Source: Lachnospiraceae bacterium
GTDB lineage: Bacteria > Bacillota > Clostridia > Lachnospirales > Lachnospiraceae
Assembly: GCA_028693165.1 (NCBI GenBank)
Contig: JAQUVX010000027.1
Coordinates: 1 to 51,955 of the forward strand
Reading direction: 5' to 3'
DNA length: 51,955 nucleotides
Positions 1 to 51,955 of this stretch are shown here, piece by piece; position 1 is the stretch's first letter, and each line of letters begins with the position of its first letter. The notes under the pieces are model-generated. The model worked only from the letters and a program-made list of their open reading frames with translations. It searched no databases and was not told where the DNA came from. The translations under genes were made by a program, and so were the position numbers.

Positions 1-2
1 CT

Positions 3-506
3 TTTATTCCACTGTGGGGCCTTTCACAAGGGTATCAACCGGCAGTCGGCACGAACTACGGTGCAAAGCAATATGACCGTGTAAAGTACATCACAAAGAT
101 TTTCGCTATTGTGGCTACTTTGCTTGCTCTTGTGTTTTATCTGCCGATTATGCTTGCCCCGAAGGCGATTCTCTCCATGTTCATTACTACTCCGGAAGTT
201 GTTGAACAAGGTGCGGCAGATTTCCGGCTGTTCTTCCTTTCGTTTATTGTATTAGGCTTCTGGATTGTGATTTTGACCTTAATGCAATCCCTTGGCAGAG
301 CATCAAAAGCAAGTATCCTTGTCTTATTGCGCCAGATCGTGCTCTACATTCCGGCGGCGATGATAATGCCCCATATTGCGAACCTCGGTGTTCACGGTGT
401 ATTCTACGCCCCGTTGATTACAGATGCCATTGTGTTGCTTGTTGCTATTTATATGTTGTATGGTGAATTTAAGCGGATGGATCAGTTAAAAATGAAACAA
501 AAATAA
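3..506 (+). CDS. MATE family efflux transporter, C-terminal part (cut by window start)
   Basis: This is the last roughly 167 residues of a multidrug and toxin extrusion (MATE/NorM-like) membrane antiporter, which exports cationic or drug-like compounds using a Na+ or H+ gradient. The reading frame is open from base 3, so the gene begins outside the window. The visible part starts in the cytoplasmic loop containing PAVGTNYGAKQYDRVK, which corresponds almost word for word to PAAGTNFGAKKYDRVK in the complete MATE gene at 12087-13463. Several hydrophobic helices and a short charged tail ending in KMKQK follow. A DtxR-like regulator gene starts 83 bases downstream on the same strand. The two MATE genes in the first 14 kb are clearly close paralogues. 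The family assignment is firm; the substrate is unknown. Confidence 0.9.
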   Translation, partial: FIPLWGLSQGYQPAVGTNYGAKQYDRVKYITKIFAIVATLLALVFYLPIMLAPKAILSMFITTPEVVEQGAADFRLFFLSFIVLGFWIVILTLMQSLGRASKASILVLLRQIVLYIPAAMIMPHIANLGVHGVFYAPLITDAIVLLVAIYMLYGEFKRMDQLKMKQK

Positions 507-589
507 GATAAATAGTGCCACACAGACGGTACTACAGTATGGACAAGCTGGTGAGAAAGATGTTGCAAACTATTAAGATAGGGTAAACC

Positions 590-970
590 ATGGAACTTCA
601 TGCGTCCGGCGAGGATTACTTGGAAGCTGTGCTAATCCTCCAACAAAAACAAGGCGGTATGGTGCGTTCCGTTGACCTTGCCCGGCACATGGAGGTATCA
701 AAACCCAGCGTTTGTCATGCTGTCCGTGTCCTAAAGGACGGTGGATTTCTCGCAATGGATAGCGACTGCTATCTCCATCTGACCGATGTTGGTCAGGAGG
801 TAGCGGAACGCATATACGAGCGCCACCAATTTTTTACCCGACAGCTTATCGACGCTGGCGTTGCCCCGGAGCTGGCAGAGCGTGAAGCCTGCCAGATGGA
901 GCATACCATCAGCGAGGATAGTTTTCAAAAACTAAAGGCCATATCAAACGAGAATAAGAAAAAGAAGTAG
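590..970 (+). CDS. DtxR/IdeR/MntR-family metal-dependent transcriptional repressor, short form
   Basis: A 126-residue iron- or manganese-responsive repressor. Residues 1-65 form a winged helix-turn-helix (SGEDYLEAVLIL at the start, then the recognition-helix region VSKPSVCHAVRVLK). Residues 66-115 form the metal-binding dimerisation domain. Residues matching the DtxR metal sites are visible: D9 and E12, H79, and C101-x2-E104-H105. The Cys in the CxxEH motif is typical of iron-type DtxR/IdeR rather than MntR, so Fe(II) is the more likely co-repressor (inference). The SH3-like third domain of full-length DtxR is absent, and the C terminus is a lysine run (KKKK). The gene lies behind the MATE gene and may form an operon with it. 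A strong hairpin at 1052-1103 ends the unit. Confidence 0.85.
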   Translation: MELHASGEDYLEAVLILQQKQGGMVRSVDLARHMEVSKPSVCHAVRVLKDGGFLAMDSDCYLHLTDVGQEVAERIYERHQFFTRQLIDAGVAPELAEREACQMEHTISEDSFQKLKAISNENKKKK

Positions 971-1051
971 GATTAGAGGTATCAAAATGAAAAGATAGTC
1001 ATCCCTTGCATTATCAAGGGAGCGCAGTTATTGGAACTATATTTTTTAGAA

Positions 1052-1103
1052 AAGAGGTTATGGAGAACTACGCTAAGGTGGTTTTCCATAACCTTCTTAT
1101 TTT
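1052..1103 (+). terminator. Rho-independent terminator after the DtxR-like gene
   Basis: The arms AGGTTATGGA (1055-1064) and TCCATAACCT (1085-1094) are perfect inverted repeats, followed by TTCTTATTTTTGG. The hairpin lies between the DtxR-like gene and the oppositely oriented nudC gene, so it could serve both strands, although the T-rich tract favours the plus strand. Confidence 0.7.
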
Positions 1104-1143
1104 TGGTTTGATTTTTCAAATACCGATTTTACGCAGATCTCGT

Positions 1144-1986
1144 TTAGACTCCTATTTCTTCATGCCGGAATGCTTCAATCATCGCAGCGGTCAGGCTGCC
1201 GTTGTCAAGCTCATGTGGCAATTCGTGAGGTGTAAACCATCGGGCATCTGCCAACTCCCTGTACTCCAACACAATAGGTGATTCATGCTTGATGGTGGCA
1301 AAGAAACCTGTTGCCAATGAATCTGACAGTCCCCACGGTTGACTTCCGAAATATTTCACGTCTGCAATTTGCAGGCCGACTTCCTCCAGAACCTCACGCC
1401 GGGCTGCTTCTTCCAAGGATTCGCCTATTTCTACAAACCCAGCGATTAAAACATACGGTTTTATCGTTTTGTCTGCGTAATGGGTCATTAAGAGCTTCCC
1501 CTCATGAACCACCGCAATGATTACGATGGGGGCAATTTTAGGATATTCGATTATTTGGCAGCGTTGGCATTCTAACGCTCTTTCTGTTGTGCTATGGGAA
1601 AGCGAATGGCCACATCTGCTGCAATATTTATGATTTTGATACCAGTGAGACAACTGAGCGGCAGTAATGGCCACCAGCGGCATCCAAGGAGAAGCGTCTT
1701 TGATTGTAGTCGTTACCGGGCAGCATTTCCAATCCAGCGATAAAAAAATTGCTCTGTCTAAATCCAGAAGAAAAATGGCTACGTTATCAATCGCAAACAG
1801 ATACTGAACAGAATGTGTTTTAATCTGCTCCGGCAGCTCGGCATAGCATGGAAGATATGCTGCCGGAGCCTTAGAGGGGGAAAGAAGAAAATATCCGGCA
1901 GAATACACAAAAACCAAAGAGTCATTGGTGGGGGTACAGCGTATATAGGAATTATTGAAGTTGTGTGGAAAAATGTCTTGCAGCAA
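1144..1986 (-). CDS. nudC: NAD(+)/NADH diphosphatase (NudC-type Nudix hydrolase)
   Basis: A 280-residue Nudix hydrolase predicted to cleave NAD(H) to NMN(H) plus AMP; members of the family also remove NAD caps from RNA. The middle of the protein carries a four-cysteine zinc ribbon (CSRCG ... CQRC). It is followed by a Nudix box, GFVEIGESLEEAARREVLEEVG, whose GX5EX7REUXEEXGU pattern is intact. After the box comes SQPWGLSDS, the position of the SQPW signature that separates NudC from other Nudix families; the usual PFP that follows SQPW is replaced here. The start is a TTG at 1986 with AGGAGG eight bases upstream; no in-frame ATG has a comparable site. The gene is monocistronic, between two oppositely oriented or unrelated genes. 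Confidence 0.9.
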   Translation of the reverse strand: MLQDIFPHNFNNSYIRCTPTNDSLVFVYSAGYFLLSPSKAPAAYLPCYAELPEQIKTHSVQYLFAIDNVAIFLLDLDRAIFLSLDWKCCPVTTTIKDASPWMPLVAITAAQLSHWYQNHKYCSRCGHSLSHSTTERALECQRCQIIEYPKIAPIVIIAVVHEGKLLMTHYADKTIKPYVLIAGFVEIGESLEEAARREVLEEVGLQIADVKYFGSQPWGLSDSLATGFFATIKHESPIVLEYRELADARWFTPHELPHELDNGSLTAAMIEAFRHEEIGV

Positions 1987-2026
1987 AATGATTTCCTCCT
2001 GTTAACCGACACAGTATTTTACATTA

Positions 2027-2926
2027 TCACAGATGCTGCAGGTTTGTTCGATAATGCCGTAAAGCTGCCTCGTTATCAGGATTACACACCTTCTCCAGTT
2101 CAGCGACCATTTTCTTCTTGTCTTTTGGCAGATTTCCCTGCACCCATACAGCATTGGAGGCTCCTAACGATGCAAAGAATGTGGGGATTTCCAAATGCTC
2201 GATCAGAGTTTTAAGCTCCTGAAGCTTTTCCAGTTCTCCTTCTTCAGCCCAGTTGCCATTCTGAATCTCTTGATATAACTCGGATTCCGGGAAAATGGTA
2301 AGCATAGAGGAACCAATAATTTTAGGACGGGTCATGTTGAAAATTTTGGCACTTTCCAAAGCGCCTTCTACCCCATGGCCTGCGCCAGATACACCGGTCA
2401 GATAGAAGTAGTTATAGGTGATATTGACCTTATCGAGGCGATGTGTCTGTTCTACAATTTCCTGTGCCTTATATCCTTTGTTCATAAACGCAAGGGCCAC
2501 ATCATCCCCGGTTTCGACACCGATGGTAAGACCGTCATAACCGAGGCGATGCAGTTCACGCAGTTCCTCATCTGTTTTGAGCGTAATGTCTGTTACACGG
2601 GAAAAGCAGCCGATGGTTTCACATTCGGGGAAATACTTGTGAATCAAATTCGCAATTTCCTTCAAATGTTCAAATTTTAATACAAAGGGATTTGCACCGA
2701 CCAAATAAACACGCTTCACCTGACGGCTTTGCCATGAACGTAGTTGAGTCTGCGTCTCAGCAAGATCAGCTTCCACGTCTTCCAGAGGGGTCATCCTAAA
2801 CTTAAACGGCAAGTCATCATATAGCGTACAGAATTTACATTTGTGATGTGTGCAGCCTGCCGTAACCTCAATGAGAAGCGAATTCGCTTCATAGGGAGGT
2901 CTCCAAATCGTACCAGTAAAATGCAT
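2027..2926 (-). CDS. Radical SAM protein (COG1032-like), paralogue 1
   Basis: A 299-residue radical SAM enzyme of unknown substrate. The cluster-binding cysteines are C25, C30 and C33, a CX4CX2C spacing rather than the canonical CX3CX2C. The cluster motif sits in the context AGCTHHKCKFCTLY. Further elements of a radical SAM barrel are visible, including VYLVGANPF and GLTIGVETGDD (the SAM-contacting glycine-rich strand). No B12-binding or SPASM extension is present. A paralogue at 3663-4544 shares the N-terminal MHFTG-x-x-WRPPYE segment and the same cysteine positions. The gene is divergent from an HxlR-type regulator at 3136, and its promoter carries the same 17-bp motif as the paralogue's promoter. 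The reaction cannot be deduced; a role in redox or electrophile stress is only suggested by the neighbours. Confidence 0.85.
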   Translation of the reverse strand: MHFTGTIWRPPYEANSLLIEVTAGCTHHKCKFCTLYDDLPFKFRMTPLEDVEADLAETQTQLRSWQSRQVKRVYLVGANPFVLKFEHLKEIANLIHKYFPECETIGCFSRVTDITLKTDEELRELHRLGYDGLTIGVETGDDVALAFMNKGYKAQEIVEQTHRLDKVNITYNYFYLTGVSGAGHGVEGALESAKIFNMTRPKIIGSSMLTIFPESELYQEIQNGNWAEEGELEKLQELKTLIEHLEIPTFFASLGASNAVWVQGNLPKDKKKMVAELEKVCNPDNEAALRHYRTNLQHL

Positions 2927-2994
2927 ATTGTGTTCTCCTTTTCGTGATGGTAATTTATGGTTAAACGGATTTCATGTTTTCCGTTTCTAATTAC

Positions 2995-3023
2995 AGATTA
3001 CAGCACAAGTCTTTTTTGTTCAA
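2995..3023 (-). promoter_or_regulatory. Promoter of radical SAM paralogue 1
   Basis: On the minus strand, TTGAAC (3023-3018) and TAATCT (3000-2995) are separated by 17 bases. The shared 17-bp motif ends in the first two bases of the -35 box. Confidence 0.55.
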
Positions 3024-3038
3024 GTACGGTCTTTTTTT
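3022..3038 (-). promoter_or_regulatory. Candidate HxlR operator, copy 1
   Basis: Read on the minus strand this is AAAAAAAGACCGTACTT, identical over 17 bases to 3586-3602 on the plus strand. Each copy directly abuts the -35 box of a radical SAM gene, with the same spacing. The two copies flank the HxlR gene, which makes that regulator the likeliest binder (inference). Confidence 0.55.
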
Positions 3039-3084
3039 GGTTATAGTTTTATTTATTATACATAGTACAAAAAATAACAGTACA

Positions 3085-3113
3085 TTGATTTTTGAATGTT
3101 TTTAGGGTATAAT
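3085..3113 (+). promoter_or_regulatory. Promoter of the HxlR-type gene at 3136
   Basis: TTGATT (3085-3090), a 17-base spacer and a perfect TATAAT (3108-3113) lie just upstream of an AGGAGG site and the ATG at 3136. The short distance leaves a leader of about 15-20 bases. Confidence 0.7.
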
Positions 3114-3135
3114 AGTGAAAAAAGGAGGGAACGCA

Positions 3136-3537
3136 ATGGCAGATAACAAATTTCGGAGTCAGGATTCGCTGGCCCGGTGCGTACCGATGAGTATGTTACA
3201 GTCGGTATTAAGCGGTAAATGGAAAATTTTAATTCTCTGGTATATTTCTTTTTATAATGTGCAGCGCTTTGGGGAATTGATGCGCCGGCTGAATGGCATT
3301 ACGCAGTCCACACTGACGAAACAACTACGCGAATTAGAGGAGGATGGATTTTTACATCGAGAGATCTACAAAGAAGTACCTCCAAAAGTGGAATACACTT
3401 TAACGGAAATCGGAAAAAGCTTTGTTCCAATTCTACATGAAATGATGGCATGGAGTGAAACACATCTTTGTCCGGCAGGGTATGTGAATCCTTATATTTC
3501 ATCGGATGACAACACAAGCAGATCTGAAATGGAGTAA
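3136..3537 (+). CDS. HxlR-family winged-helix transcriptional regulator 1
   Basis: A 133-residue regulator of the HxlR/YodB group. The N-terminal Cys15 (SLARCVPMSML) is followed by the family's SGKWKILILWY segment. A winged helix contains TQSTLTKQLRELEEDGFLHREIY and the wing PPKVEYTLTEIGKSF. Members often sense electrophiles, disulphide stress or formaldehyde through an N-terminal cysteine, so Cys15 is a candidate sensor (inference). An upstream in-frame GTG at 3115 exists, but AGGAGG at 3123-3128 lies inside that extension and points to the ATG at 3136. The gene sits between two radical SAM paralogues and is divergent from the first; both have a 17-bp repeat at their promoters. No terminator separates it clearly from the downstream radical SAM gene, which has its own promoter. 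Confidence 0.88.
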   Translation: MADNKFRSQDSLARCVPMSMLQSVLSGKWKILILWYISFYNVQRFGELMRRLNGITQSTLTKQLRELEEDGFLHREIYKEVPPKVEYTLTEIGKSFVPILHEMMAWSETHLCPAGYVNPYISSDDNTSRSEME

Positions 3538-3585
3538 TATCAAACACGGCCACCACACATTGGTATATAATTTGATACTATGTGT

Positions 3586-3602
3586 AAAAAAAGACCGTAC
3601 TT
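3586..3602 (+). promoter_or_regulatory. Candidate HxlR operator, copy 2
   Basis: AAAAAAAGACCGTACTT, the inverted twin of 3022-3038. It ends in the first two bases of the weak -35 box TTTTAT of the second radical SAM gene. Confidence 0.55.
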
Positions 3603-3647
3603 TTATAAAATAAATTCCTCCCTTATACTAAAAACAGCTTTAGTATA
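3601..3647 (+). promoter_or_regulatory. Promoter and palindrome upstream of radical SAM paralogue 2
   Basis: TTTTAT (3601-3606), 17 bases, then TATACT (3624-3629). The -10 box lies in the left arm of a palindrome, TATACTAAA (3624-3632) against TTTAGTATA (3639-3647). This is followed at once by an AAGGAGG ribosome binding site. The poor -35 box next to the shared motif fits activation by a bound regulator, although repression is also possible. Confidence 0.5.
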
Positions 3648-3662
3648 AAGGAGGAATTTTTC

Positions 3663-4544
3663 ATGCATTTCACTGGAAGAACGTGGCGGCCACCTTACGA
3701 GTCCGCTTCATTTATTATCCAAGCTACTTCAGGCTGCACTTACAATAAATGCAGCTTTTGCAGTTTCTATAAGGATGAAACATTTAAAATGTCACCATTG
3801 ACAGAATTTGAAGAAGATCTGGAGGAACTGAAACATTATCAACCCAATGCCAGAAGAATATTTCTTACAGGCGCCAATCCGTTTGCTATGAGTTATGAGA
3901 AGCTGAAAATGATGGCGCTGACAGTCCGTGACTATTTAATTAAATGCCAGACAATAGCGATGTTTGCAAGTATTCGGGATATCAGGGATAAAGAAGTCTG
4001 GCAATTAAAAAAACTGCGCGCAATGGGAATCAATGGCCTGACGATAGGAACGGAGAGCGGAGATGATGAAACGCTGGCGCTTGTCAATAAAGGATATACG
4101 ACAGTTGATATATTGGAACAATGCCGTAAATTGGATGAAGCGGGTATCGAATATTATCTTGTTTACATGACTGGCCTGGCCGGACATAATGGCGGACAAA
4201 GAAACGCCATTAACAGCGCACATTTATTCAGTCAAATCAATCCTTATTTTATATCCGTGGATTCGCTTACTCTTTTTCCTGATACAGAATTATTCAGGCG
4301 TGCGCAGGCAGGAAGCTTTGTCCCGGCTGGTGAAAAGGAGCGCATAAAGGAGTTGGAAACCTTTATAGAAAATTTACAGCTCCGCACACACCTCTTTGCC
4401 AATAGTGTTTCAAATTATTATCCAGTTACCGCTTATTTGCCCAAGGAGCGGGATCGTGTAATCAGCGAACTGCAAGGTATCATAGATACCGTGGATGAAG
4501 CTGTCATGGATCAATATCGAACCGAATTAAAGGCATTGGGATAA
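3663..4544 (+). CDS. Radical SAM protein (COG1032-like), paralogue 2
   Basis: A 293-residue radical SAM protein with cluster cysteines C25, C30 and C33 (CX4CX2C, context SGCTYNKCSFCSFY), at exactly the same positions as in the gene at 2027-2926. The matching landmarks are MHFTGRTWRPPYE at the N terminus, RRIFLTGANPF, and GLTIGTESGDDETL. The two proteins are colinear along their length and clearly paralogous, although diverged. The ATG at 3663 has AAGGAGGAA a few bases upstream. The gene faces an HxlR-type gene on the opposite strand, 13 bases after its stop. The substrate is unknown. Duplication next to two HxlR regulators and a nitroreductase suggests a stress-response or detoxification setting, but nothing in the sequence proves it. 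Confidence 0.85.
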   Translation: MHFTGRTWRPPYESASFIIQATSGCTYNKCSFCSFYKDETFKMSPLTEFEEDLEELKHYQPNARRIFLTGANPFAMSYEKLKMMALTVRDYLIKCQTIAMFASIRDIRDKEVWQLKKLRAMGINGLTIGTESGDDETLALVNKGYTTVDILEQCRKLDEAGIEYYLVYMTGLAGHNGGQRNAINSAHLFSQINPYFISVDSLTLFPDTELFRRAQAGSFVPAGEKERIKELETFIENLQLRTHLFANSVSNYYPVTAYLPKERDRVISELQGIIDTVDEAVMDQYRTELKALG

Positions 4545-4557
4545 CACATAGGCAAGG

Positions 4558-4920
4558 TTAAGAATCAGATGCAGTGTTTTTTGAGCAGGGGGCTTTGTTC
4601 CCCAAGCCATCTAAAAATTGAGTTCCCCAGTCACACATGGAATTCAGTACGGGAATAATGCTCTTTCCGAATTCTGTTAACCGGTAATCTGTTTTAGGCG
4701 GTATTACAGGGTAAATGGTCCTCTGAATCAAGCCATCTTCCTCCAGTTCACGTAGCTGCTGCGTCAGCATTTTAGGAGTGGCCTGTGGAATCAAGCGATG
4801 AAGTTCGCTAAAGCGCAGCACATTATCAACCAAATGAAACAGTATCAATGCCTTGTACTTGCCGCCAATTAAATCCAGAGTGGCTTCCACCGGGCAGTTA
4901 AAGGTACTTGGACATTTCAT
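4558..4920 (-). CDS. HxlR-family winged-helix transcriptional regulator 2
   Basis: A 120-residue HxlR/YodB/HypR-type regulator. The N terminus MKCPSTFNCPVEATLDLIGGKYKAL carries C3 and C9. C9, just before PVEATLDLIGGK, is at the position of the redox-sensing cysteine known in YodB and HypR. The winged helix includes TPKMLTQQLRELEEDGLIQR and the wing PPKTDYRLTEFGKSI. It is divergent from the nitroreductase gene at 5165. In B. subtilis, HypR and YodB control nitroreductases, so regulation of the neighbour is a good inference. The shared spacer contains a palindrome (4963-4988). It is distinct from the first HxlR gene; the two are not recent duplicates. Confidence 0.88.
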   Translation of the reverse strand: MKCPSTFNCPVEATLDLIGGKYKALILFHLVDNVLRFSELHRLIPQATPKMLTQQLRELEEDGLIQRTIYPVIPPKTDYRLTEFGKSIIPVLNSMCDWGTQFLDGLGNKAPCSKNTASDS

Positions 4921-4962
4921 ATCATCACCTCACTTTACACTATCTTTTTAGGTACTATATTA

Positions 4963-4988
4963 CTTTTTAGTGCGTTCTTGCTAAAAAG
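4963..4988. promoter_or_regulatory. Palindromic candidate operator between HxlR gene 2 and the nitroreductase gene
   Basis: CTTTTTAG (4963-4970) and CTAAAAAG (4981-4988) are perfect inverted repeats separated by 10 bases. AGTGCGTTCTTG at 4969-4980 recurs as AGTGCATTCTTG at 5075-5086, also next to CTAAAAAG. Such symmetric and repeated elements in a divergent regulator/target spacer are plausible HxlR binding sites. Confidence 0.5.
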
Positions 4989-5164
4989 ATAATTGCTGAT
5001 ATAATAATAGCATAAGTTGATGAGAACATCAACCGAATGCTTGCAAGCAATTTAGTATAAATACCTACCTAAAAAGTGCATTCTTGTGGATTCTTTCATG
5101 AGTGTTGCAATATAGTTGGTGATTGACGAAACAAAAAACATTTACTAAGAAAGGATATAAAATT

Positions 5165-5683
5165 ATGGATTTTATTACAATTGCAAAACAGCGTTTCTCC
5201 GTGCGTACCTATACGGATAAGAAGGTGGAGTCAGAAAAACTGGACAAAATTCTCGAAGCTGCTCATGTAGCACCCACTGCTGCAAACCTTCAGCCGGTTC
5301 ATCTGATTGCCGTTCAGAGCAAGGAGGGATTGGCGAAGATTGGCAAGGCCGCAAACATCTACGGCGCTCCTTTGGCAATCATTGTCTGCGCAGATCATGA
5401 TAAGGCGTGGGTACGCCCCTTCGACAAGAAGCAGACCGGCGACATTGATGCCTCTATTCTGACCGACCACATGATGCTTCAGGCAACGGAGCTTGGTCTG
5501 GGAACCGTTTGGGTCTGCTACTTCAAACCTGATGTTCTCCGCAAAGAATTTGATCTTCCGACCAATATTGAACCGATCAACATTCTGGTCATCGGCTACT
5601 CGGACGAGGGAGAGGCAGACATCAATCGTTTCGGCCAGCAGCGCATTTCAATGAGCGAGCTGGTTTCCTATGACAAGCTGTAA
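5165..5683 (+). CDS. Nitroreductase family protein (FMN-dependent)
   Basis: A 172-residue NADPH- or NADH-dependent flavoprotein of the nitroreductase fold, reducing quinones, nitro compounds or related electrophiles in the cytoplasm. The N-terminal RFSVRTYTDKKVE contains the FMN phosphate-contacting Arg-Ser-x-Arg type motif, and the APTAANLQPVH segment is the next flavin-binding element. GLGTVWVCYF and the end of the fold are also typical. The protein is short, as in the compact clostridial members. The ATG at 5165 has AAAGGA at about nine bases; an upstream ATG at 5123 lacks a site. It is divergent from an HxlR regulator and followed by a strong terminator, so it is monocistronic. Specific substrate unknown. 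Confidence 0.88.
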   Translation: MDFITIAKQRFSVRTYTDKKVESEKLDKILEAAHVAPTAANLQPVHLIAVQSKEGLAKIGKAANIYGAPLAIIVCADHDKAWVRPFDKKQTGDIDASILTDHMMLQATELGLGTVWVCYFKPDVLRKEFDLPTNIEPINILVIGYSDEGEADINRFGQQRISMSELVSYDKL

Positions 5684-5700
5684 GTAAACACTGAACGCTG

Positions 5701-5735
5701 AAAAGCGCAGCCTCAAAATGGAGGCTGCGCTTTTT
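5701..5735. terminator. Terminator of the nitroreductase gene, overlapping the arsR stop
   Basis: AAAAGCGCAGCCTC (5701-5714) pairs perfectly with GAGGCTGCGCTTTT (5721-5734), with a six-base loop and T-run. A-runs on the other side make it usable on both strands. It overlaps the stop codon of the convergent ArsR-type gene. Confidence 0.85.
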
Positions 5736-6051
5736 AACGCTCAGAGATATGAGCATAGGTTTCTTCTAAAATCCATTGGATGTGTTCATCCTCTAACGAA
5801 TAAAACACATTTTTACCGGACTTATGAGAATGTACCAGCCTTGCCATCTTCAAGGCACGAAGCTGATGTGATATGGCAGATTCCGTAACTTGTATTTCTT
5901 CGGCAAGTTCCCCTACACAGCGTTTTCTCTCCATTAGTTTCCAGAGGATTTTCATGCGTGTATAATCGCCCATGGCTTTGTGCAGTTCGGACAGCTTTTC
6001 TAAATCATCCTGGTCCGGTATAAAAGCATTTGTGTTTTGATTTTTTTCCAT
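5734..6051 (-). CDS. ArsR/SmtB-family metal sensor with an alpha-5 zinc-type site
   Basis: A 105-residue winged-helix repressor of the ArsR/SmtB family. The DNA-recognition segment is ELAEEIQVTESAISHQLRALK. The last helix has DEHIQWILEETYAHISE, which fits the D-x-H-x10-H-x2-E pattern of the alpha-5 site of SmtB, CzrA and related zinc (and cobalt) sensors. The alpha-3 position has only one cysteine (KRCVGELA), so a CadC-type CxC site is lacking. The predicted inducer is therefore Zn(II) or a similar ion (inference from motif). It is divergent from a second ArsR-type gene with the opposite combination of sites, and both are near a Zn/Cd-type ATPase. GGAGAA lies about five bases upstream of the start. 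Confidence 0.88.
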   Translation of the reverse strand: MEKNQNTNAFIPDQDDLEKLSELHKAMGDYTRMKILWKLMERKRCVGELAEEIQVTESAISHQLRALKMARLVHSHKSGKNVFYSLEDEHIQWILEETYAHISER

Positions 6052-6067
6052 AGCTTCTCCAATCTAT

Positions 6068-6096
6068 TTGACAGATAAAAAATTTATAGGTATTCT
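6068..6096 (+). promoter_or_regulatory. Promoter of the second ArsR-type gene
   Basis: A perfect TTGACA (6068-6073), a 17-base spacer and TATTCT (6091-6096). The spacer is AT-only apart from three G residues. It lies in the 67-base divergent space between two ArsR-type genes. Confidence 0.75.
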
Positions 6097-6118
6097 ATTC
6101 TCAGGAAGGAGGCGCAGC

Positions 6119-6484
6119 ATGGCTCATTATAATTTGCCCCATAACCATGGACAACATATTGATAAGGTACTGGACAAAATGCCTTCAGAAGAAGAATTTC
6201 GTGGTGTATCCTATCTTTTTCAACAGTTGGGCGATCCAAGCCGGTTACGGATATTATGGCTTTTGTGTCATAGTGAGGAGTGCGTCTGTAATCTTGCGGC
6301 AGCAGCGCAGATGAGCGCACCTGCCGTATCCCATCATCTGCGGAGTTTGAAGCAAGGTGGCTTAATTACCAGCCGCAGAGAAGGAAAAGAGGTTTACTAT
6401 ACATTGACTGATACAGTGCAGGCAAAACTCCTGCACAAAGCAGTGGATGCACTGTTTGAGATATCCTGCCCCACACATTCATAA
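6119..6484 (+). CDS. ArsR/SmtB-family metal sensor with an alpha-3 CxC site (CadC/CmtR type)
   Basis: A 121-residue winged-helix repressor. The segment SEECVCNLAAAAQMSAPAVSHHLRSLK contains CVCNLA, equivalent to the CVCDL metal site of CadC and ArsR, which binds thiophilic ions such as Cd, Pb or As. The N-terminal extension MAHYNLPHNHGQHIDK is histidine-rich and could add metal ligands, as the N-terminal arm does in CadC. The end of the protein lacks the DxHx10H pattern of the neighbouring sensor. The ATG at 6119 is preceded by AAGGAGG with six bases between. It faces the Zn/Cd-type ATPase gene, with a shared bidirectional terminator between them. It probably controls the metal export genes, but the operator is not defined. 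Confidence 0.88.
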   Translation: MAHYNLPHNHGQHIDKVLDKMPSEEEFRGVSYLFQQLGDPSRLRILWLLCHSEECVCNLAAAAQMSAPAVSHHLRSLKQGGLITSRREGKEVYYTLTDTVQAKLLHKAVDALFEISCPTHS

Positions 6485-6485
6485 G

Positions 6486-6531
6486 TAAAATGCGCCGGTT
6501 CCTTTCTGGAGTCCCGGCGCATTTTATTTTT
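6486..6531. terminator. Bidirectional terminator between arsR and the Zn/Cd ATPase gene
   Basis: TAAAATGCGCCGG (6486-6498) and CCGGCGCATTTTA (6514-6526) are perfect 13-base inverted repeats with a T-rich tract on each strand. It serves the two convergent genes. Confidence 0.85.
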
Positions 6532-6545
6532 GAATAGAGATTGTA

Positions 6546-8411
6546 TCAATGCACCGATGAATCGAATTTCTTGACACGCATGGCCCGAATCGCATTCAGA
6601 ATGGCAATGATAGAAACACCGACATCGGCAAATACGGCTGCCCACATATTGGCATAGCCCAAAGCCCCAAGTATTAGAACCAACAGCTTTACGCCCAGTG
6701 CAAATACGATATTCTGGTTTGCGATACCGATGGTCTTTCGTGCAATCTTTATCACGGCGGCGATTTTTGAAGGCTCGTCCGTCATCAGGACAACATCGGC
6801 AGCTTCGATAGCGGCATCGGAGCCAAGGCCGCCCATGGCAATTCCCACATCAGCTCTGGCCAGCACAGGAGCGTCATTGATTCCATCCCCAACAAAGACC
6901 AGCTTTCCTTTTTCGCTCTTTAGCTGGAGCAGCTCCTCCACCCGGTCAACCTTGTCGGCAGGAAGTAACTCTGTGTACACCTGATCCAGCCCAAGACGTT
7001 TTGCCACTTTCTGACCAACGGCATCGGCATCCCCGGTCAGCATAACCGTCTTGCGGACACCAATCTCTTTCAGTGCCTTGATTGCATCCGGTGCGTCTGC
7101 CTTGATTTCGTCCTCAATGAGGATACAGCCGGAATAGCTTCCGTTACAGGCCAGATACACCACAGTGCCGACAGAGTTAGAAGGTGTGTAGCGGATATGG
7201 TCTTTCTCCATGAGCTTTGCGTTACCGGCCAGTACGACTTCTCCGTCAATAATGGCCTGAACGCCATGTCCTGCAATTTCCTGCACATCCGTAATACGAT
7301 TACTGTCAACTTTTTTTCCATAAGCCTTCTTGATGGAGAGGGAAATGGGGTGATTGGAATAATCCTCCGCATAAGCAGCCAGTTCCAGCAGCTCCTTGTC
7401 TTTCATGCCGACAGGATCAATCTCGGTGACGGCAAAGGAACCTTTTGTCAGTGTGCCGGTCTTATCAAAAACAACGGTTTCCGCATGGGAGAGAGATTCC
7501 AGATAATTGCTTCCCTTCACAAGAACACCCAACTTGGAGGCCCCGCCAATACCACCGAAAAAGCTAAGTGGGATGGAAATCACCAGAGCGCAAGGACAGG
7601 AAATAACAAGGAAGGTTAAGGCACGGTAAATCCAGATTGTGAATGCCTGTCCAGTGACAAGCGGCGGCAGAATTGCCAGCGCAATAGCGGCAAACACAAC
7701 CGCAGGAGTAAAATACCGGGCAAATCGGGTGATAAAGTTTTCCGTCTTTCCTTTCTTATCACTTGCGTTCTCTACCAGATCAAGGATTTTGGAAACCGTC
7801 GATTCCCCAAATTCTTTGGTGGTTTGAATGGTCAGGATACCGGTCTGGTTGATGCAGCCGCTGATAACATCCATTCCCGGCCCCACATCACGGGGCATGG
7901 ACTCGCCAGTCAGCGCCGAGGTATCCAGTGCCGATGTACCCTTTATAATTTTGCCATCCAATGGAACACGTTCTCCGGGCTTAACAACAATGGTATCACC
8001 AACCAGCACTTCTTCCGGGTCAACCTGTTCCAGTTTTCCGTTCCGTTCCACGTTTGCATAATCCGGGCGAATATCCATCAGACCGGCAATGGATTTTCTG
8101 GATTTCGATACGGCATAGGATTGAAACCATTCTCCCACCTGATAGAACAGCATAACAGCGACGCCCTCAGAGTGTTCACCTAAAATCAACGCGCCAATGG
8201 TGGCAATGGTCATTAGAAAGTTTTCGTCAAAGACCTGTCCGCTTAAAATATTGGTAATGGCCTTCCATACAATATCCCATCCGATCACAGCGTAGCAGAC
8301 CAAGAATACCCCCATCTCTGCCCATTCCGACAGAGGCAGCAGGCGGCCCAAGGCAAATAAGACAGCCGCCGTCAGAATACGGTAAAGCAAGTGCTTTTGT
8401 TTTCGTGTCAT
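6546..8411 (-). CDS. zntA: P1B-type ATPase, Zn2+/Cd2+/Pb2+ export (ZntA/CadA group)
   Basis: A 621-residue membrane pump that expels divalent soft metals using ATP. The catalytic Asp lies in DKTGT at residue 316. The transmembrane metal site is C272-P-C274, followed by ALVISIP, the form seen in the Zn/Cd subgroup. The last helices carry GVKLLVL and FADVGVS, matching the Lys and Asp that mark ZntA-type pumps. TGES, the SNHPIS histidine-proline motif and GDGINDAP are intact. There is no N-terminal HMA domain; the protein starts directly at the first membrane helix, and a separate HMA gene lies upstream (8477-8695). AAAGGAGG precedes the ATG at 8411; the frame extends to 8477 without a better start. 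Zn/Cd is inferred from motifs, and neighbouring ArsR sensors support it. Confidence 0.92.
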   Translation of the reverse strand: MTRKQKHLLYRILTAAVLFALGRLLPLSEWAEMGVFLVCYAVIGWDIVWKAITNILSGQVFDENFLMTIATIGALILGEHSEGVAVMLFYQVGEWFQSYAVSKSRKSIAGLMDIRPDYANVERNGKLEQVDPEEVLVGDTIVVKPGERVPLDGKIIKGTSALDTSALTGESMPRDVGPGMDVISGCINQTGILTIQTTKEFGESTVSKILDLVENASDKKGKTENFITRFARYFTPAVVFAAIALAILPPLVTGQAFTIWIYRALTFLVISCPCALVISIPLSFFGGIGGASKLGVLVKGSNYLESLSHAETVVFDKTGTLTKGSFAVTEIDPVGMKDKELLELAAYAEDYSNHPISLSIKKAYGKKVDSNRITDVQEIAGHGVQAIIDGEVVLAGNAKLMEKDHIRYTPSNSVGTVVYLACNGSYSGCILIEDEIKADAPDAIKALKEIGVRKTVMLTGDADAVGQKVAKRLGLDQVYTELLPADKVDRVEELLQLKSEKGKLVFVGDGINDAPVLARADVGIAMGGLGSDAAIEAADVVLMTDEPSKIAAVIKIARKTIGIANQNIVFALGVKLLVLILGALGYANMWAAVFADVGVSIIAILNAIRAMRVKKFDSSVH

Positions 8412-8476
8412 AATATAAAATCCTCCTTTCAGAAAAACACCGACTACCATAACTGGCAGCCGGTGTGCAGCTCTCA

Positions 8477-8695
8477 TTACGCCTTTACAGTTACATCCGG
8501 CTCAATCTTCTTAATCAGTGCTTTTGCTTCAGCCAGAACAGCATCGAACCGGTCATCCGGTGTTTCAAGCACCATCTTCTGACCGAGAAAGTTGACTGAA
8601 ACACTGGTAACACCGTTAATTTTCTGTACGGCATTTTGAATTTTGTCGGCGCAGTGGGCGCAGTCGAGGTCGATGAGTTTAATGGTCTTTTTCAT
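8477..8695 (-). CDS. Stand-alone HMA (heavy-metal-associated) domain protein
   Basis: A 72-residue ferredoxin-like HMA protein that binds one metal ion through C13 and C16 in LIDLDCAHCADKIQ. The Asp before the first cysteine (DCxxC rather than the MTCxxC of copper proteins) is typical of the N-terminal domain of ZntA-type pumps. It lies 65 bases upstream of the pump gene on the same strand, with an AAAGGAGG site. It therefore looks like the pump's metal-binding domain made as a separate chaperone-like subunit (inference). It is the first gene of the unit and follows a perfect palindrome at 8744-8769. Confidence 0.85.
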   Translation of the reverse strand: MKKTIKLIDLDCAHCADKIQNAVQKINGVTSVSVNFLGQKMVLETPDDRFDAVLAEAKALIKKIEPDVTVKA

Positions 8696-8743
8696 AGGAA
8701 AAAACCTCCTTTCATTTTGTGATTATTGGTTAGATATGTTACA

Positions 8744-8769
8744 AACGATTAAATATATGTTTAATCGTT
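8744..8769. promoter_or_regulatory. Perfect palindrome upstream of the HMA/Zn-ATPase operon
   Basis: AACGATTAAA (8744-8753) and TTTAATCGTT (8760-8769) are 10-base perfect inverted repeats with a six-base AT-rich spacer. The element lies 49 bases upstream of the HMA start on the minus strand. ArsR/SmtB regulators bind imperfect repeats of this size and AT content, so it is the best operator candidate for one of the two ArsR sensors. Confidence 0.55.
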
Positions 8770-9112
8770 CATGCTGCCAAGTATAGCGGGCAAACAGCAA
8801 AAGGTCAATGGATTGCGGGCAGATATTCCCCTTTGGAGCAGAAAACCTGCTGATTGGATTTTCATAGCTTATGAAAGGCTAAATATTCCTCTTTGGATAA
8901 AAAAAGCTTCTCTATGGAGCGGACAAGAACATGGAGGGCTGCGATATAATAATAAGCGGTCGCAGACAACGGCCAAATGTGCAGACGCTATGAGTGGGGC
9001 TGCTGATATCTTTCCCCCAAAGGTATCAGAAAGCCCCTTAACATAACTGTTTTTAGTACCCAACAGGGGGAGGGTACTTGCACAGACATTTATGTAGAAA
9101 GAAGGGATAATT
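8770..9112. other. Long intergenic stretch between the Zn-type and Cu-type ATPase operons
   Basis: No credible gene is seen in the stretch between the two divergent ATPase operons. It contains a loose direct repeat, ATATTCCCCTTTGGAGCAGA near 8824 and ATATTCCTCTTTGGATAAAA near 8882. Closer to copA lies the GTACCC...GGGTAC element described separately. The short open frames crossing it have no ribosome binding site or recognisable domain. Confidence 0.5.
9055..9078 (+). promoter_or_regulatory. Candidate CsoR operator upstream of copA
   Basis: AGTACCC (9055-9061) and GGGTACT (9072-9078) are perfect inverted repeats around a G-rich centre. CsoR operators are GC-rich pseudo-palindromes of the TACCC...GGGTA type, and a CsoR gene lies downstream of copA. 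The element is 35 bases from the copA start. Confidence 0.6.
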
Positions 9113-11683
9113 TTGAAAAAAGAACAATTTGATATCACGGGCATGACCTGTTCGGCCTGTTCGTCAAGAATTGAAAAGTGCGTATCAAAACTGTCCGGCA
9201 TCGAGGAAGTCTCTGTTAATCTTTTGAAGAACAGTATGGTTACTTCTTATGATGAAGCTGTTTTGAGTACACCAGAGATCGTTCAAGCTGTTGAAAAGGC
9301 GGGATATGGAGCCATTCCCAAAACACCCCCGGAGGCGGGGCATAAGGGCAGCAGAGCGGCAGCTCCGACAGTGAATACCGCACAGATGGAATACCAGAAG
9401 ATGAAGCAGCGGCTTTTCCTGTCTGCGCTGTTTACCATCCCCCTGTTTTATATCTCCATGGGGCATATGATGGGGTGGCCGCTGCCCAGTGGCTTGCTGG
9501 GGATGGAAAACGCCCTCAGTTTTGCCTTTACGCAGTTTCTGTTGCTGATTCCGGTGATTTTTATCAATTTCAAATACTACCGCATGGGATTCAGAACGCT
9601 GCTCCACGGGTCGCCCAATATGGACTCACTGATTGCAATCGGCTCTGGCGCTGCGGTAGTCTATGGTATTTATGCCATCTATAAAATTGGAATTGGGTTC
9701 GGCCGTGGGGATATGGCTCTGGTTCACAGCTTTATGATGGACTTGTACTTTGAATCGGCAGGTATGATTTTGACGCTGATTACGTTTGGTAAGACGCTGG
9801 AAGCCCGTGCAAAGGGAAAGACATCCGATGCCATCACAAAACTGATGAACCTTGCACCGAAAACGGCCACGGCCCTGCGCGACGGCGTTGAAATTCAGAT
9901 TCCGGTAGAGGACGTTCAGTTGGGCGATACGCTGATTGTCAAAGCAGGCGAATCAATCCCGGTGGACGGTGTGGTGCTGGAGGGCTTTTCAGCAGTTGAC
10001 GAATCCGCACTGACCGGCGAAAGTATACCGGTAGAAAAGCATTTAGGCGATAATGTCATTGGTGCGACCATCAACAAATCCGGTTACTTTAAGATGCGGG
10101 CGGTAAAAGTCGGTGATGATACGACACTCGCCCAGATTGTACGCCTTGTTGATGATGCTACCAGTTCAAAGGCCCCCATTGCGAAGCTGGCAGATAAGGT
10201 CAGCGGCGTGTTTGTCCCAACAGTGATTGGCATTGCACTTATTGCCGTTGTAGGCTGGCTGCTGGCCGGTTACGGCTTTGAATTTGCATTATCAATCGGG
10301 ATTTCTATTCTGGTTATTTCCTGCCCCTGTGCATTAGGGCTAGCAACACCTACAGCCATTATGGTCGGCACCGGTAAGGGTGCCAGCAACGGTATTCTGG
10401 TTAAATCTGCCGAAGCCTTGGAGCTGGCCCATAATATTGACACAGTTGTGATGGATAAAACCGGTACGATCACACAGGGCAAACCGGTTGTGACGAATAT
10501 GCTCTGCAAGGATGGAATCCAGCAGAAAGAGCTGCTGCAAATTGCAGCTTCTCTGGAAAACCTGTCGGAGCATCCTCTGGCAGATGCGATTGTGACAGAA
10601 GCGGATAAAAATGAGCTTGTGTTTCTGCCGGTATCTGATTTTAGACAAATTCCGGGTCAGGGCATTATAGGAAGTATCCAGAATGAGAAGTGTTTAGCTG
10701 GTAATCGACGCCTTATGGACGCCAATGGCATCCACGGCGGAGCATTGCTTCAACTGGGAGAGGCTATGGCCGTGGACGGCAAGACACCACTGTTCTTTGC
10801 AAAGGGCGGTCAGTTGATGGGTGTGATTGCGGTGGCTGATGTGGTAAAGCCAACCAGCAGACAGGCAGTGCAGGAGCTGTCCTCTATGGGGATTGAAGTG
10901 GTTATGCTAACAGGTGATAATGCCAAGACCGCAGAGGCGATTCGCCGTCAGGTTGGCGTTGACCGTGTGGTGGCGGAAGTATTTCCGCAGGATAAAGAAA
11001 AAGAAATCAGGCGGCTTCAAGGCGAGGGGAAAAAGGTTGCCATGGTGGGCGATGGGATTAACGATGCACCTGCCCTTGCAAGAGCCGATGTAGGAATTGC
11101 GATTGGTGCAGGAACAGATGTGGCCATCGAGTCGGCAGATATTGTTTTGATGAAAAGCGACCTGTTAGATGTGTCAACTGCCATTCAACTCAGTAAGGCG
11201 GTCATTCGTAATATTAAGCAGAATCTGTTTTGGGCGTTTATTTACAATATTATCGGCATTCCAATCGCAGCAGGCTTGTTCTTTATTTCCTTTGGACTAA
11301 AACTCAATCCCATGATTGGAGCCTTCGCCATGAGTTTCAGTTCCGTCTTTGTGGTATCAAACGCTCTGCGCCTGCGTTGGTTTAAGGCGAAACACACTGA
11401 CCATCTGGCAGAATCAGAAATCCATTTGGACAGTGTATCAACAAATAAAATGAAAAATAAAGGAGAATTCAAAATGGAAAAAACATTGAAAATTGAAGGT
11501 ATGGTGTGCGGAAACTGCGTGAAGCACGTTCACAAGGCATTGATGGAGCTTGACGGTGTGCAGGACGCGGTTGTCGAGCTGGAGAAAAAGACAGCCGAGG
11601 TTCAGATGAGCAAGGACATCACAGAGGCTGTGCTGAAAGCAACGATTGAGGATGCCGGGTATCAGCTTGTAGGCATTCAGTAA
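9113..11683 (+). CDS. copA: Cu+-exporting P1B ATPase CopA with a C-terminal CopZ-like domain
   Basis: An 856-residue copper(I) export pump. Domains in order: HMA 1 with GMTC13SAC16 (residues 4-70), membrane helices, TGES actuator loop, transmembrane C404-P-C406 followed by ALGLATP (copper type), phosphorylated D448 in [19 protein letters not shown] near 647, two final helices to about 760, a linker, and a second HMA domain (788-856) with GMVC799GNC802. The start is TTG at 9113; the nearby ATG at 9092 is followed directly by a stop. Unusually, the linker contains AAAGGAG (11459-11465) and an ATG (11474) with ideal spacing, so the final 69 residues could also be made alone as a CopZ-type chaperone. 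csoR follows 10 bases later, forming an operon. Confidence 0.93.
11459..11476 (+). promoter_or_regulatory. Internal ribosome binding site and start codon inside copA
   Basis: AAAGGAG (11459-11465), eight bases, then ATG (11474), in frame with copA and exactly at the start of its C-terminal HMA domain. It would yield a 69-residue protein beginning [15 protein letters not shown]. Both other frames contain stops just upstream (TAA 11446-11448, TGA 11451-11453, TAA 11458-11460), as expected of a former intergenic space. Confidence 0.6.
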
Positions 11684-11693
11684 GCGGCAGCCT

Positions 11694-11957
11694 ATGAAAG
11701 CAAAGAAAAATGATATTTCACACAAATTAAAGATTGCGCGCGGACAGTTGGATGGAATCCTTCAAATGGTAGAGGAAGATCGCTATTGTGTGGATATTTC
11801 CAATCAGCTTTTGGCAACGCAGGCACTCCTCAAAAGTGCTAACCAGCAGATATTGCAGGCGCATATCAGAAGCTGTGTCAAAGAGGCATTACAGACAGAG
11901 GAACCGAATCCCAAGCTGGAAGAAGCATTAAAAGTATTGGAAAAAATGGCACAGTAA
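11694..11957 (+). CDS. csoR: CsoR/RcnR-family copper-sensing repressor
   Basis: An 87-residue, all-helical DUF156-family repressor. The copper-binding triad of CsoR is visible as C32, H57 and C61 (RYCVDISNQ and HIRSC), the C-H-C form that binds Cu(I) and releases DNA. RcnR- and FrmR-type proteins have other residues at these positions. The N-terminal helix includes KLKIARGQLDGILQMVEED, typical of the family. It lies 10 bases after copA, so pump and sensor form one autoregulated operon. A GTACCC...GGGTAC element upstream of copA is the expected target (inference). Confidence 0.93.
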   Translation: MKAKKNDISHKLKIARGQLDGILQMVEEDRYCVDISNQLLATQALLKSANQQILQAHIRSCVKEALQTEEPNPKLEEALKVLEKMAQ

Positions 11958-12010
11958 TCTTTTTTCGTTTCCGTTTGGATTGAAAAACCTGCGGTTCAGA
12001 GCGTACAAAA

Positions 12011-12030
12011 GCGGAAAAAAGCGGAAAAAA
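12011..12030 (+). repeat. Tandem 10-base repeat upstream of the second MATE gene
   Basis: GCGGAAAAAA occurs twice in direct succession, just ahead of a TATACT -10 box (12035-12040) that has no recognisable -35 box at the right distance. Direct repeats at that location suit an AraC-type activator such as the one encoded downstream, but this is inference. Confidence 0.4.
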
Positions 12031-12086
12031 CATCTATACTTTGATTTGGTTAGATGTGGCTAATTATTTTAAGGAGGATAAAAGTG

Positions 12087-13463
12087 ATGAAACAAACACT
12101 TGATACAAGAACAAAATTATTGACTCAGAATCCGTTTTCCCTCATGCTGGAACTGAGTATCCCGGCCATTCTCGGCATGGTGGTAGTCGGTCTTTACAAC
12201 CTGATGGATTCCGTATTTGTAGGGCAGTTGGTTGGCTCCGTACAGATGGGAGCAGTTTCTATTTCTTATCCGTTTACATTGATCAATGGCGGTACCGCTG
12301 CCATGCTCGGCGTTGGCTCCGCTTCACTTCTGTCCCGCGCAATCGGGAAAAAGGATGAAGATACGATTCACAAAATCATGGGAAATCTTGTGGCCATGGT
12401 CTTGCTGCTCTCGGCAATCATCACAGTGGTAGGCATGGTATTTACACGTCCCATCCTTACCTTGGCGGGTGCCAGCGGCGAAATTCTGAACTACGCGGAA
12501 AAGTATCTCCGTATTGTTTATGCCGGTTCGTTGTTCGTTAATTTTTTCCAGAGCGCCAACATGGTGATTCGTGGAGAGGGACAGCTTAAAAAGGCCATGG
12601 GGATTATCGCCAGTGGTGCAATCCTAAATATTATCCTTGACCCAATTTTCATTACGGTTCTGAACAAATCCGGGCATGGGATTGAAGGTGCAGCTTACGC
12701 AACCATTCTTTCTCAATTTATTCAGGCAGCAATTACACTGTGGTATTTCAAGAAGAAAAGCGTTCATGTGAAAATTGAGCGTGTTCACATTGAAAGTTCT
12801 TTGCTTCCCCAGATTCTTGCAGTCGGCGTCTCAGCCCTTCTCATGCAGGTGCTGACCTTGGTGCAGCAGACCGTCATCTATCGTGTTGCGGCAAACTACG
12901 GCGGAGAAACCTCGCAGATTCTGTTGGGCGCGGCGCTTCGTGTCTGGAACTTTGCCTTTGTTCCGCTTTGGGGCATCAGTCAGGGCTTCCAACCGGCAGC
13001 CGGTACAAACTTCGGTGCAAAAAAATATGACCGAGTAAAGAGGCTGACCGGGGTATTCGTTGCAAGCGCTACGGTGCTTTCCCTGCTGTTTTATATTCCG
13101 GTGGAGTTATTTCCCTCCAATGTGCTTTCTCTGTTCATCAAGGAAAGAGACATTGCGCTTTCCGGAGCAACAAACTTCCGCATTATGTTCAGCACCTACA
13201 TCCTTCAGGGCAGCTTCATCATTGCAGTGACACTGTTCCAGTCATTGGGAAAGGCTAATAAAGCAACGATGTTGGTTCTGCTCCGTCAGATTATCCTGTT
13301 TATCCCGCTGGCCGTTATTTTGCCCATGATTGGCGGTCTTGGCATTCGTGGCGTGTGGCTTGCCATTGCGTTGGCCGATGCAATCCTTGTGGTAATTACG
13401 GTGTCCATGATGCTTGGAGAATTTCATAAAATGCCTGCTACCGAGGCAACAAGGAAAAGGTGA
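12087..13463 (+). CDS. MATE family multidrug/toxin efflux transporter
   Basis: A 458-residue, 12-helix MATE (NorM/DinF-like) antiporter in the cytoplasmic membrane. The N-terminal half has LSIPAILGMVVVGLYNLMDSVFVGQ and AMLGVGSASLLSRAIGKK. The second half begins near LLPQILAVGVSALLMQV and includes the loop PAAGTNFGAKKYDRVK. The C-terminal part closely parallels the partial gene at window position 3-506. The start at 12087 has AAGGAGG nine bases upstream; a GTG one codon earlier is also possible. An AraC-type regulator follows 116 bases downstream, so the pump may be induced through it. Substrate unknown. Confidence 0.92.
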   Translation: MKQTLDTRTKLLTQNPFSLMLELSIPAILGMVVVGLYNLMDSVFVGQLVGSVQMGAVSISYPFTLINGGTAAMLGVGSASLLSRAIGKKDEDTIHKIMGNLVAMVLLLSAIITVVGMVFTRPILTLAGASGEILNYAEKYLRIVYAGSLFVNFFQSANMVIRGEGQLKKAMGIIASGAILNIILDPIFITVLNKSGHGIEGAAYATILSQFIQAAITLWYFKKKSVHVKIERVHIESSLLPQILAVGVSALLMQVLTLVQQTVIYRVAANYGGETSQILLGAALRVWNFAFVPLWGISQGFQPAAGTNFGAKKYDRVKRLTGVFVASATVLSLLFYIPVELFPSNVLSLFIKERDIALSGATNFRIMFSTYILQGSFIIAVTLFQSLGKANKATMLVLLRQIILFIPLAVILPMIGGLGIRGVWLAIALADAILVVITVSMMLGEFHKMPATEATRKR

Positions 13464-13579
13464 TTGCGGGAAATAAACGCTTGTGCTTCGATTTTTTCAT
13501 ATGCTCTATTTGCAAGGTGCTTCATTTCGTAATATAATTCTGATTGGAGCTAAAACCATTCCAAATGGAGCGGAACGAA

Positions 13580-14626
13580 ATGGACAATCAGTTTATAATA
13601 AAAAGTGTAAATCAAGCATTGGCTGAACAAATAAATAGTAGTGGAATGATAGAAGGGACAAAGATGAACTCGAAATCTTTATTTTATGCAAGCGGATTGT
13701 CGGCAGTCATTCCAAAAGATAATGATGGGTACTGCACCGTCTACAAAATGGATTGTGCGGACGGTTTAGGGCTTATGACGGTTTATCAGGTATATCCGGG
13801 TATACAGATTATCTATAACGACTTTGAAGCGACAAGTTGTACATGGAATGAAGATATGGATGCAGATATTCTTGAAATCAATCATTGTAGAGAAGGCAGA
13901 GAAGGAAGCCGTCTTTTAAGCGGCTCCTGCCTCTATCTCGGAGAGGGCGATTTGTCCATTCATATGATGGATAACTCCGCACCAGAAATGAGCTTTCCAC
14001 TGAAGCATTATCGAGGAATATCGGTAGTCATCAACTTGAAAATCGTGTCCGAGAATCCTTTGGAAATTTTAAGCGAAGCAGAAATTGACATACAAGAATT
14101 CAAAGAAAAATTTTGCTCGGATGGTAATTGCTTTATTATGCGGGCAAAAGATGAGATCGAGCACATTTTCTCTGAATTATATTCGGTGCCTGATTGCCTG
14201 CAAAAGCCTTATTTCAAGATTAAGATACAGGAGTTGCTGCTTTTTCTGTGTCTGGTGGATGTAAAAAAAGAGAAGCAGCGTGAACAATATACATCCCCAC
14301 AGGTGGAGATTGTAAAAGATATTCATAAAAAGTTGATTTCAGATTTGCAGAAGCGTCCCACCATAGACGAACTCTCGAAAGAATATCTGATTAACACGGC
14401 ATCCTTAAAAACTACTTTTAAGGGCATTTACGGGCAGCCCATTGGAACCTATATGAAAGAGTACCGTATTCGGCAAGCCGCTGTACTGCTTCGTCAATCT
14501 CAGGAATCCATAGCAGAGATTGCAGGTCAGGTTGGGTACGAAAACCAGAGTAAATTTGCCACTGCGTTTCGGGACGTTCTAAAGATTCCTCCGGCAGAGT
14601 ACCGAAAACAGAATATTAGCGAATAA
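13580..14626 (+). CDS. AraC-family transcriptional regulator
   Basis: A 348-residue regulator. The C-terminal 100 residues hold the two helix-turn-helix units of AraC/XylS proteins: PTIDELSKEYLINTASLKTTFKGIYG, then SIAEIAGQVGYENQSKFATAFRDVLKIPPAEYR, with the family's G-Y-x-x-x-S-x-F-x-x-x-F-x-x-x-x-x-x-P-x-x-Y-R pattern. The N-terminal 230 residues form a poorly conserved sensing region. The ATG at 13580 is chosen because GGAGCGGAAC lies just before it; ATG 13565 is an alternative. It follows a MATE pump gene and probably controls it or the metal genes (inference). It is the last gene of the lower-GC block. Confidence 0.85.
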   Translation: MDNQFIIKSVNQALAEQINSSGMIEGTKMNSKSLFYASGLSAVIPKDNDGYCTVYKMDCADGLGLMTVYQVYPGIQIIYNDFEATSCTWNEDMDADILEINHCREGREGSRLLSGSCLYLGEGDLSIHMMDNSAPEMSFPLKHYRGISVVINLKIVSENPLEILSEAEIDIQEFKEKFCSDGNCFIMRAKDEIEHIFSELYSVPDCLQKPYFKIKIQELLLFLCLVDVKKEKQREQYTSPQVEIVKDIHKKLISDLQKRPTIDELSKEYLINTASLKTTFKGIYGQPIGTYMKEYRIRQAAVLLRQSQESIAEIAGQVGYENQSKFATAFRDVLKIPPAEYRKQNISE

Positions 14627-14782
14627 TGAGGTGATTCTTAGCATAAACCAAGTTGTGGAGACATCTGCCACTTAAAACCACGGTTTTCTTTTTAGTGACA
14701 ACGGGAAAGCCAGTGAGCAAGGAAGTTTCATTCAACCCTTGCCCGCTGCCTTTTTCCTCACTAATTGCTTCTCTGCTATTAA

Positions 14783-15691
14783 TCAATGAAAGTACAAACT
14801 TCCGCCTCCTGCACAGCAAAAAAACTCCTGCATAATCCCCCGAAGCGCTTCCAGATACGGACTGTCTTTCTTCCATACCATGGAAATCTCATGCTTCACA
14901 TCGTAATCCGGAAGCTCGATCTGGCGGATTTCGCCGCTTTCCAGCTCCGGTTCTACCGCGTTGCGGTACAAAAAGGTGATGCCGCAGCAGTTGCGCACCA
15001 GCTCCTTGATGGTGAACATATTTCCGATCTCGATCCGGCTGTGGAAGTCGGAGAGCTGCAGTCCGCGCTGCTTTAGGGATGCCTCCAGGATGGTTCGGGT
15101 TCCGGAGCCGCGCTCCCGGACGATGACACGTTCCTTTGTCAGATCGGCGATGGTCTGCGGCGGCGTCTCAAATGCGTAATCCGCACCGCAGATCGGGATA
15201 AACGCATCTTTTAAATAGGAGCAGCCATCGTACTTCTCGGACGAATAATCGCCTTCCAGAATTGCAAAATCAATCTGATTGCGCTGCAGGGCCGCCAGCA
15301 GACTGCGCGTATTGGCGACATGGACGGAGACCTCTGCATCGGGATAGGTGTTCAGATAACGGCAGAGCTGCTTTGTGATCATGAATTCACCGACCGTAAG
15401 CGTCACCCCGAACCGCAGATTCTGCCGCTTGTTCGTCATCCAGTCCATGCTTTTCTGAATCCCCAGCTCAAAATTCTCCATCTGCAAAAAAGCCTCCTGC
15501 AGCATCCGGCCCTCCCGCGTCAGGGCAATCCGCCGGCCTTCCTTCTGAAACAGTCTCACATGATAAAATTCCTCAAGGGCGGCGATGTGCTGCGATACGG
15601 CAGGCTGCGTAATATGCAGTTTCTTTGCCGCTCTGGTGTAATTCATCTCTTCACAAACCTTCAAAAACGTGTAAGTCCGCATATCCAGCAT
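14783..15691 (-). CDS. LysR-type transcriptional regulator (YeiE/CysB-like context)
   Basis: A 302-residue LysR-family regulator. The N-terminal winged helix is MNYTRAAKKLHITQPAVSQHIAALEEFY, followed by a linker helix and a periplasmic-binding-protein-like effector domain (about residues 90-295) that contains RERGSGTR, a segment common in LysR proteins that bind small anions or acids. It is divergent from a YeiH-type transporter gene, the same pairing as yeiE-yeiH in enterobacteria, so it very likely controls that transporter. A near-palindrome (15722-15744) lies between them. The C-terminal residues FCCAGGGSLYFH look unusual, but the stop is close to the normal family length. Confidence 0.9.
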   Translation of the reverse strand: MLDMRTYTFLKVCEEMNYTRAAKKLHITQPAVSQHIAALEEFYHVRLFQKEGRRIALTREGRMLQEAFLQMENFELGIQKSMDWMTNKRQNLRFGVTLTVGEFMITKQLCRYLNTYPDAEVSVHVANTRSLLAALQRNQIDFAILEGDYSSEKYDGCSYLKDAFIPICGADYAFETPPQTIADLTKERVIVRERGSGTRTILEASLKQRGLQLSDFHSRIEIGNMFTIKELVRNCCGITFLYRNAVEPELESGEIRQIELPDYDVKHEISMVWKKDSPYLEALRGIMQEFFCCAGGGSLYFH

Positions 15692-15721
15692 AAAAGCCCT
15701 CCCGATCGATAATAATATCTT

Positions 15722-15744
15722 ATGATTAGATAAATATCTATCAT
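15722..15744. promoter_or_regulatory. Candidate LysR operator between the lysR and yeiH genes
   Basis: ATGATTAGATA and TATCTATCAT form a near-perfect inverted repeat centred on 15733, with one extra base in the left arm. LysR proteins typically bind AT-rich interrupted dyads with a T-N11-A core in divergent spacers such as this one. Confidence 0.5.
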
Positions 15745-15809
15745 TTTACATTATTATTTATCCATTGTAAACTGGTAACAGAAGAAATGGCAAACGGGAG
15801 GAAAACAGA

Positions 15810-16838
15810 ATGCAGTTTATAAAGAAAAATGGAAGAGGCTTGCTGCTTTGCCTTGGGATCGCGCTGGTTTCACACGGCGCAGGGAAACGGTATCCGGTCA
15901 TCGGCGGTCCGGTCATCGCCATGATCCTCGGAATCGTGATCGGGATGTTCTGGAAGGAGAAGTGCCGGGTGCAGGAAGGGGTTCGTTTTACGTCCAGGAA
16001 GATTTTGCAGTATGCGGTGGTGCTGCTTGGATTCGGACTGAATCTGGGCGTCGTGCTGGAGACCGGGCGGCAGTCGCTTCCAATCATTTTGTCCACGGTG
16101 TCCATTTCCCTTCTCATTGCCTTTGTTTTGCACAAAACCATGCACATTCAGGGAAATATCTCGGTGCTGGTCGGAGTCGGCTCCTCCATCTGCGGCGGTT
16201 CGGCCATCGCGGCCACGGCACCGGTGATTGCGGCGGATGATGAGGAGATCGCCCAGGCCATCTCGGTTATTTTCTTATTTAATGTGCTGGCGGCGCTGCT
16301 GTTTCCGGCCTTTGGAAATGCCCTCGGCTTTTCCCATACCTCAGGGGAAGCCTTCGGCATCTTTGCCGGAACCGCGATCAACGACACCTCCTCCGTGACG
16401 GCGGCCTCCGCCACCTGGGACACCTTGTACGGACTGGGAAGTGCGACACTGGATAAAGCGGTGACGGTCAAGCTGACCCGCACCCTGATGATCATCCCGG
16501 TCACTCTGGTGCTTGCCTGTCTGCGTGCCAGAAAATCGAAGGAGAGCGGAGAGCAGATTCCCTTAAAGCAGGTATTTCCATTCTTTATCCTGTATTTTAT
16601 CGGAGCCTCCGCGATCACGACGATCGCCCAGGGCGCCGGAATCGATCTGGCTATCTTTTCTTACTTAAAGGAACTGAGCAAGTTTTTCATCGTTATGGCG
16701 ATGGCGGCCATCGGCTTCAACACGAATCTGATCCGGCTGATCCGAACGGGCGGAAAACCGATCCTGATGGGGGCTGCCTGCTGGGCGGGGATCACGGGAA
16801 TCAGCCTGATTTTGCAGAATCAGATGGGACTTTGGTGA
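15810..16838 (+). CDS. yeiH: YeiH/YadS-family putative sulfate exporter
   Basis: A 342-residue membrane protein of the UPF0324/YeiH family, with about ten predicted helices. Family landmarks visible are FGLNLGVV, VGVGSSICGGSAIAATAPVI and AGTAINDTSSVTAA. Annotation of this family as a sulfate or sulfonate exporter rests on limited evidence, so the substrate should be considered uncertain. GGGAGG lies eight bases before the ATG. It is divergent from a LysR regulator and is followed by a separate, promoter-driven ABC transporter operon. Confidence 0.85.
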   Translation: MQFIKKNGRGLLLCLGIALVSHGAGKRYPVIGGPVIAMILGIVIGMFWKEKCRVQEGVRFTSRKILQYAVVLLGFGLNLGVVLETGRQSLPIILSTVSISLLIAFVLHKTMHIQGNISVLVGVGSSICGGSAIAATAPVIAADDEEIAQAISVIFLFNVLAALLFPAFGNALGFSHTSGEAFGIFAGTAINDTSSVTAASATWDTLYGLGSATLDKAVTVKLTRTLMIIPVTLVLACLRARKSKESGEQIPLKQVFPFFILYFIGASAITTIAQGAGIDLAIFSYLKELSKFFIVMAMAAIGFNTNLIRLIRTGGKPILMGAACWAGITGISLILQNQMGLW

Positions 16839-16895
16839 GCCTGACAGACACAAAAACCAGAGCTACAACTTTTTGATTGTGGATACAACAAGGTG

Positions 16896-16924
16896 TTGAC
16901 TTAACAAAAGACCTGTGCTATACT
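16896..16924 (+). promoter_or_regulatory. Strong sigma-A promoter of the amino acid ABC transporter operon
   Basis: TTGACT (16896-16901) and TATACT (16919-16924) separated by exactly 17 bases, with an initiation region about 90 bases before the first gene. Confidence 0.85.
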
Positions 16925-16931
16925 CTCTTAC

Positions 16932-16989
16932 ATGGCTTAAGCGAGCCATAAGTCAAAGGGGACATCGCATTTTTTGCGCTGTCCTTTTT
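16932..16989 (+). promoter_or_regulatory. Leader with hairpin and terminator-like stem ahead of the ABC transporter genes
   Basis: Between promoter and first gene are a small hairpin, ATGGCT (16932-16937) with AGCCAT (16944-16949), and a second stem. The second stem pairs GGACA (16960-16964) and CGCA with TGCG and TGTCC (16980-16984), followed by five T. The second has the form of an intrinsic terminator, so the leader may attenuate transcription. No known riboswitch class was recognised. Confidence 0.55.
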
Positions 16990-17022
16990 CCTTATTAATT
17001 TATCCAAGAGGAGGATATTATT

Positions 17023-17868
17023 ATGAAAAAGAAAGCATTAGCACTGACCATGGCTGCTCTGATGGCAGCATCCCTTACCGCATGCGGCGGTAGCAAACCG
17101 GCTGAAACAACCGCAGCAGCAGAGGCGGCAACAACCGCAGCAGACACAGCGGCAGCAGATACCAGTGAGGCAGAGACCACGGCGGCAGCCAAATCCGATA
17201 AGGTATACAAAATCGCAACCGATACCACCTTCGCACCGTTCGAGTTCGAGAATGACAAGGGTGAGATGGTCGGCGTTGACTTAGACATTTTAAAAGCAAT
17301 CTCTGAGGATCAGGGCTTCCAGTATGATCTGGTAGTTGCCGGATTCTCCGCAGCCGTGACCGGTCTTGAGGCCGGCGAGTATGACGGTGTGATCGCAGGC
17401 ATGTCCATTACCGATGAGAGAAAAGCAAAATATGATTTCTCCGAGCCGTATTATGATTCGGGTGTCGGCATGGCCGTGACCGCAGATTCTGACATCACCT
17501 CCTATGATGGGCTGAAGGATAAGACCGTGGCAGCCAAGATCGGTACCGAGGGCTGTGCATTTGCAGAGTCCATCGCAGATCAGTATGGCTTTACGATCAA
17601 TCAGTTCGAGGATTCCTCCAGCATGTATCAGGATGTACTGGCAGGCAACTCCGTAGCATGTTTCGATGATTATCCGGTTCTGGGCTATGAGATTTCCAGA
17701 GGCACGGCTCTGAAGCTGCCGATGGATATGGAGCGCGGTTCTTCCTATGGTTTCGCAACCTTGAAGGGTGCAAATCCGGAACTGGTAGAGATGTTTGACG
17801 CAGGTCTTAAGAATCTGAAGGACAGCGGCAAGTACGAGGAGATTCTGAATACTTACATCAGCAAATAA
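17023..17868 (+). CDS. Polar amino acid ABC transporter, substrate-binding lipoprotein
   Basis: A 281-residue extracellular binding protein. The signal peptide ends with the lipobox LTAC, Cys21 being the predicted lipidated residue. A 40-residue Ala/Thr/Glu-rich tether follows (to about residue 60). The mature family-3 solute-binding domain starts KVYKIATDTTFAPFEFEND and contains GVDLDILKAI and GVIAGMSITDERKAKYDFSEPYYDSG, a typical signature of polar amino acid or cystine/glutamine binding proteins. It is the first gene of a three-gene operon with permease and ATPase. The ligand cannot be read from the sequence. Confidence 0.92.
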   Translation: MKKKALALTMAALMAASLTACGGSKPAETTAAAEAATTAADTAAADTSEAETTAAAKSDKVYKIATDTTFAPFEFENDKGEMVGVDLDILKAISEDQGFQYDLVVAGFSAAVTGLEAGEYDGVIAGMSITDERKAKYDFSEPYYDSGVGMAVTADSDITSYDGLKDKTVAAKIGTEGCAFAESIADQYGFTINQFEDSSSMYQDVLAGNSVACFDDYPVLGYEISRGTALKLPMDMERGSSYGFATLKGANPELVEMFDAGLKNLKDSGKYEEILNTYISK

Positions 17869-17895
17869 ACTAAAAAAAACGACAGGTGACAGAAC

Positions 17896-18579
17896 ATGGC
17901 AATCATAGATATACTGGTACGATATTTTCCATCCTTTAATACTGCGCTTGGCGCGACACTGAAGCTCACGGTCATCTCTCTTTTGATGGCGACCGTGCTT
18001 GGTGTGGTGTTCGGACTCTTCAAGGTCTCCGGGATCAGGCCGCTGAAACTCATTGCAAATATTTATATCGACATTATCCGCGGAACGCCGCTTATGGTAC
18101 AGACCATGATCGTGTTTTACGGTATCAGTCAGGTGCTCCGGCCGCTGGGCTTTTCCTGGGGCAACATCGGAGGGGCCTACACCGCAGGTGCGGTCACCCT
18201 GAGCTTAAATGCAGGTGCCTACATGGCTGAGATCATCCGCGGCGGTATTGAGGCAATCGACAAAGGACAGATGGAGGCAGCCAGAAGTCTGGGACTGCCC
18301 TACGGAAAGGCGATGAGAAAGGTCATTCTTCCGCAGGCATTCCGCACGATGATGCCGTCCATTATCAATCAGTTTATCATCTCCCTGAAGGATACTTCCC
18401 TGATTTCGATCATCGGAATCAGGGAGCTGACTCAGAACGGCAAGATCATTGCGGCCAATTCCGCATCCATGGTCATGGCGATCTGGGTGGTGGTTGCATT
18501 GTATTACCTGGTGATCTGTACGATGCTTTCCAAGGTTGCCCTGGTGGTAGAGAGGAAGGTGTCTTATGGAAAGCAGTAA
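17896..18579 (+). CDS. Polar amino acid ABC transporter, permease
   Basis: A 227-residue HisM/GlnP-type inner membrane permease with about five helices. RGTPLMVQ is the family's cytoplasmic segment. [24 protein letters not shown] is the EAA loop that docks onto the ATPase. [15 protein letters not shown] is also typical. The gene starts 27 bases after the binding protein and overlaps the ATPase gene by 14 bases, indicating coupled translation. A single permease gene implies a homodimeric channel. Confidence 0.93.
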
Positions 18580-19300
18580 GATTTCCGTACAAAATTTAAA
18601 GAAGAGCTTCGGAAAGCTGGAAGTGTTAAAGGGGATCAGTGTGGAGGTCGCAGAGGGCGAGGTCGTGTGTCTCATCGGGCCCTCCGGTTCCGGCAAGAGC
18701 ACCTTTCTTCGCTGCTTAAACCGCCTGGAGAAGATCACGGCAGGCGAAGTGATCGTGGATGGACATCCGATTTCCGATCCCAACGTCAATATCAACAAGG
18801 TGCGTGAGAACATCGGCATGGTGTTCCAGCATTTTAATCTGTTCCCGCATCTGTCCGTCAAGGAGAATATCACCCTGGCGCCGACGGAATTAAACCGTAT
18901 GAACAAGGAAGAGGCCGAGGGAAAGGCGATGGAGCTTTTAGACCGCGTTGGCCTGCACGACAAGGCAGATGCCTATCCGGGACAGCTCTCAGGCGGACAG
19001 AAGCAGAGGGTGGCAATCGCCCGTTCGCTGGCGATGAATCCCGATATCATGCTGTTCGATGAGCCGACCAGTGCGCTGGACCCGGAGATGGTCGGCGAGG
19101 TGCTGGAGGTTATGAAGCAGTTGGCGGCCGACGGTATGACCATGGTGGTCGTCACGCATGAGATGGGCTTTGCCCGTGAAGTGGCGGACCGCGTGATCTT
19201 TATGGACGACGGCTGCATCGTGGAGGAAGGGACTCCGGAGGAGATTTTCTCTCACCCGAAGGAGGAACGGACCATCAGTTTTTTAAACAAAGTTCTTTAA
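18566..19300 (+). CDS. Polar amino acid ABC transporter, ATP-binding protein
   Basis: A 244-residue GlnQ/HisP-type ATPase. Walker A is GPSGSGKST, the Q-loop is in [12 protein letters not shown], the ABC signature is LSGGQKQR, and Walker B is [14 protein letters not shown], with the switch His in [10 protein letters not shown]. All catalytic elements are intact. It is the last gene of the operon and overlaps the permease gene; AGGAAGG lies before its ATG, within the permease frame. A strong terminator follows at 19310. Confidence 0.95.
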
Positions 19301-19309
19301 TCATCTTCA

Positions 19310-19353
19310 AAAGAGGTATCGTGTGCAGGAAACTGCGCGGGATACCTCTTTTT
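19310..19353 (+). terminator. Terminator of the amino acid ABC transporter operon
   Basis: AAGAGGTATC (19311-19320) pairs with GATACCTCTT (19341-19350), followed by a T-run. Confidence 0.85.
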
Positions 19354-19418
19354 GCTTGCATTCTCAACCAGTTTTTGTGTATAATAGCATGGGATTACAC
19401 TAGATATGGAGGAATATC

Positions 19419-21338
19419 ATGGCAAAAGCACAGTATAATGCAGACAGTATTACCGTCCTGGAAGGGCTGGAGGCAGTCCGAAAACGGCCGGGTATGTATA
19501 TAGGCGGAGTGGGGACCAAGGGCCTCAACCATTTGATCTATGAGATCGTGGACAATGCGGTGGACGAGCATCTGGCCGGCTACTGCAATACGATCTGGGT
19601 AACGCTGGAGAAGGACGGTTCCTGTACGGTAAAGGACAGCGGGCGTGGTATTCCGGTAGAGATGCATAAGAAGGGCGTATCGGCGGAGCGTATCGTATTT
19701 TCCACACTTCATGCCGGAGGCAAATTCGACAACACGGCTTACAAGACCAGCGGCGGTCTTCATGGGGTCGGATCTTCCGTTGTCAATGCATTGTCTGTCC
19801 ATATGGAAGTGAAGGTATATAAGAACGGAGCGATTCATCACGATGCCTACGAAAAAGGCATTCCGGTCATCAAGCTGGAAAATGGACTGCTGCCGGTCAT
19901 CGGAAAGACGAAGGAGACCGGAACCGAGATCAATTTTCTGCCGGACGGAGAGATTTTTGAAAAGACACGCTTCAAGGCAGACTGGTTAAAAAGCCGTCTG
20001 CATGAGACAGCCTACTTAAATCCGGGTCTGTCCATCTACTATGCCAACAAGCGGACAGGCGAGGAGGAGACCGTCACCTACCACGAGCCGGAGGGAATCG
20101 TGGCTTACGTGAAGGAACTCAACAACGGCAAGACTCCGGTTCACGATCCGATCTATTTCAAGAGTGAGGTGGATCATATCGAGGTGGAGGTTGCCATTCA
20201 GTTTGTCGATACCTTTGAAGAAAATATTCTCGGCTTCTGCAACAATATTTTCACGCAGGAGGGCGGCACGCATCTGATTGGCTTCAAGACGCGGTTTACC
20301 CAGATGATCAATACCTATGCAAAAGAGCTGGGTATTTTAAAGGATAAAGATCCGAATTTTACCGGTGCCGACACGCGAAACGGCATGACCGCGCTGGTGG
20401 CGATCAAGCACCCGGACCCGATTTTCGAGGGACAGACCAAGACCAAGCTGGCAAGCGCCGATGCGACCAAGGCGGTCTTTACCATCTGCGGCGACCTGCT
20501 GCAGCATTATTTTGACCGGAATTTAGAAGTGCTGAAGGCGATCATCGCCTGTGCGGAAAAATCGGCAAAGATCCGCAAGGCGGAGGAAAAAGCCAAGACG
20601 AATATGCTGACCCGATCCAAATTCTCCTTTGACAGCAACGGCAAGCTCGCCAACTGTGAGAGTCGGGATGCGGAAAAATGCGAGATTTTCATCGTGGAGG
20701 GAGATTCGGCAGGCGGTTCGGCCAAGACGGCACGAAACCGGATGTATCAGGCCATTCTGCCGATCCGTGGAAAGATCTTAAACGTGGAGAAGGCTTCCAT
20801 GGACAAGGTGCTTGCCAATGCGGAGATCAAGACCATGATCAACACCTTCGGCTGCGGATTTTCGGAAGGCTACGGCAATGACTTTGACATTACCAAGCTG
20901 CGGTATCACAAGATTATCCTGATGACCGATGCGGATGTGGACGGAAGCCATATTGACACGCTGCTTCTGACGTTTTTGTACCGCTTTATGCCGGAGCTGA
21001 TCCAGAACGGCCATGTGTTTATCGCCATGCCGCCGCTCTACAAGGTGATTCCGTCCCGCGGCGAGGAACAGTACCTGTATGATGATAAGGAATTGGAGCG
21101 CTACCGGAAGAACCATAAGGGGGATTTCCGGCTGCAGCGCTACAAAGGTCTGGGCGAGATGGACCCACAGCAGCTTTGGGAGACCACGCTTGACCCGGAA
21201 TACCGCGTCCTCAAGCGGGTGGAGATCGAGGATGCCAGACTGGCTTCGGAAGTGACCGAGATGCTGATGGGAAGCGATGTGCCGCCCAGAAGACAGTTCA
21301 TCTATGACCATGCGGATGAAGCAGAGATCGATGCGTAA
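19419..21338 (+). CDS. parE: Topoisomerase IV subunit B (ParE), GyrB-like
   Basis: A 639-residue type IIA topoisomerase ATPase subunit. The N terminus has the GHKL fold with EIVDNAVDEHLAGYC and SGRGIPVEMHKK. The transducer domain follows, then a TOPRIM domain with VEGDSAGGSAK, ILPIRGKILNVEKA and the metal-binding acidic triad DADVDGSH. It ends with RYKGLGEMDPQQLWETTLDP. Length and motifs fit both GyrB and ParE. I favour ParE because recF/dnaA-type replication-origin neighbours are absent and the partner subunit uses ParC numbering. parC starts 11 bases downstream. GGAGG precedes the ATG by a few bases. Confidence 0.8.
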   Translation: MAKAQYNADSITVLEGLEAVRKRPGMYIGGVGTKGLNHLIYEIVDNAVDEHLAGYCNTIWVTLEKDGSCTVKDSGRGIPVEMHKKGVSAERIVFSTLHAGGKFDNTAYKTSGGLHGVGSSVVNALSVHMEVKVYKNGAIHHDAYEKGIPVIKLENGLLPVIGKTKETGTEINFLPDGEIFEKTRFKADWLKSRLHETAYLNPGLSIYYANKRTGEEETVTYHEPEGIVAYVKELNNGKTPVHDPIYFKSEVDHIEVEVAIQFVDTFEENILGFCNNIFTQEGGTHLIGFKTRFTQMINTYAKELGILKDKDPNFTGADTRNGMTALVAIKHPDPIFEGQTKTKLASADATKAVFTICGDLLQHYFDRNLEVLKAIIACAEKSAKIRKAEEKAKTNMLTRSKFSFDSNGKLANCESRDAEKCEIFIVEGDSAGGSAKTARNRMYQAILPIRGKILNVEKASMDKVLANAEIKTMINTFGCGFSEGYGNDFDITKLRYHKIILMTDADVDGSHIDTLLLTFLYRFMPELIQNGHVFIAMPPLYKVIPSRGEEQYLYDDKELERYRKNHKGDFRLQRYKGLGEMDPQQLWETTLDPEYRVLKRVEIEDARLASEVTEMLMGSDVPPRRQFIYDHADEAEIDA

Positions 21339-21349
21339 GGAGAAAAGAA

Positions 21350-23587
21350 ATGGCTGAGAAGATAATAACAACGGAATTTTCGGAGGAGATGCAGCGCAGT
21401 TATCTGAACTACTCCATGAGCGTCATCACCGCACGGGCGATTCCAGATGCACGGGACGGATTAAAGCCGGTACAGCGGCGCGTCCTCTATGATATGAGTG
21501 AACTGAGACTGAACTCGGATAAGCCGCACCGCAAATCGGCACGTATTGTCGGTGATACCATGGGTAAATATCACCCCCACGGCGACAGTTCCATCTACGA
21601 GACGCTGGTCGTGATGTCACAGAACTTTAAAAAGGGCATGGCGCTGGTGGACGGTCATGGAAACTTTGGCTCCATTGAGGGCGACGGCGCGGCGGCCATG
21701 CGATATACCGAGGCAAGGCTTCAGAAGTTTGCCGAGGAGGTTTACTTAAAGGATCTGGATAAGACGGTGGATTTTGTGCCGAACTACGATGAGTCGGAGA
21801 AGGAGCCGGAGGTGCTTCCGGTTCGTGTGCCGAACCTTCTGATCAACGGTGCCGATGGAATCGCGGTCGGCATGAGCACCAGCATCCCGCCTCACAATCT
21901 GGGCGAGGTAATCGATCTGGTGCAGGCGTACATCGACGATCCGGAGATTTCACTGGAGGAGATGATCGAGCGGATGCCGGGGCCGGATTTCCCGACCGGG
22001 GGCATTATCGCAAACAAAAAGGAGCTGGCGGAGATTTACGCCACCGGGGCCGGAAAGATCAAGCTGCGCGGCAAAATGGAAGTAGAGCTTGGCAAGCGGC
22101 GCACCGACAAGGATAAGCTGGTTATCAGCGAGATTCCGTATACCATGATCGGAGCGGGCATCAACAAATTCCTGATGGACGTGGCAGATCTGGTGGAGAG
22201 CCGGAAGCTGACGGATGTGGTGGATATCTCCAACCAGTCCAACAAGGACGGCATCCGCATCGTGCTGGAACTCAAGAAGGACGCGGACATCGACAAGATC
22301 AAGAATATCCTCTACAAGAAGACCAAGCTGGAGGATACCTTCGGCGTGAATATGCTGGCGATCGCTCATGGCAGGCCGGAAACTCTGACGCTGAAAGGAA
22401 TTCTCTCCAACTATCTGGAATTCCAGTATGAGAATGCGACCCGCAAGTATCAGGCGCTTCTGGAAAAGGAGCTGGAGAAAAAGGAGATTCGCGAGGGCCT
22501 GATCAAAGCCTGTGACGTGATCGACTTGATCATCGCGATCCTGCGCGGTTCCCGGAATCTAAAGGATGCCAAAGCCTGTCTGATGCAGGGTGATATCTCC
22601 AACATTCAGTTCAAACATCCGGGTTTTGAGGAGGATGCCAGACAGCTTCGTTTTACAGAGAAGCAGGCTTCGGCCATTCTGGAGATGCGCCTGTATAAAT
22701 TGATTGGCCTGGAAATCCTCGCCCTGGAAAAAGAATACAAGGAATGTGTGAAGAAAATTGCGGAGTACCAGAAAATCTTGAAAAATCGTACAAATATGAA
22801 TGTGGTCATCAAGGAAGATCTCGCGCAGATCAAAAACGAGTTTGCAACGCCAAGAAAGACCGTGATCGAGGACGGCCGGGAAGCGGTCTATGAGGAAGCA
22901 CCGATGGAGGTTCAGGAGGTGGTCTTTGTCATGGACAAATTCGGCTACTGCAAGGTATTGGACCGCGCGACCTACGACCGCAACCAGGAGGCGATCGAGA
23001 GCGATTACCGCTACATTATCCCGTGCCTGAACACGGACAAGCTGTGCATTTTCACGGACAAGGGCAATCTGCATCAGACCAAGCTGCAGGACATCCCCAA
23101 TGCGAAGCTGCGGGACAAGGGCACGCCAATCGACAACGTAAGCAAATACGAGGGCAGCAAAGAGGAGATTATCTTCCTGACGAGCCTCGGACGTCTGACG
23201 GGACAGATGCTTCTATTTGCCACGAAGATGGCGATGGTCAAACAGGTTCCGGCGGAGGAATTCATCACCAACAACCGCACCGTGGCCTCCACAAAGCTTC
23301 AGGAGGAGGACGAAATTGCCGTGATCCGCGTGGTGGGAGCCGAGCAGGATGTGGTGCTGCAGACCAGCGGCGATATGTTCCTGCGTTTTGCCATGGAAGA
23401 GATTCCGGAGATGAAGAAGAATTCCCGCGGTGTGCGCGGCATCAAGCTGGGGAAGGGCGAGGAGCTGGAACAGATCTATTTCGTAACCCAGGAATCGGTG
23501 ATTCTTTATAAGAACAAAGAAGTCCATTTAAACAAGATCAAGATCGGAAGACGGGACGGAAAAGGGACCAAGGCGCGGCTCAATTGA
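21350..23587 (+). CDS. parC: Topoisomerase IV subunit A (ParC), GyrA-like
   Basis: A 745-residue cleavage and religation subunit. The catalytic tyrosine is Y119 in AAAMRYTEARL. The quinolone-determining region YHPHGDSSIYE places Ser at 80 and Glu at 84, the same numbering as ParC of E. coli and GrlA of S. aureus, and both residues are the drug-sensitive forms. The C-terminal beta-pinwheel (about residues 510-745) lacks a canonical QRRGGKG GyrA box at its start; instead, GRRDGKG occurs at the very end. That favours a topoisomerase IV (decatenation) role over gyrase supercoiling, but does not prove it. It forms a two-gene operon with parE. Confidence 0.8.
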   Translation: MAEKIITTEFSEEMQRSYLNYSMSVITARAIPDARDGLKPVQRRVLYDMSELRLNSDKPHRKSARIVGDTMGKYHPHGDSSIYETLVVMSQNFKKGMALVDGHGNFGSIEGDGAAAMRYTEARLQKFAEEVYLKDLDKTVDFVPNYDESEKEPEVLPVRVPNLLINGADGIAVGMSTSIPPHNLGEVIDLVQAYIDDPEISLEEMIERMPGPDFPTGGIIANKKELAEIYATGAGKIKLRGKMEVELGKRRTDKDKLVISEIPYTMIGAGINKFLMDVADLVESRKLTDVVDISNQSNKDGIRIVLELKKDADIDKIKNILYKKTKLEDTFGVNMLAIAHGRPETLTLKGILSNYLEFQYENATRKYQALLEKELEKKEIREGLIKACDVIDLIIAILRGSRNLKDAKACLMQGDISNIQFKHPGFEEDARQLRFTEKQASAILEMRLYKLIGLEILALEKEYKECVKKIAEYQKILKNRTNMNVVIKEDLAQIKNEFATPRKTVIEDGREAVYEEAPMEVQEVVFVMDKFGYCKVLDRATYDRNQEAIESDYRYIIPCLNTDKLCIFTDKGNLHQTKLQDIPNAKLRDKGTPIDNVSKYEGSKEEIIFLTSLGRLTGQMLLFATKMAMVKQVPAEEFITNNRTVASTKLQEEDEIAVIRVVGAEQDVVLQTSGDMFLRFAMEEIPEMKKNSRGVRGIKLGKGEELEQIYFVTQESVILYKNKEVHLNKIKIGRRDGKGTKARLN

Positions 23588-23649
23588 TGCTCCTATCACC
23601 GGAGATTCCGTGACTCGCGAGCAAATGTTTTGCATATAAAGAGAATGTA

Positions 23650-23681
23650 CGCGAGAGAAATACAAATGTATTTTTCTCGCG
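23650..23681. terminator. 14-base hairpin between parC and asd
   Basis: The arms at 23650-23663 and 23668-23681 pair over 14 positions (one G-U), with an AAAT loop. There is no clean T-run beyond it on the plus strand, so it may be a terminator of parC or an operator-like dyad: it sits eight bases upstream of the -35 box of asd. Confidence 0.5.
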
Positions 23682-23689
23682 AATAAGTA

Positions 23690-23718
23690 TTGATTTTTCC
23701 CTCGATTTGGGCTATTCT
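23690..23718 (+). promoter_or_regulatory. Promoter of asd
   Basis: TTGATT (23690-23695), 17 bases, TATTCT (23713-23718). Confidence 0.65.
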
Positions 23719-23773
23719 AGTCAGGAATTCATTTTGAAGTTACGATATGAGGAGAAAAGAGGAGCTTGCAATT

Positions 23774-24859
23774 ATGGAAAAGAAGTTGAAAGTTGGCGTA
23801 CTTGGTGCGACCGGTATGGTAGGTCAGAGATTTATCTCCCTTTTGGAGAATCACCCGTGGTATGAGGTCGTGACCGTGGCGGCCAGCCCTCGTTCTGCAG
23901 GAAAAACCTACGAAGAAGCGGTTGGCGGACGCTGGAAGATGACGACTCCGATGCCGGAAGCCGTAAAGAAGCTTGTCGTTATGAATGTCAATGAAGTAGA
24001 GAAGGTTGCATCCGGCGTGGATTTCGTGTTCAGCGCGGTTGATATGACCAAAGAAGAGATCAAAGCAATCGAGGAGGCCTATGCAAAGACCGAGACCCCG
24101 GTTGTTTCCAATAACAGCGCACACCGCTGGACCCCGGATGTGCCGATGGTGGTACCGGAGATCAACCCGGAACATTTTAAAGTCATCGAGTTCCAGAAGA
24201 AACGCCTGGGCACTCAAAAAGGCTTCATCGCAGTCAAACCAAACTGCTCCATTCAGAGCTATGCACCGGTGCTGTCCGCATGGAAAGAGTTTGAACCCTA
24301 TGAGGTGGTTGCGACCACGTATCAGGCGATTTCCGGCGCAGGAAAGACCTTCCGGGAATGGCCGGAGATGGAGGGAAATATCATCCCTTACATCGGCGGC
24401 GAGGAAGAGAAGAGCGAGCAGGAGCCGCTTCGGATCTGGGGCGAGATCAAGGATGGCGTGATCGTGAAGGCGGCTGAGCCGGTGATCACCTGCCAGTGTA
24501 TCCGTGTCCCGGTTTTGAATGGTCATACCGCAGCCGTTTTCGTGAAGTTCCGCAAGAAAGCGACCAAGGAGGAGCTGATCGACCGCATGCTTAAGTTCAA
24601 GGGACTTCCGCAGGAGCTTGCGCTTCCGAGCGCACCGAAGCAGTTCATCCAGTATCTGGAGGAGGACAATCGCCCGCAGGTTACCATGGATGTTGACTTT
24701 GAGAACGGCATGGGAATCTCCGTTGGCCGTTTAAGAGAAGATACCGTATACGATTATAAGTTTGTAGGTCTGTCTCACAACACCGTGCGCGGTGCAGCAG
24801 GCGGTGCCGTTCTCTGTGCAGAGCTTCTGACCGCACAGGGCTATATTCAGGCGAAATAA
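23774..24859 (+). CDS. asd: Aspartate-semialdehyde dehydrogenase
   Basis: A 361-residue NADP-dependent enzyme converting aspartyl phosphate to aspartate semialdehyde, the branch point to lysine/diaminopimelate, methionine and threonine. The Rossmann motif is GVLGATGMVGQRF, and the nucleophile is C158 in KPNCSIQ. NNSAHRWTPDVPMVVPEINP and AISGAGK place it in the archaeal/fungal-type ASADH branch, which is longer than the E. coli enzyme and occurs in Clostridia. The ATG at 23774 follows AAGAGGAG; an in-frame ATG at 23747 is less likely. A 19-base terminator hairpin follows, so the gene is probably monocistronic. Confidence 0.92.
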   Translation: MEKKLKVGVLGATGMVGQRFISLLENHPWYEVVTVAASPRSAGKTYEEAVGGRWKMTTPMPEAVKKLVVMNVNEVEKVASGVDFVFSAVDMTKEEIKAIEEAYAKTETPVVSNNSAHRWTPDVPMVVPEINPEHFKVIEFQKKRLGTQKGFIAVKPNCSIQSYAPVLSAWKEFEPYEVVATTYQAISGAGKTFREWPEMEGNIIPYIGGEEEKSEQEPLRIWGEIKDGVIVKAAEPVITCQCIRVPVLNGHTAAVFVKFRKKATKEELIDRMLKFKGLPQELALPSAPKQFIQYLEEDNRPQVTMDVDFENGMGISVGRLREDTVYDYKFVGLSHNTVRGAAGGAVLCAELLTAQGYIQAK

Positions 24860-24941
24860 GTTCCAGTGTTACGGTTCAGATGTCCCATTTATTTATGGTA
24901 TAAAATGCTGATTTTACATATTTTATTTTATGCCAGATTCA

Positions 24942-24988
24942 ACATAGAGAAAGGAAACGGCGTGGCCGTTTCCTTTCTCTATGTTTTG
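24942..24988 (+). terminator. Terminator of asd, 19-base perfect stem
   Basis: The arms at 24942-24960 and 24966-24984 are perfectly complementary, with loop CGTGG, and TTTT follows. The stem is long enough to work on either strand. Confidence 0.75.
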
Positions 24989-25038
24989 CCGGTACCTATC
25001 CACACATCGACATCTGATTTTCTGTGAGAAAAATAGGA

Positions 25039-25067
25039 TTGCATCTAACCTGGAAATATGCTATTCT
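25039..25067 (+). promoter_or_regulatory. Promoter of Rpn-family gene A
   Basis: TTGCAT (25039-25044), 17 bases containing GGAAATAT, TATTCT (25062-25067). The promoter of Rpn gene B at 50226 has the same architecture and the same GGAAATAT in its spacer. Confidence 0.65.
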
Positions 25068-25073
25068 TTATAC

Positions 25074-25277
25074 AAAGCAGATTTTCTTTTGTAAGCATCT
25101 CTTTGATGAGAAAACACTTACAGCCCAAATTCAAAAATTCTATAACAGGTTCATATGATATGATGCCTGTTTCATTCAGAAAATTCCTGCTTTCTATTAC
25201 CCACATTCAGCAGGAAGATTCGAAAGAGAGACGTCGCTCATTGGCTTCCTGCAATACAATTGCATAAGGAGGAGCCA
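25074..25277 (+). ncRNA. Shared 5' leader with competing stems, copy A (upstream of Rpn-family gene A)
   Basis: About 200 untranslated bases between promoter and start. Four short blocks are conserved with the leader at 50262-50435. Block 1 is AAAGCAGATTTTCT (25074-25087), block 2 TTCCTGCT (25184-25191), block 3 AGCAGGAAG (25209-25217), block 4 CTTCCTGC (25245-25252). Block 1 can pair with block 2 (7 bp), block 2 with block 3 (8 bp), and block 3 with block 4 (8 bp), so pairings 1:2 plus 3:4 exclude 2:3. The ribosome binding site AAGGAGG (25266-25272) follows block 4 by 13 bases. A regulatory RNA is inferred; no known class was recognised. Confidence 0.5.
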
Positions 25278-26219
25278 ATGGCAGAGATACGGGATACAAA
25301 GCCCATGGAACAAGACAGGTCTCAAAAATATCTGGAGAATCATAATGATGTTTTTGCTGATATTGTCAACAACCTGGTGATCGGAGCACCGCTCATCCAT
25401 CCGATGGAGCTTGTTCCGGGACCAACCGAGACAGTTTATAAAATCGAAGGAAATACGGCATTCCGGGAACAGCGGAGAGATGTTAGTAAGTATTGGAGCA
25501 GACAGAACATTTTAGTTGCATTGCTTGGACTGGAAAATCAAACGGAAGAAGACCCAGATATGGGAATCCGTGTCCTGGGCTATGATTATGGAAGCTATTG
25601 ATACCAGATTGATACAGGAAAGGAGCGATATGGAGTCATATCCATTATCCTGTATTTTGGAAAAAAGCCCTGGAAAAGTGGAAGCTCCTTAAAAGAACGG
25701 ATTAAGGTGCCAAAGGAACTGGATCAGTTTGTAAGTGACTATAAATACATCTTAATTGATGTGCCAAGGCTTCCAGAACAGAAAAGGAGCAGGCTGACCA
25801 GCGATTTCAAGGTGATAGCAGATTTCTTTGCTGAAAAAGACAGAAAAAATTATAAGCCGTCCAGGCAGACCATAGTCCACGTGGAAGCGGTGCTTCATAT
25901 GCTTCAGGCTCTTACAAAGGACAAACGATATGAGATGATCGAAGAAGACATTATAAAAAGCATGGAAAAGGGGGAACCAATCAGTATGTGTGAATTTGCA
26001 GAGAAGATGGAACAAACAGGAATACGAAAAGGCGTTCGAACAGGAATGCGAACAGGTGTGAAAAAAGGCATAGATTCCTTTGCTGAACTGACCAGGCATC
26101 TGATTGCAGATTCCAGGATAGAGGATTTGAAGAAGGCCGCAGAGGATGAAGGGTTTCGTAAGACATTATATAAGGAATACAATATCCAGTTAGACTTGGA
26201 AGAGTCGGAAAGCATTTAA
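25278..26219 (+). pseudogene. Rpn/PD-(D/E)XK nuclease-transposase family gene A, interrupted by one TGA
   Basis: The reading frame runs 313 codons from ATG 25278 (AAGGAGG five bases upstream) to 26219, broken only by TGA at 25599-25601 (codon 108). Translation resumes in the same frame (YQIDTGKERYG...), so a single base change, for example CGA to TGA, explains it. The N-terminal half resembles Rpn-type PD-(D/E)XK nucleases: D68 in REQRRDVS and E86-N-Q88 in LLGLENQT would be catalytic residues. The C-terminal part has a helical region, repeats of the GIRKGVRTGMRTGVKKG kind and an acidic tail. Rpn proteins promote RecA-independent DNA exchange and occur in many divergent copies. Strain-specific mutation, readthrough or sequencing error cannot be separated here. 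Confidence 0.75.
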
Positions 26220-26262
26220 CAGCAAAGATAAAAACAAAAGCAAAGCCCACAGTGGAGTGATC

Positions 26263-26302
26263 AAAAGAAAGCATTAAAGACTCTTTATTGCTTTCTTTTT
26301 TT
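26263..26302 (+). terminator. Terminator of Rpn-family gene A
   Basis: AAAAGAAAGCA (26263-26273) and TGCTTTCTTTT (26289-26299) are perfect inverted repeats running into a T-tract. Confidence 0.8.
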
Positions 26303-26353
26303 GTGGTAAACTAAGACTATCTTGTACAGACACATGGAAAGGGGATCAGGAAC

Positions 26354-27415
26354 ATGGCTTGGAAAAAAGAAGTATTTGGAACGATGGAGAACGGGGCACA
26401 GGTACACAAATATAGTTTGACTAACGAAAACGGTGCGGTGGCGGCGTTTACCGACCTGGGCGGAATCTGGCTGGAGATGAAGGTGCCGGATCGGGAAGGC
26501 AGAATCGAGGATGTTTTACTGGGTTATGACTCGGTGGAGACCTGTCTGACACAGGGCGGCCATCTGGGCGAGATCGTGGGGCGCAATGCCAACCGGATCG
26601 GCGGGGCTGCGTTTACGTTAAACGGAATCACTTATGCGCTGGTGATCAATTCGGGAAGCAGGAACAACCTGCACAGCGGGCCGGACTATTACCGTGACCG
26701 CCTGTGGGACACGGAGCTTGAGGAAACCGGCCTTGGAACCAGGATTACCTTCTCGTTATTCAGCCCGGACGGCGACCAGAATTATCCGGGCAATGCGGAT
26801 ATTGCGGTCAGCTACACCCTGACTCCGGATAACAGTCTGCAGATTGACTATCAGATGACGGCCGATGAAGATACCATCGCAAATTTTACAAACCATGCTT
26901 ACTTTAACCTGGCTGGACATAAATCCGGCAATGCGATGGGGCAAAAGGTATGGATCGATGCGGACACCTTCACGATCGCGGATGAGGAATCGATTCCGAC
27001 CGGCGAATTGGTTTCGGTCAAGGGAACGCCGATGGATTTTACGACATTAAAGACCATCAGTCAGGAGATTGAGGCAGAGTATGAGCCGTTAATTCAGGGA
27101 CATGGATACGACCATAACTGGGTGCTGAACCATGCAAAGGGCGAGCTTTCTTTGTCCGCGAAGGCAGTGGATGAAGCCAGCGGCCGTGTGATGGAAGTCT
27201 ATACGGATCTTCCGGGCATCCAGTTTTATACAGCCAATTTCTTAGATGGCACTTCCGGCAAAGAGGGCATGATTTATCATCCGCGTTTTGGCTATTGCTT
27301 CGAGACACAGTATTTCCCGGATGCGGTCAACAAGCCGCAGTTTGACTCACCGGTGCTGAAGGCAGGCGATGTCTATCGGACGACGACCATCTATCATTTT
27401 GATACGGAAGCGTAA
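26354..27415 (+). CDS. galM: Aldose 1-epimerase (mutarotase)
   Basis: A 353-residue galactose mutarotase-like enzyme interconverting the alpha and beta anomers of aldoses in the cytoplasm. Family motifs are GEIVGRNANRIGGA, NLHSG, the catalytic-His region TNHAYFNLAGH, and the catalytic Glu in FGYCFETQYFPDAVN. PGIQFYTANF is also conserved. Full family length. AAAGGGGATC precedes the ATG. It stands alone, with no galactose operon genes around it. Confidence 0.93.
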   Translation: MAWKKEVFGTMENGAQVHKYSLTNENGAVAAFTDLGGIWLEMKVPDREGRIEDVLLGYDSVETCLTQGGHLGEIVGRNANRIGGAAFTLNGITYALVINSGSRNNLHSGPDYYRDRLWDTELEETGLGTRITFSLFSPDGDQNYPGNADIAVSYTLTPDNSLQIDYQMTADEDTIANFTNHAYFNLAGHKSGNAMGQKVWIDADTFTIADEESIPTGELVSVKGTPMDFTTLKTISQEIEAEYEPLIQGHGYDHNWVLNHAKGELSLSAKAVDEASGRVMEVYTDLPGIQFYTANFLDGTSGKEGMIYHPRFGYCFETQYFPDAVNKPQFDSPVLKAGDVYRTTTIYHFDTEA

Positions 27416-27498
27416 CGTATTCCGTGCACGCCCGGTCAATTTTTCAAGATTCTGACAAATTACGCAGAAGCTTCTAGATTAATATTAATTCTCAGGCA

Positions 27499-27505
27499 CA
27501 TACTA
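27499..27505 (+). promoter_or_regulatory. Possible sigma-G-type -10 element for the spore protein gene
   Basis: CATACTA matches the -10 consensus of forespore sigma-G promoters, and alpha/beta SASP genes are sigma-G targets. No convincing -35 element was found at the expected distance, so this is tentative. Confidence 0.35.
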
Positions 27506-27555
27506 ACATCGTAACAGAAAAACAAACCGGTCGTGAGGTAGGAAGAAATCAAAAA

Positions 27556-27573
27556 GCCTGCCTCGGGGCAGGC
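27556..27573 (+). other. Small hairpin in the leader of the spore protein gene
   Basis: GCCTGCC (27556-27562) and GGCAGGC (27567-27573) with loop TCGG form a very stable hairpin 24 bases before the start codon. It could protect the 5' end of the messenger or affect ribosome access. Confidence 0.5.
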
Positions 27574-27597
27574 AAATGAAGAAAGGAGGCCAGTCAT

Positions 27598-27804
27598 ATG
27601 GCAAGCAGATCTTCTAACAGAGCAGAAGTACCTGAGGCAAAAGAGGCACTGGATCGTTTCAAAATGGAGGTAGCCAGTGAGCTTGGCGTACCGTTATCCA
27701 ACGGCTACAACGGAAACCTGACTTCCGCACAGAATGGTTCTGTCGGCGGTTATATGGTGAAAAAAATGATCGAGGCTCAGGAAAGACAGATGTCAGGAAA
27801 GTAA
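27598..27804 (+). CDS. Alpha/beta-type small acid-soluble spore protein (SASP)
   Basis: A 68-residue DNA-coating protein of dormant spores that protects DNA from UV and heat. The first conserved region is RFKMEVASELGVPL, containing the usual GPR protease cleavage site (Glu followed by a hydrophobic residue in EVASELG). The second is NGNLTSAQNGSVGGYMVKKMIEAQER, which matches the SASP pattern of a glycine-containing stretch and a basic helix. AAAGGAGG precedes the start. It is monocistronic with its own terminator. It shows that the host can form endospores, or descends from a spore former. Confidence 0.95.
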   Translation: MASRSSNRAEVPEAKEALDRFKMEVASELGVPLSNGYNGNLTSAQNGSVGGYMVKKMIEAQERQMSGK

Positions 27805-27823
27805 TTTTCTGAGAGCATGAGAG

Positions 27824-27859
27824 AGACCCGGGGGCAATACGCCCTTCCGGGTCTTTTTC
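27824..27859 (+). terminator. Terminator of the spore protein gene
   Basis: AGACCCGG (27824-27831) pairs with CCGGGTCT (27847-27854), followed by a T-rich tract. Confidence 0.85.
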
Positions 27860-27970
27860 TTTTGCCGGCCTTATGTACTGAAAAAGATACGGAAATGGCA
27901 TACAAACTGCTTGTGTATCGCGAAAAATAAAGATATAATGGAGTGTGATAAATCACAGAGGAGAACTCAT

Positions 27971-28525
27971 ATGCGTGTAATTGCAGGAAGTGCCAGACGA
28001 ATTCCACTGAAAACGCTGGAGGGGATGGACACGAGACCAACCCAGGACCGAATCAAGGAAACCCTGTTTAATATGCTGCAGTATGATCTTGCAGACTGTA
28101 TGTTTTTAGATCTGTTTGCAGGGAGCGGCGGAATCGGGATCGAGGCGTTAAGCCGCGGCGCGAGGCTGGCTGTTTTTGTCGAGCAGAACGCGAGGGCGGT
28201 TGAGGTAATTCGTGAAAACTTAAAGGCAGTCAATCTGGAGGACCGTGCTCTGGTCATGCATTGTGATGCACTTAGCGCACTACAACGCCTGGAAGGCCAG
28301 TATCGTTTTGACTATATTTTCATGGACCCGCCATACCGGCAGCAGCTGGAAGAGCAGATGCTTGCATATCTGACCCACTCCAGCCTGATCGACAAGCAGA
28401 GTACCATGATCATCGAGGCAGCTTTGGACACCACATTTTCCTACCTGGAACCGATGGGATATGTCATGGAAAAGAATAAAGAATATAAGACGAACTGGCA
28501 TGTGTTCGTTTATCGAGGAGAATGA
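27971..28525 (+). CDS. rsmD: 16S rRNA (guanine(966)-N(2))-methyltransferase RsmD
   Basis: A 184-residue SAM-dependent methyltransferase that modifies G966 of 16S rRNA. The N terminus [16 protein letters not shown] is diagnostic for RsmD, and [15 protein letters not shown] follows. Motif I is [19 protein letters not shown], and the catalytic motif IV is DPPY at residues 119-122. AGAGGAG lies eight bases before the ATG at 27971; the upstream ATG extension has no site. coaD begins one base after its stop, the same rsmD-coaD pairing as ylbH-ylbI in Bacillus. Confidence 0.95.
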
Positions 28526-28526
28526 T

Positions 28527-29024
28527 ATGGCGATAGCGGTATATCCGGGCAGTTTTGATCCGGTTACATTAGGTCACATGGATATTATTGAGCGAACAGC
28601 GAACATGATGGACCATGTAATCATCGGAGTTTTGAAGAATAATTCAAAATCTCCGTTGTTTTCTGTCGAAGAACGTGTTAATATGTTAAAGAGTGTGACT
28701 GCGCATTTACCAAATGTGGAGATTCAGTCCTTTGACGGTCTGCTGGTGGATTTTACACATCAGAATCACGCGAATGTCATCGTGCGTGGACTGCGGGCAA
28801 TCACAGATTTCGAATTTGAGCTGCAGCTTGCACAGACCAACCGGGTCATTGCCCCGGACATTGATACGATATTCCTGACAACGAATCTGAAGTATTCCTA
28901 TTTAAGCTCCAGTATCGTCAAAGAGATTGCCGGATATCAGGGGGAGATCAAAGAGTTTTTACATCCGGAGATCGTAAAGAGAGTCAGAGAGAAGATGCAG
29001 GAAAAGATGGCCCAGGCCAATTAA
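28527..29024 (+). CDS. coaD: Phosphopantetheine adenylyltransferase
   Basis: A 165-residue enzyme joining AMP to 4'-phosphopantetheine, the fourth step of coenzyme A synthesis. The nucleotidyltransferase signature is [12 protein letters not shown] (T14 to H17, TxGH). [20 protein letters not shown] is also highly conserved, and the ISSS/T-x-x-x-K-type motif appears as [19 protein letters not shown] inside the end of rsmD is its ribosome binding site, implying coupled translation. Confidence 0.96.
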
Positions 29025-29046
29025 GATAGAAGTAAGGAGAAAAAGC

Positions 29047-29616
29047 ATGAGTAGAATTGAACAGTTAATCGGTGAAATTGAAGAGTACATTGACAGCTGC
29101 AAATTCCAGCCGTTGTCCACCACGAAGATCCTGGTGAACAAGGAAGAACTGGAAGAGTTATTGGTTGAGCTTCGTCTGCGAATTCCGGATGAGATCAAGA
29201 AATACCAGAAGATCATCAGCAATCAGGATGCGATTCTGAATGAAGCACGTTCTCAGGCCGATGCGATGCTGGCGGACGCGACTGCGCAGACCAACGAACT
29301 GGTTAACGAACATGAGATCATGCAGAAAGCATACGCCAACGCCAATCAGGTGGTGGAGGAAGCACAGGCGCAGGCACAGGCGATCATCGACAGTGCCGTT
29401 GCCGATGCCAACAGCATTCGTCAGGGTTCCATCAACTACACGGATGATATGTTAAAGAGTCTTCAGACGATCATCAACCATTCCATGGAGGGTGCACAGG
29501 GACGTTTTGATGCGTTCGTTTCCTCGATGCAGTCCAGCTACGATATCGTGACTTCGAACCGCAACGAACTGGCGGCAGGTGTTTCTACCAGTGAGGAAGA
29601 AAACCCAACAGAATAA
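29047..29616 (+). CDS. Coiled-coil protein conserved downstream of coaD (ATP synthase subunit B/E-like repeats)
   Basis: A 189-residue protein of unknown function, mostly helical. Residues 1-60 are acidic with KEELEELLVELRLRIPDEIKKYQ. Residues 65-135 form an alanine/glutamine/glutamate-rich coiled coil like those in stalk subunits of V-type ATPases or DivIVA-like proteins. The end is polar and acidic (SEEENPTE). There is no signal peptide or membrane helix. It sits 22 bases after coaD and has a good ribosome site, so it is co-transcribed with rsmD-coaD. Its last 32 bases overlap the 3' end of the convergent ylbJ gene. Database labels such as ATPase are based on composition only. Confidence 0.75.
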   Translation: MSRIEQLIGEIEEYIDSCKFQPLSTTKILVNKEELEELLVELRLRIPDEIKKYQKIISNQDAILNEARSQADAMLADATAQTNELVNEHEIMQKAYANANQVVEEAQAQAQAIIDSAVADANSIRQGSINYTDDMLKSLQTIINHSMEGAQGRFDAFVSSMQSSYDIVTSNRNELAAGVSTSEEENPTE

Positions 29617-30496
29617 GCGTGAGAATCAGGGACAGGAGGGCATGGATTGCCTTCCACCCCACGTAATGCCGGATGGAGAGTCCGGCATTTTTTATTACGC
29701 TTTTTGTCTGAAAAATCCCGGACAGTCCGCCGAATGCAGTCACCGCCGCGAGGATCGGGAGCAGATCGCGGTGGGGAAGTCCGATACAGAGCTGATGAAT
29801 GCCGGTGGTGATTTCGGTCAGACCGATCAGCAGCGCCTTGCCGGTATCCGATATGCCGGGCAGCCGGCTGATCCAGACAGCCAGGATGGAAAACAGCATG
29901 ATATAGCCGCCGATGAGCACCATCGTCTCACAGGCGGAGGCGATCAGTTCCTCCAAGGCGAAGTGGGAACGCTGGTTTTGAGCCAATTCTTTTGGTGTGG
30001 ACTGCAGGTGCGGGATTCCATATACAAGCCGGGCGGCCATGGAAATTGGCAGAATCGGCAGGTAGAGGCAGAGAAGCAGAAAAACAGGATGCACGGCAAA
30101 CGGAAGCTGTCCGCACACATAGCCCAGCAGAAACATGGGGCTTGGGTGATTGCAGATGGCAAACAGGTAGCGGGCCTCCTCCATGGAAATCCGACCGGAC
30201 ATCTGAAACTGTGCACACAGTCTGGCTCCGAGCGGATAGCCGCAGAGCATCCCGCACAGCAGCACATAGGCACCGGACGGGCTGAGTCCGAACAGAACCC
30301 GGAACAGGGGATACACCGGACGGATCAGCAGGTGAATTCCGCCCAGCGCGACGATGGCCTGCGTGCAGATCAGAAACGGAGCCAGGGTCGGCAGCACAAC
30401 CTGGAACCACAAAAGCAGACCCTGCTGCGCCCCCTGAATGGACAGTGCCGGAAACCAGAGCAGCAGGAGCAAAAGGAAAATGGCGAGGAGAGACAT
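29585..30496 (-). CDS. ylbJ: YlbJ-type sporulation integral membrane protein
   Basis: A 303-residue membrane protein with about eight helices of the nucleoside-recognition (GATE) domain family. It matches YlbJ/SpoVV-type proteins, which in B. subtilis act in dipicolinic acid uptake or spore maturation. Family landmarks are FQVVLPTLAPFLICTQ, CGMLCGYPLGARLCAQ, CNHPSPMFLLGYVC and TEITTGI. The start at 30496 has GGAGGTG six bases upstream; the frame extends to 30526, but that start has no site. In Bacillus, ylbJ is adjacent to ylbH-ylbI (rsmD-coaD); here it faces them on the opposite strand. The complementary long plus-strand frame is a shadow. Confidence 0.85.
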   Translation of the reverse strand: MSLLAIFLLLLLLWFPALSIQGAQQGLLLWFQVVLPTLAPFLICTQAIVALGGIHLLIRPVYPLFRVLFGLSPSGAYVLLCGMLCGYPLGARLCAQFQMSGRISMEEARYLFAICNHPSPMFLLGYVCGQLPFAVHPVFLLLCLYLPILPISMAARLVYGIPHLQSTPKELAQNQRSHFALEELIASACETMVLIGGYIMLFSILAVWISRLPGISDTGKALLIGLTEITTGIHQLCIGLPHRDLLPILAAVTAFGGLSGIFQTKSVIKNAGLSIRHYVGWKAIHALLSLILTLILLGFLPHW

Positions 30497-30606
30497 CGGC
30501 GCACCTCCGTTGTTTTTGTTAATCATTTTAATCGTATTCCATTGCTAAAAATTTTATGGTATACTTAGAAAGAAATTTATAAATGGATAAGGAAACCGAA
30601 CGATAG

Positions 30607-32010
30607 ATGAAATTACCAGAGCAGTTTTTAACCGCGATGCACGCGCTTATGGGCGATGAATATGAACCATGGCTTGCAAGCTATGACCAGAAGCCCTATC
30701 AGGGACTCCGGGTCAATACGACAAAGATTTTGCCGGAGGAGTGGGAGAAGATCAGTCCATATCCCATGACGCCCGTTTCCTGGACACAGAACGGCTTTTA
30801 TCTCTCCGAGCAGGAGCGCCCGGCGAAGGACTCCTATTATTATGCGGGACTTTATTATTTGCAGGAACCGAGTGCGATGGCACCGGCCGCCGTACTTCCG
30901 ATCGAACCGGGAGACGCGGTGCTGGATCTGTGTGCGGCACCGGGCGGCAAGAGCACCGAGCTTGGTGCAAGGCTGCAGGGACAGGGCCTTCTGGTGTCCA
31001 ACGACATCAGCAATTCCAGGGCGCGGGCACTGCTCAAGAACCTGGAGCTTTTCGGGATATCCAATCTCTGTGTGACCAGTGAGACCCCGCAAAAGCTTGC
31101 GGATACCTTCGGTGTCTTTTTTGATAAGATTTTAGTGGATGCGCCCTGCTCCGGTGAGGGGATGTTCCGCAGGGACCCGGATCTGATCAAGAGCTGGCTG
31201 GAGCATGGGCCGGATTACTATGCGCCGATTCAGCGGGAGATTCTGTTTCAGGCTTCCCGTATGTTAAAGCCCGGCGGACTGCTCCTGTATTCGACCTGCA
31301 CGTTTGCCAGGGAAGAGGATGAGGAGACCATCGACTGGATTTTGCAGAACGCTCCGGAGCTGGAGCTTGTGCCGGTTGCGCCCTGGGAGGGAGCCTGCGG
31401 CGGCGCCGACGGAAAACCGGTCATTCGCCTGTTCCCGCACCGGATTGCAGGCGAGGGACATTTTCTGGCGCTTTTGCAAAAAAGGGGCGAGGCAGAATCG
31501 GTAGAGTCTGTGGCCTCTGCGCGATCGGCGGCGGTGCAGCAGGCAGTGGACGCACCGGATCGCAAGCAGATGGAGCAGCTTCGTCTCTTGGAGCAGGAGA
31601 GCGATTTTAAGGCGTGGGAAGCGATGCTGACGACAACCTTTGACCGGAAGCGCATGATGATCCGGGAGGGGCAGGTCTATTATCTTCCGGTGCAGTTTGA
31701 GCGGCGCTGGAATCTGCGTTATCTGCGGACCGGCCTTTTGCTTGGAGAATGGAAAAAGACGCGGTTTGAACCGTCCCAGGTGGTGGCGATGACCTTGCGG
31801 GAGAATGATTTTTCGCAGACATTAAATCTGGCTCACGAGGATGAGCGGGTGGTCCGCTACTTAAAGGGTGAGACCCTGTTTTTAAACGACGGGGAAGCAC
31901 TTCAAAAGGGCTGGGTTCTCGTGTGTGTGGAGCATCACCCCCTTGGCTGGGCAAAATATACAGGAAGTTCACTCAAAAACAAATATTATCCGGGATGGCG
32001 GTGGCAATAA
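30607..32010 (+). CDS. rsmF: RsmB/RsmF (NOL1/NOP2/Sun)-family RNA 5-methylcytosine methyltransferase
   Basis: A 467-residue SAM-dependent m5C methyltransferase acting on rRNA or tRNA. The catalytic domain has motif I VLDLCAAPGGKSTELGARL, motif IV DAPCSGEGMF with C181, and motif VI STCTF with C231 as the expected nucleophile. The C-terminal 180 residues carry an RsmF-type first C-terminal domain and a final PUA-like segment ending HPLGWAKYTGSSLKNKYYPGW. It is the first gene of a long co-directional series. The stop overlaps the next start as TAATG. The rRNA target (for example C1407 in E. coli RsmF) is inferred by family only. Confidence 0.9.
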   Translation: MKLPEQFLTAMHALMGDEYEPWLASYDQKPYQGLRVNTTKILPEEWEKISPYPMTPVSWTQNGFYLSEQERPAKDSYYYAGLYYLQEPSAMAPAAVLPIEPGDAVLDLCAAPGGKSTELGARLQGQGLLVSNDISNSRARALLKNLELFGISNLCVTSETPQKLADTFGVFFDKILVDAPCSGEGMFRRDPDLIKSWLEHGPDYYAPIQREILFQASRMLKPGGLLLYSTCTFAREEDEETIDWILQNAPELELVPVAPWEGACGGADGKPVIRLFPHRIAGEGHFLALLQKRGEAESVESVASARSAAVQQAVDAPDRKQMEQLRLLEQESDFKAWEAMLTTTFDRKRMMIREGQVYYLPVQFERRWNLRYLRTGLLLGEWKKTRFEPSQVVAMTLRENDFSQTLNLAHEDERVVRYLKGETLFLNDGEALQKGWVLVCVEHHPLGWAKYTGSSLKNKYYPGWRWQ

Positions 32011-32774
32011 TGGGAAAGATGATGCGTTTGGACAAATTTCTGGTCGAGATGAACCGGGGAAGCCGCAGCCAGATCAAAGAGGCCGCGAAGAAAGGCCGCA
32101 TCGCGGTCAACGGTGCGGTGGAGAAAAAGACGGAGCGCAAGATCGATCCGGATACAGATCAGGTGACGTTTGACGGCAGTTTGGTGTCGTACCGCGCCAT
32201 GGAATATTATATGCTTTACAAGCCTCAGGGCGTGGTCTCTGCGACGGAAGACAGGAAACACCGCACGGTGATCGATCTGCTGGACGGAGAGAACCGGAAT
32301 GATCTGTTTCCGGTCGGACGGCTGGATATCGATACCGAGGGGCTGCTTCTTTTGACCAATGACGGGGATCTGGCGCACCGGCTGCTGGCACCGAACAAGC
32401 ATGTGGACAAGCGATATTATGCAAAGATCTCCGGGACGCTGCCTTTGGACAGTGTCCGGCAGATGGCTGAGGGCATGACGCTGGAGGATGGGACACCGGT
32501 AAAGCCTGCTGTGCTTGAGATTCTTTCTGTACCAGTGACGCTGGAGCCAACGACATCTGACAGCGATGCGATGTCAGATGAAGCCCGACTGACCGAGGTC
32601 ATCCTGACGATTCAGGAGGGGAAATTCCATCAGGTGAAGCGCATGTTTGAGGTGCTTGGCTGCCAGGTGGAATATTTAAAACGATTATCAATGGGGCCGC
32701 TGGAGCTGGACCCGGAACTGGAACCGGGCGAATATCGCCCCTTGACCGGGGCAGAGCTGGCATTGCTTCCATAA
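32010..32774 (+). CDS. rsuA: RsuA/RluB/RluE-family rRNA pseudouridine synthase
   Basis: A 254-residue pseudouridine synthase. An S4 RNA-binding domain comes first (MRLDKFLVEMNRGSRSQIKEAAKKGRIAVNG). The catalytic domain follows, with D106 in GRLDIDTEGLLLLTNDG, and continues with HVDKRYYAKI and the KFHQVKRMFEVLG motif. The start is set at ATG 32010, which overlaps the previous stop; ATG 32022 (MRLDKFL) and 31995 are alternatives. RsuA versus RluB cannot be decided from motifs alone. Translationally coupled to the RsmF-like gene. Confidence 0.88.
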   Translation: MGKMMRLDKFLVEMNRGSRSQIKEAAKKGRIAVNGAVEKKTERKIDPDTDQVTFDGSLVSYRAMEYYMLYKPQGVVSATEDRKHRTVIDLLDGENRNDLFPVGRLDIDTEGLLLLTNDGDLAHRLLAPNKHVDKRYYAKISGTLPLDSVRQMAEGMTLEDGTPVKPAVLEILSVPVTLEPTTSDSDAMSDEARLTEVILTIQEGKFHQVKRMFEVLGCQVEYLKRLSMGPLELDPELEPGEYRPLTGAELALLP

Positions 32775-32784
32775 AGGAGACCAG

Positions 32785-33450
32785 ATGAAGAACATCATTT
32801 CATCATTACAACAAAAAAAGGCTGTCATTTTCGATCTGGACGGTACGCTCGTGGACTCCATGTGGATGTGGAAACAGATTGATATCGAGTATCTCGGACG
32901 ATTCGGGCATCCGTGTCCGCCGTTTTTACAGCGGGAGATCGAAGGCATGAGCTTTTCGGAAACAGCCGTTTACTTTAAAGAGAAATTTCAGATTCCGGAC
33001 TCACTGGATGAGATCAAACAGACCTGGATCGACATGAGCATTGAGAAATACCGCAGGGAGGTGCCGTTAAAAAAGGGCGCACACCGGTTTCTGGAGTATT
33101 TAAAGGGAAACGGAATCCAGGCCGGCATTGCGACCAGCAACGGCAGAGCCATGGTGGACGCGGTGCTTGATTCCCTTCAGATCAAGCCTTATTTTCAGGT
33201 GATCACCACCGCCTGTGAGGTGGCTGCGGGAAAACCGGCGCCGGATATCTATTTGAAGGTGGCGGATTCGCTGGGGGCAGCACCGATGCAGTGTATGGTA
33301 TTTGAGGATGTCCCGGCCGGCATTCAGGCGGGGAAATCCGCGGGTATGGAGGTCTGCGCGGTGGAGGATCGTTTCTCCGCAAAGCTGCGGGAGGAAAAGC
33401 GGTCACTGGCGGATTATTTTATTGAAGATTACGACCAATTATTTGAGTAG
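32785..33450 (+). CDS. HAD superfamily hydrolase (beta-phosphoglucomutase-like)
   Basis: A 221-residue haloacid-dehalogenase phosphatase or mutase. Motif I is VIFDLDGTLVDS, with D17 as nucleophile and D19 as acid/base. Motif II lies in GIATSNGR, the motif III lysine in AGKPAPDIYLK, and motif IV in MVFEDVPAGIQAGKSAG. A helical cap lies between motifs I and II (about residues 27-90). The substrate is open; phosphosugar or phosphoglycolate-type compounds are common. It lies 10 bases after the pseudouridine synthase gene, in the same operon-like run. Confidence 0.92.
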   Translation: MKNIISSLQQKKAVIFDLDGTLVDSMWMWKQIDIEYLGRFGHPCPPFLQREIEGMSFSETAVYFKEKFQIPDSLDEIKQTWIDMSIEKYRREVPLKKGAHRFLEYLKGNGIQAGIATSNGRAMVDAVLDSLQIKPYFQVITTACEVAAGKPAPDIYLKVADSLGAAPMQCMVFEDVPAGIQAGKSAGMEVCAVEDRFSAKLREEKRSLADYFIEDYDQLFE

Positions 33451-33463
33451 AAAAGAGAACATT

Positions 33464-35437
33464 ATGCAGGATTATTTACCAATCAGCCGTGCCGATATGG
33501 AAAAGCGTGGCTGGGACCAATGTGATTTCGTCTATGTGTCCGGGGATGCCTACGTGGATCACCCTTCCTTTGGGACGGCGATCATCAGCCGGCTTTTGGA
33601 GGCACATGGCTATAAGGTCGGCATTATCGCACAGCCGGACTGGACGGATGTGGAGAGCATTCAGTTGCTGGGAAGACCGCGGCTTGGCTTTTTGGTGTCC
33701 GCGGGCAATATGGATTCGATGGTGAACCATTATTCCGTGTCCAAGAGACGCCGTCAGCAGGATTCCTACACGCCGGGCGGAGAGATGGGCAAGCGCCCGG
33801 ATTATGCAACCGTCGTTTACTGCAACCTGATCCGCTCGGTTTACAAGGACGTGCCGATCGTGATCGGCGGCATCGAGGCGAGTCTGCGGCGGCTGGCTCA
33901 TTATGATTACTGGTCGAATCGGCTGAAACGATCGATTCTTCTGGATTCTCAGGCGGATCTGATTTCCTATGGCATGGGGGAGCATTCTATCGTTGAGATC
34001 GCCGATGCCTTAAACAGCGGCATTGATGTGAAGGACATTACCTTTATCGATGGAACGGTATTCAAGACCCGAAATCGGGACATGCTTTATGATTATCAGA
34101 TGCTTCCGGATTTTCAGGAGCTGAAGCGGGATAAGAAGGAGTACGCAAAGAGCTTTTTCGTTCAGTACAGCAACACCGATCCCTTCACCGGGGAACGCCT
34201 GGTGGAGTCATACAACGGAAAAGACTACGTGGTGCAGAATCCGCCGGCAAAGCCTCTGACTCTGGAGGAGATGGACGAGATTTACAGCCTTCCGTATATG
34301 CGCGATTATCATCCGTCCTACGAGGCGCAGGGCGGGATTCCGGCGATTCGTGAGATCAAGTTCAGCCTGATCAGCAACCGCGGATGCTTTGGTGCGTGCA
34401 GCTTCTGTGCGCTGACCTTCCACCAGGGGCGGATCATCCAGGTCAGAAGTCACGAATCGCTGTTAGAGGAAGCGAAACTTCTGACGGAGGAGCCGGATTT
34501 CAAGGGCTATATTCACGATGTGGGCGGACCGACGGCGAATTTCCGTTTTCCGGCCTGTGAGAAACAGATGACAAAGGGAGCCTGCCCGCACAAGCAGTGC
34601 CTGTTCCCGGAGCCATGCAAAAATATGAATGCCGATCACAGCGATTATATTGCACTGCTTCGCAAGCTGCGGGAGCTGCCAAAGGTCAAGAAGGTGTTTA
34701 TCCGTTCCGGGATTCGCTTTGATTATCTGCTGGCGGACAAAAACCGGAATTTTCTGCGGGAACTGTGCGAATTCCACGTGAGCGGCCAGCTTAAGGTGGC
34801 ACCGGAGCATGTGGCGGATGCAGTCCTCACCCGGATGGGAAAGCCGCGCAATGCGGTCTACAACCAGTTTGTCAAAGAATACAAAGAGATGAATGCAAAG
34901 CTTCACAAGGAGCAGTATCTGGTTCCCTATCTGATGTCCTCGCATCCGGGCTCATCTTTGAAGGAAGCGGTCGAGCTTGCGGAATATCTGCGGGATCTGG
35001 GTTACATGCCGGAGCAGGTGCAGGATTTCTATCCCACGCCCTCGACGATCTCCACCTGCATGTACTACACCGGACTGGATCCGCGGGATATGAAGCCGGT
35101 CTATGTGCCGGTCAATCCCCATGAGAAAGCCATGCAGCGCGCACTGATCCAGTACCGGAATCCAAAGAACTACGAGCTGGTCGTGGAGGCGCTAAAAAAA
35201 GCAGAGCGGACCGATCTGATCGGCTTTGACAAGAAATGCCTGATCCGCCCGCGAAACGGCGGAAGCTGGGGTAAGGGGAAACCGACCGCAGGCAAGGCCA
35301 CCGGAAGCCGGGCAATCGCGGGAAGCAAGTCAACTGCCGGAAGCAAGGCGGCAGGAAGCCGGGCCGCCGCCGGTAAAGGGGCATCTGCTAAGCCGGCCAA
35401 ACGAAAAGCCATCCGAAACATTCACAAGAAGAAATAA
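33464..35437 (+). CDS. ygiQ: YgiQ-family radical SAM protein
   Basis: A 657-residue UPF0313/YgiQ protein. An N-terminal region (YVSGDAYVDHPSFGTAIISRLLEAHGY) is followed by the radical SAM barrel with C308-x3-C312-x2-C315 (GCFGACSFCALTFHQGR), a canonical spacing unlike the two radical SAM proteins near 2-4.5 kb. The YgiQ C-terminal domain contains DFYPTPSTISTCMYYTG. The last roughly 55 residues form a lysine/alanine/glycine/serine-rich basic tail typical of nucleic-acid-binding extensions. Function is unknown across the family; association with RNA or ribosome modification is suspected from the tail and neighbours only. The upstream in-frame extension lies within the HAD gene and was not used. 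Confidence 0.88.
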   Translation: MQDYLPISRADMEKRGWDQCDFVYVSGDAYVDHPSFGTAIISRLLEAHGYKVGIIAQPDWTDVESIQLLGRPRLGFLVSAGNMDSMVNHYSVSKRRRQQDSYTPGGEMGKRPDYATVVYCNLIRSVYKDVPIVIGGIEASLRRLAHYDYWSNRLKRSILLDSQADLISYGMGEHSIVEIADALNSGIDVKDITFIDGTVFKTRNRDMLYDYQMLPDFQELKRDKKEYAKSFFVQYSNTDPFTGERLVESYNGKDYVVQNPPAKPLTLEEMDEIYSLPYMRDYHPSYEAQGGIPAIREIKFSLISNRGCFGACSFCALTFHQGRIIQVRSHESLLEEAKLLTEEPDFKGYIHDVGGPTANFRFPACEKQMTKGACPHKQCLFPEPCKNMNADHSDYIALLRKLRELPKVKKVFIRSGIRFDYLLADKNRNFLRELCEFHVSGQLKVAPEHVADAVLTRMGKPRNAVYNQFVKEYKEMNAKLHKEQYLVPYLMSSHPGSSLKEAVELAEYLRDLGYMPEQVQDFYPTPSTISTCMYYTGLDPRDMKPVYVPVNPHEKAMQRALIQYRNPKNYELVVEALKKAERTDLIGFDKKCLIRPRNGGSWGKGKPTAGKATGSRAIAGSKSTAGSKAAGSRAAAGKGASAKPAKRKAIRNIHKKK

Positions 35438-35473
35438 AACAGCAGTCAAATTATATTCAGGAGGGATCAGACG

Positions 35474-36241
35474 ATGAAGATAGCGATTGTGACCGGAGCA
35501 TCCTCTGGCATGGGAAGAGAAGCCATCATCCAGATGGCAGACCGGTTCAGCGGACTTGGCGAGATCTGGGCCATTGCAAGGCGTGAGGATCGTCTTCTGG
35601 AATTGAAGGAACAGGTTCCCGTTCCGCTCAGGATCTTTCCGTTGGATCTGTGCGATCCACAGTCCTTTGTCGAACTGCAAAAGGCACTGGAGCAGGAAAA
35701 GCCGGAGGTAAAGGTTCTCATAAACTCTGCCGGATTTGGAAAGATCGGCGTTGTCGGAAGCCTCCCGCTCCGGGACGAGACGGGGATGGTAAGGCTGAAC
35801 TGTGAAGCGCTCTGCGGCGTAACCCACGTGGTTCTGCCGTTTATGCCGGATCACAGCCGGATTCTCCAGTTTGCATCCTCGGCGGCGTTCCTTCCACAGC
35901 CGGATTTCGCGATCTATGCAGCGAGCAAATCCTTTGTCTTAAGCTACAGCAGGGCACTGGCGGTAGAGCTTGCCGACCGTGATATCGCCGTGACTGCGGT
36001 TTGTCCGGGGCCGGTAAAGACCGAGTTTTTTGACATCGCCGAACAGACCGGGGAGGTTCCGCTCTACAAGCAGCTTGCCATGGCAAGCGCGAAACGCGTG
36101 GTCAAAAAGGCACTGCGGGACAGCATGATGGGGAAAACCATGTCGGTTTACGGACCGCTCATGAACCTGTTCTATGTGATGGCAAAGATCACGCCGCATT
36201 CCTTTGTCCTGCATATGATGAAACGATTGAAGCTGGTATAA
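35474..36241 (+). CDS. Short-chain dehydrogenase/reductase (SDR)
   Basis: A 255-residue classical SDR oxidoreductase using NAD(P)H. The cofactor-binding TGASSGMG lies at residues 7-14, NSAGFG takes the place of the NNAG motif, and catalytic Y148-x3-K152 is in AIYAASKSF, with a preceding Ser in QFASSAAF. PGPVKTEFF is typical of the PG motif. The C-terminal 30 residues are hydrophobic and may bind membrane or substrate. Acyl or carbonyl substrates cannot be deduced. Good ribosome site (GGAGG) before the start; same strand as ygiQ. Confidence 0.92.
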   Translation: MKIAIVTGASSGMGREAIIQMADRFSGLGEIWAIARREDRLLELKEQVPVPLRIFPLDLCDPQSFVELQKALEQEKPEVKVLINSAGFGKIGVVGSLPLRDETGMVRLNCEALCGVTHVVLPFMPDHSRILQFASSAAFLPQPDFAIYAASKSFVLSYSRALAVELADRDIAVTAVCPGPVKTEFFDIAEQTGEVPLYKQLAMASAKRVVKKALRDSMMGKTMSVYGPLMNLFYVMAKITPHSFVLHMMKRLKLV

Positions 36242-36256
36242 GGAGAATTCACATTC

Positions 36257-36829
36257 ATGAAGATAAAAAAAGGACAATACGGGTATCGGAATCAGAACCG
36301 GAAACAGCGTTTCCTGATCACTGCTGTGCTGGCAGCAGCCATTGTGATTCAGCTTCTGGCGCGTTACTTCACCGCCAATCCGTCGGCAAAAAATATTCTG
36401 ACCGTCATGGCAATTCTGACGGTGCTTCCGATGGCGAACATGGCATCGCCGCTTCTGGCCTCCTGGAAATACAGGACGCCGCCGCAGGCATTTTATGAAC
36501 GGGTTCGACCCTATGAGGAGCGCTGCCGGATCATCTATGACCTGGTGGTAACCACAAAGGAATTCATTCTACCCATCGACGCGGCGGTCGTACACCCAAA
36601 CGGTGTCTGCGCCTACTGCACGTCCAAATCTCCGAAGCTGAATACGGCCAAGGCGGAAAAAGCCATACAGGAGCTGTTTCGTGCCAACAAGGTGGAGCTT
36701 GGTGTAAAACTGATCTTGGACGAACACAGCTTCTTGCGCCGGCTGGACAATTTAAAACCCATGCAGGAGTACGAGGATGACGGAAGTGTGGATTATGCGG
36801 CCGCATTGTTGAAAACGCTCTCCATGTGA
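36257..36829 (+). CDS. Conserved membrane-anchored protein of unknown function
   Basis: A 190-residue protein not assigned to a named family. A basic N terminus (MKIKKGQYGYRNQNRKQR) precedes two membrane helices (about residues 20-38 and 46-68). A cytoplasmic C-terminal region of 120 residues follows, with mixed alpha/beta character. The positive-inside pattern predicts both ends in the cytoplasm. Two cysteines near HPNGVCAYCTSK form a CxxC. AAGGAG starts at the last base of the SDR gene, so the two are probably translated from one messenger. The gene is real (ribosome site, codon usage, spacing); its role is unknown. Confidence 0.7.
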   Translation: MKIKKGQYGYRNQNRKQRFLITAVLAAAIVIQLLARYFTANPSAKNILTVMAILTVLPMANMASPLLASWKYRTPPQAFYERVRPYEERCRIIYDLVVTTKEFILPIDAAVVHPNGVCAYCTSKSPKLNTAKAEKAIQELFRANKVELGVKLILDEHSFLRRLDNLKPMQEYEDDGSVDYAAALLKTLSM

Positions 36830-36885
36830 GTACGTCCACGGGAGAAGATACGGGACAGGAAACGAGATAAGGAGTAATTCAGCTC

Positions 36886-37869
36886 ATGAAAAGGATCATC
36901 GTAAACAGCAATGAGGCCGGACAGCGTCTGGACAAACTGCTTGGCAAGTATTTAAACCTTGCCGGAAAAAGCTTTCTCTATAAAATGATGCGCAAAAAGA
37001 ATATTACGCTTAACGGAAAGAAATGCGAAGGCTCTGAGAAGCTGGCGGTGGGAGATGAGATCAAGCTGTTTCTCTCAGACGAGACGGTGGAAAAGTTCTC
37101 GGAAGTGAAACTACAGAAGGTACAGAAGAAACAACTGGATATCATTTACGAGGATGCACATATCCTGCTGATCAACAAGCCCTCCGGCATGCTTTCCCAG
37201 AAGGCGAAGGAGACGGATGAATCCCTGGTGGAATACCTCATCGATTATCTGCTCACATCCGGTCAGCTGACGCAGGAGGCGCTTCGCAGCTTCCGCCCCT
37301 CGGTCTGCAACCGACTGGACCGGAACACCAGCGGACTGGTGGCGGCCGGTAAGTCCCTGGCAGGACTGCAGATGCTCTCTGCGGTGTTCAAGGACCGTTC
37401 CCTGCACAAGTATTACCTCTGTGTGGTAAAAGGGTCTGTGGCGCAGAAGAAAACGATTGCGGGGTATTTGAGCAAAAACGAACGCACCAATCAGGTAACC
37501 ATTTCCGCATCGGAGCTGCCTGACAGTGCCCCCATCCGGACAGAGTATGAACCATTGGCGCAGATACCGGGCTACACGCTTTTGAAGGTGACGCTGATCA
37601 CCGGGCGCACGCATCAGATTCGCGCGCATCTCTCCTCCATCGGACATCCGATTGCTGGGGATTACAAATACGGGGATCCTGCCGTCAATGCCGCGGTAAA
37701 GGAGGCCTGTCAGGTTCATTCGCAGATGCTCCATTCCTATCAGATGGTCTTTCCGGTTCTTGATGAACCCTTTGCCTATCTGAGCGGGAAAACCTTCCAG
37801 GCACCGGTTCCGGCGGAATTTACGCGGATGTTCGGCAGCCTGATTTGGACAAAAAAAGGAGTCGTTTAG
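36886..37869 (+). CDS. RluA/RluD-family pseudouridine synthase
   Basis: A 327-residue RNA pseudouridine synthase. An S4-like domain covers residues 1-70 (QRLDKLLGKYLNLAGKSFLYKMMRKKNITLNG). The catalytic domain has D145 in NRLDRNTSGLV, then the GRTHQIRAHLSSIGHPIAGD motif, both diagnostic of the RluA branch. Clostridia carry several paralogues, so the RNA target is unclear. AAGGAG lies before the ATG, and recU starts one base after the stop. Confidence 0.92.
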   Translation: MKRIIVNSNEAGQRLDKLLGKYLNLAGKSFLYKMMRKKNITLNGKKCEGSEKLAVGDEIKLFLSDETVEKFSEVKLQKVQKKQLDIIYEDAHILLINKPSGMLSQKAKETDESLVEYLIDYLLTSGQLTQEALRSFRPSVCNRLDRNTSGLVAAGKSLAGLQMLSAVFKDRSLHKYYLCVVKGSVAQKKTIAGYLSKNERTNQVTISASELPDSAPIRTEYEPLAQIPGYTLLKVTLITGRTHQIRAHLSSIGHPIAGDYKYGDPAVNAAVKEACQVHSQMLHSYQMVFPVLDEPFAYLSGKTFQAPVPAEFTRMFGSLIWTKKGVV

Positions 37870-37870
37870 T

Positions 37871-38422
37871 ATGGGAACATGGAAAAGCCGTGGTCTGCGC
37901 GGTTCCACACTGGAGGATATGATCAATCACAGCAACGAAGCCTACCGGGAAAAGCATCTGGCACTGATTCAGAAGATTCCGACACCGATCACACCGATCA
38001 CGATCGCGAAGGAATCACGGCATATCACACTGGCCTATTTTGATCAGAAGAGCACGGTTGACTATATCGGCACCGTGCAGGGGATTCCGGTCTGCTTTGA
38101 TGCCAAAGAGTGTGCGGTGAAGACCTTTCCGCTGCAAAATATTCACCCCCATCAGATTCAGTTTATGAAGGAATTTGAAGAACAGGGAGGAATCGCCTTC
38201 ATTATCCTGTATTTTACAGCAGTAGACGAGATCTATTATATGCCGTTTCGCGCGGTGTACCGTTTCTGGCAGCGCATGGAACGCGGGGGGCGGAAGAGCT
38301 TTACCTATGATGAGATCGACACGCAGTTTCAGATCCATGCACAGCGGGATATTCTGGTACATTATCTGCAAACCATTCAGTTGGATCTGGATCAGAGAGA
38401 GACGCATTTGGAGGAGGAATAA
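37871..38422 (+). CDS. recU: Holliday junction resolvase RecU
   Basis: A 183-residue homologue of RecU, the Firmicutes resolvase that cuts four-way DNA junctions and modulates RecA. Signature segments are RGSTLEDMINHSNEAYREKHLALIQKIPTPI, the catalytic STVDYIG, FDAKE, and HPHQIQFMKEFEEQGGIAF. The usual FEAKE motif reads FDAKE here: an Asp replaces the first catalytic Glu, a conservative acidic change. The usual partner ponA/pbp1 is not next to it; instead it lies behind an RluA-type gene and before a small unknown gene. The two frames are separated by one base, with GGAG upstream. Confidence 0.88.
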   Translation: MGTWKSRGLRGSTLEDMINHSNEAYREKHLALIQKIPTPITPITIAKESRHITLAYFDQKSTVDYIGTVQGIPVCFDAKECAVKTFPLQNIHPHQIQFMKEFEEQGGIAFIILYFTAVDEIYYMPFRAVYRFWQRMERGGRKSFTYDEIDTQFQIHAQRDILVHYLQTIQLDLDQRETHLEEE

Positions 38423-38424
38423 AC

Positions 38425-38745
38425 ATGGTATTTTCGATTGTGAAGCAGTCGCTTGACATCCGCCTGCGCTTTGAAACTCCGCCGAAAATCAATGCGGACA
38501 CCGAGTGTGCGGCGGCGATCGGTATGCTGGCGAAGCTGTACGATCTGCCGCTTCCGGAAAAACAGGAATCCATGGCGGAGCTTCAGAAAGAGCTTGCAGG
38601 ACAGGCGGACGGCCTTCCGGCGACGGAATCGATGGAAAAGCTGGAACAGCTTCTGGCTGCTTACGAGCCAAAGGTCAGCCTGGACGATGAAAAATATGAA
38701 CTTTTGAAATACAGTTACGAAAATACGGAAAAGTCAAAATACTGA
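38425..38745 (+). CDS. Small hypothetical protein downstream of recU
   Basis: A 106-residue protein with no recognised domain. It is soluble, helical and acidic, with no signal peptide or cysteine pair. It begins two bases after the recU stop, and GAGGAGGAA at the end of recU supplies its ribosome site, so it is almost certainly expressed together with recU. Function cannot be assigned. Confidence 0.65.
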   Translation: MVFSIVKQSLDIRLRFETPPKINADTECAAAIGMLAKLYDLPLPEKQESMAELQKELAGQADGLPATESMEKLEQLLAAYEPKVSLDDEKYELLKYSYENTEKSKY

Positions 38746-38798
38746 CAGGAAATCCCCAAAAAGCAGAGGAACAGACAGGACAGAGCAGGAGGAGCCTC

Positions 38799-39092
38799 AT
38801 GGAAACAAGAGTTGCATTGATTGGCATCATCGTGGAAAACCCGGATTCGATTGAACAGTTAAATCACCTGCTGCATGAATTCGGATCTTATATCATCGGA
38901 CGTATGGGAATCCCCTACCGTGACCGCGGAATCAATATCATCAGTGTGGCGATCGATGCGCCGCAGGACAAGATCAGCGCCCTGTCCGGCCGGATTGGCC
39001 GTTTAAAGGGAATCAGTGCCCGGACTATCTACTCGAATGTAGGTGCGCCGGAGGATTCCAAAGGAAAAGAACATAACCGGGAGTACATATGA
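38799..39092 (+). CDS. TM1266-family (iron-only hydrogenase system) putative regulator
   Basis: A 97-residue protein with an ACT/NikR-C-like ferredoxin fold: METRVALIGIIVENPDSIEQLNHLLHEFGSYIIGRMGIPYRDRGINIISVAIDA is the family hallmark, ending with GRIGRLKGISARTIYS. The family is associated with [FeFe]-hydrogenase maturation genes in anaerobes, but those genes are absent here, so the assignment of role is by family name only. No DNA-binding domain is visible. CAGGAGGAG precedes the start. Confidence 0.85.
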   Translation: METRVALIGIIVENPDSIEQLNHLLHEFGSYIIGRMGIPYRDRGINIISVAIDAPQDKISALSGRIGRLKGISARTIYSNVGAPEDSKGKEHNREYI

Positions 39093-39096
39093 TATC

Positions 39097-40428
39097 ATGG
39101 CAAACGATCTGACAAGAGGAAGTATCACAAAAACCATGCTGGCCTTTGCCGGACCCATGATTTTGGGAAACCTGCTGCAGCAGATGTATAACATTGCGGA
39201 CAGCTTTATCGTCGGCCAGTTTATCGGAGCCGGGGCACTGGCCGCGGTCGGATCGGCCTACACGCTGATGACCTTTCTGACCTCGATCCTGATCGGCCTG
39301 TGTATGGGAAGCAGTTCCCTTGTTTCCTTTTATTACGGCAAACACGAGATTGTGAAAATGAAAGCCTGTGTCTACCTGGCCTTTGCGCTGATCGGCGGCA
39401 TTGCAGTGCTGCTGACCGCACTGGTATTTGGCTTTGCTGACCCGATTCTTATGCTTTTGCGGGTTCCTGCAGAACTGTATGCCATGATGCGAAGCTACGT
39501 CTGGATTATTTACTTTGGGATCATTTTTATTTTCCTGTACAATTATTTTGCATATTTGCTGCGCGCCATGGGAAACTCGGTCACGCCGATGTATTTCCTT
39601 GGAGCTACGGTTCTTTTAAATATCGTGCTGGATCTGGTGTTTGTGGTGGTGTTTGACTGGGGCGTCGAGGGGGCGGCGATCGCTACGGTGCTGTCACAGG
39701 CCGTTTCCGGTGTCGGAATTGCCGTCTATACCTGGAAAACCGAACGAACGCTGCGCTTTGCAAAAGGAGAATTTCATTATGAGCGGGGAACGGTCCGGGA
39801 GATTTTACAGTTTTCCACCATGGCATCGCTGCAGCAGTCGGTTATGAATTTCGGGATTCTCATGATCCAGGGGCTGGTCAACAGCTTCGGAACTCCGGTC
39901 ATGGCGGCCTTTGCGGCGGCGGTCAAGATCGACTCCTTCGCCTATATGCCGGCACAGGAATTTGCCAACGCCTATTCCCTGTTTATCTCGCAGAATTTCG
40001 GGGCGGGAGAGAAGGGGCGGGTCCGGGAGGGAACCAGACATGCCATTCGGATTTCTGTTTTGTTCTGCCTGTTTATCTCGGTGCTGGAGTTTGTGTGTGC
40101 CCGGTATCTGATGATGATCTTCATCCATCCGGGTGAGACGCAGATCATCCAGATCGGAATGGGATATCTGCGCGTGGAAGGAGCCTTCTACTGCGGCATC
40201 GGACTGCTGTTTTTGCTGTATGGCTATTTTCGCGGAATCAACCGGCCGGAGATGTCGCTGGTGCTGACTGTGATCTCGCTGGGAACCCGTGTGGTGCTTG
40301 CCTATACGCTGGCACCTATCCCTTCCATCGGAGTCTGGGGCATCTGGGCCGCGATTCCGATCGGATGGATTCTGGCGGATCTTGTGGGATTATGCCGGAT
40401 GGCGAAGAAAAAGAATGGCGATTTGTGA
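39097..40428 (+). CDS. MATE family efflux transporter (third in the window)
   Basis: A 443-residue, 12-helix MATE transporter. The N terminus MANDLTRGSITKTMLAFAGPMILGNLLQQMYNIADSFIVGQ and FAAAVKIDSFAYMPAQEFANAYSLFISQNFGAG mark the two halves. It belongs to a different MATE subgroup from the pumps at 3 and 12087. The ATG at 39097 has only a distant GGAG (14 bases), so initiation may depend on coupling to the preceding gene, whose stop is four bases upstream. Substrate unknown. Convergent with the methionine aminopeptidase gene. Confidence 0.92.
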   Translation: MANDLTRGSITKTMLAFAGPMILGNLLQQMYNIADSFIVGQFIGAGALAAVGSAYTLMTFLTSILIGLCMGSSSLVSFYYGKHEIVKMKACVYLAFALIGGIAVLLTALVFGFADPILMLLRVPAELYAMMRSYVWIIYFGIIFIFLYNYFAYLLRAMGNSVTPMYFLGATVLLNIVLDLVFVVVFDWGVEGAAIATVLSQAVSGVGIAVYTWKTERTLRFAKGEFHYERGTVREILQFSTMASLQQSVMNFGILMIQGLVNSFGTPVMAAFAAAVKIDSFAYMPAQEFANAYSLFISQNFGAGEKGRVREGTRHAIRISVLFCLFISVLEFVCARYLMMIFIHPGETQIIQIGMGYLRVEGAFYCGIGLLFLLYGYFRGINRPEMSLVLTVISLGTRVVLAYTLAPIPSIGVWGIWAAIPIGWILADLVGLCRMAKKKNGDL

Positions 40429-40449
40429 TTTCCTATGATAGTAAAACAA

Positions 40450-40495
40450 AAAATCGGACAGTGGTGCCGGCTTAGTAAGCCAGCACCTCATGTCC
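40450..40495 (-). terminator. Terminator of the methionine aminopeptidase gene
   Basis: On the minus strand, GGTGCTGGCTT and AAGCCGGCACC form a near-perfect stem, with outer pairs GGACA/TGTCC, followed by GATTTTTTG. The stem begins inside the coding region and includes the stop codon. Confidence 0.8.
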
Positions 40496-41344
40496 GTCTT
40501 CTGTTACAAGTACCTGAATTTCCCACTGGGCAGAGGGACTTTTGTCATCGGTGCGGATCGTCCAGCCGTTCTCCTCATCCTCGTAGATGTCGGCACGGCC
40601 CATGTTGATCATCGGCTCGATGGTGAACATCATGCCCGGAACCATCAGCATCTCCGTTCCCTTTTTGGCAATGAAGCTGACCCAGGGTTCCTCGTGGAAT
40701 TCAAGGCCCACACCGTGTCCGCCGATCTCGCGCACCACGCTGTAACCGTTTTTCTTCGCGTGATCATGGACCGCCTGGCCCACATCACCGATAAAGCCCC
40801 ACGGCTTCACCTGCTCTAAGCCGAGCATGACCGCTTCCTTTGTGACCTCCACCAGCTTCTTTTTCTCAGGGGAGACTTCGCCGATGCAGAACATGCGGGA
40901 AGAATCGGAGTAGTAGCCGTGGTAGTTGGTGGAAACATCCACATTGATGATGTCGCCGTCTTTTAAAACCACATCCGGGGACGGGATTCCGTGACAGACC
41001 TCTTCGTTGACCGAAGTGCAGACACTCTTTGGAAAACCCTCGAAATTCAGCGGCGCCGGGATGGCCCCGCGTCTGGTCGTCTCGTCGTAAACCCACTGAT
41101 CAATCAGCTCTGTGGTAACGCCGGCCTTGATATTTGCCGCCACATAGTCGAGCACTGCGATGTTGATTGCCGCACTTTCCCGGATCTTTTCAATCTGCTC
41201 CGGGGTCTTGATCATGGCATGATTCGGGACCTCATGACCACCCAGCCGATACAGATTGCATTTATTGTCAAAATCAAAATGGCAGGTCTTATATTTTTTA
41301 CCGCTGCCACACCAGCACGGTTCATTTCTTCCTAATAATTTCAC
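40472..41344 (-). CDS. map: Type I methionine aminopeptidase with an N-terminal SEC-C zinc motif
   Basis: A 290-residue metalloprotease that removes initiator methionine from new proteins. An N-terminal SEC-C motif (GRNEPCWCGSGKKYKTCH) of about 40 residues precedes the pita-bread catalytic domain. The five metal ligands are present: Asp in INVDVSTNYHGYYSDSSRMF (two), His in IGGHGVGLEFHEEP, Glu in FTIEPM, and Glu in WEIQVLVTEDG. SEC-C-containing MetAPs are known (E. coli lacks it); the motif may guide binding to the ribosome. The start is GTG at 41344 with AAGGAAGGG upstream; the longer hydrophobic extension to 41479 has no site. Not in the usual ribosomal-protein (secY-adk-map) cluster, so it may be a second MetAP. 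Confidence 0.92.
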   Translation of the reverse strand: MKLLGRNEPCWCGSGKKYKTCHFDFDNKCNLYRLGGHEVPNHAMIKTPEQIEKIRESAAINIAVLDYVAANIKAGVTTELIDQWVYDETTRRGAIPAPLNFEGFPKSVCTSVNEEVCHGIPSPDVVLKDGDIINVDVSTNYHGYYSDSSRMFCIGEVSPEKKKLVEVTKEAVMLGLEQVKPWGFIGDVGQAVHDHAKKNGYSVVREIGGHGVGLEFHEEPWVSFIAKKGTEMLMVPGMMFTIEPMINMGRADIYEDEENGWTIRTDDKSPSAQWEIQVLVTEDGHEVLAY

Positions 41345-41493
41345 AACATGCCCTTCCTTTCTTATTCCAATCTGTATTATAGCATAATTGCAGAAAAAAC
41401 ACAAAATATAGTGGACGAAAAAGAAAACTTGTGAAATAATAAGAAGGATAATGCGTATGAAAAAGACGCGATAAAACAAGCAGGAGGCATGTT

Positions 41494-42750
41494 ATGGCGA
41501 ATAAGAGAATCATCCAGGTAGAAGAGAAAGTTCCGTTTCAGCTGCTTTTACCGCTCAGTATCCAGCATATGTTTGCAATGTTCGGTGCATCCGTTCTGGT
41601 ACCCTTCCTTTTTGGAATCAATCCGGCGATTGTACTGTTTATGAATGGATGCGGAACCTTGTTATTCATTCTGATTACGAAGGGAAAAGCACCTGCTTAT
41701 CTGGGGTCCAGCTTCGCATTCCTGGCACCGGCCGGAATCGTCATCAGCAGCTTTGGCTATGAATATGCGCTGGGAGGCTTTGTGGTCGTTGGCTTCTGCG
41801 GCTGTGTCCTTGCTCTGATTATTTATAAATTCGGAACCGATTGGATCGACGTGGTGCTTCCGCCGGCGGCGATGGGTCCGGTTGTCGCACTGATCGGCCT
41901 GGAGCTTTCCAGCTCGGCTGCCAGCAATGCAGGACTTCTCGATGAGACCATCGACCCGAAGAATCTGACCGTATTCCTGGTGACCCTGGGCGTTGCGGTA
42001 TTCGGCTCCATCGTATTCCGCAAATTTTTATCGGTAATTCCGATCCTGATTGCAGTGCTGTCCGGCTACGCGGCCGCCATTGCCTGCGGAATCGTCCAGT
42101 TTGATGCGGTGGCAGCAGCACCGTGGTTTGCACTGCCGAACTTCACCACCCCTAAATTCAATCTCGAAGCGATTCTGATTATCCTTCCGGTTATTCTGGT
42201 CATCGCCTCGGAGCATATCGGACATCAGGTCGTTACCAGCAAGATCGTGGGGCGCGATTTACTGAAAGATCCGGGTCTGCACAGAAGCTTGTTTGCGGAC
42301 AACTTTTCCACCATGCTTTCCGGCTGCATCGGGTCCGTTCCGACCACGACCTACGGAGAGAATATCGGTGTCATGGCCATGACCGGCGTATATAGCGTGC
42401 GTGTCATCGCAGGCGCGGCCATTCTGTCCATCATCTGTTCCTTCGTCGGCAAGCTGTCCATGCTGATCAGCACGATTCCGGGCCCGGTTATCGGCGGAAT
42501 CTCATTTCTGTTATATGGTATGATCGGTACATCGGGACTGCGCATCCTGGTTGACAGCAAGGTGGACTTTGCAAAATCGAGAAATCAGGCGCTGACCTCC
42601 GTTATCTTTGTGACCGGACTTTCCGGCATCGCCATCAAGATCGGAAACATCCAGTTGACCGGCATGGTGCTGGCCTGTGTGGTAGGTATGCTGCTGAGTC
42701 TGTCCTTCTATGTGCTGGACCGCCTGAAGCTCACCAACGATCAGGAGTAG
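41494..42750 (+). CDS. uraA: Uracil/xanthine permease (NCS2 family, UraA-like)
   Basis: A 418-residue nucleobase:cation symporter-2 membrane protein with about 14 helices. Diagnostic segments are PFQLLLPLSIQHMFAMFGASVLVPFLFG at the N terminus, SEHIGHQVVTSKIVGRDLLKDPGLHRSLFADNFSTMLSG near residue 240, and GSVPTTTYGENIGVMAMTGVYSVRVI, which includes the substrate-binding Glu of the EN motif. Uracil is the most likely substrate. AGGAGG lies six bases before the ATG. No PyrR-binding leader was seen. Confidence 0.92.
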   Translation: MANKRIIQVEEKVPFQLLLPLSIQHMFAMFGASVLVPFLFGINPAIVLFMNGCGTLLFILITKGKAPAYLGSSFAFLAPAGIVISSFGYEYALGGFVVVGFCGCVLALIIYKFGTDWIDVVLPPAAMGPVVALIGLELSSSAASNAGLLDETIDPKNLTVFLVTLGVAVFGSIVFRKFLSVIPILIAVLSGYAAAIACGIVQFDAVAAAPWFALPNFTTPKFNLEAILIILPVILVIASEHIGHQVVTSKIVGRDLLKDPGLHRSLFADNFSTMLSGCIGSVPTTTYGENIGVMAMTGVYSVRVIAGAAILSIICSFVGKLSMLISTIPGPVIGGISFLLYGMIGTSGLRILVDSKVDFAKSRNQALTSVIFVTGLSGIAIKIGNIQLTGMVLACVVGMLLSLSFYVLDRLKLTNDQE

Positions 42751-42760
42751 AATTTACGGA

Positions 42761-42789
42761 TTGACAAGCTCAAGGTCTTACCCTATAAT
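42761..42789 (+). promoter_or_regulatory. Consensus sigma-A promoter of the histidine operon
   Basis: A perfect TTGACA (42761-42766), 17 bases, perfect TATAAT (42784-42789). About 60 bases separate it from the hisZ start, too short for a T-box, and no leader peptide with His codons was found. Confidence 0.9.
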
Positions 42790-42851
42790 GAGACGTACGT
42801 TATCGAATTAGCACTTTGCCATGTGAAAGCGGCATCTGTTTGGAGGAGATT

Positions 42852-44114
42852 ATGAATAATCGGTTATTACATACACCGGAAGGTGTTCGGGATATTTATG
42901 CGGAGGAATGCGCGAAGAAGCTGACCGTGCAGGAGCAGATCCAGAAGGTGTTTCATTTATATGGCTATCAGAATATTGAGACACCGACCTTTGAATTCTT
43001 TGATATTTTCAATAAGGAGCGCGGAAGCGTGAGCGACCGGGAGATGTACAAGTTCTTTGACCGGAACAATGACACCCTGGTGCTTCGGCCGGACATCACG
43101 CCCTCCATCGCCCGCTGTGTGGCGAAATATTTCATGGACGAGACCATGCCGCTCAGGCTTTGCTATCTCGGTTCAACTTACATCAACAACACCAGCTATC
43201 AGGGGAGACTGAAGGAGACGACCCAGACCGGCGTGGAGTTAATCGGCGACGATACCAGTGACGCGGATGCCGAGATGATCGCCCTGGTCATCGATACGCT
43301 GAAAAGCACCGGACTGAAGGAATTTCAGGTGGAGCTTGGACAGGTGGAGTTCTACCGCGGTCTGGTGGAAGAGGCGGGGCTTGACGAGGAAAGCCAGGAG
43401 CATCTGCGGGAGCTGATCGAAAATAAAAACTATTTCGGCGTGGAAGAGCTTCTGACGGAGAAAACGATGTCGCCGGAACTGAAACAGCTGTTCTTAAAGC
43501 TGCCGGAGCTCTTTGGCGATATCGAGCAGATCCGCCTTGCCAAATCCATGACCGGCAATCCACGCGCCTTAAAGGCCATTGACCGGCTGGAGCGGGTGCA
43601 GGAGATCTTAGACGGCTACGGACTGGGCGATTATGTCTCCTATGATCTTGGGATGCTGAGCAAATATTCTTATTATACCGGGATCATTTTTAAGGCGTAC
43701 ACCTACGGAACCGGTGAATATATCGTCACCGGAGGCCGTTACGACAAGCTGTTGGAACAGTTTGGAAAGAATTCTCCTTCGATCGGTTTTGCCATTCTGG
43801 TGGATCAGCTGATGCTTGCTCTGTCCCGGCAGAAGATCGAGACCGAGACCACTATGGTTAACACTATTTTGCTGTACGACCGCAGCGCACGACTTGCCGG
43901 GATTCATCTGGCCTCCCATTTCCGGGAAAACCAGATGTCCGTGATGCAGATCCGGAAGCGTTCGTCGGAGGAGCTTGCGGCATATCTGGAATACGCCAGA
44001 CGCCATCACATCCGCAACCTTCTGTATCTTCCGGAGGACGGGGCACAGGTGGTGGCCTACAATACGGAGACGGGCTGCGCAGACACGATGAATTACAGTG
44101 ATTATATCGGTTGA
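42852..44114 (+). CDS. hisZ: ATP phosphoribosyltransferase regulatory subunit HisZ
   Basis: A 420-residue protein related to class II histidyl-tRNA synthetase but lacking a role in charging. HisZ combines with the short HisG to form the first enzyme of histidine synthesis and gives feedback control. It starts NNRLLHTPEGVRDIYAEEC and shows the synthetase-like motif 2 region (RLCYLGSTYIN) and DLGMLSKYSYYTGIIFKAYTYGTGEYIVTGGRYDKLLEQFG. The C-terminal anticodon-binding domain of HisRS is reduced. GGAGGA lies upstream of ATG 42852. First gene of the his operon. Confidence 0.93.
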   Translation: MNNRLLHTPEGVRDIYAEECAKKLTVQEQIQKVFHLYGYQNIETPTFEFFDIFNKERGSVSDREMYKFFDRNNDTLVLRPDITPSIARCVAKYFMDETMPLRLCYLGSTYINNTSYQGRLKETTQTGVELIGDDTSDADAEMIALVIDTLKSTGLKEFQVELGQVEFYRGLVEEAGLDEESQEHLRELIENKNYFGVEELLTEKTMSPELKQLFLKLPELFGDIEQIRLAKSMTGNPRALKAIDRLERVQEILDGYGLGDYVSYDLGMLSKYSYYTGIIFKAYTYGTGEYIVTGGRYDKLLEQFGKNSPSIGFAILVDQLMLALSRQKIETETTMVNTILLYDRSARLAGIHLASHFRENQMSVMQIRKRSSEELAAYLEYARRHHIRNLLYLPEDGAQVVAYNTETGCADTMNYSDYIG

Positions 44115-44139
44115 TTGACTGACAGAAAAGAGGTAGACC

Positions 44140-44799
44140 ATGAGATATTTGACGTTTGCGCTGGCGAAGGGCCGGCTGGCAAATAAATCCCTGGATATGT
44201 TTGAAAAGATCGGCATTACCTGCGAGGAGATGAAGGATAAGGATTCCAGAAAGCTCATTTTCACCAATGAAGAGCTGGGATACCGCTTCTTTCTCGCCAA
44301 GGCCAATGACGTGCCGACCTATGTGGAATACGGGGCAGCGGACATCGGAATCGTCGGAAAGGACACGATTCTTGAGGAGGGCCGCAAGCTCTATGAGGTA
44401 CTGGATCTTGGCATCGGACGCTGCCGGATGTGCGTGTGCGGACCGGAGTCAGCCAGAGATCTTTTGCAGCATCATGAGCTGATCCGTGTGGCGACCAAGT
44501 ATCCGGCCATCGCCAAGGATTATTTTTACAACAAGAAGCACCAGACCGTGGAGATCATCAAGCTGAACGGCTCCATCGAGCTGGCACCGATCGTCGGACT
44601 TTCCGAGGTGATCGTGGATATCGTGGAGACCGGCTCAACCCTGCGGGAGAACGGATTGACCGTGCTGGAAGAGGTGTGTCCTCTGTCTGCCCGCATGGTG
44701 GTCAATCAGGTCAGCATGAAGCGGGAGAATGAGCGCATCACGAAGATTATCCAGAACTTAAAAACGCTGATTCAGGCGCAGCAGGAGGCAGAACAATGA
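44140..44799 (+). CDS. hisG: ATP phosphoribosyltransferase, short form
   Basis: A 219-residue catalytic subunit that joins ATP and PRPP. The PRPP-binding segment [14 protein letters not shown] and the N-terminal [20 protein letters not shown] are typical. The C-terminal ACT-like regulatory domain of long HisG is missing, hence the need for HisZ encoded upstream. Its last four bases overlap the hisD start (ATGA), implying coupled translation. Confidence 0.95.
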
Positions 44800-46091
44800 G
44801 AATCATAAAATTAGATGAGCAGAGCCGGCAGAATATTCTGTCCGAGCTTTTAAAACGTGATCCGAACAATTACAGCAGCTACGAGGATACGGTTCACAAG
44901 ATCGTGGAGGATGTCCGCGCCAGAAGAGATGAGGCGGTCTTTGAATATACACGCAAATTCGACGGGGCAGAGTTAAATGCCTCCAATATCCGCGTGACCG
45001 AGGGTGAGATTCAGGAGGCGCTTTCCCAGGTGGAGCCGGCACTGCTGGCCGTGATGAAGCGCGCCATGAAAAATATCCGTGAATATCATGAGAAGCAGAA
45101 GCGCTACAGCTGGTTTGACAGCAAGCCGGACGGTACCATTCTGGGTCAGAAGGTGACACCGCTGGCCAGCGTCGGTGTCTATGTGCCGGGCGGCAAGGCC
45201 GCTTATCCGTCCTCCGTATTGATGAACATCATTCCGGCGGAGGTCGCAGGCGTTCCGAAGATTGTGATGGTGACGCCTCCGGGCAAGGATGGCAAAGTCA
45301 ATCCGGTAACCTTGATCGCGGCACATCTGGCAGGTGCAACCGAGGTTTATAAGGTGGGCGGCGCACAGGCTGTCGCGGCGCTGGCATTTGGAACCGAATC
45401 CATTCCGCGTGTGAACAAGATCGTGGGCCCGGGCAATATCTTCGTGGCACTGGCGAAAAAGGCGGTTTACGGACACGTGAGCATCGACAGTATCGCCGGA
45501 CCGAGCGAGATCCTGGTGCTGGCCGATGACAGTGCAAACCCGCGCTTTGTGGCGGCAGATCTGCTGTCCCAGGCGGAGCATGACGAACTGGCTTCCGCTA
45601 TCCTGGTGACCACCAGCATGGAGCTGGCAGAACAGGTTTCCAAAGAGGTGGAGGGCTTCGTGCAGACCCTTTCCAGAAAAGATATCCTGGAGAAATCTCT
45701 GGAAAATTACGGCTACATTCTGGTGGCGGATTCCATGGAAGATGCCATCGCCACCGCCAACGAGATCGCATCCGAGCATCTGGAGATCGTGACCCGCAAT
45801 CCATTTGAGGTCATGACCAAGATTCAGAATGCAGGAGCCATCTTCATGGGCGAGTATAGCTCCGAGCCGTTGGGAGATTACTTTGCAGGCCCGAATCACG
45901 TGCTTCCGACCAACGGAACAGCGAAGTTTTTCTCTCCGCTGAGTGTGGATGACTACATCAAAAAATCCAGCATCATCTATTATTCGAAGGAGGCGCTGGA
46001 GGCCGTGCATGAAGATATTGAGACCTTCGCAGAATCCGAGCATCTGACGGCACATGCCAATTCGATCCGGGTGCGTTTCGAAGATAAATAG
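44796..46091 (+). CDS. hisD: Histidinol dehydrogenase
   Basis: A 431-residue Zn-dependent enzyme oxidising histidinol to histidine in two NAD-linked steps, the last of the pathway. Family motifs present are [23 protein letters not shown], the signature [33 protein letters not shown], and [18 protein letters not shown] with the metal-binding and catalytic residues. The terminal [13 protein letters not shown] is also normal. Full family length; translationally coupled to hisG. Confidence 0.96.
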
Positions 46092-46127
46092 AGAGGCCAA
46101 GGGAGCGTGCAGGCCGAAGGAGGAACC

Positions 46128-46715
46128 ATGGCAAGAATTGCATCAATCGAGAGAACTACCAACGAAACAAAGATTATGCTGACGCTGAATCTGGATGGGA
46201 CGGGAAACGCTGACATTCATACCGGAATCGGATTTTTCGATCATATGCTGAACGGATTTGCACGGCATGGTCTGTTCGATCTGACGGTCATGGTCGACGG
46301 GGATCTGGAGGTGGACAGTCACCACAGCATCGAGGACACCGGCATCGTGCTGGGAAAGGCCATCCGGGAGGCTGTGGGCGATAAGAAGGGCATTGTGCGC
46401 TACGGCTCCAAGATCCTTCCGATGGACGAGGCGCTGCTTCTCTGCGCGCTGGATCTGTGCGGAAGACCGTATCTGGTCTATGATCTGAAGCTGGATCGGG
46501 AGAAGGTCGGAGAGATGGAGACGGAGATGGTGCGGGAATTTTTCTATGCCGTATCCTACGGTGCCGAGATGAACCTGCATATCAAGCAGCTGGACGGCTC
46601 CAACAATCATCACATCATCGAAGGCGCCTTCAAGGCCTTCGCGAAAGCGCTGGATCAGGCGACTCAGTTCGATCCGCGGATCACAGATGTGCTGTCAACG
46701 AAGGGCACATTATAG
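46128..46715 (+). CDS. hisB: Imidazoleglycerol-phosphate dehydratase
   Basis: A 195-residue Mn-dependent dehydratase. The two HHxxE-type motifs are visible: DSHHSIEDTGIVLGKA and NNHHIIEGAFKAFAKAL. FFDHMLNGFARHGLFDLTV is also diagnostic. It has no phosphatase domain, unlike the bifunctional HisB of E. coli, so histidinol phosphatase must be encoded elsewhere. AAGGAGG lies four bases before the start at 46128. Confidence 0.96.
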   Translation: MARIASIERTTNETKIMLTLNLDGTGNADIHTGIGFFDHMLNGFARHGLFDLTVMVDGDLEVDSHHSIEDTGIVLGKAIREAVGDKKGIVRYGSKILPMDEALLLCALDLCGRPYLVYDLKLDREKVGEMETEMVREFFYAVSYGAEMNLHIKQLDGSNNHHIIEGAFKAFAKALDQATQFDPRITDVLSTKGTL

Positions 46716-46775
46716 AGAAAACGGCCGTCACGCGAACGCGAGAGGGCAATATCGATGAAATGAGGAGCGTATAAG

Positions 46776-47498
46776 ATGCAGTTATATCCGGCGATAGATA
46801 TGAAAGGCGGCAAATGTGTCCGCCTGACCCAGGGATTATTTGACAATGTGAAGGTGTATTCGGACACCCCGGCGGACATGGCGAAGCTGTGGGTCAGCCA
46901 GGGGGCATCCTTTCTGCACATCGTGGATCTGGACGGTGCGCTGGCCGGGCATTCGGTCAATGAGGAGGCCATCCGTGCCATTGCAAACAGCGTGGAGGTT
47001 CCGATCCAGCTTGGCGGCGGAATCCGCAGTGCGGAGGCGGTTCGCACGATGCTGGCGCTCGGCATCACCCGCTGCATCATCGGCACCCGCGCGGTGCAGC
47101 AGCCGGAATTCATCCGGGAATTGATCGAAGAATTCGGTGCTGACCGGATCGTGGTCGGTGTGGATGCGAAGGACGGTCTGGTCGCGGTCGAGGGCTGGGA
47201 GAAGGTCAGCAGCCTGACGGCGGTGGATCTCTGTATGCAGATGAAGGACTACGGCGTTCAGCACATTGTATACACAGACATTTCCAAGGATGGAACCCTG
47301 ACGGGTCCGAATGTGACCTGCACGAAGATGCTGACGGATCAGACCGGTCTGGATGTGATCGCTTCCGGCGGTATGTCCTGTATGGAAGATCTGGCGGTAT
47401 TGTATGAACACGGAATTCACGGCGCAATCATCGGAAAAGCGCTGTATGAGAATAAGATTGATCTGGCGGAAGCAGTGAAACGATTTGAAGGAAGGTAA
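46776..47498 (+). CDS. hisA: Phosphoribosyl-formimino-AICAR isomerase HisA
   Basis: A 240-residue TIM-barrel isomerase (ProFAR to PRFAR). The catalytic Asp pair is intact: D8 in [14 protein letters not shown] and the second Asp in VVGVDAKDG. The phosphate-binding loops are IQLGGGIRS and [13 protein letters not shown]. This intact HisA is a useful control for the degenerate barrel in the next gene. GAGGAG before the start. Confidence 0.95.
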
Positions 47499-47539
47499 CC
47501 GGGAAGTGCAGAACAGTTACCAATAAAGGAGATAAGAAC

Positions 47540-48835
47540 ATGTCAGAGTTTAAACGACTGATTGCAGGAATTGGCTGTAAAGAGGGAAAGGCCGTGTGGC
47601 TTACACAGACCGCCGGCACGCAGGAGGATCTGCTGAAGCTGGCCCATGCCTGCAATGACAACGGAGCCGACAGCCTGCTGATCTTTGATCAGTCTGAGAC
47701 GGATGAAGATCATGAGCGCTCGATCGGACTGATCAAGGAAGCGGCCAGGGAGATTGATATCCCGATCCTGACCGGCGGACGTGTGAAACGCCTGGAGGAT
47801 GTGAAGAAATATCTGTATGCCGGTGCCAAAGCCGTGTTTTTAGACGGCGGCAACGAGGATAATATTGATCTGATCAAGGAGGCATCCAGCCGATTCGGAA
47901 GTGAGAAGATCTATGTGACGATTTCTGATCTGGCACAGGCAAAGCGCATTCCGGAATTTGCACAGCTCGGTGCATCGGTTATGCTGGTGAAAAATATGCA
48001 GGAACAGGGGGCGCTGGCGGCGGAGGCATTTGCTCAGGAGGGGATTCCTTCTCTGATGGTATGTGACGAGGATTCGGAAAGCAGCATTGCATCCTGTATG
48101 GAGGCACAGGGATCGGTCGGTGTGATTCTGACGGTTCCGGAGGAGAGTGACGGCAGATATATGGAGCTGAAGCAGGCGCTTGGCAAGCGTGGGGAACCGG
48201 TGGATATTCTGCGCAGCAGCGTGTCCTGGGAGCACTTCAAGACGAATTGCGACGGCCTTGTTCCGGTCATTGTGCAGGACTTTAAAACCGCAGAGGTATT
48301 GATGCTTGCCTATATGAATGAGGAGGCATTCCTTGACACCCTGCGCACCGGAAAGATGCATTACTTCAGCCGCAGCCGTCAAAGCCAGTGGCAGAAAGGC
48401 GAGACCTCCGGACATTTCCAGTATGTGAAGTCTCTGCATTTAGACTGCGACAACGATACGATTCTGGCGAAGGTACACCAGATTGGTGCGGCCTGTCACA
48501 CAGGGTCGAGAAGCTGTTTCTTCCAGACGCTGGCCGAGAAGGAGTACAAAGAGACCAATCCGCTGAAGGTATTCGAGGATGTATTTGCGGTGATTCAGGA
48601 TCGGAAGCTTCATCCGAAGGAAGGCTCCTACACCAACTACCTCTTTGACAAGGGCATCGACAAGATCTTAAAGAAGGTCGGGGAAGAAGCAACTGAGATC
48701 GTCATTGCCGCCAAGAATCCGGATCCGGAGGAAATCAAATATGAGATTTCCGATTTCCTGTATCATGTGATGGTGCTGATGGCCGAGCGCGGCGTGAGCT
48801 GGGAAGAGATTACCGAGGAGCTGGCAAATCGTTAA
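47540..48835 (+). CDS. hisI: Degenerate HisF/HisA-like barrel fused to HisIE (phosphoribosyl-AMP cyclohydrolase/phosphoribosyl-ATP diphosphatase)
   Basis: A 431-residue three-part protein. Residues 1-225 resemble a HisF/HisA TIM barrel ([42 protein letters not shown]), but the first catalytic Asp is replaced by Gly12, and the second position aligns with Ser129. Residues 235-335 are HisI, the cyclohydrolase, with [18 protein letters not shown] and the zinc-binding DCDND and [10 protein letters not shown] segments intact. Residues 340-431 are HisE, with [15 protein letters not shown] and [10 protein letters not shown]. HisIE alone is about 200 residues, so the N-terminal barrel is an addition. 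AAAGGAG precedes the ATG. Last gene of the operon; no hisH or catalytic hisF is present in the window. Confidence 0.9.
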
Positions 48836-48847
48836 AAACGGAGTTCG

Positions 48848-48893
48848 AGTGCATTGGTTGACATAATGATATTATGTTAATCAATGCACTTTT
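48848..48893 (+). terminator. Terminator of the histidine operon, 20-base stem
   Basis: The arms at 48848-48867 and 48871-48890 pair over 20 positions with two G-U pairs and a GAT loop, followed by TTTT. A consensus TTGACA lies within the left arm, but no -10 box follows at the right distance. Confidence 0.8.
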
Positions 48894-48956
48894 ATGGTCA
48901 ACTATAATCAAATATGGACCGATGTGATATACTATTCAGAAAAAAGGAGAAAAACA

Positions 48957-50189
48957 ATGTCCACAGTGATCGAGCGATTTTTACGTTATGTTTCTATAGA
49001 CACGCAGTCCATGGAGGATCAGGAATGCTATCCGAGCACAGAGAAGCAGCAGAATCTGGCGCGGCTGCTCATAGAGGAGTTACAGGCCATCGGCGCGTCA
49101 CAGGTGCGCCAGGATCATTATGGTTACGTGCTGGCGGAGATTCCGGCTACGACGGACAAAGAGGTACCGGCGCTGGGCTTTCTTTCCCATATGGACACCT
49201 CTCCGGCCTGCTCCGGTGCGCAGGTAAAGGCGCAGGTCATCAAAAACTACGAGGGCGGTTCGATTGTCTTAAATGCCGAAACCGGAGAGACCATCAGCCC
49301 GGTTCAGTATCCGGAGCTTTCCGATTATGCAGGGCAGGATCTGATCACGACCGATGGGACGACTCTGCTCGGTGCGGACGACAAGGCCGGAGTAGCAGAG
49401 ATCATGACCTTTGCCGAATATCTGATTGCACACCCGGAGCTGCCCCACGGCAAGATCTGCATCGCTTTTACGCCCGATGAGGAGGTTGGCCGCGGAACGG
49501 ATTTCTTTGATGTGAAGGCCTTTGGCGCGGACGTGGCCTATACGGTGGACGGCGGTGCCATCGGAGAACTGGAATACGAGAACTTCAATGCGGCCTCCGC
49601 AAAGATTACGATCCACGGAGTCAGCATTCATACCGGGTCCGCAAGAGGGGTCATGAAGAATGCGCTGCTGATCGGAATGGAGCTTCACCAGATGCTTCCT
49701 GTTTTTGAAAACCCGGCCTGTACCGACGGCTACGAGGGCTTCTATCATCTGGATCACATGGACGGCAGTGTCGAGCTGGCTCATATGAAATATATCATCC
49801 GGGATCATGACTGGAAAAAGTTTGAGGAAAAGAAACGGCTGATGGAGCAGGTTGCCTCTTATCTGAATCAGAAATACGGGGATGGCTGCGTGGAACTGGA
49901 GCTGACCGATTCCTATTACAATATGCTGGAGAAAATCAAACCACAGTTCTACCTGATCGATCTGGCGAAAGATGCGATGAACGAGCTTGGCATCGAGCCG
50001 AAGGTATGTCCGATCCGCGGCGGCACCGACGGCGCACGGCTTTCCTACAAAGGGTTGCCATGTCCAAATCTCTGCACCGGCGGACACAATTTCCATGGCC
50101 GTCACGAGTACATCTGTATCCAGTCCATGGAGAAAATTGTTGAGCTTCTGGTAAAGCTTGCAGTGAAGCTGCCAGACGCGGCGAAATAG
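48957..50189 (+). CDS. pepT: Peptidase T (tripeptide aminopeptidase)
   Basis: A 410-residue zinc aminopeptidase of the M20 family, cleaving the N-terminal residue from tripeptides in the cytoplasm. Metal-site motifs are [26 protein letters not shown] (bridging Asp), [14 protein letters not shown] (catalytic Glu-Glu), VDGG, and the final His in [16 protein letters not shown]. The start at 48957 has AAAGGAG; an upstream frame from 48894 lies in the his terminator region and was not used. It stands alone behind the his operon. Confidence 0.95.
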
Positions 50190-50225
50190 ACAACGAATCG
50201 ATATCGCTGCTTTCCAAATCCACAG

Positions 50226-50254
50226 TTGCTTTCCGGAAATATTTGTGCTACAAT
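50226..50254 (+). promoter_or_regulatory. Promoter of Rpn-family gene B
   Basis: TTGCTT (50226-50231), 17 bases including GGAAATAT, TACAAT (50249-50254). Same arrangement as the promoter at 25039-25067. Confidence 0.65.
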
Positions 50255-50261
50255 AAATGCA

Positions 50262-50435
50262 AAAGCAGATTTTCTGATTTATCTTACACCCGGCTCGTCG
50301 AGCTTTGGGAGTATCTGAAGGTTATTTCATCTATTTCTAATGGAAAATTCCTGCTTACGATCACATCAAACAAAGCAGGAGTTTTCGGAAGAAATAGGAG
50401 GCTTCCTGCGACTACAATTGCACAGGGAGGTTTAC
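50262..50435 (+). ncRNA. Shared 5' leader with competing stems, copy B (upstream of Rpn-family gene B)
   Basis: Block 1 AAAGCAGATTTTCT (50262-50275) is identical to copy A. Block 2 TTCCTGCTT (50348-50356), block 3 AAAGCAGGA (50372-50380) and block 4 CTTCCTGC (50402-50409) match in order. Blocks 2 and 3 pair perfectly over eight bases; blocks 3 and 4 over six; blocks 1 and 2 over six (AAGCAG with CTGCTT). The 31 bases at 50400-50430, ending in the ribosome site, are nearly identical to 25243-25272. The segments between blocks are not conserved. Confidence 0.5.
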
Positions 50436-51371
50436 ATGAGTGTACCCGCAGAGAACAGGGAAGGGCTGCAGTGGCACCCGGCATTTTATGCCGGGATTCA
50501 GATTGAACTGGAACAGGAGACAGACCGGCTGACGTTTGAGAACGAACATCAGCTCGGGACGAAGCCGAAGGAGGTCGACGTGCTCATTATAAAAAAGAAC
50601 GCGGATCAGCCGATTGAGAAGAACATCGGTCGTATTTTTCGAAAGCACAACCTTGTGGAATATAAGAGTCCGACCGATTATTTGAGCATCGATGATTTTT
50701 ACAAAGTATATGGTTATGCGTGCTTTTATAAATCGGACACAAAGACGATCAATGAGATTCCGATTGAGGATCTGACGATCACGTATGTCAGCAGCCATCG
50801 TCCACGCGAATTACTGAAGCATCTGCACGAGCGTGGATATCAGATTTCGCAGGCGGAGGCAGGCATTTATTATATCGAGGCTGCGGCGGATTTGCAGCAG
50901 ATTCCGATGCAGCTGGTCATCCTGACGGAGTTGTCGGCGGCAGACAATTTGTGGCTGAAAAGCCTGTCCAATGACATCCGGGATGCCGGCCAGATTCAAA
51001 AGCTGTCCAGCGAATATGGGAAATACAAAGATCAGAATTTATACCAGTCGGTTATGAATGTCATTATTCGGGCAAACAAGGAGAAGTTTAAGGAGGAAAA
51101 GAACGTGTGCGAGGCATTGAGAGAATTGTTCCAGGATGAGTTGAGTGAGGGCGAGAGTAAAGGGAAAATCGAAGGAAAAATTGAAGGAGAGGAACTGAAA
51201 GTGATTGATTTGATCCTCAGCAAGCTGAAGAAAAATCTAGATGTAAAAACGATTGAAGATCATCTGGAGGACTCGACAGGACGCGTGCAGGCGATCGTGG
51301 ATTTGAAGAAGCAGCATCCGGAGGCAGACAGGGAGGCATTGTACGAAATGCTGCATGCATCTGATGTATAA
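50436..51371 (+). CDS. Rpn/PD-(D/E)XK nuclease-like protein, gene B
   Basis: A 311-residue protein with an N-terminal PD-(D/E)XK-like core: D48 in KEVDVLIIKK and E75-x-K77 in LVEYKSPTDYLSIDDFYKVYGYA. The middle is mixed alpha/beta. The C-terminal third is charged and helical, with a GKIEGKIEGE repeat at about 245-254 like the repeats of Rpn-type proteins. It does not align over its length with gene A, and its catalytic pattern differs (ExK versus ExQ), but promoter and leader are shared. GGGAGG lies before ATG 50436. Annotated relatives are called putative transposases or nucleases; the role is unknown. Confidence 0.75.
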   Translation: MSVPAENREGLQWHPAFYAGIQIELEQETDRLTFENEHQLGTKPKEVDVLIIKKNADQPIEKNIGRIFRKHNLVEYKSPTDYLSIDDFYKVYGYACFYKSDTKTINEIPIEDLTITYVSSHRPRELLKHLHERGYQISQAEAGIYYIEAAADLQQIPMQLVILTELSAADNLWLKSLSNDIRDAGQIQKLSSEYGKYKDQNLYQSVMNVIIRANKEKFKEEKNVCEALRELFQDELSEGESKGKIEGKIEGEELKVIDLILSKLKKNLDVKTIEDHLEDSTGRVQAIVDLKKQHPEADREALYEMLHASDV

Positions 51372-51436
51372 GTACTCGCCCATTATACGTATTATAAATG
51401 CGGATGAAAGAGAAAGAGCGATAAACAGATTCAACC

Positions 51437-51476
51437 AAACCTGTAGCTTTCTGAAAATGGAAGCCACAGGTTTTTT
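51437..51476 (+). terminator. Terminator of Rpn-family gene B, target of the group II intron
   Basis: AAACCTGTAGCTTTC (51437-51451) pairs, with a few mismatches, with GGAAGCCACAGGTTT (51459-51473), followed by six T. The group II intron begins at 51481, four bases after the T-run. Confidence 0.8.
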
Positions 51477-51480
51477 ATAT

Positions 51481-51955
51481 GTGCGCCTGGCGGCGCACGT
51501 TTCTAGGCAGTAAAGTCTGCGTAATCCGCCCGGTAGTGGGAAGGATATAGCCGAAAGCAAGGGTGTCCATCGTGAGGTGGAATCTGAAGGAAGCTGGATG
51601 TGAGGAACATACTAACTCACGGGCGAATCTCTGGTCTGACGAACAGAAACCACATATGAGGCTATTCATGAGGGTAAGGCTGCATATCAAGTCGAAGCCC
51701 AATAACTACACGGAATCATGGATGGTAGATGTGGCAGATAGATGGAGAGGAAAGAAACGTGTGGTACCCAGGGAGGTCTGTATGAAACGCTCTGAAAGGA
51801 GTAACCACGGTCGCAAGGCGGTGCTGAACATACAGAAGTCAGCAGAGGTCATAGTGTGCGACTTGAAAGTCGCTGTTTTAATTGCAGAAATGCTACCACT
51901 TCTTTCTTGTGGTATTCCTACCGATAAGTGCCTAGTAAGAAATGAATGGTGCAAA
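51481..51955 (+). mobile_element. Group II intron, 5' part (class C-like), cut by window end
   Basis: The intron begins with GTGCG at 51481. Signature parts of the domain I-III RNA are readable: GCAAGGGTGTCCATCGTGAG, GGAATCTGAAGGAAGC, ACATATGAGGCTA, TACCCAGGGAGGTCTG, and AGAAGTCAGCAGAGGTCATAGT, in the order found in bacterial class C introns. Position directly after a terminator hairpin is the known target preference of class C. The reverse-transcriptase gene of domain IV and domains V-VI lie beyond the window. An open frame from ATG 51890 may be the start of that protein, but 22 codons are too few to judge. Confidence 0.85.

What the first reader, a model, noticed from the sequence alone, without database searches (positions are those of the whole stretch)
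25039..25277. Two distant Rpn-family genes share a promoter and a leader able to form mutually exclusive stems
Seen: the regions 25039-25277 and 50226-50435, 25 kb apart, share a TTGC-N19-TA promoter with GGAAATAT in the spacer, an identical AAAGCAGATTTTCT near the predicted transcript start, GAAAATTCCTGCTT, AGCAGGA, and a final 30-base block GGCTTCCTGC...ACAATTGCA...GGAGG. The order is 1 (GCAG), 2 (CTGC), 3 (GCAGG), 4 (CCTGC), so 1:2 plus 3:4 competes with 2:3, as in attenuators. The coding sequences that follow are far more diverged than the leaders, and the loops between blocks are not conserved. Inference: a cis-regulatory RNA, or an element recognised by the encoded protein, that travels with this nuclease/transposase family. 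It is not a class I know.
Basis: partly seen in the sequence, partly recalled or inferred. Interest (0 to 1): 0.78.

Follow-up and report, generated by a model that had tools for sequence, protein, structure and literature searches.

The report
Folding RNA switch before nuclease genes
A stretch of RNA at the front of a group of bacterial nuclease-like genes can fold in two mutually exclusive ways, one of which is predicted to hide the signal for starting protein synthesis, and it recurs across one family of bacteria, so it looks like an undescribed on/off control for these potentially toxic, defence-like proteins.

Summary
The leader occurs 16 times in this genome, each time before an Rpn-type or PD-(D/E)XK-like gene or remnant, and in 86 of 397 genomes sampled from its family, Lachnospiraceae; a phylum-wide sample gave only chance-level hits. 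In a second batch fetched after the models were fixed, 54 of 56 precede such genes by a strict test. Block 1 lies at the predicted transcript start and covaries with block 2: the two best of 2,775 column pairs are 1:2 pairs (E 0.04, 0.12 against a tree-based null). Blocks 2:3, 3:4 and 4:Shine-Dalgarno also fit their own partners better than swapped ones, though 3:4 covaries weakly. Predicted folding is a relay: 1:2 first, then 2:3, after which block 4 can cover the Shine-Dalgarno. No Rfam match in the window or seven loci. Best reading: a new cis-acting translational switch, default OFF, on toxin-like nuclease genes. The trigger is unknown; leaders resemble each other within genomes across protein families, so a shared trans-acting factor is plausible.

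The parts
25039..25067 (+). Promoter of copy 1: TTGCAT, 17 bases, TATTCT
   Evidence: Sequence. In 68 of 85 first-batch leaders with a recognisable -10, AAAGCA starts 5-7 bases after it, so block 1 is at the predicted transcript start.
25074..25087 (+). Block 1, copy 1 (AAAGCAGATTTTCT)
   Evidence: Covaries with block 2; second batch
25088..25178 (+). Region between blocks 1 and 2; holds one (A/U)UCU(A/G) motif, at 25138
   Evidence: Motif enriched in this region of 69 leaders and of 48 second-batch leaders; this copy has one
25179..25192 (+). Block 2, copy 1 (GAAAATTCCTGCTT), partner of block 1 or block 3
25209..25222 (+). Block 3, copy 1 (AGCAGGAAGATTCG), partner of block 2 or block 4
25243..25252 (+). 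Block 4, copy 1 (GGCTTCCTGC), anti-Shine-Dalgarno, partner of block 3 or the SD
25266..25274 (+). Shine-Dalgarno sequence (AAGGAGGAG) of the copy 1 gene
   Evidence: over all leaders folded, SD at most half unpaired in the minimum-energy fold of 66 of 67
25278..26219 (+). Rpn-type gene, broken by an in-frame TGA at 25599-25601; candidate internal start ATG at 25986
   Evidence: paralogues match Transposase_31 or TIGR01784
50226..50254 (+). Promoter of copy 2: TTGCTT, 17 bases, TACAAT
50262..50275 (+). Block 1, copy 2
50276..50342 (+). Region between blocks 1 and 2, copy 2; (A/U)UCU(A/G) motifs at 50313, 50329, 50335
50343..50356 (+). Block 2, copy 2
50372..50386 (+). Block 3, copy 2 (AAAGCAGGAGTTTTC)
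50400..50409 (+). Block 4, copy 2 (GGCTTCCTGC), anti-Shine-Dalgarno
50424..50430 (+). Shine-Dalgarno sequence (AGGGAGG) of the copy 2 gene
50436..51371 (+). PD-(D/E)XK-like gene of Rpn type, 311 aa, with KIEG-type repeats and a candidate internal start GTG at 51105 behind AAGGAGG

Best explanation
It is a cis-acting RNA switch in the 5' leader of Rpn-type and related PD-(D/E)XK-like genes that controls translation initiation of the full-length protein. Block 1, at the 5' end, pairs with block 2 as soon as block 2 is made. Block 3 then competes for block 2. When 2:3 wins, which is the more stable end state, block 4 is free to cover the Shine-Dalgarno sequence and the gene is OFF. When 1:2 is held, block 3 instead captures block 4, the Shine-Dalgarno is released and the gene is ON. 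Shown by computation: recurrence, gene association, covariation (strong for 1:2 and 2:3, weak for 3:4), predicted folding order, predicted occlusion. Inferred: that this controls translation in the cell, that OFF is the default, that a factor binding the 1-2 region (UCU motifs) or the timing of transcription decides, and that the purpose is to hold down a toxic full-length protein while an internal start still makes a short, antitoxin-like C-terminal product.
For: Recurrence: 51 of 299 family genomes with model R1, 86 of 397 with R2, 16 copies in this genome. Second batch: 56 of 56 have an Rpn-like match downstream with masking off, 54 of 56 with N-terminal queries and masking on. Diagnostic 1:2 pair standard in 81 of 92 first-batch leaders (46.0 expected, max 62 in 5,000 permutations) and in 47 of 48 second-batch ones (39.8 expected, max 46). 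Covariation against a tree-based null: the best two of 2,775 pairs are 1:2 (E 0.04, 0.12; 107 sequences); on the model-based alignment the best four are two 2:3 and two 1:2 pairs (E 0.000, 0.017, 0.083, 0.10; 76 sequences). Parsimony gives 8 pair-keeping double changes at the diagnostic pair, against 10 losses. That block 2 base fits block 1 in 97 of 107 but the opposing block 3 base in 25 of 107, so it is held by 1:2, not by 2:3. Own partners pair better than permuted ones for 1:2, 2:3, 3:4 and 4:SD (0 of 2,000 permutations each); non-partner controls 1:3 and 1:SD reach it in 1,412 and 1,360. Folding: RNA ending after block 2, mean P(1:2) 0.95; after block 3, mean P(2:3) 0.91; full leader 0.95 (69 leaders). 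SD at most half unpaired in the MFE of 66 of 67; the forced 1:2+3:4 state frees at least half of it in 50 of 67. Placement from promoter to start codon.
Against: SD occlusion alone is weak: leaders letter-shuffled in front of the same SD are also at most half unpaired in 296 of 345 (mean unpaired 0.29 against 0.14). The ON state lies a median 12.5 kcal/mol above the minimum, too far to be populated without a bound factor or kinetic trapping. 3:4 covaries weakly: its best in-register pair has E 8.5, and no in-register 3:4 pair is among the 30 listed; parsimony at its most variable pair gives 4 double changes against 7 losses. 4:SD hardly varies. The swap test does not remove relatedness. In one search the third-ranked pair (E 0.79) lies inside block 2, probably a misalignment, and at least two rows (L008 block 1, L287 block 2) are misplaced by the script. 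The second batch is mostly T-A at the diagnostic pair, so 47 of 48 says less than it seems. No transcript, probing or reporter data were available. 311 of 397 family genomes showed no match at E <= 0.001; only 9 candidates per genome were scored, so this is no proof of absence.
Confidence: 0.72

Rival explanations
1. A ligand- or protein-sensing switch: the region enclosed by 1:2 is an aptamer or RNA-binding-protein site, and binding holds 1:2 and so turns the gene ON. A special case of the best explanation with a named kind of trigger.
For: (A/U)UCU(A/G) motifs enriched in the 1-2 region (104 against 33.1, max 50 in 200 shuffles) and not in the two other spacers (2 against 2.1, 1 against 2.0); more unpaired than the region as a whole, 0.69 against 0.50. 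The motif was chosen after seeing the first batch, but holds in 48 second-batch leaders: 73 against 25.6, max 38. The ON state needs outside help. Leaders are alike within a genome across protein families: nearest leader in the same genome 31 of 80 (expected 1.5), label permutation 0 of 2,000.
Against: The 1-2 region varies in length, 34 to 136 bases as measured (the longest are probably misplaced starts), and shows no covarying aptamer core or 72 (most of it was not in those alignments). Leader exchange between paralogues would also make leaders alike within a genome.
Confidence: 0.4
2. A purely kinetic device: 1:2 delays 2:3, so translation is possible only for a short time on nascent RNA, or is barred until the RNA is finished, as with metastable hairpins of type I toxin mRNAs.
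For: Predicted 1:2 above 0.5 in RNA ending after block 2 in 66 of 69, and 2:3 above 0.5 after block 3 in 65 of 69 leaders; large energy gap to the ON state; precedent in AapA3 (PMC6733600, passages seen).
Against: Equilibrium predictions on truncated RNA are not kinetics. Does not explain the UCU motifs.
Confidence: 0.35
3. A ribosome-dependent or transcriptional attenuator of the trp type, with a leader peptide and a terminator.
For: Four ordered, mutually exclusive blocks.
Against: SD plus start ahead of block 2 in 1 of 69 leaders; a T-run of 5 or more after block 3 in 8 of 107.
Confidence: 0.04
4. A DNA site (operator or transposon end) recognised by the encoded nuclease, not an RNA.
Against: The best-supported covarying pair joins blocks separated by a variable stretch; the 2:3 palindrome carries an A-G mismatch in 73 of 107; 12 protein groups share it; the nearest leader is in the same genome in 31 of 80 against 1.5 expected.
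Confidence: 0.06

Closest known systems
Type I toxin mRNAs with metastable hairpins (hok/Sok; AapA3/IsoA3, PMC6733600, passages seen)
   Same: SD-sequestering alternative hairpins on the mRNA of a toxin, formed in order during transcription, so that toxin synthesis is held back.
   Different: Here all partners lie in the 5' leader; the genes encode proteins of about 300 residues, not small peptides (recalled for type I); no antisense RNA was looked for; the element is shared by 12 protein groups.
Translational attenuators and SD-sequestering riboswitches (recalled)
   Same: Antisequestrator/sequestrator logic: block 3 can take block 4 away from the SD.
   Different: Leader peptide in at most 1 of 69, no Rfam match in what was searched, no known ligand, and a 5'-terminal block that starts a relay.
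Rpn toxin-antitoxin genes of E. coli (PMC10327210, abstract, introduction and passages seen; PMC5350276, abstract start in a listing and a six-term search with no occurrence)
   Same: PD-(D/E)XK-type nuclease genes with a variable, repeat-bearing C-terminus and an internal translation start (compare).
   Different: The words 'leader' and 'untranslated' do not occur in the held main texts. [quoted passage not shown]
trp-type transcription attenuator (recalled)
   Same: Order of four blocks with two exclusive pairings.
   Different: No conserved U-run, hardly any leader peptide; the predicted target is the SD.

Membership tests
Known Rfam RNA family | Match at or near a family's gathering score over the leader | tested here: not met
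   Window at gathering scores: only two group II intron hits. Permissive E <= 1 on 7 loci: nothing overlapping a leader; weak SpF25 hits at L003:1324-1432 (29.5 and 28.2 bits against 48) lie upstream of the promoter. The other loci were not scanned.
trp-type transcription attenuator | Leader peptide with SD ahead of block 2 | tested here: not met
   1 of 69 leaders
trp-type transcription attenuator | Terminator hairpin followed by a U-run | tested here: not met
   T-run of 5 or more in 8 of 107
Translational switch with SD sequestration (mechanism class) | Mutually exclusive helices supported by covariation | tested here: met
   1:2 and 2:3, which share block 2. Support for 3:4 is weak
Translational switch with SD sequestration (mechanism class) | SD hidden in one state and free in the other | tested here: inconclusive
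   66 of 67 hidden, 50 of 67 free in the forced state, but 296 of 345 shuffled controls also hide it
Riboswitch | Direct ligand binding by a conserved aptamer | not testable with these tools
   The 1-2 region varies in length; no binding data
Type I toxin-antitoxin mRNA | Antisense RNA to the toxin mRNA | not tested
   No transcript data; antisense promoters not scanned
Rpn family (genes) | Match to TIGR01784, Transposase_31 or PDDEXK_2 | tested here: inconclusive
   31, 10 and 12 of 82 proteins at E <= 0.001: met for those. In the largest group 8 of 19 sampled match TIGR01784 at E <= 0.01 and none a nuclease Pfam model; in the 50 kb gene's group 4 of 18, the 50 kb protein itself none. Repeats may inflate these: FliH models match too
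Rpn toxin-antitoxin (gene within gene) | Internal SD and start before the variable C-terminus | tested here: met
   50 of 66 genes (72 sites) against 34.5 genes (max 44; sites 51.7, max 67) in 100 synonymous-codon shuffles; upstream part of the genes 25 sites against 20.4 (max 30). The 66 include close relatives
Rpn toxin-antitoxin (gene within gene) | Toxicity of the long and neutralisation by the short product | not testable with these tools
   Needs expression assays

The most novel reading that the evidence does not exclude
One RNA switch, read by one trans-acting factor or one physiological cue per cell, controls a whole arsenal of Rpn-type nuclease toxins, a dozen long open genes among 16 copies in this genome. 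It gates only the upstream start, so it sets the ratio of full-length toxin to internally started antitoxin, and could arm all of them at once, for instance on phage infection.
Probability: 0.25. Interest if true: 0.9.

Novelty: new variant of a known kind. Interest (0 to 1): 0.8.

Why it matters
Rpn proteins are reported as broadly distributed anti-phage toxin-antitoxin genes whose long and short products vary in level for unknown reasons (PMC10327210). A structured leader shared by many such genes in one bacterial family gives a concrete, testable control point, and a handle on how a cell keeps a dozen potentially toxic nucleases in check. A relay of four blocks plus the SD, with both exclusive pairings of block 2 covarying, is also a good natural test case for co-transcriptional RNA folding. 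I found no published description in the held library (open-licence PubMed Central only): 'candidate structured RNAs' + 'transposase_31' (0 papers), 'RNA motif' + 'Lachnospiraceae' + 'cis-regulatory RNA', two of 'Rpn family', 'putative transposase', 'riboswitch' (28 papers, 15 listed, none on this by title and start of abstract; 13 not seen), 'PDDEXK_2' + 'Lachnospiraceae', 'Rpn' + 'recombination-promoting nuclease' (19 listed; two opened).

Tried and rejected
For the 50 kb protein family, Pfam and solved-structure searches gave nothing useful. The AlphaFold model of the 50 kb protein is poor (mean pLDDT 52.3, three sequences) and the fold search uninformative (no match with E <= 0.001); the order of strands and helices merely agrees with PD-(D/E)XK (my reading). 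Profile-profile comparisons reach beyond the repeat-rich C-terminus only in part. PADLOC gave scattered weak hits. Leader-peptide and terminator models rejected. The forced-state energies in the second part used a constraint that did not hold and are not used; one search replaces them. The clustering script failed on a tblastn option; one search replaced it, but its 88-member cluster was joined partly through repeats: with N-terminal queries and masking it splits into 37, 17, 17 and 16. The dinucleotide shuffle drafted was not used; its control is a mononucleotide shuffle. An exact leader pattern in viral contigs gave 0; one viral-contig locus, L333, has a leader-like stretch (21.6 bits, E 0.003) in front of a cut Rpn-like fragment. 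The four non-family genomes with weak hits were read by eye and judged terminators or unrelated repeats.

Rows dropped or misplaced. One search covered 100 sources, not all held loci (L204 and L225 left out); 92 of 94 above the score cut, with block 1 visibly misplaced in several own-genome rows. One search dropped 3 own-genome rows for that reason. One search lost 7 of 76, 2 of 69. One search used 129 of 150 (dropped: 7 without block 1, 3 without block 4, 9 without SD, 1 without block 3, 1 without block 2), then 107 nonredundant; of 56, 1 without block 2, 1 below the cut and 6 near-duplicates were left out of the pair count; one of the duplicates (L283) is the same sequence as model member L039, so 55 of 56 are truly new to the models, and some others are close relatives.

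Full report
Observation. The two leaders are as described. Both run from a promoter with a 17-base spacer through four blocks to a Shine-Dalgarno (SD) sequence and ATG. Copy 1 leads into a gene broken by an in-frame TGA (25599-25601); copy 2 into an open 311-residue gene. An ordered pattern for blocks 2-3-4 hits the 3.6 Mb genome exactly twice, and zero times reversed. A looser DNA search showed further copies, and reading them revealed the same leader before three unlike protein families.

Spread. A covariance model from 16 sequences (R1) found the element in 51 of 299 genomes of the family; a model from 83 sequences (R2) in 86 of 397 (79 of 334 genera). In these large searches only 12 or 9 candidates per genome were scored, so the counts are lower bounds. 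In a phylum-wide sample 5 of 398 genomes matched at E <= 0.01, one of them this genome; the other four are what chance would give, and reading them showed unrelated repeats. The family is Lachnospiraceae: a contig of handle genome G728, given as same family, has the length (330,473 bases) and the leader of a contig titled 'Lachnospiraceae bacterium NC2008'. In this genome R2 finds 16 copies; all stand before Rpn-type or PD-(D/E)XK-like genes or remnants, 12 with an open frame of 294 codons or more. By comparison of coordinates 8 of 13 TIGR01784 matches in the genome carry it, so it is common but not universal.

Company. The first batch has 112 elements. With repeats left in, 88 stand before one tblastn-linked cluster. 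With N-terminal queries and masking the same data give four clusters of 37, 17, 17 and 16 (87 in all), two of 3, and 19 that stand alone. Of those, several are cut by a contig end or are remnants by eye; a few look false (phosphoglycerate mutase L190, glycerol kinase L195); L224 reads as an AAA-ATPase-like protein. In the second batch 56 of 56 have an Rpn-like match downstream on the same strand with masking off and 54 of 56 by the stricter test; of the other two, L304 has a short remnant and L309 belongs to one of the small families. Of the 82 first-batch proteins of 140 residues or more, 31 match TIGR01784, 12 PDDEXK_2 and 10 Transposase_31. The largest group ('KYKDTLFRMLF', 8 of 19 sampled match TIGR01784 at E <= 0.01) and the 50 kb gene's group (4 of 18) are thus Rpn-like by weaker evidence, and repeats may help those matches. 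By normalised BLAST scores the 124 longer proteins of both batches fall into 12 groups. So the leader is a module before several nuclease-like families, not the property of one.

Structure. Block 1 begins 5-7 bases after the -10 hexamer in 68 of 85 leaders, at the expected transcript start. The base after GCA in block 1 and the base before TGC in block 2 form standard pairs in 81 of 92 first-batch leaders (T-A 49, G-C 14, A-T 9, G-T 5, T-G 4), against 46.0 expected and at most 62 in 5,000 permutations; in the second batch in 47 of 48 nonredundant ones against 39.8 expected, at most 46, since T-A dominates there. I wrote a simplified R-scape-like test (G statistic with average-product correction, null alignments simulated on a FastTree tree). 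On windows anchored by sequence motifs only (107 nonredundant), the two best of 2,775 pairs are both 1:2 pairs of one register (E 0.04 and 0.12). The third is inside block 2 and probably a misalignment; two 2:3 pairs follow (E 3.7). On the model-based alignment, which leans towards 2:3, the best four are two 2:3 and two 1:2 pairs (E 0.000 to 0.10). Parsimony counts 8 pair-keeping double changes at the diagnostic 1:2 pair against 10 losses, and 4 against 7 at the variable 3:4 pair. The diagnostic block 2 base fits block 1 in 97 of 107 and the opposing block 3 base in 25 of 107: 1:2 is selected in its own right, and 2:3 tolerates a mismatch there. 3:4 has no strong covariation: best in-register E 8.5, none among the 30 listed. 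Duplex energies of own against permuted partners agree for 1:2, 2:3, 3:4 and 4:SD (0 of 2,000 each), with flat controls for 1:3 and 1:SD; relatedness is not removed in that test, so the tree-based tests weigh more.

Folding. On 69 leaders the equilibrium prediction for RNA that ends just after block 2 is 1:2 (mean 0.95), after block 3 is 2:3 (0.91), and for the full leader 2:3 (0.95). In the full minimum-energy fold the SD is at most half unpaired in 66 of 67, but so it is in 296 of 345 shuffled leaders (mean unpaired 0.14 against 0.29), so occlusion by itself is weak evidence. Forcing 1:2 and 3:4 frees at least half of the SD in 50 of 67 at a median cost of 12.5 kcal/mol. The alternative state therefore needs a bound factor or kinetic trapping. 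No conserved U-run follows 2:3, and an SD plus start ahead of block 2 is present in 1 of 69; trp-type attenuation is unlikely.

A possible input. The stretch between blocks 1 and 2 is enriched in (A/U)UCU(A/G): 104 against 33.1 expected (max 50 in 200 shuffles), with no enrichment in the two other spacers, and the motif is more unpaired than its surroundings. The motif was picked from the same leaders; in 48 second-batch leaders it is again enriched, 73 against 25.6, max 38. Leaders resemble each other within a genome across protein families: without the window's genome, mean identity 0.681 over 47 pairs against 0.650 when genome labels are permuted within families (0 of 2,000). Composition does not explain it (0.584 against 0.591 for letter-shuffled leaders). 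The nearest leader is in the same genome in 31 of 80 (expected 1.5) and of the same protein family in 41 (expected 19.5). Either leaders are exchanged between paralogues, or they follow a factor of the host; these cannot be told apart here. In this genome, paralogous units share homology from near the -35 box to about the stop codon, while different families share only the leader and its edges.

The genes. Many of these proteins end in EG-rich, tetrapeptide-like repeats and a variable tail. An in-frame start behind an SD lies 40-170 codons before the end in 50 of 66 genes, against 34.5 (max 44) in synonymous shuffles, and without enrichment in the upstream part (the 66 include close relatives). 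This matches what the E. coli work describes as RpnL and RpnS (PMC10327210). The leader would then gate only the toxin start; this step is inference.

Known or new. No Rfam family matches in the window or the seven loci scanned. The held literature gave nothing on such a leader. The closest working analogue found is the metastable hairpins of type I toxin mRNAs (PMC6733600). I call it a new RNA class built on a known principle, hence a new variant of a known kind.

Noticed in passing
window 51566-51862: Group II intron domains (RF02001, RF01998) downstream of the 50 kb gene, close to the window's end.
   Followed up: no
window 47540-48835: One ORF joins a HisA-like domain with PRA-CH and PRA-PH; histidinol dehydrogenase lies at 44796-46091.
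   Followed up: no
L193:245-339 and L193:1484-1580: Two leaders in a row before two different genes; the second belongs to a small protein family of unknown function also behind leaders at L146 and L208.
   Followed up: partly
L161 (G000 C18): Two similar units (promoter, leader, gene) in tandem in the window's genome.
   Followed up: partly
L010 (G000 C26, about 170.1 kb): A decayed copy keeps blocks 1 and 2 and part of block 3 but seems to have lost block 4 and the SD; its gene is truncated.
   Followed up: no
L093:391-659: A T-box-like match just under its gathering score (91.4 against 93 bits), not overlapping the leader.
   Followed up: no
loop between blocks 2 and 3, 69 leaders: Six adjacent loop positions have G in at most 1 of 69 leaders; a UC(A/C)(C/A)A or UCCA motif is in 50 of 69 against a mean fraction of 0.48 in shuffled loops.
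   Followed up: partly
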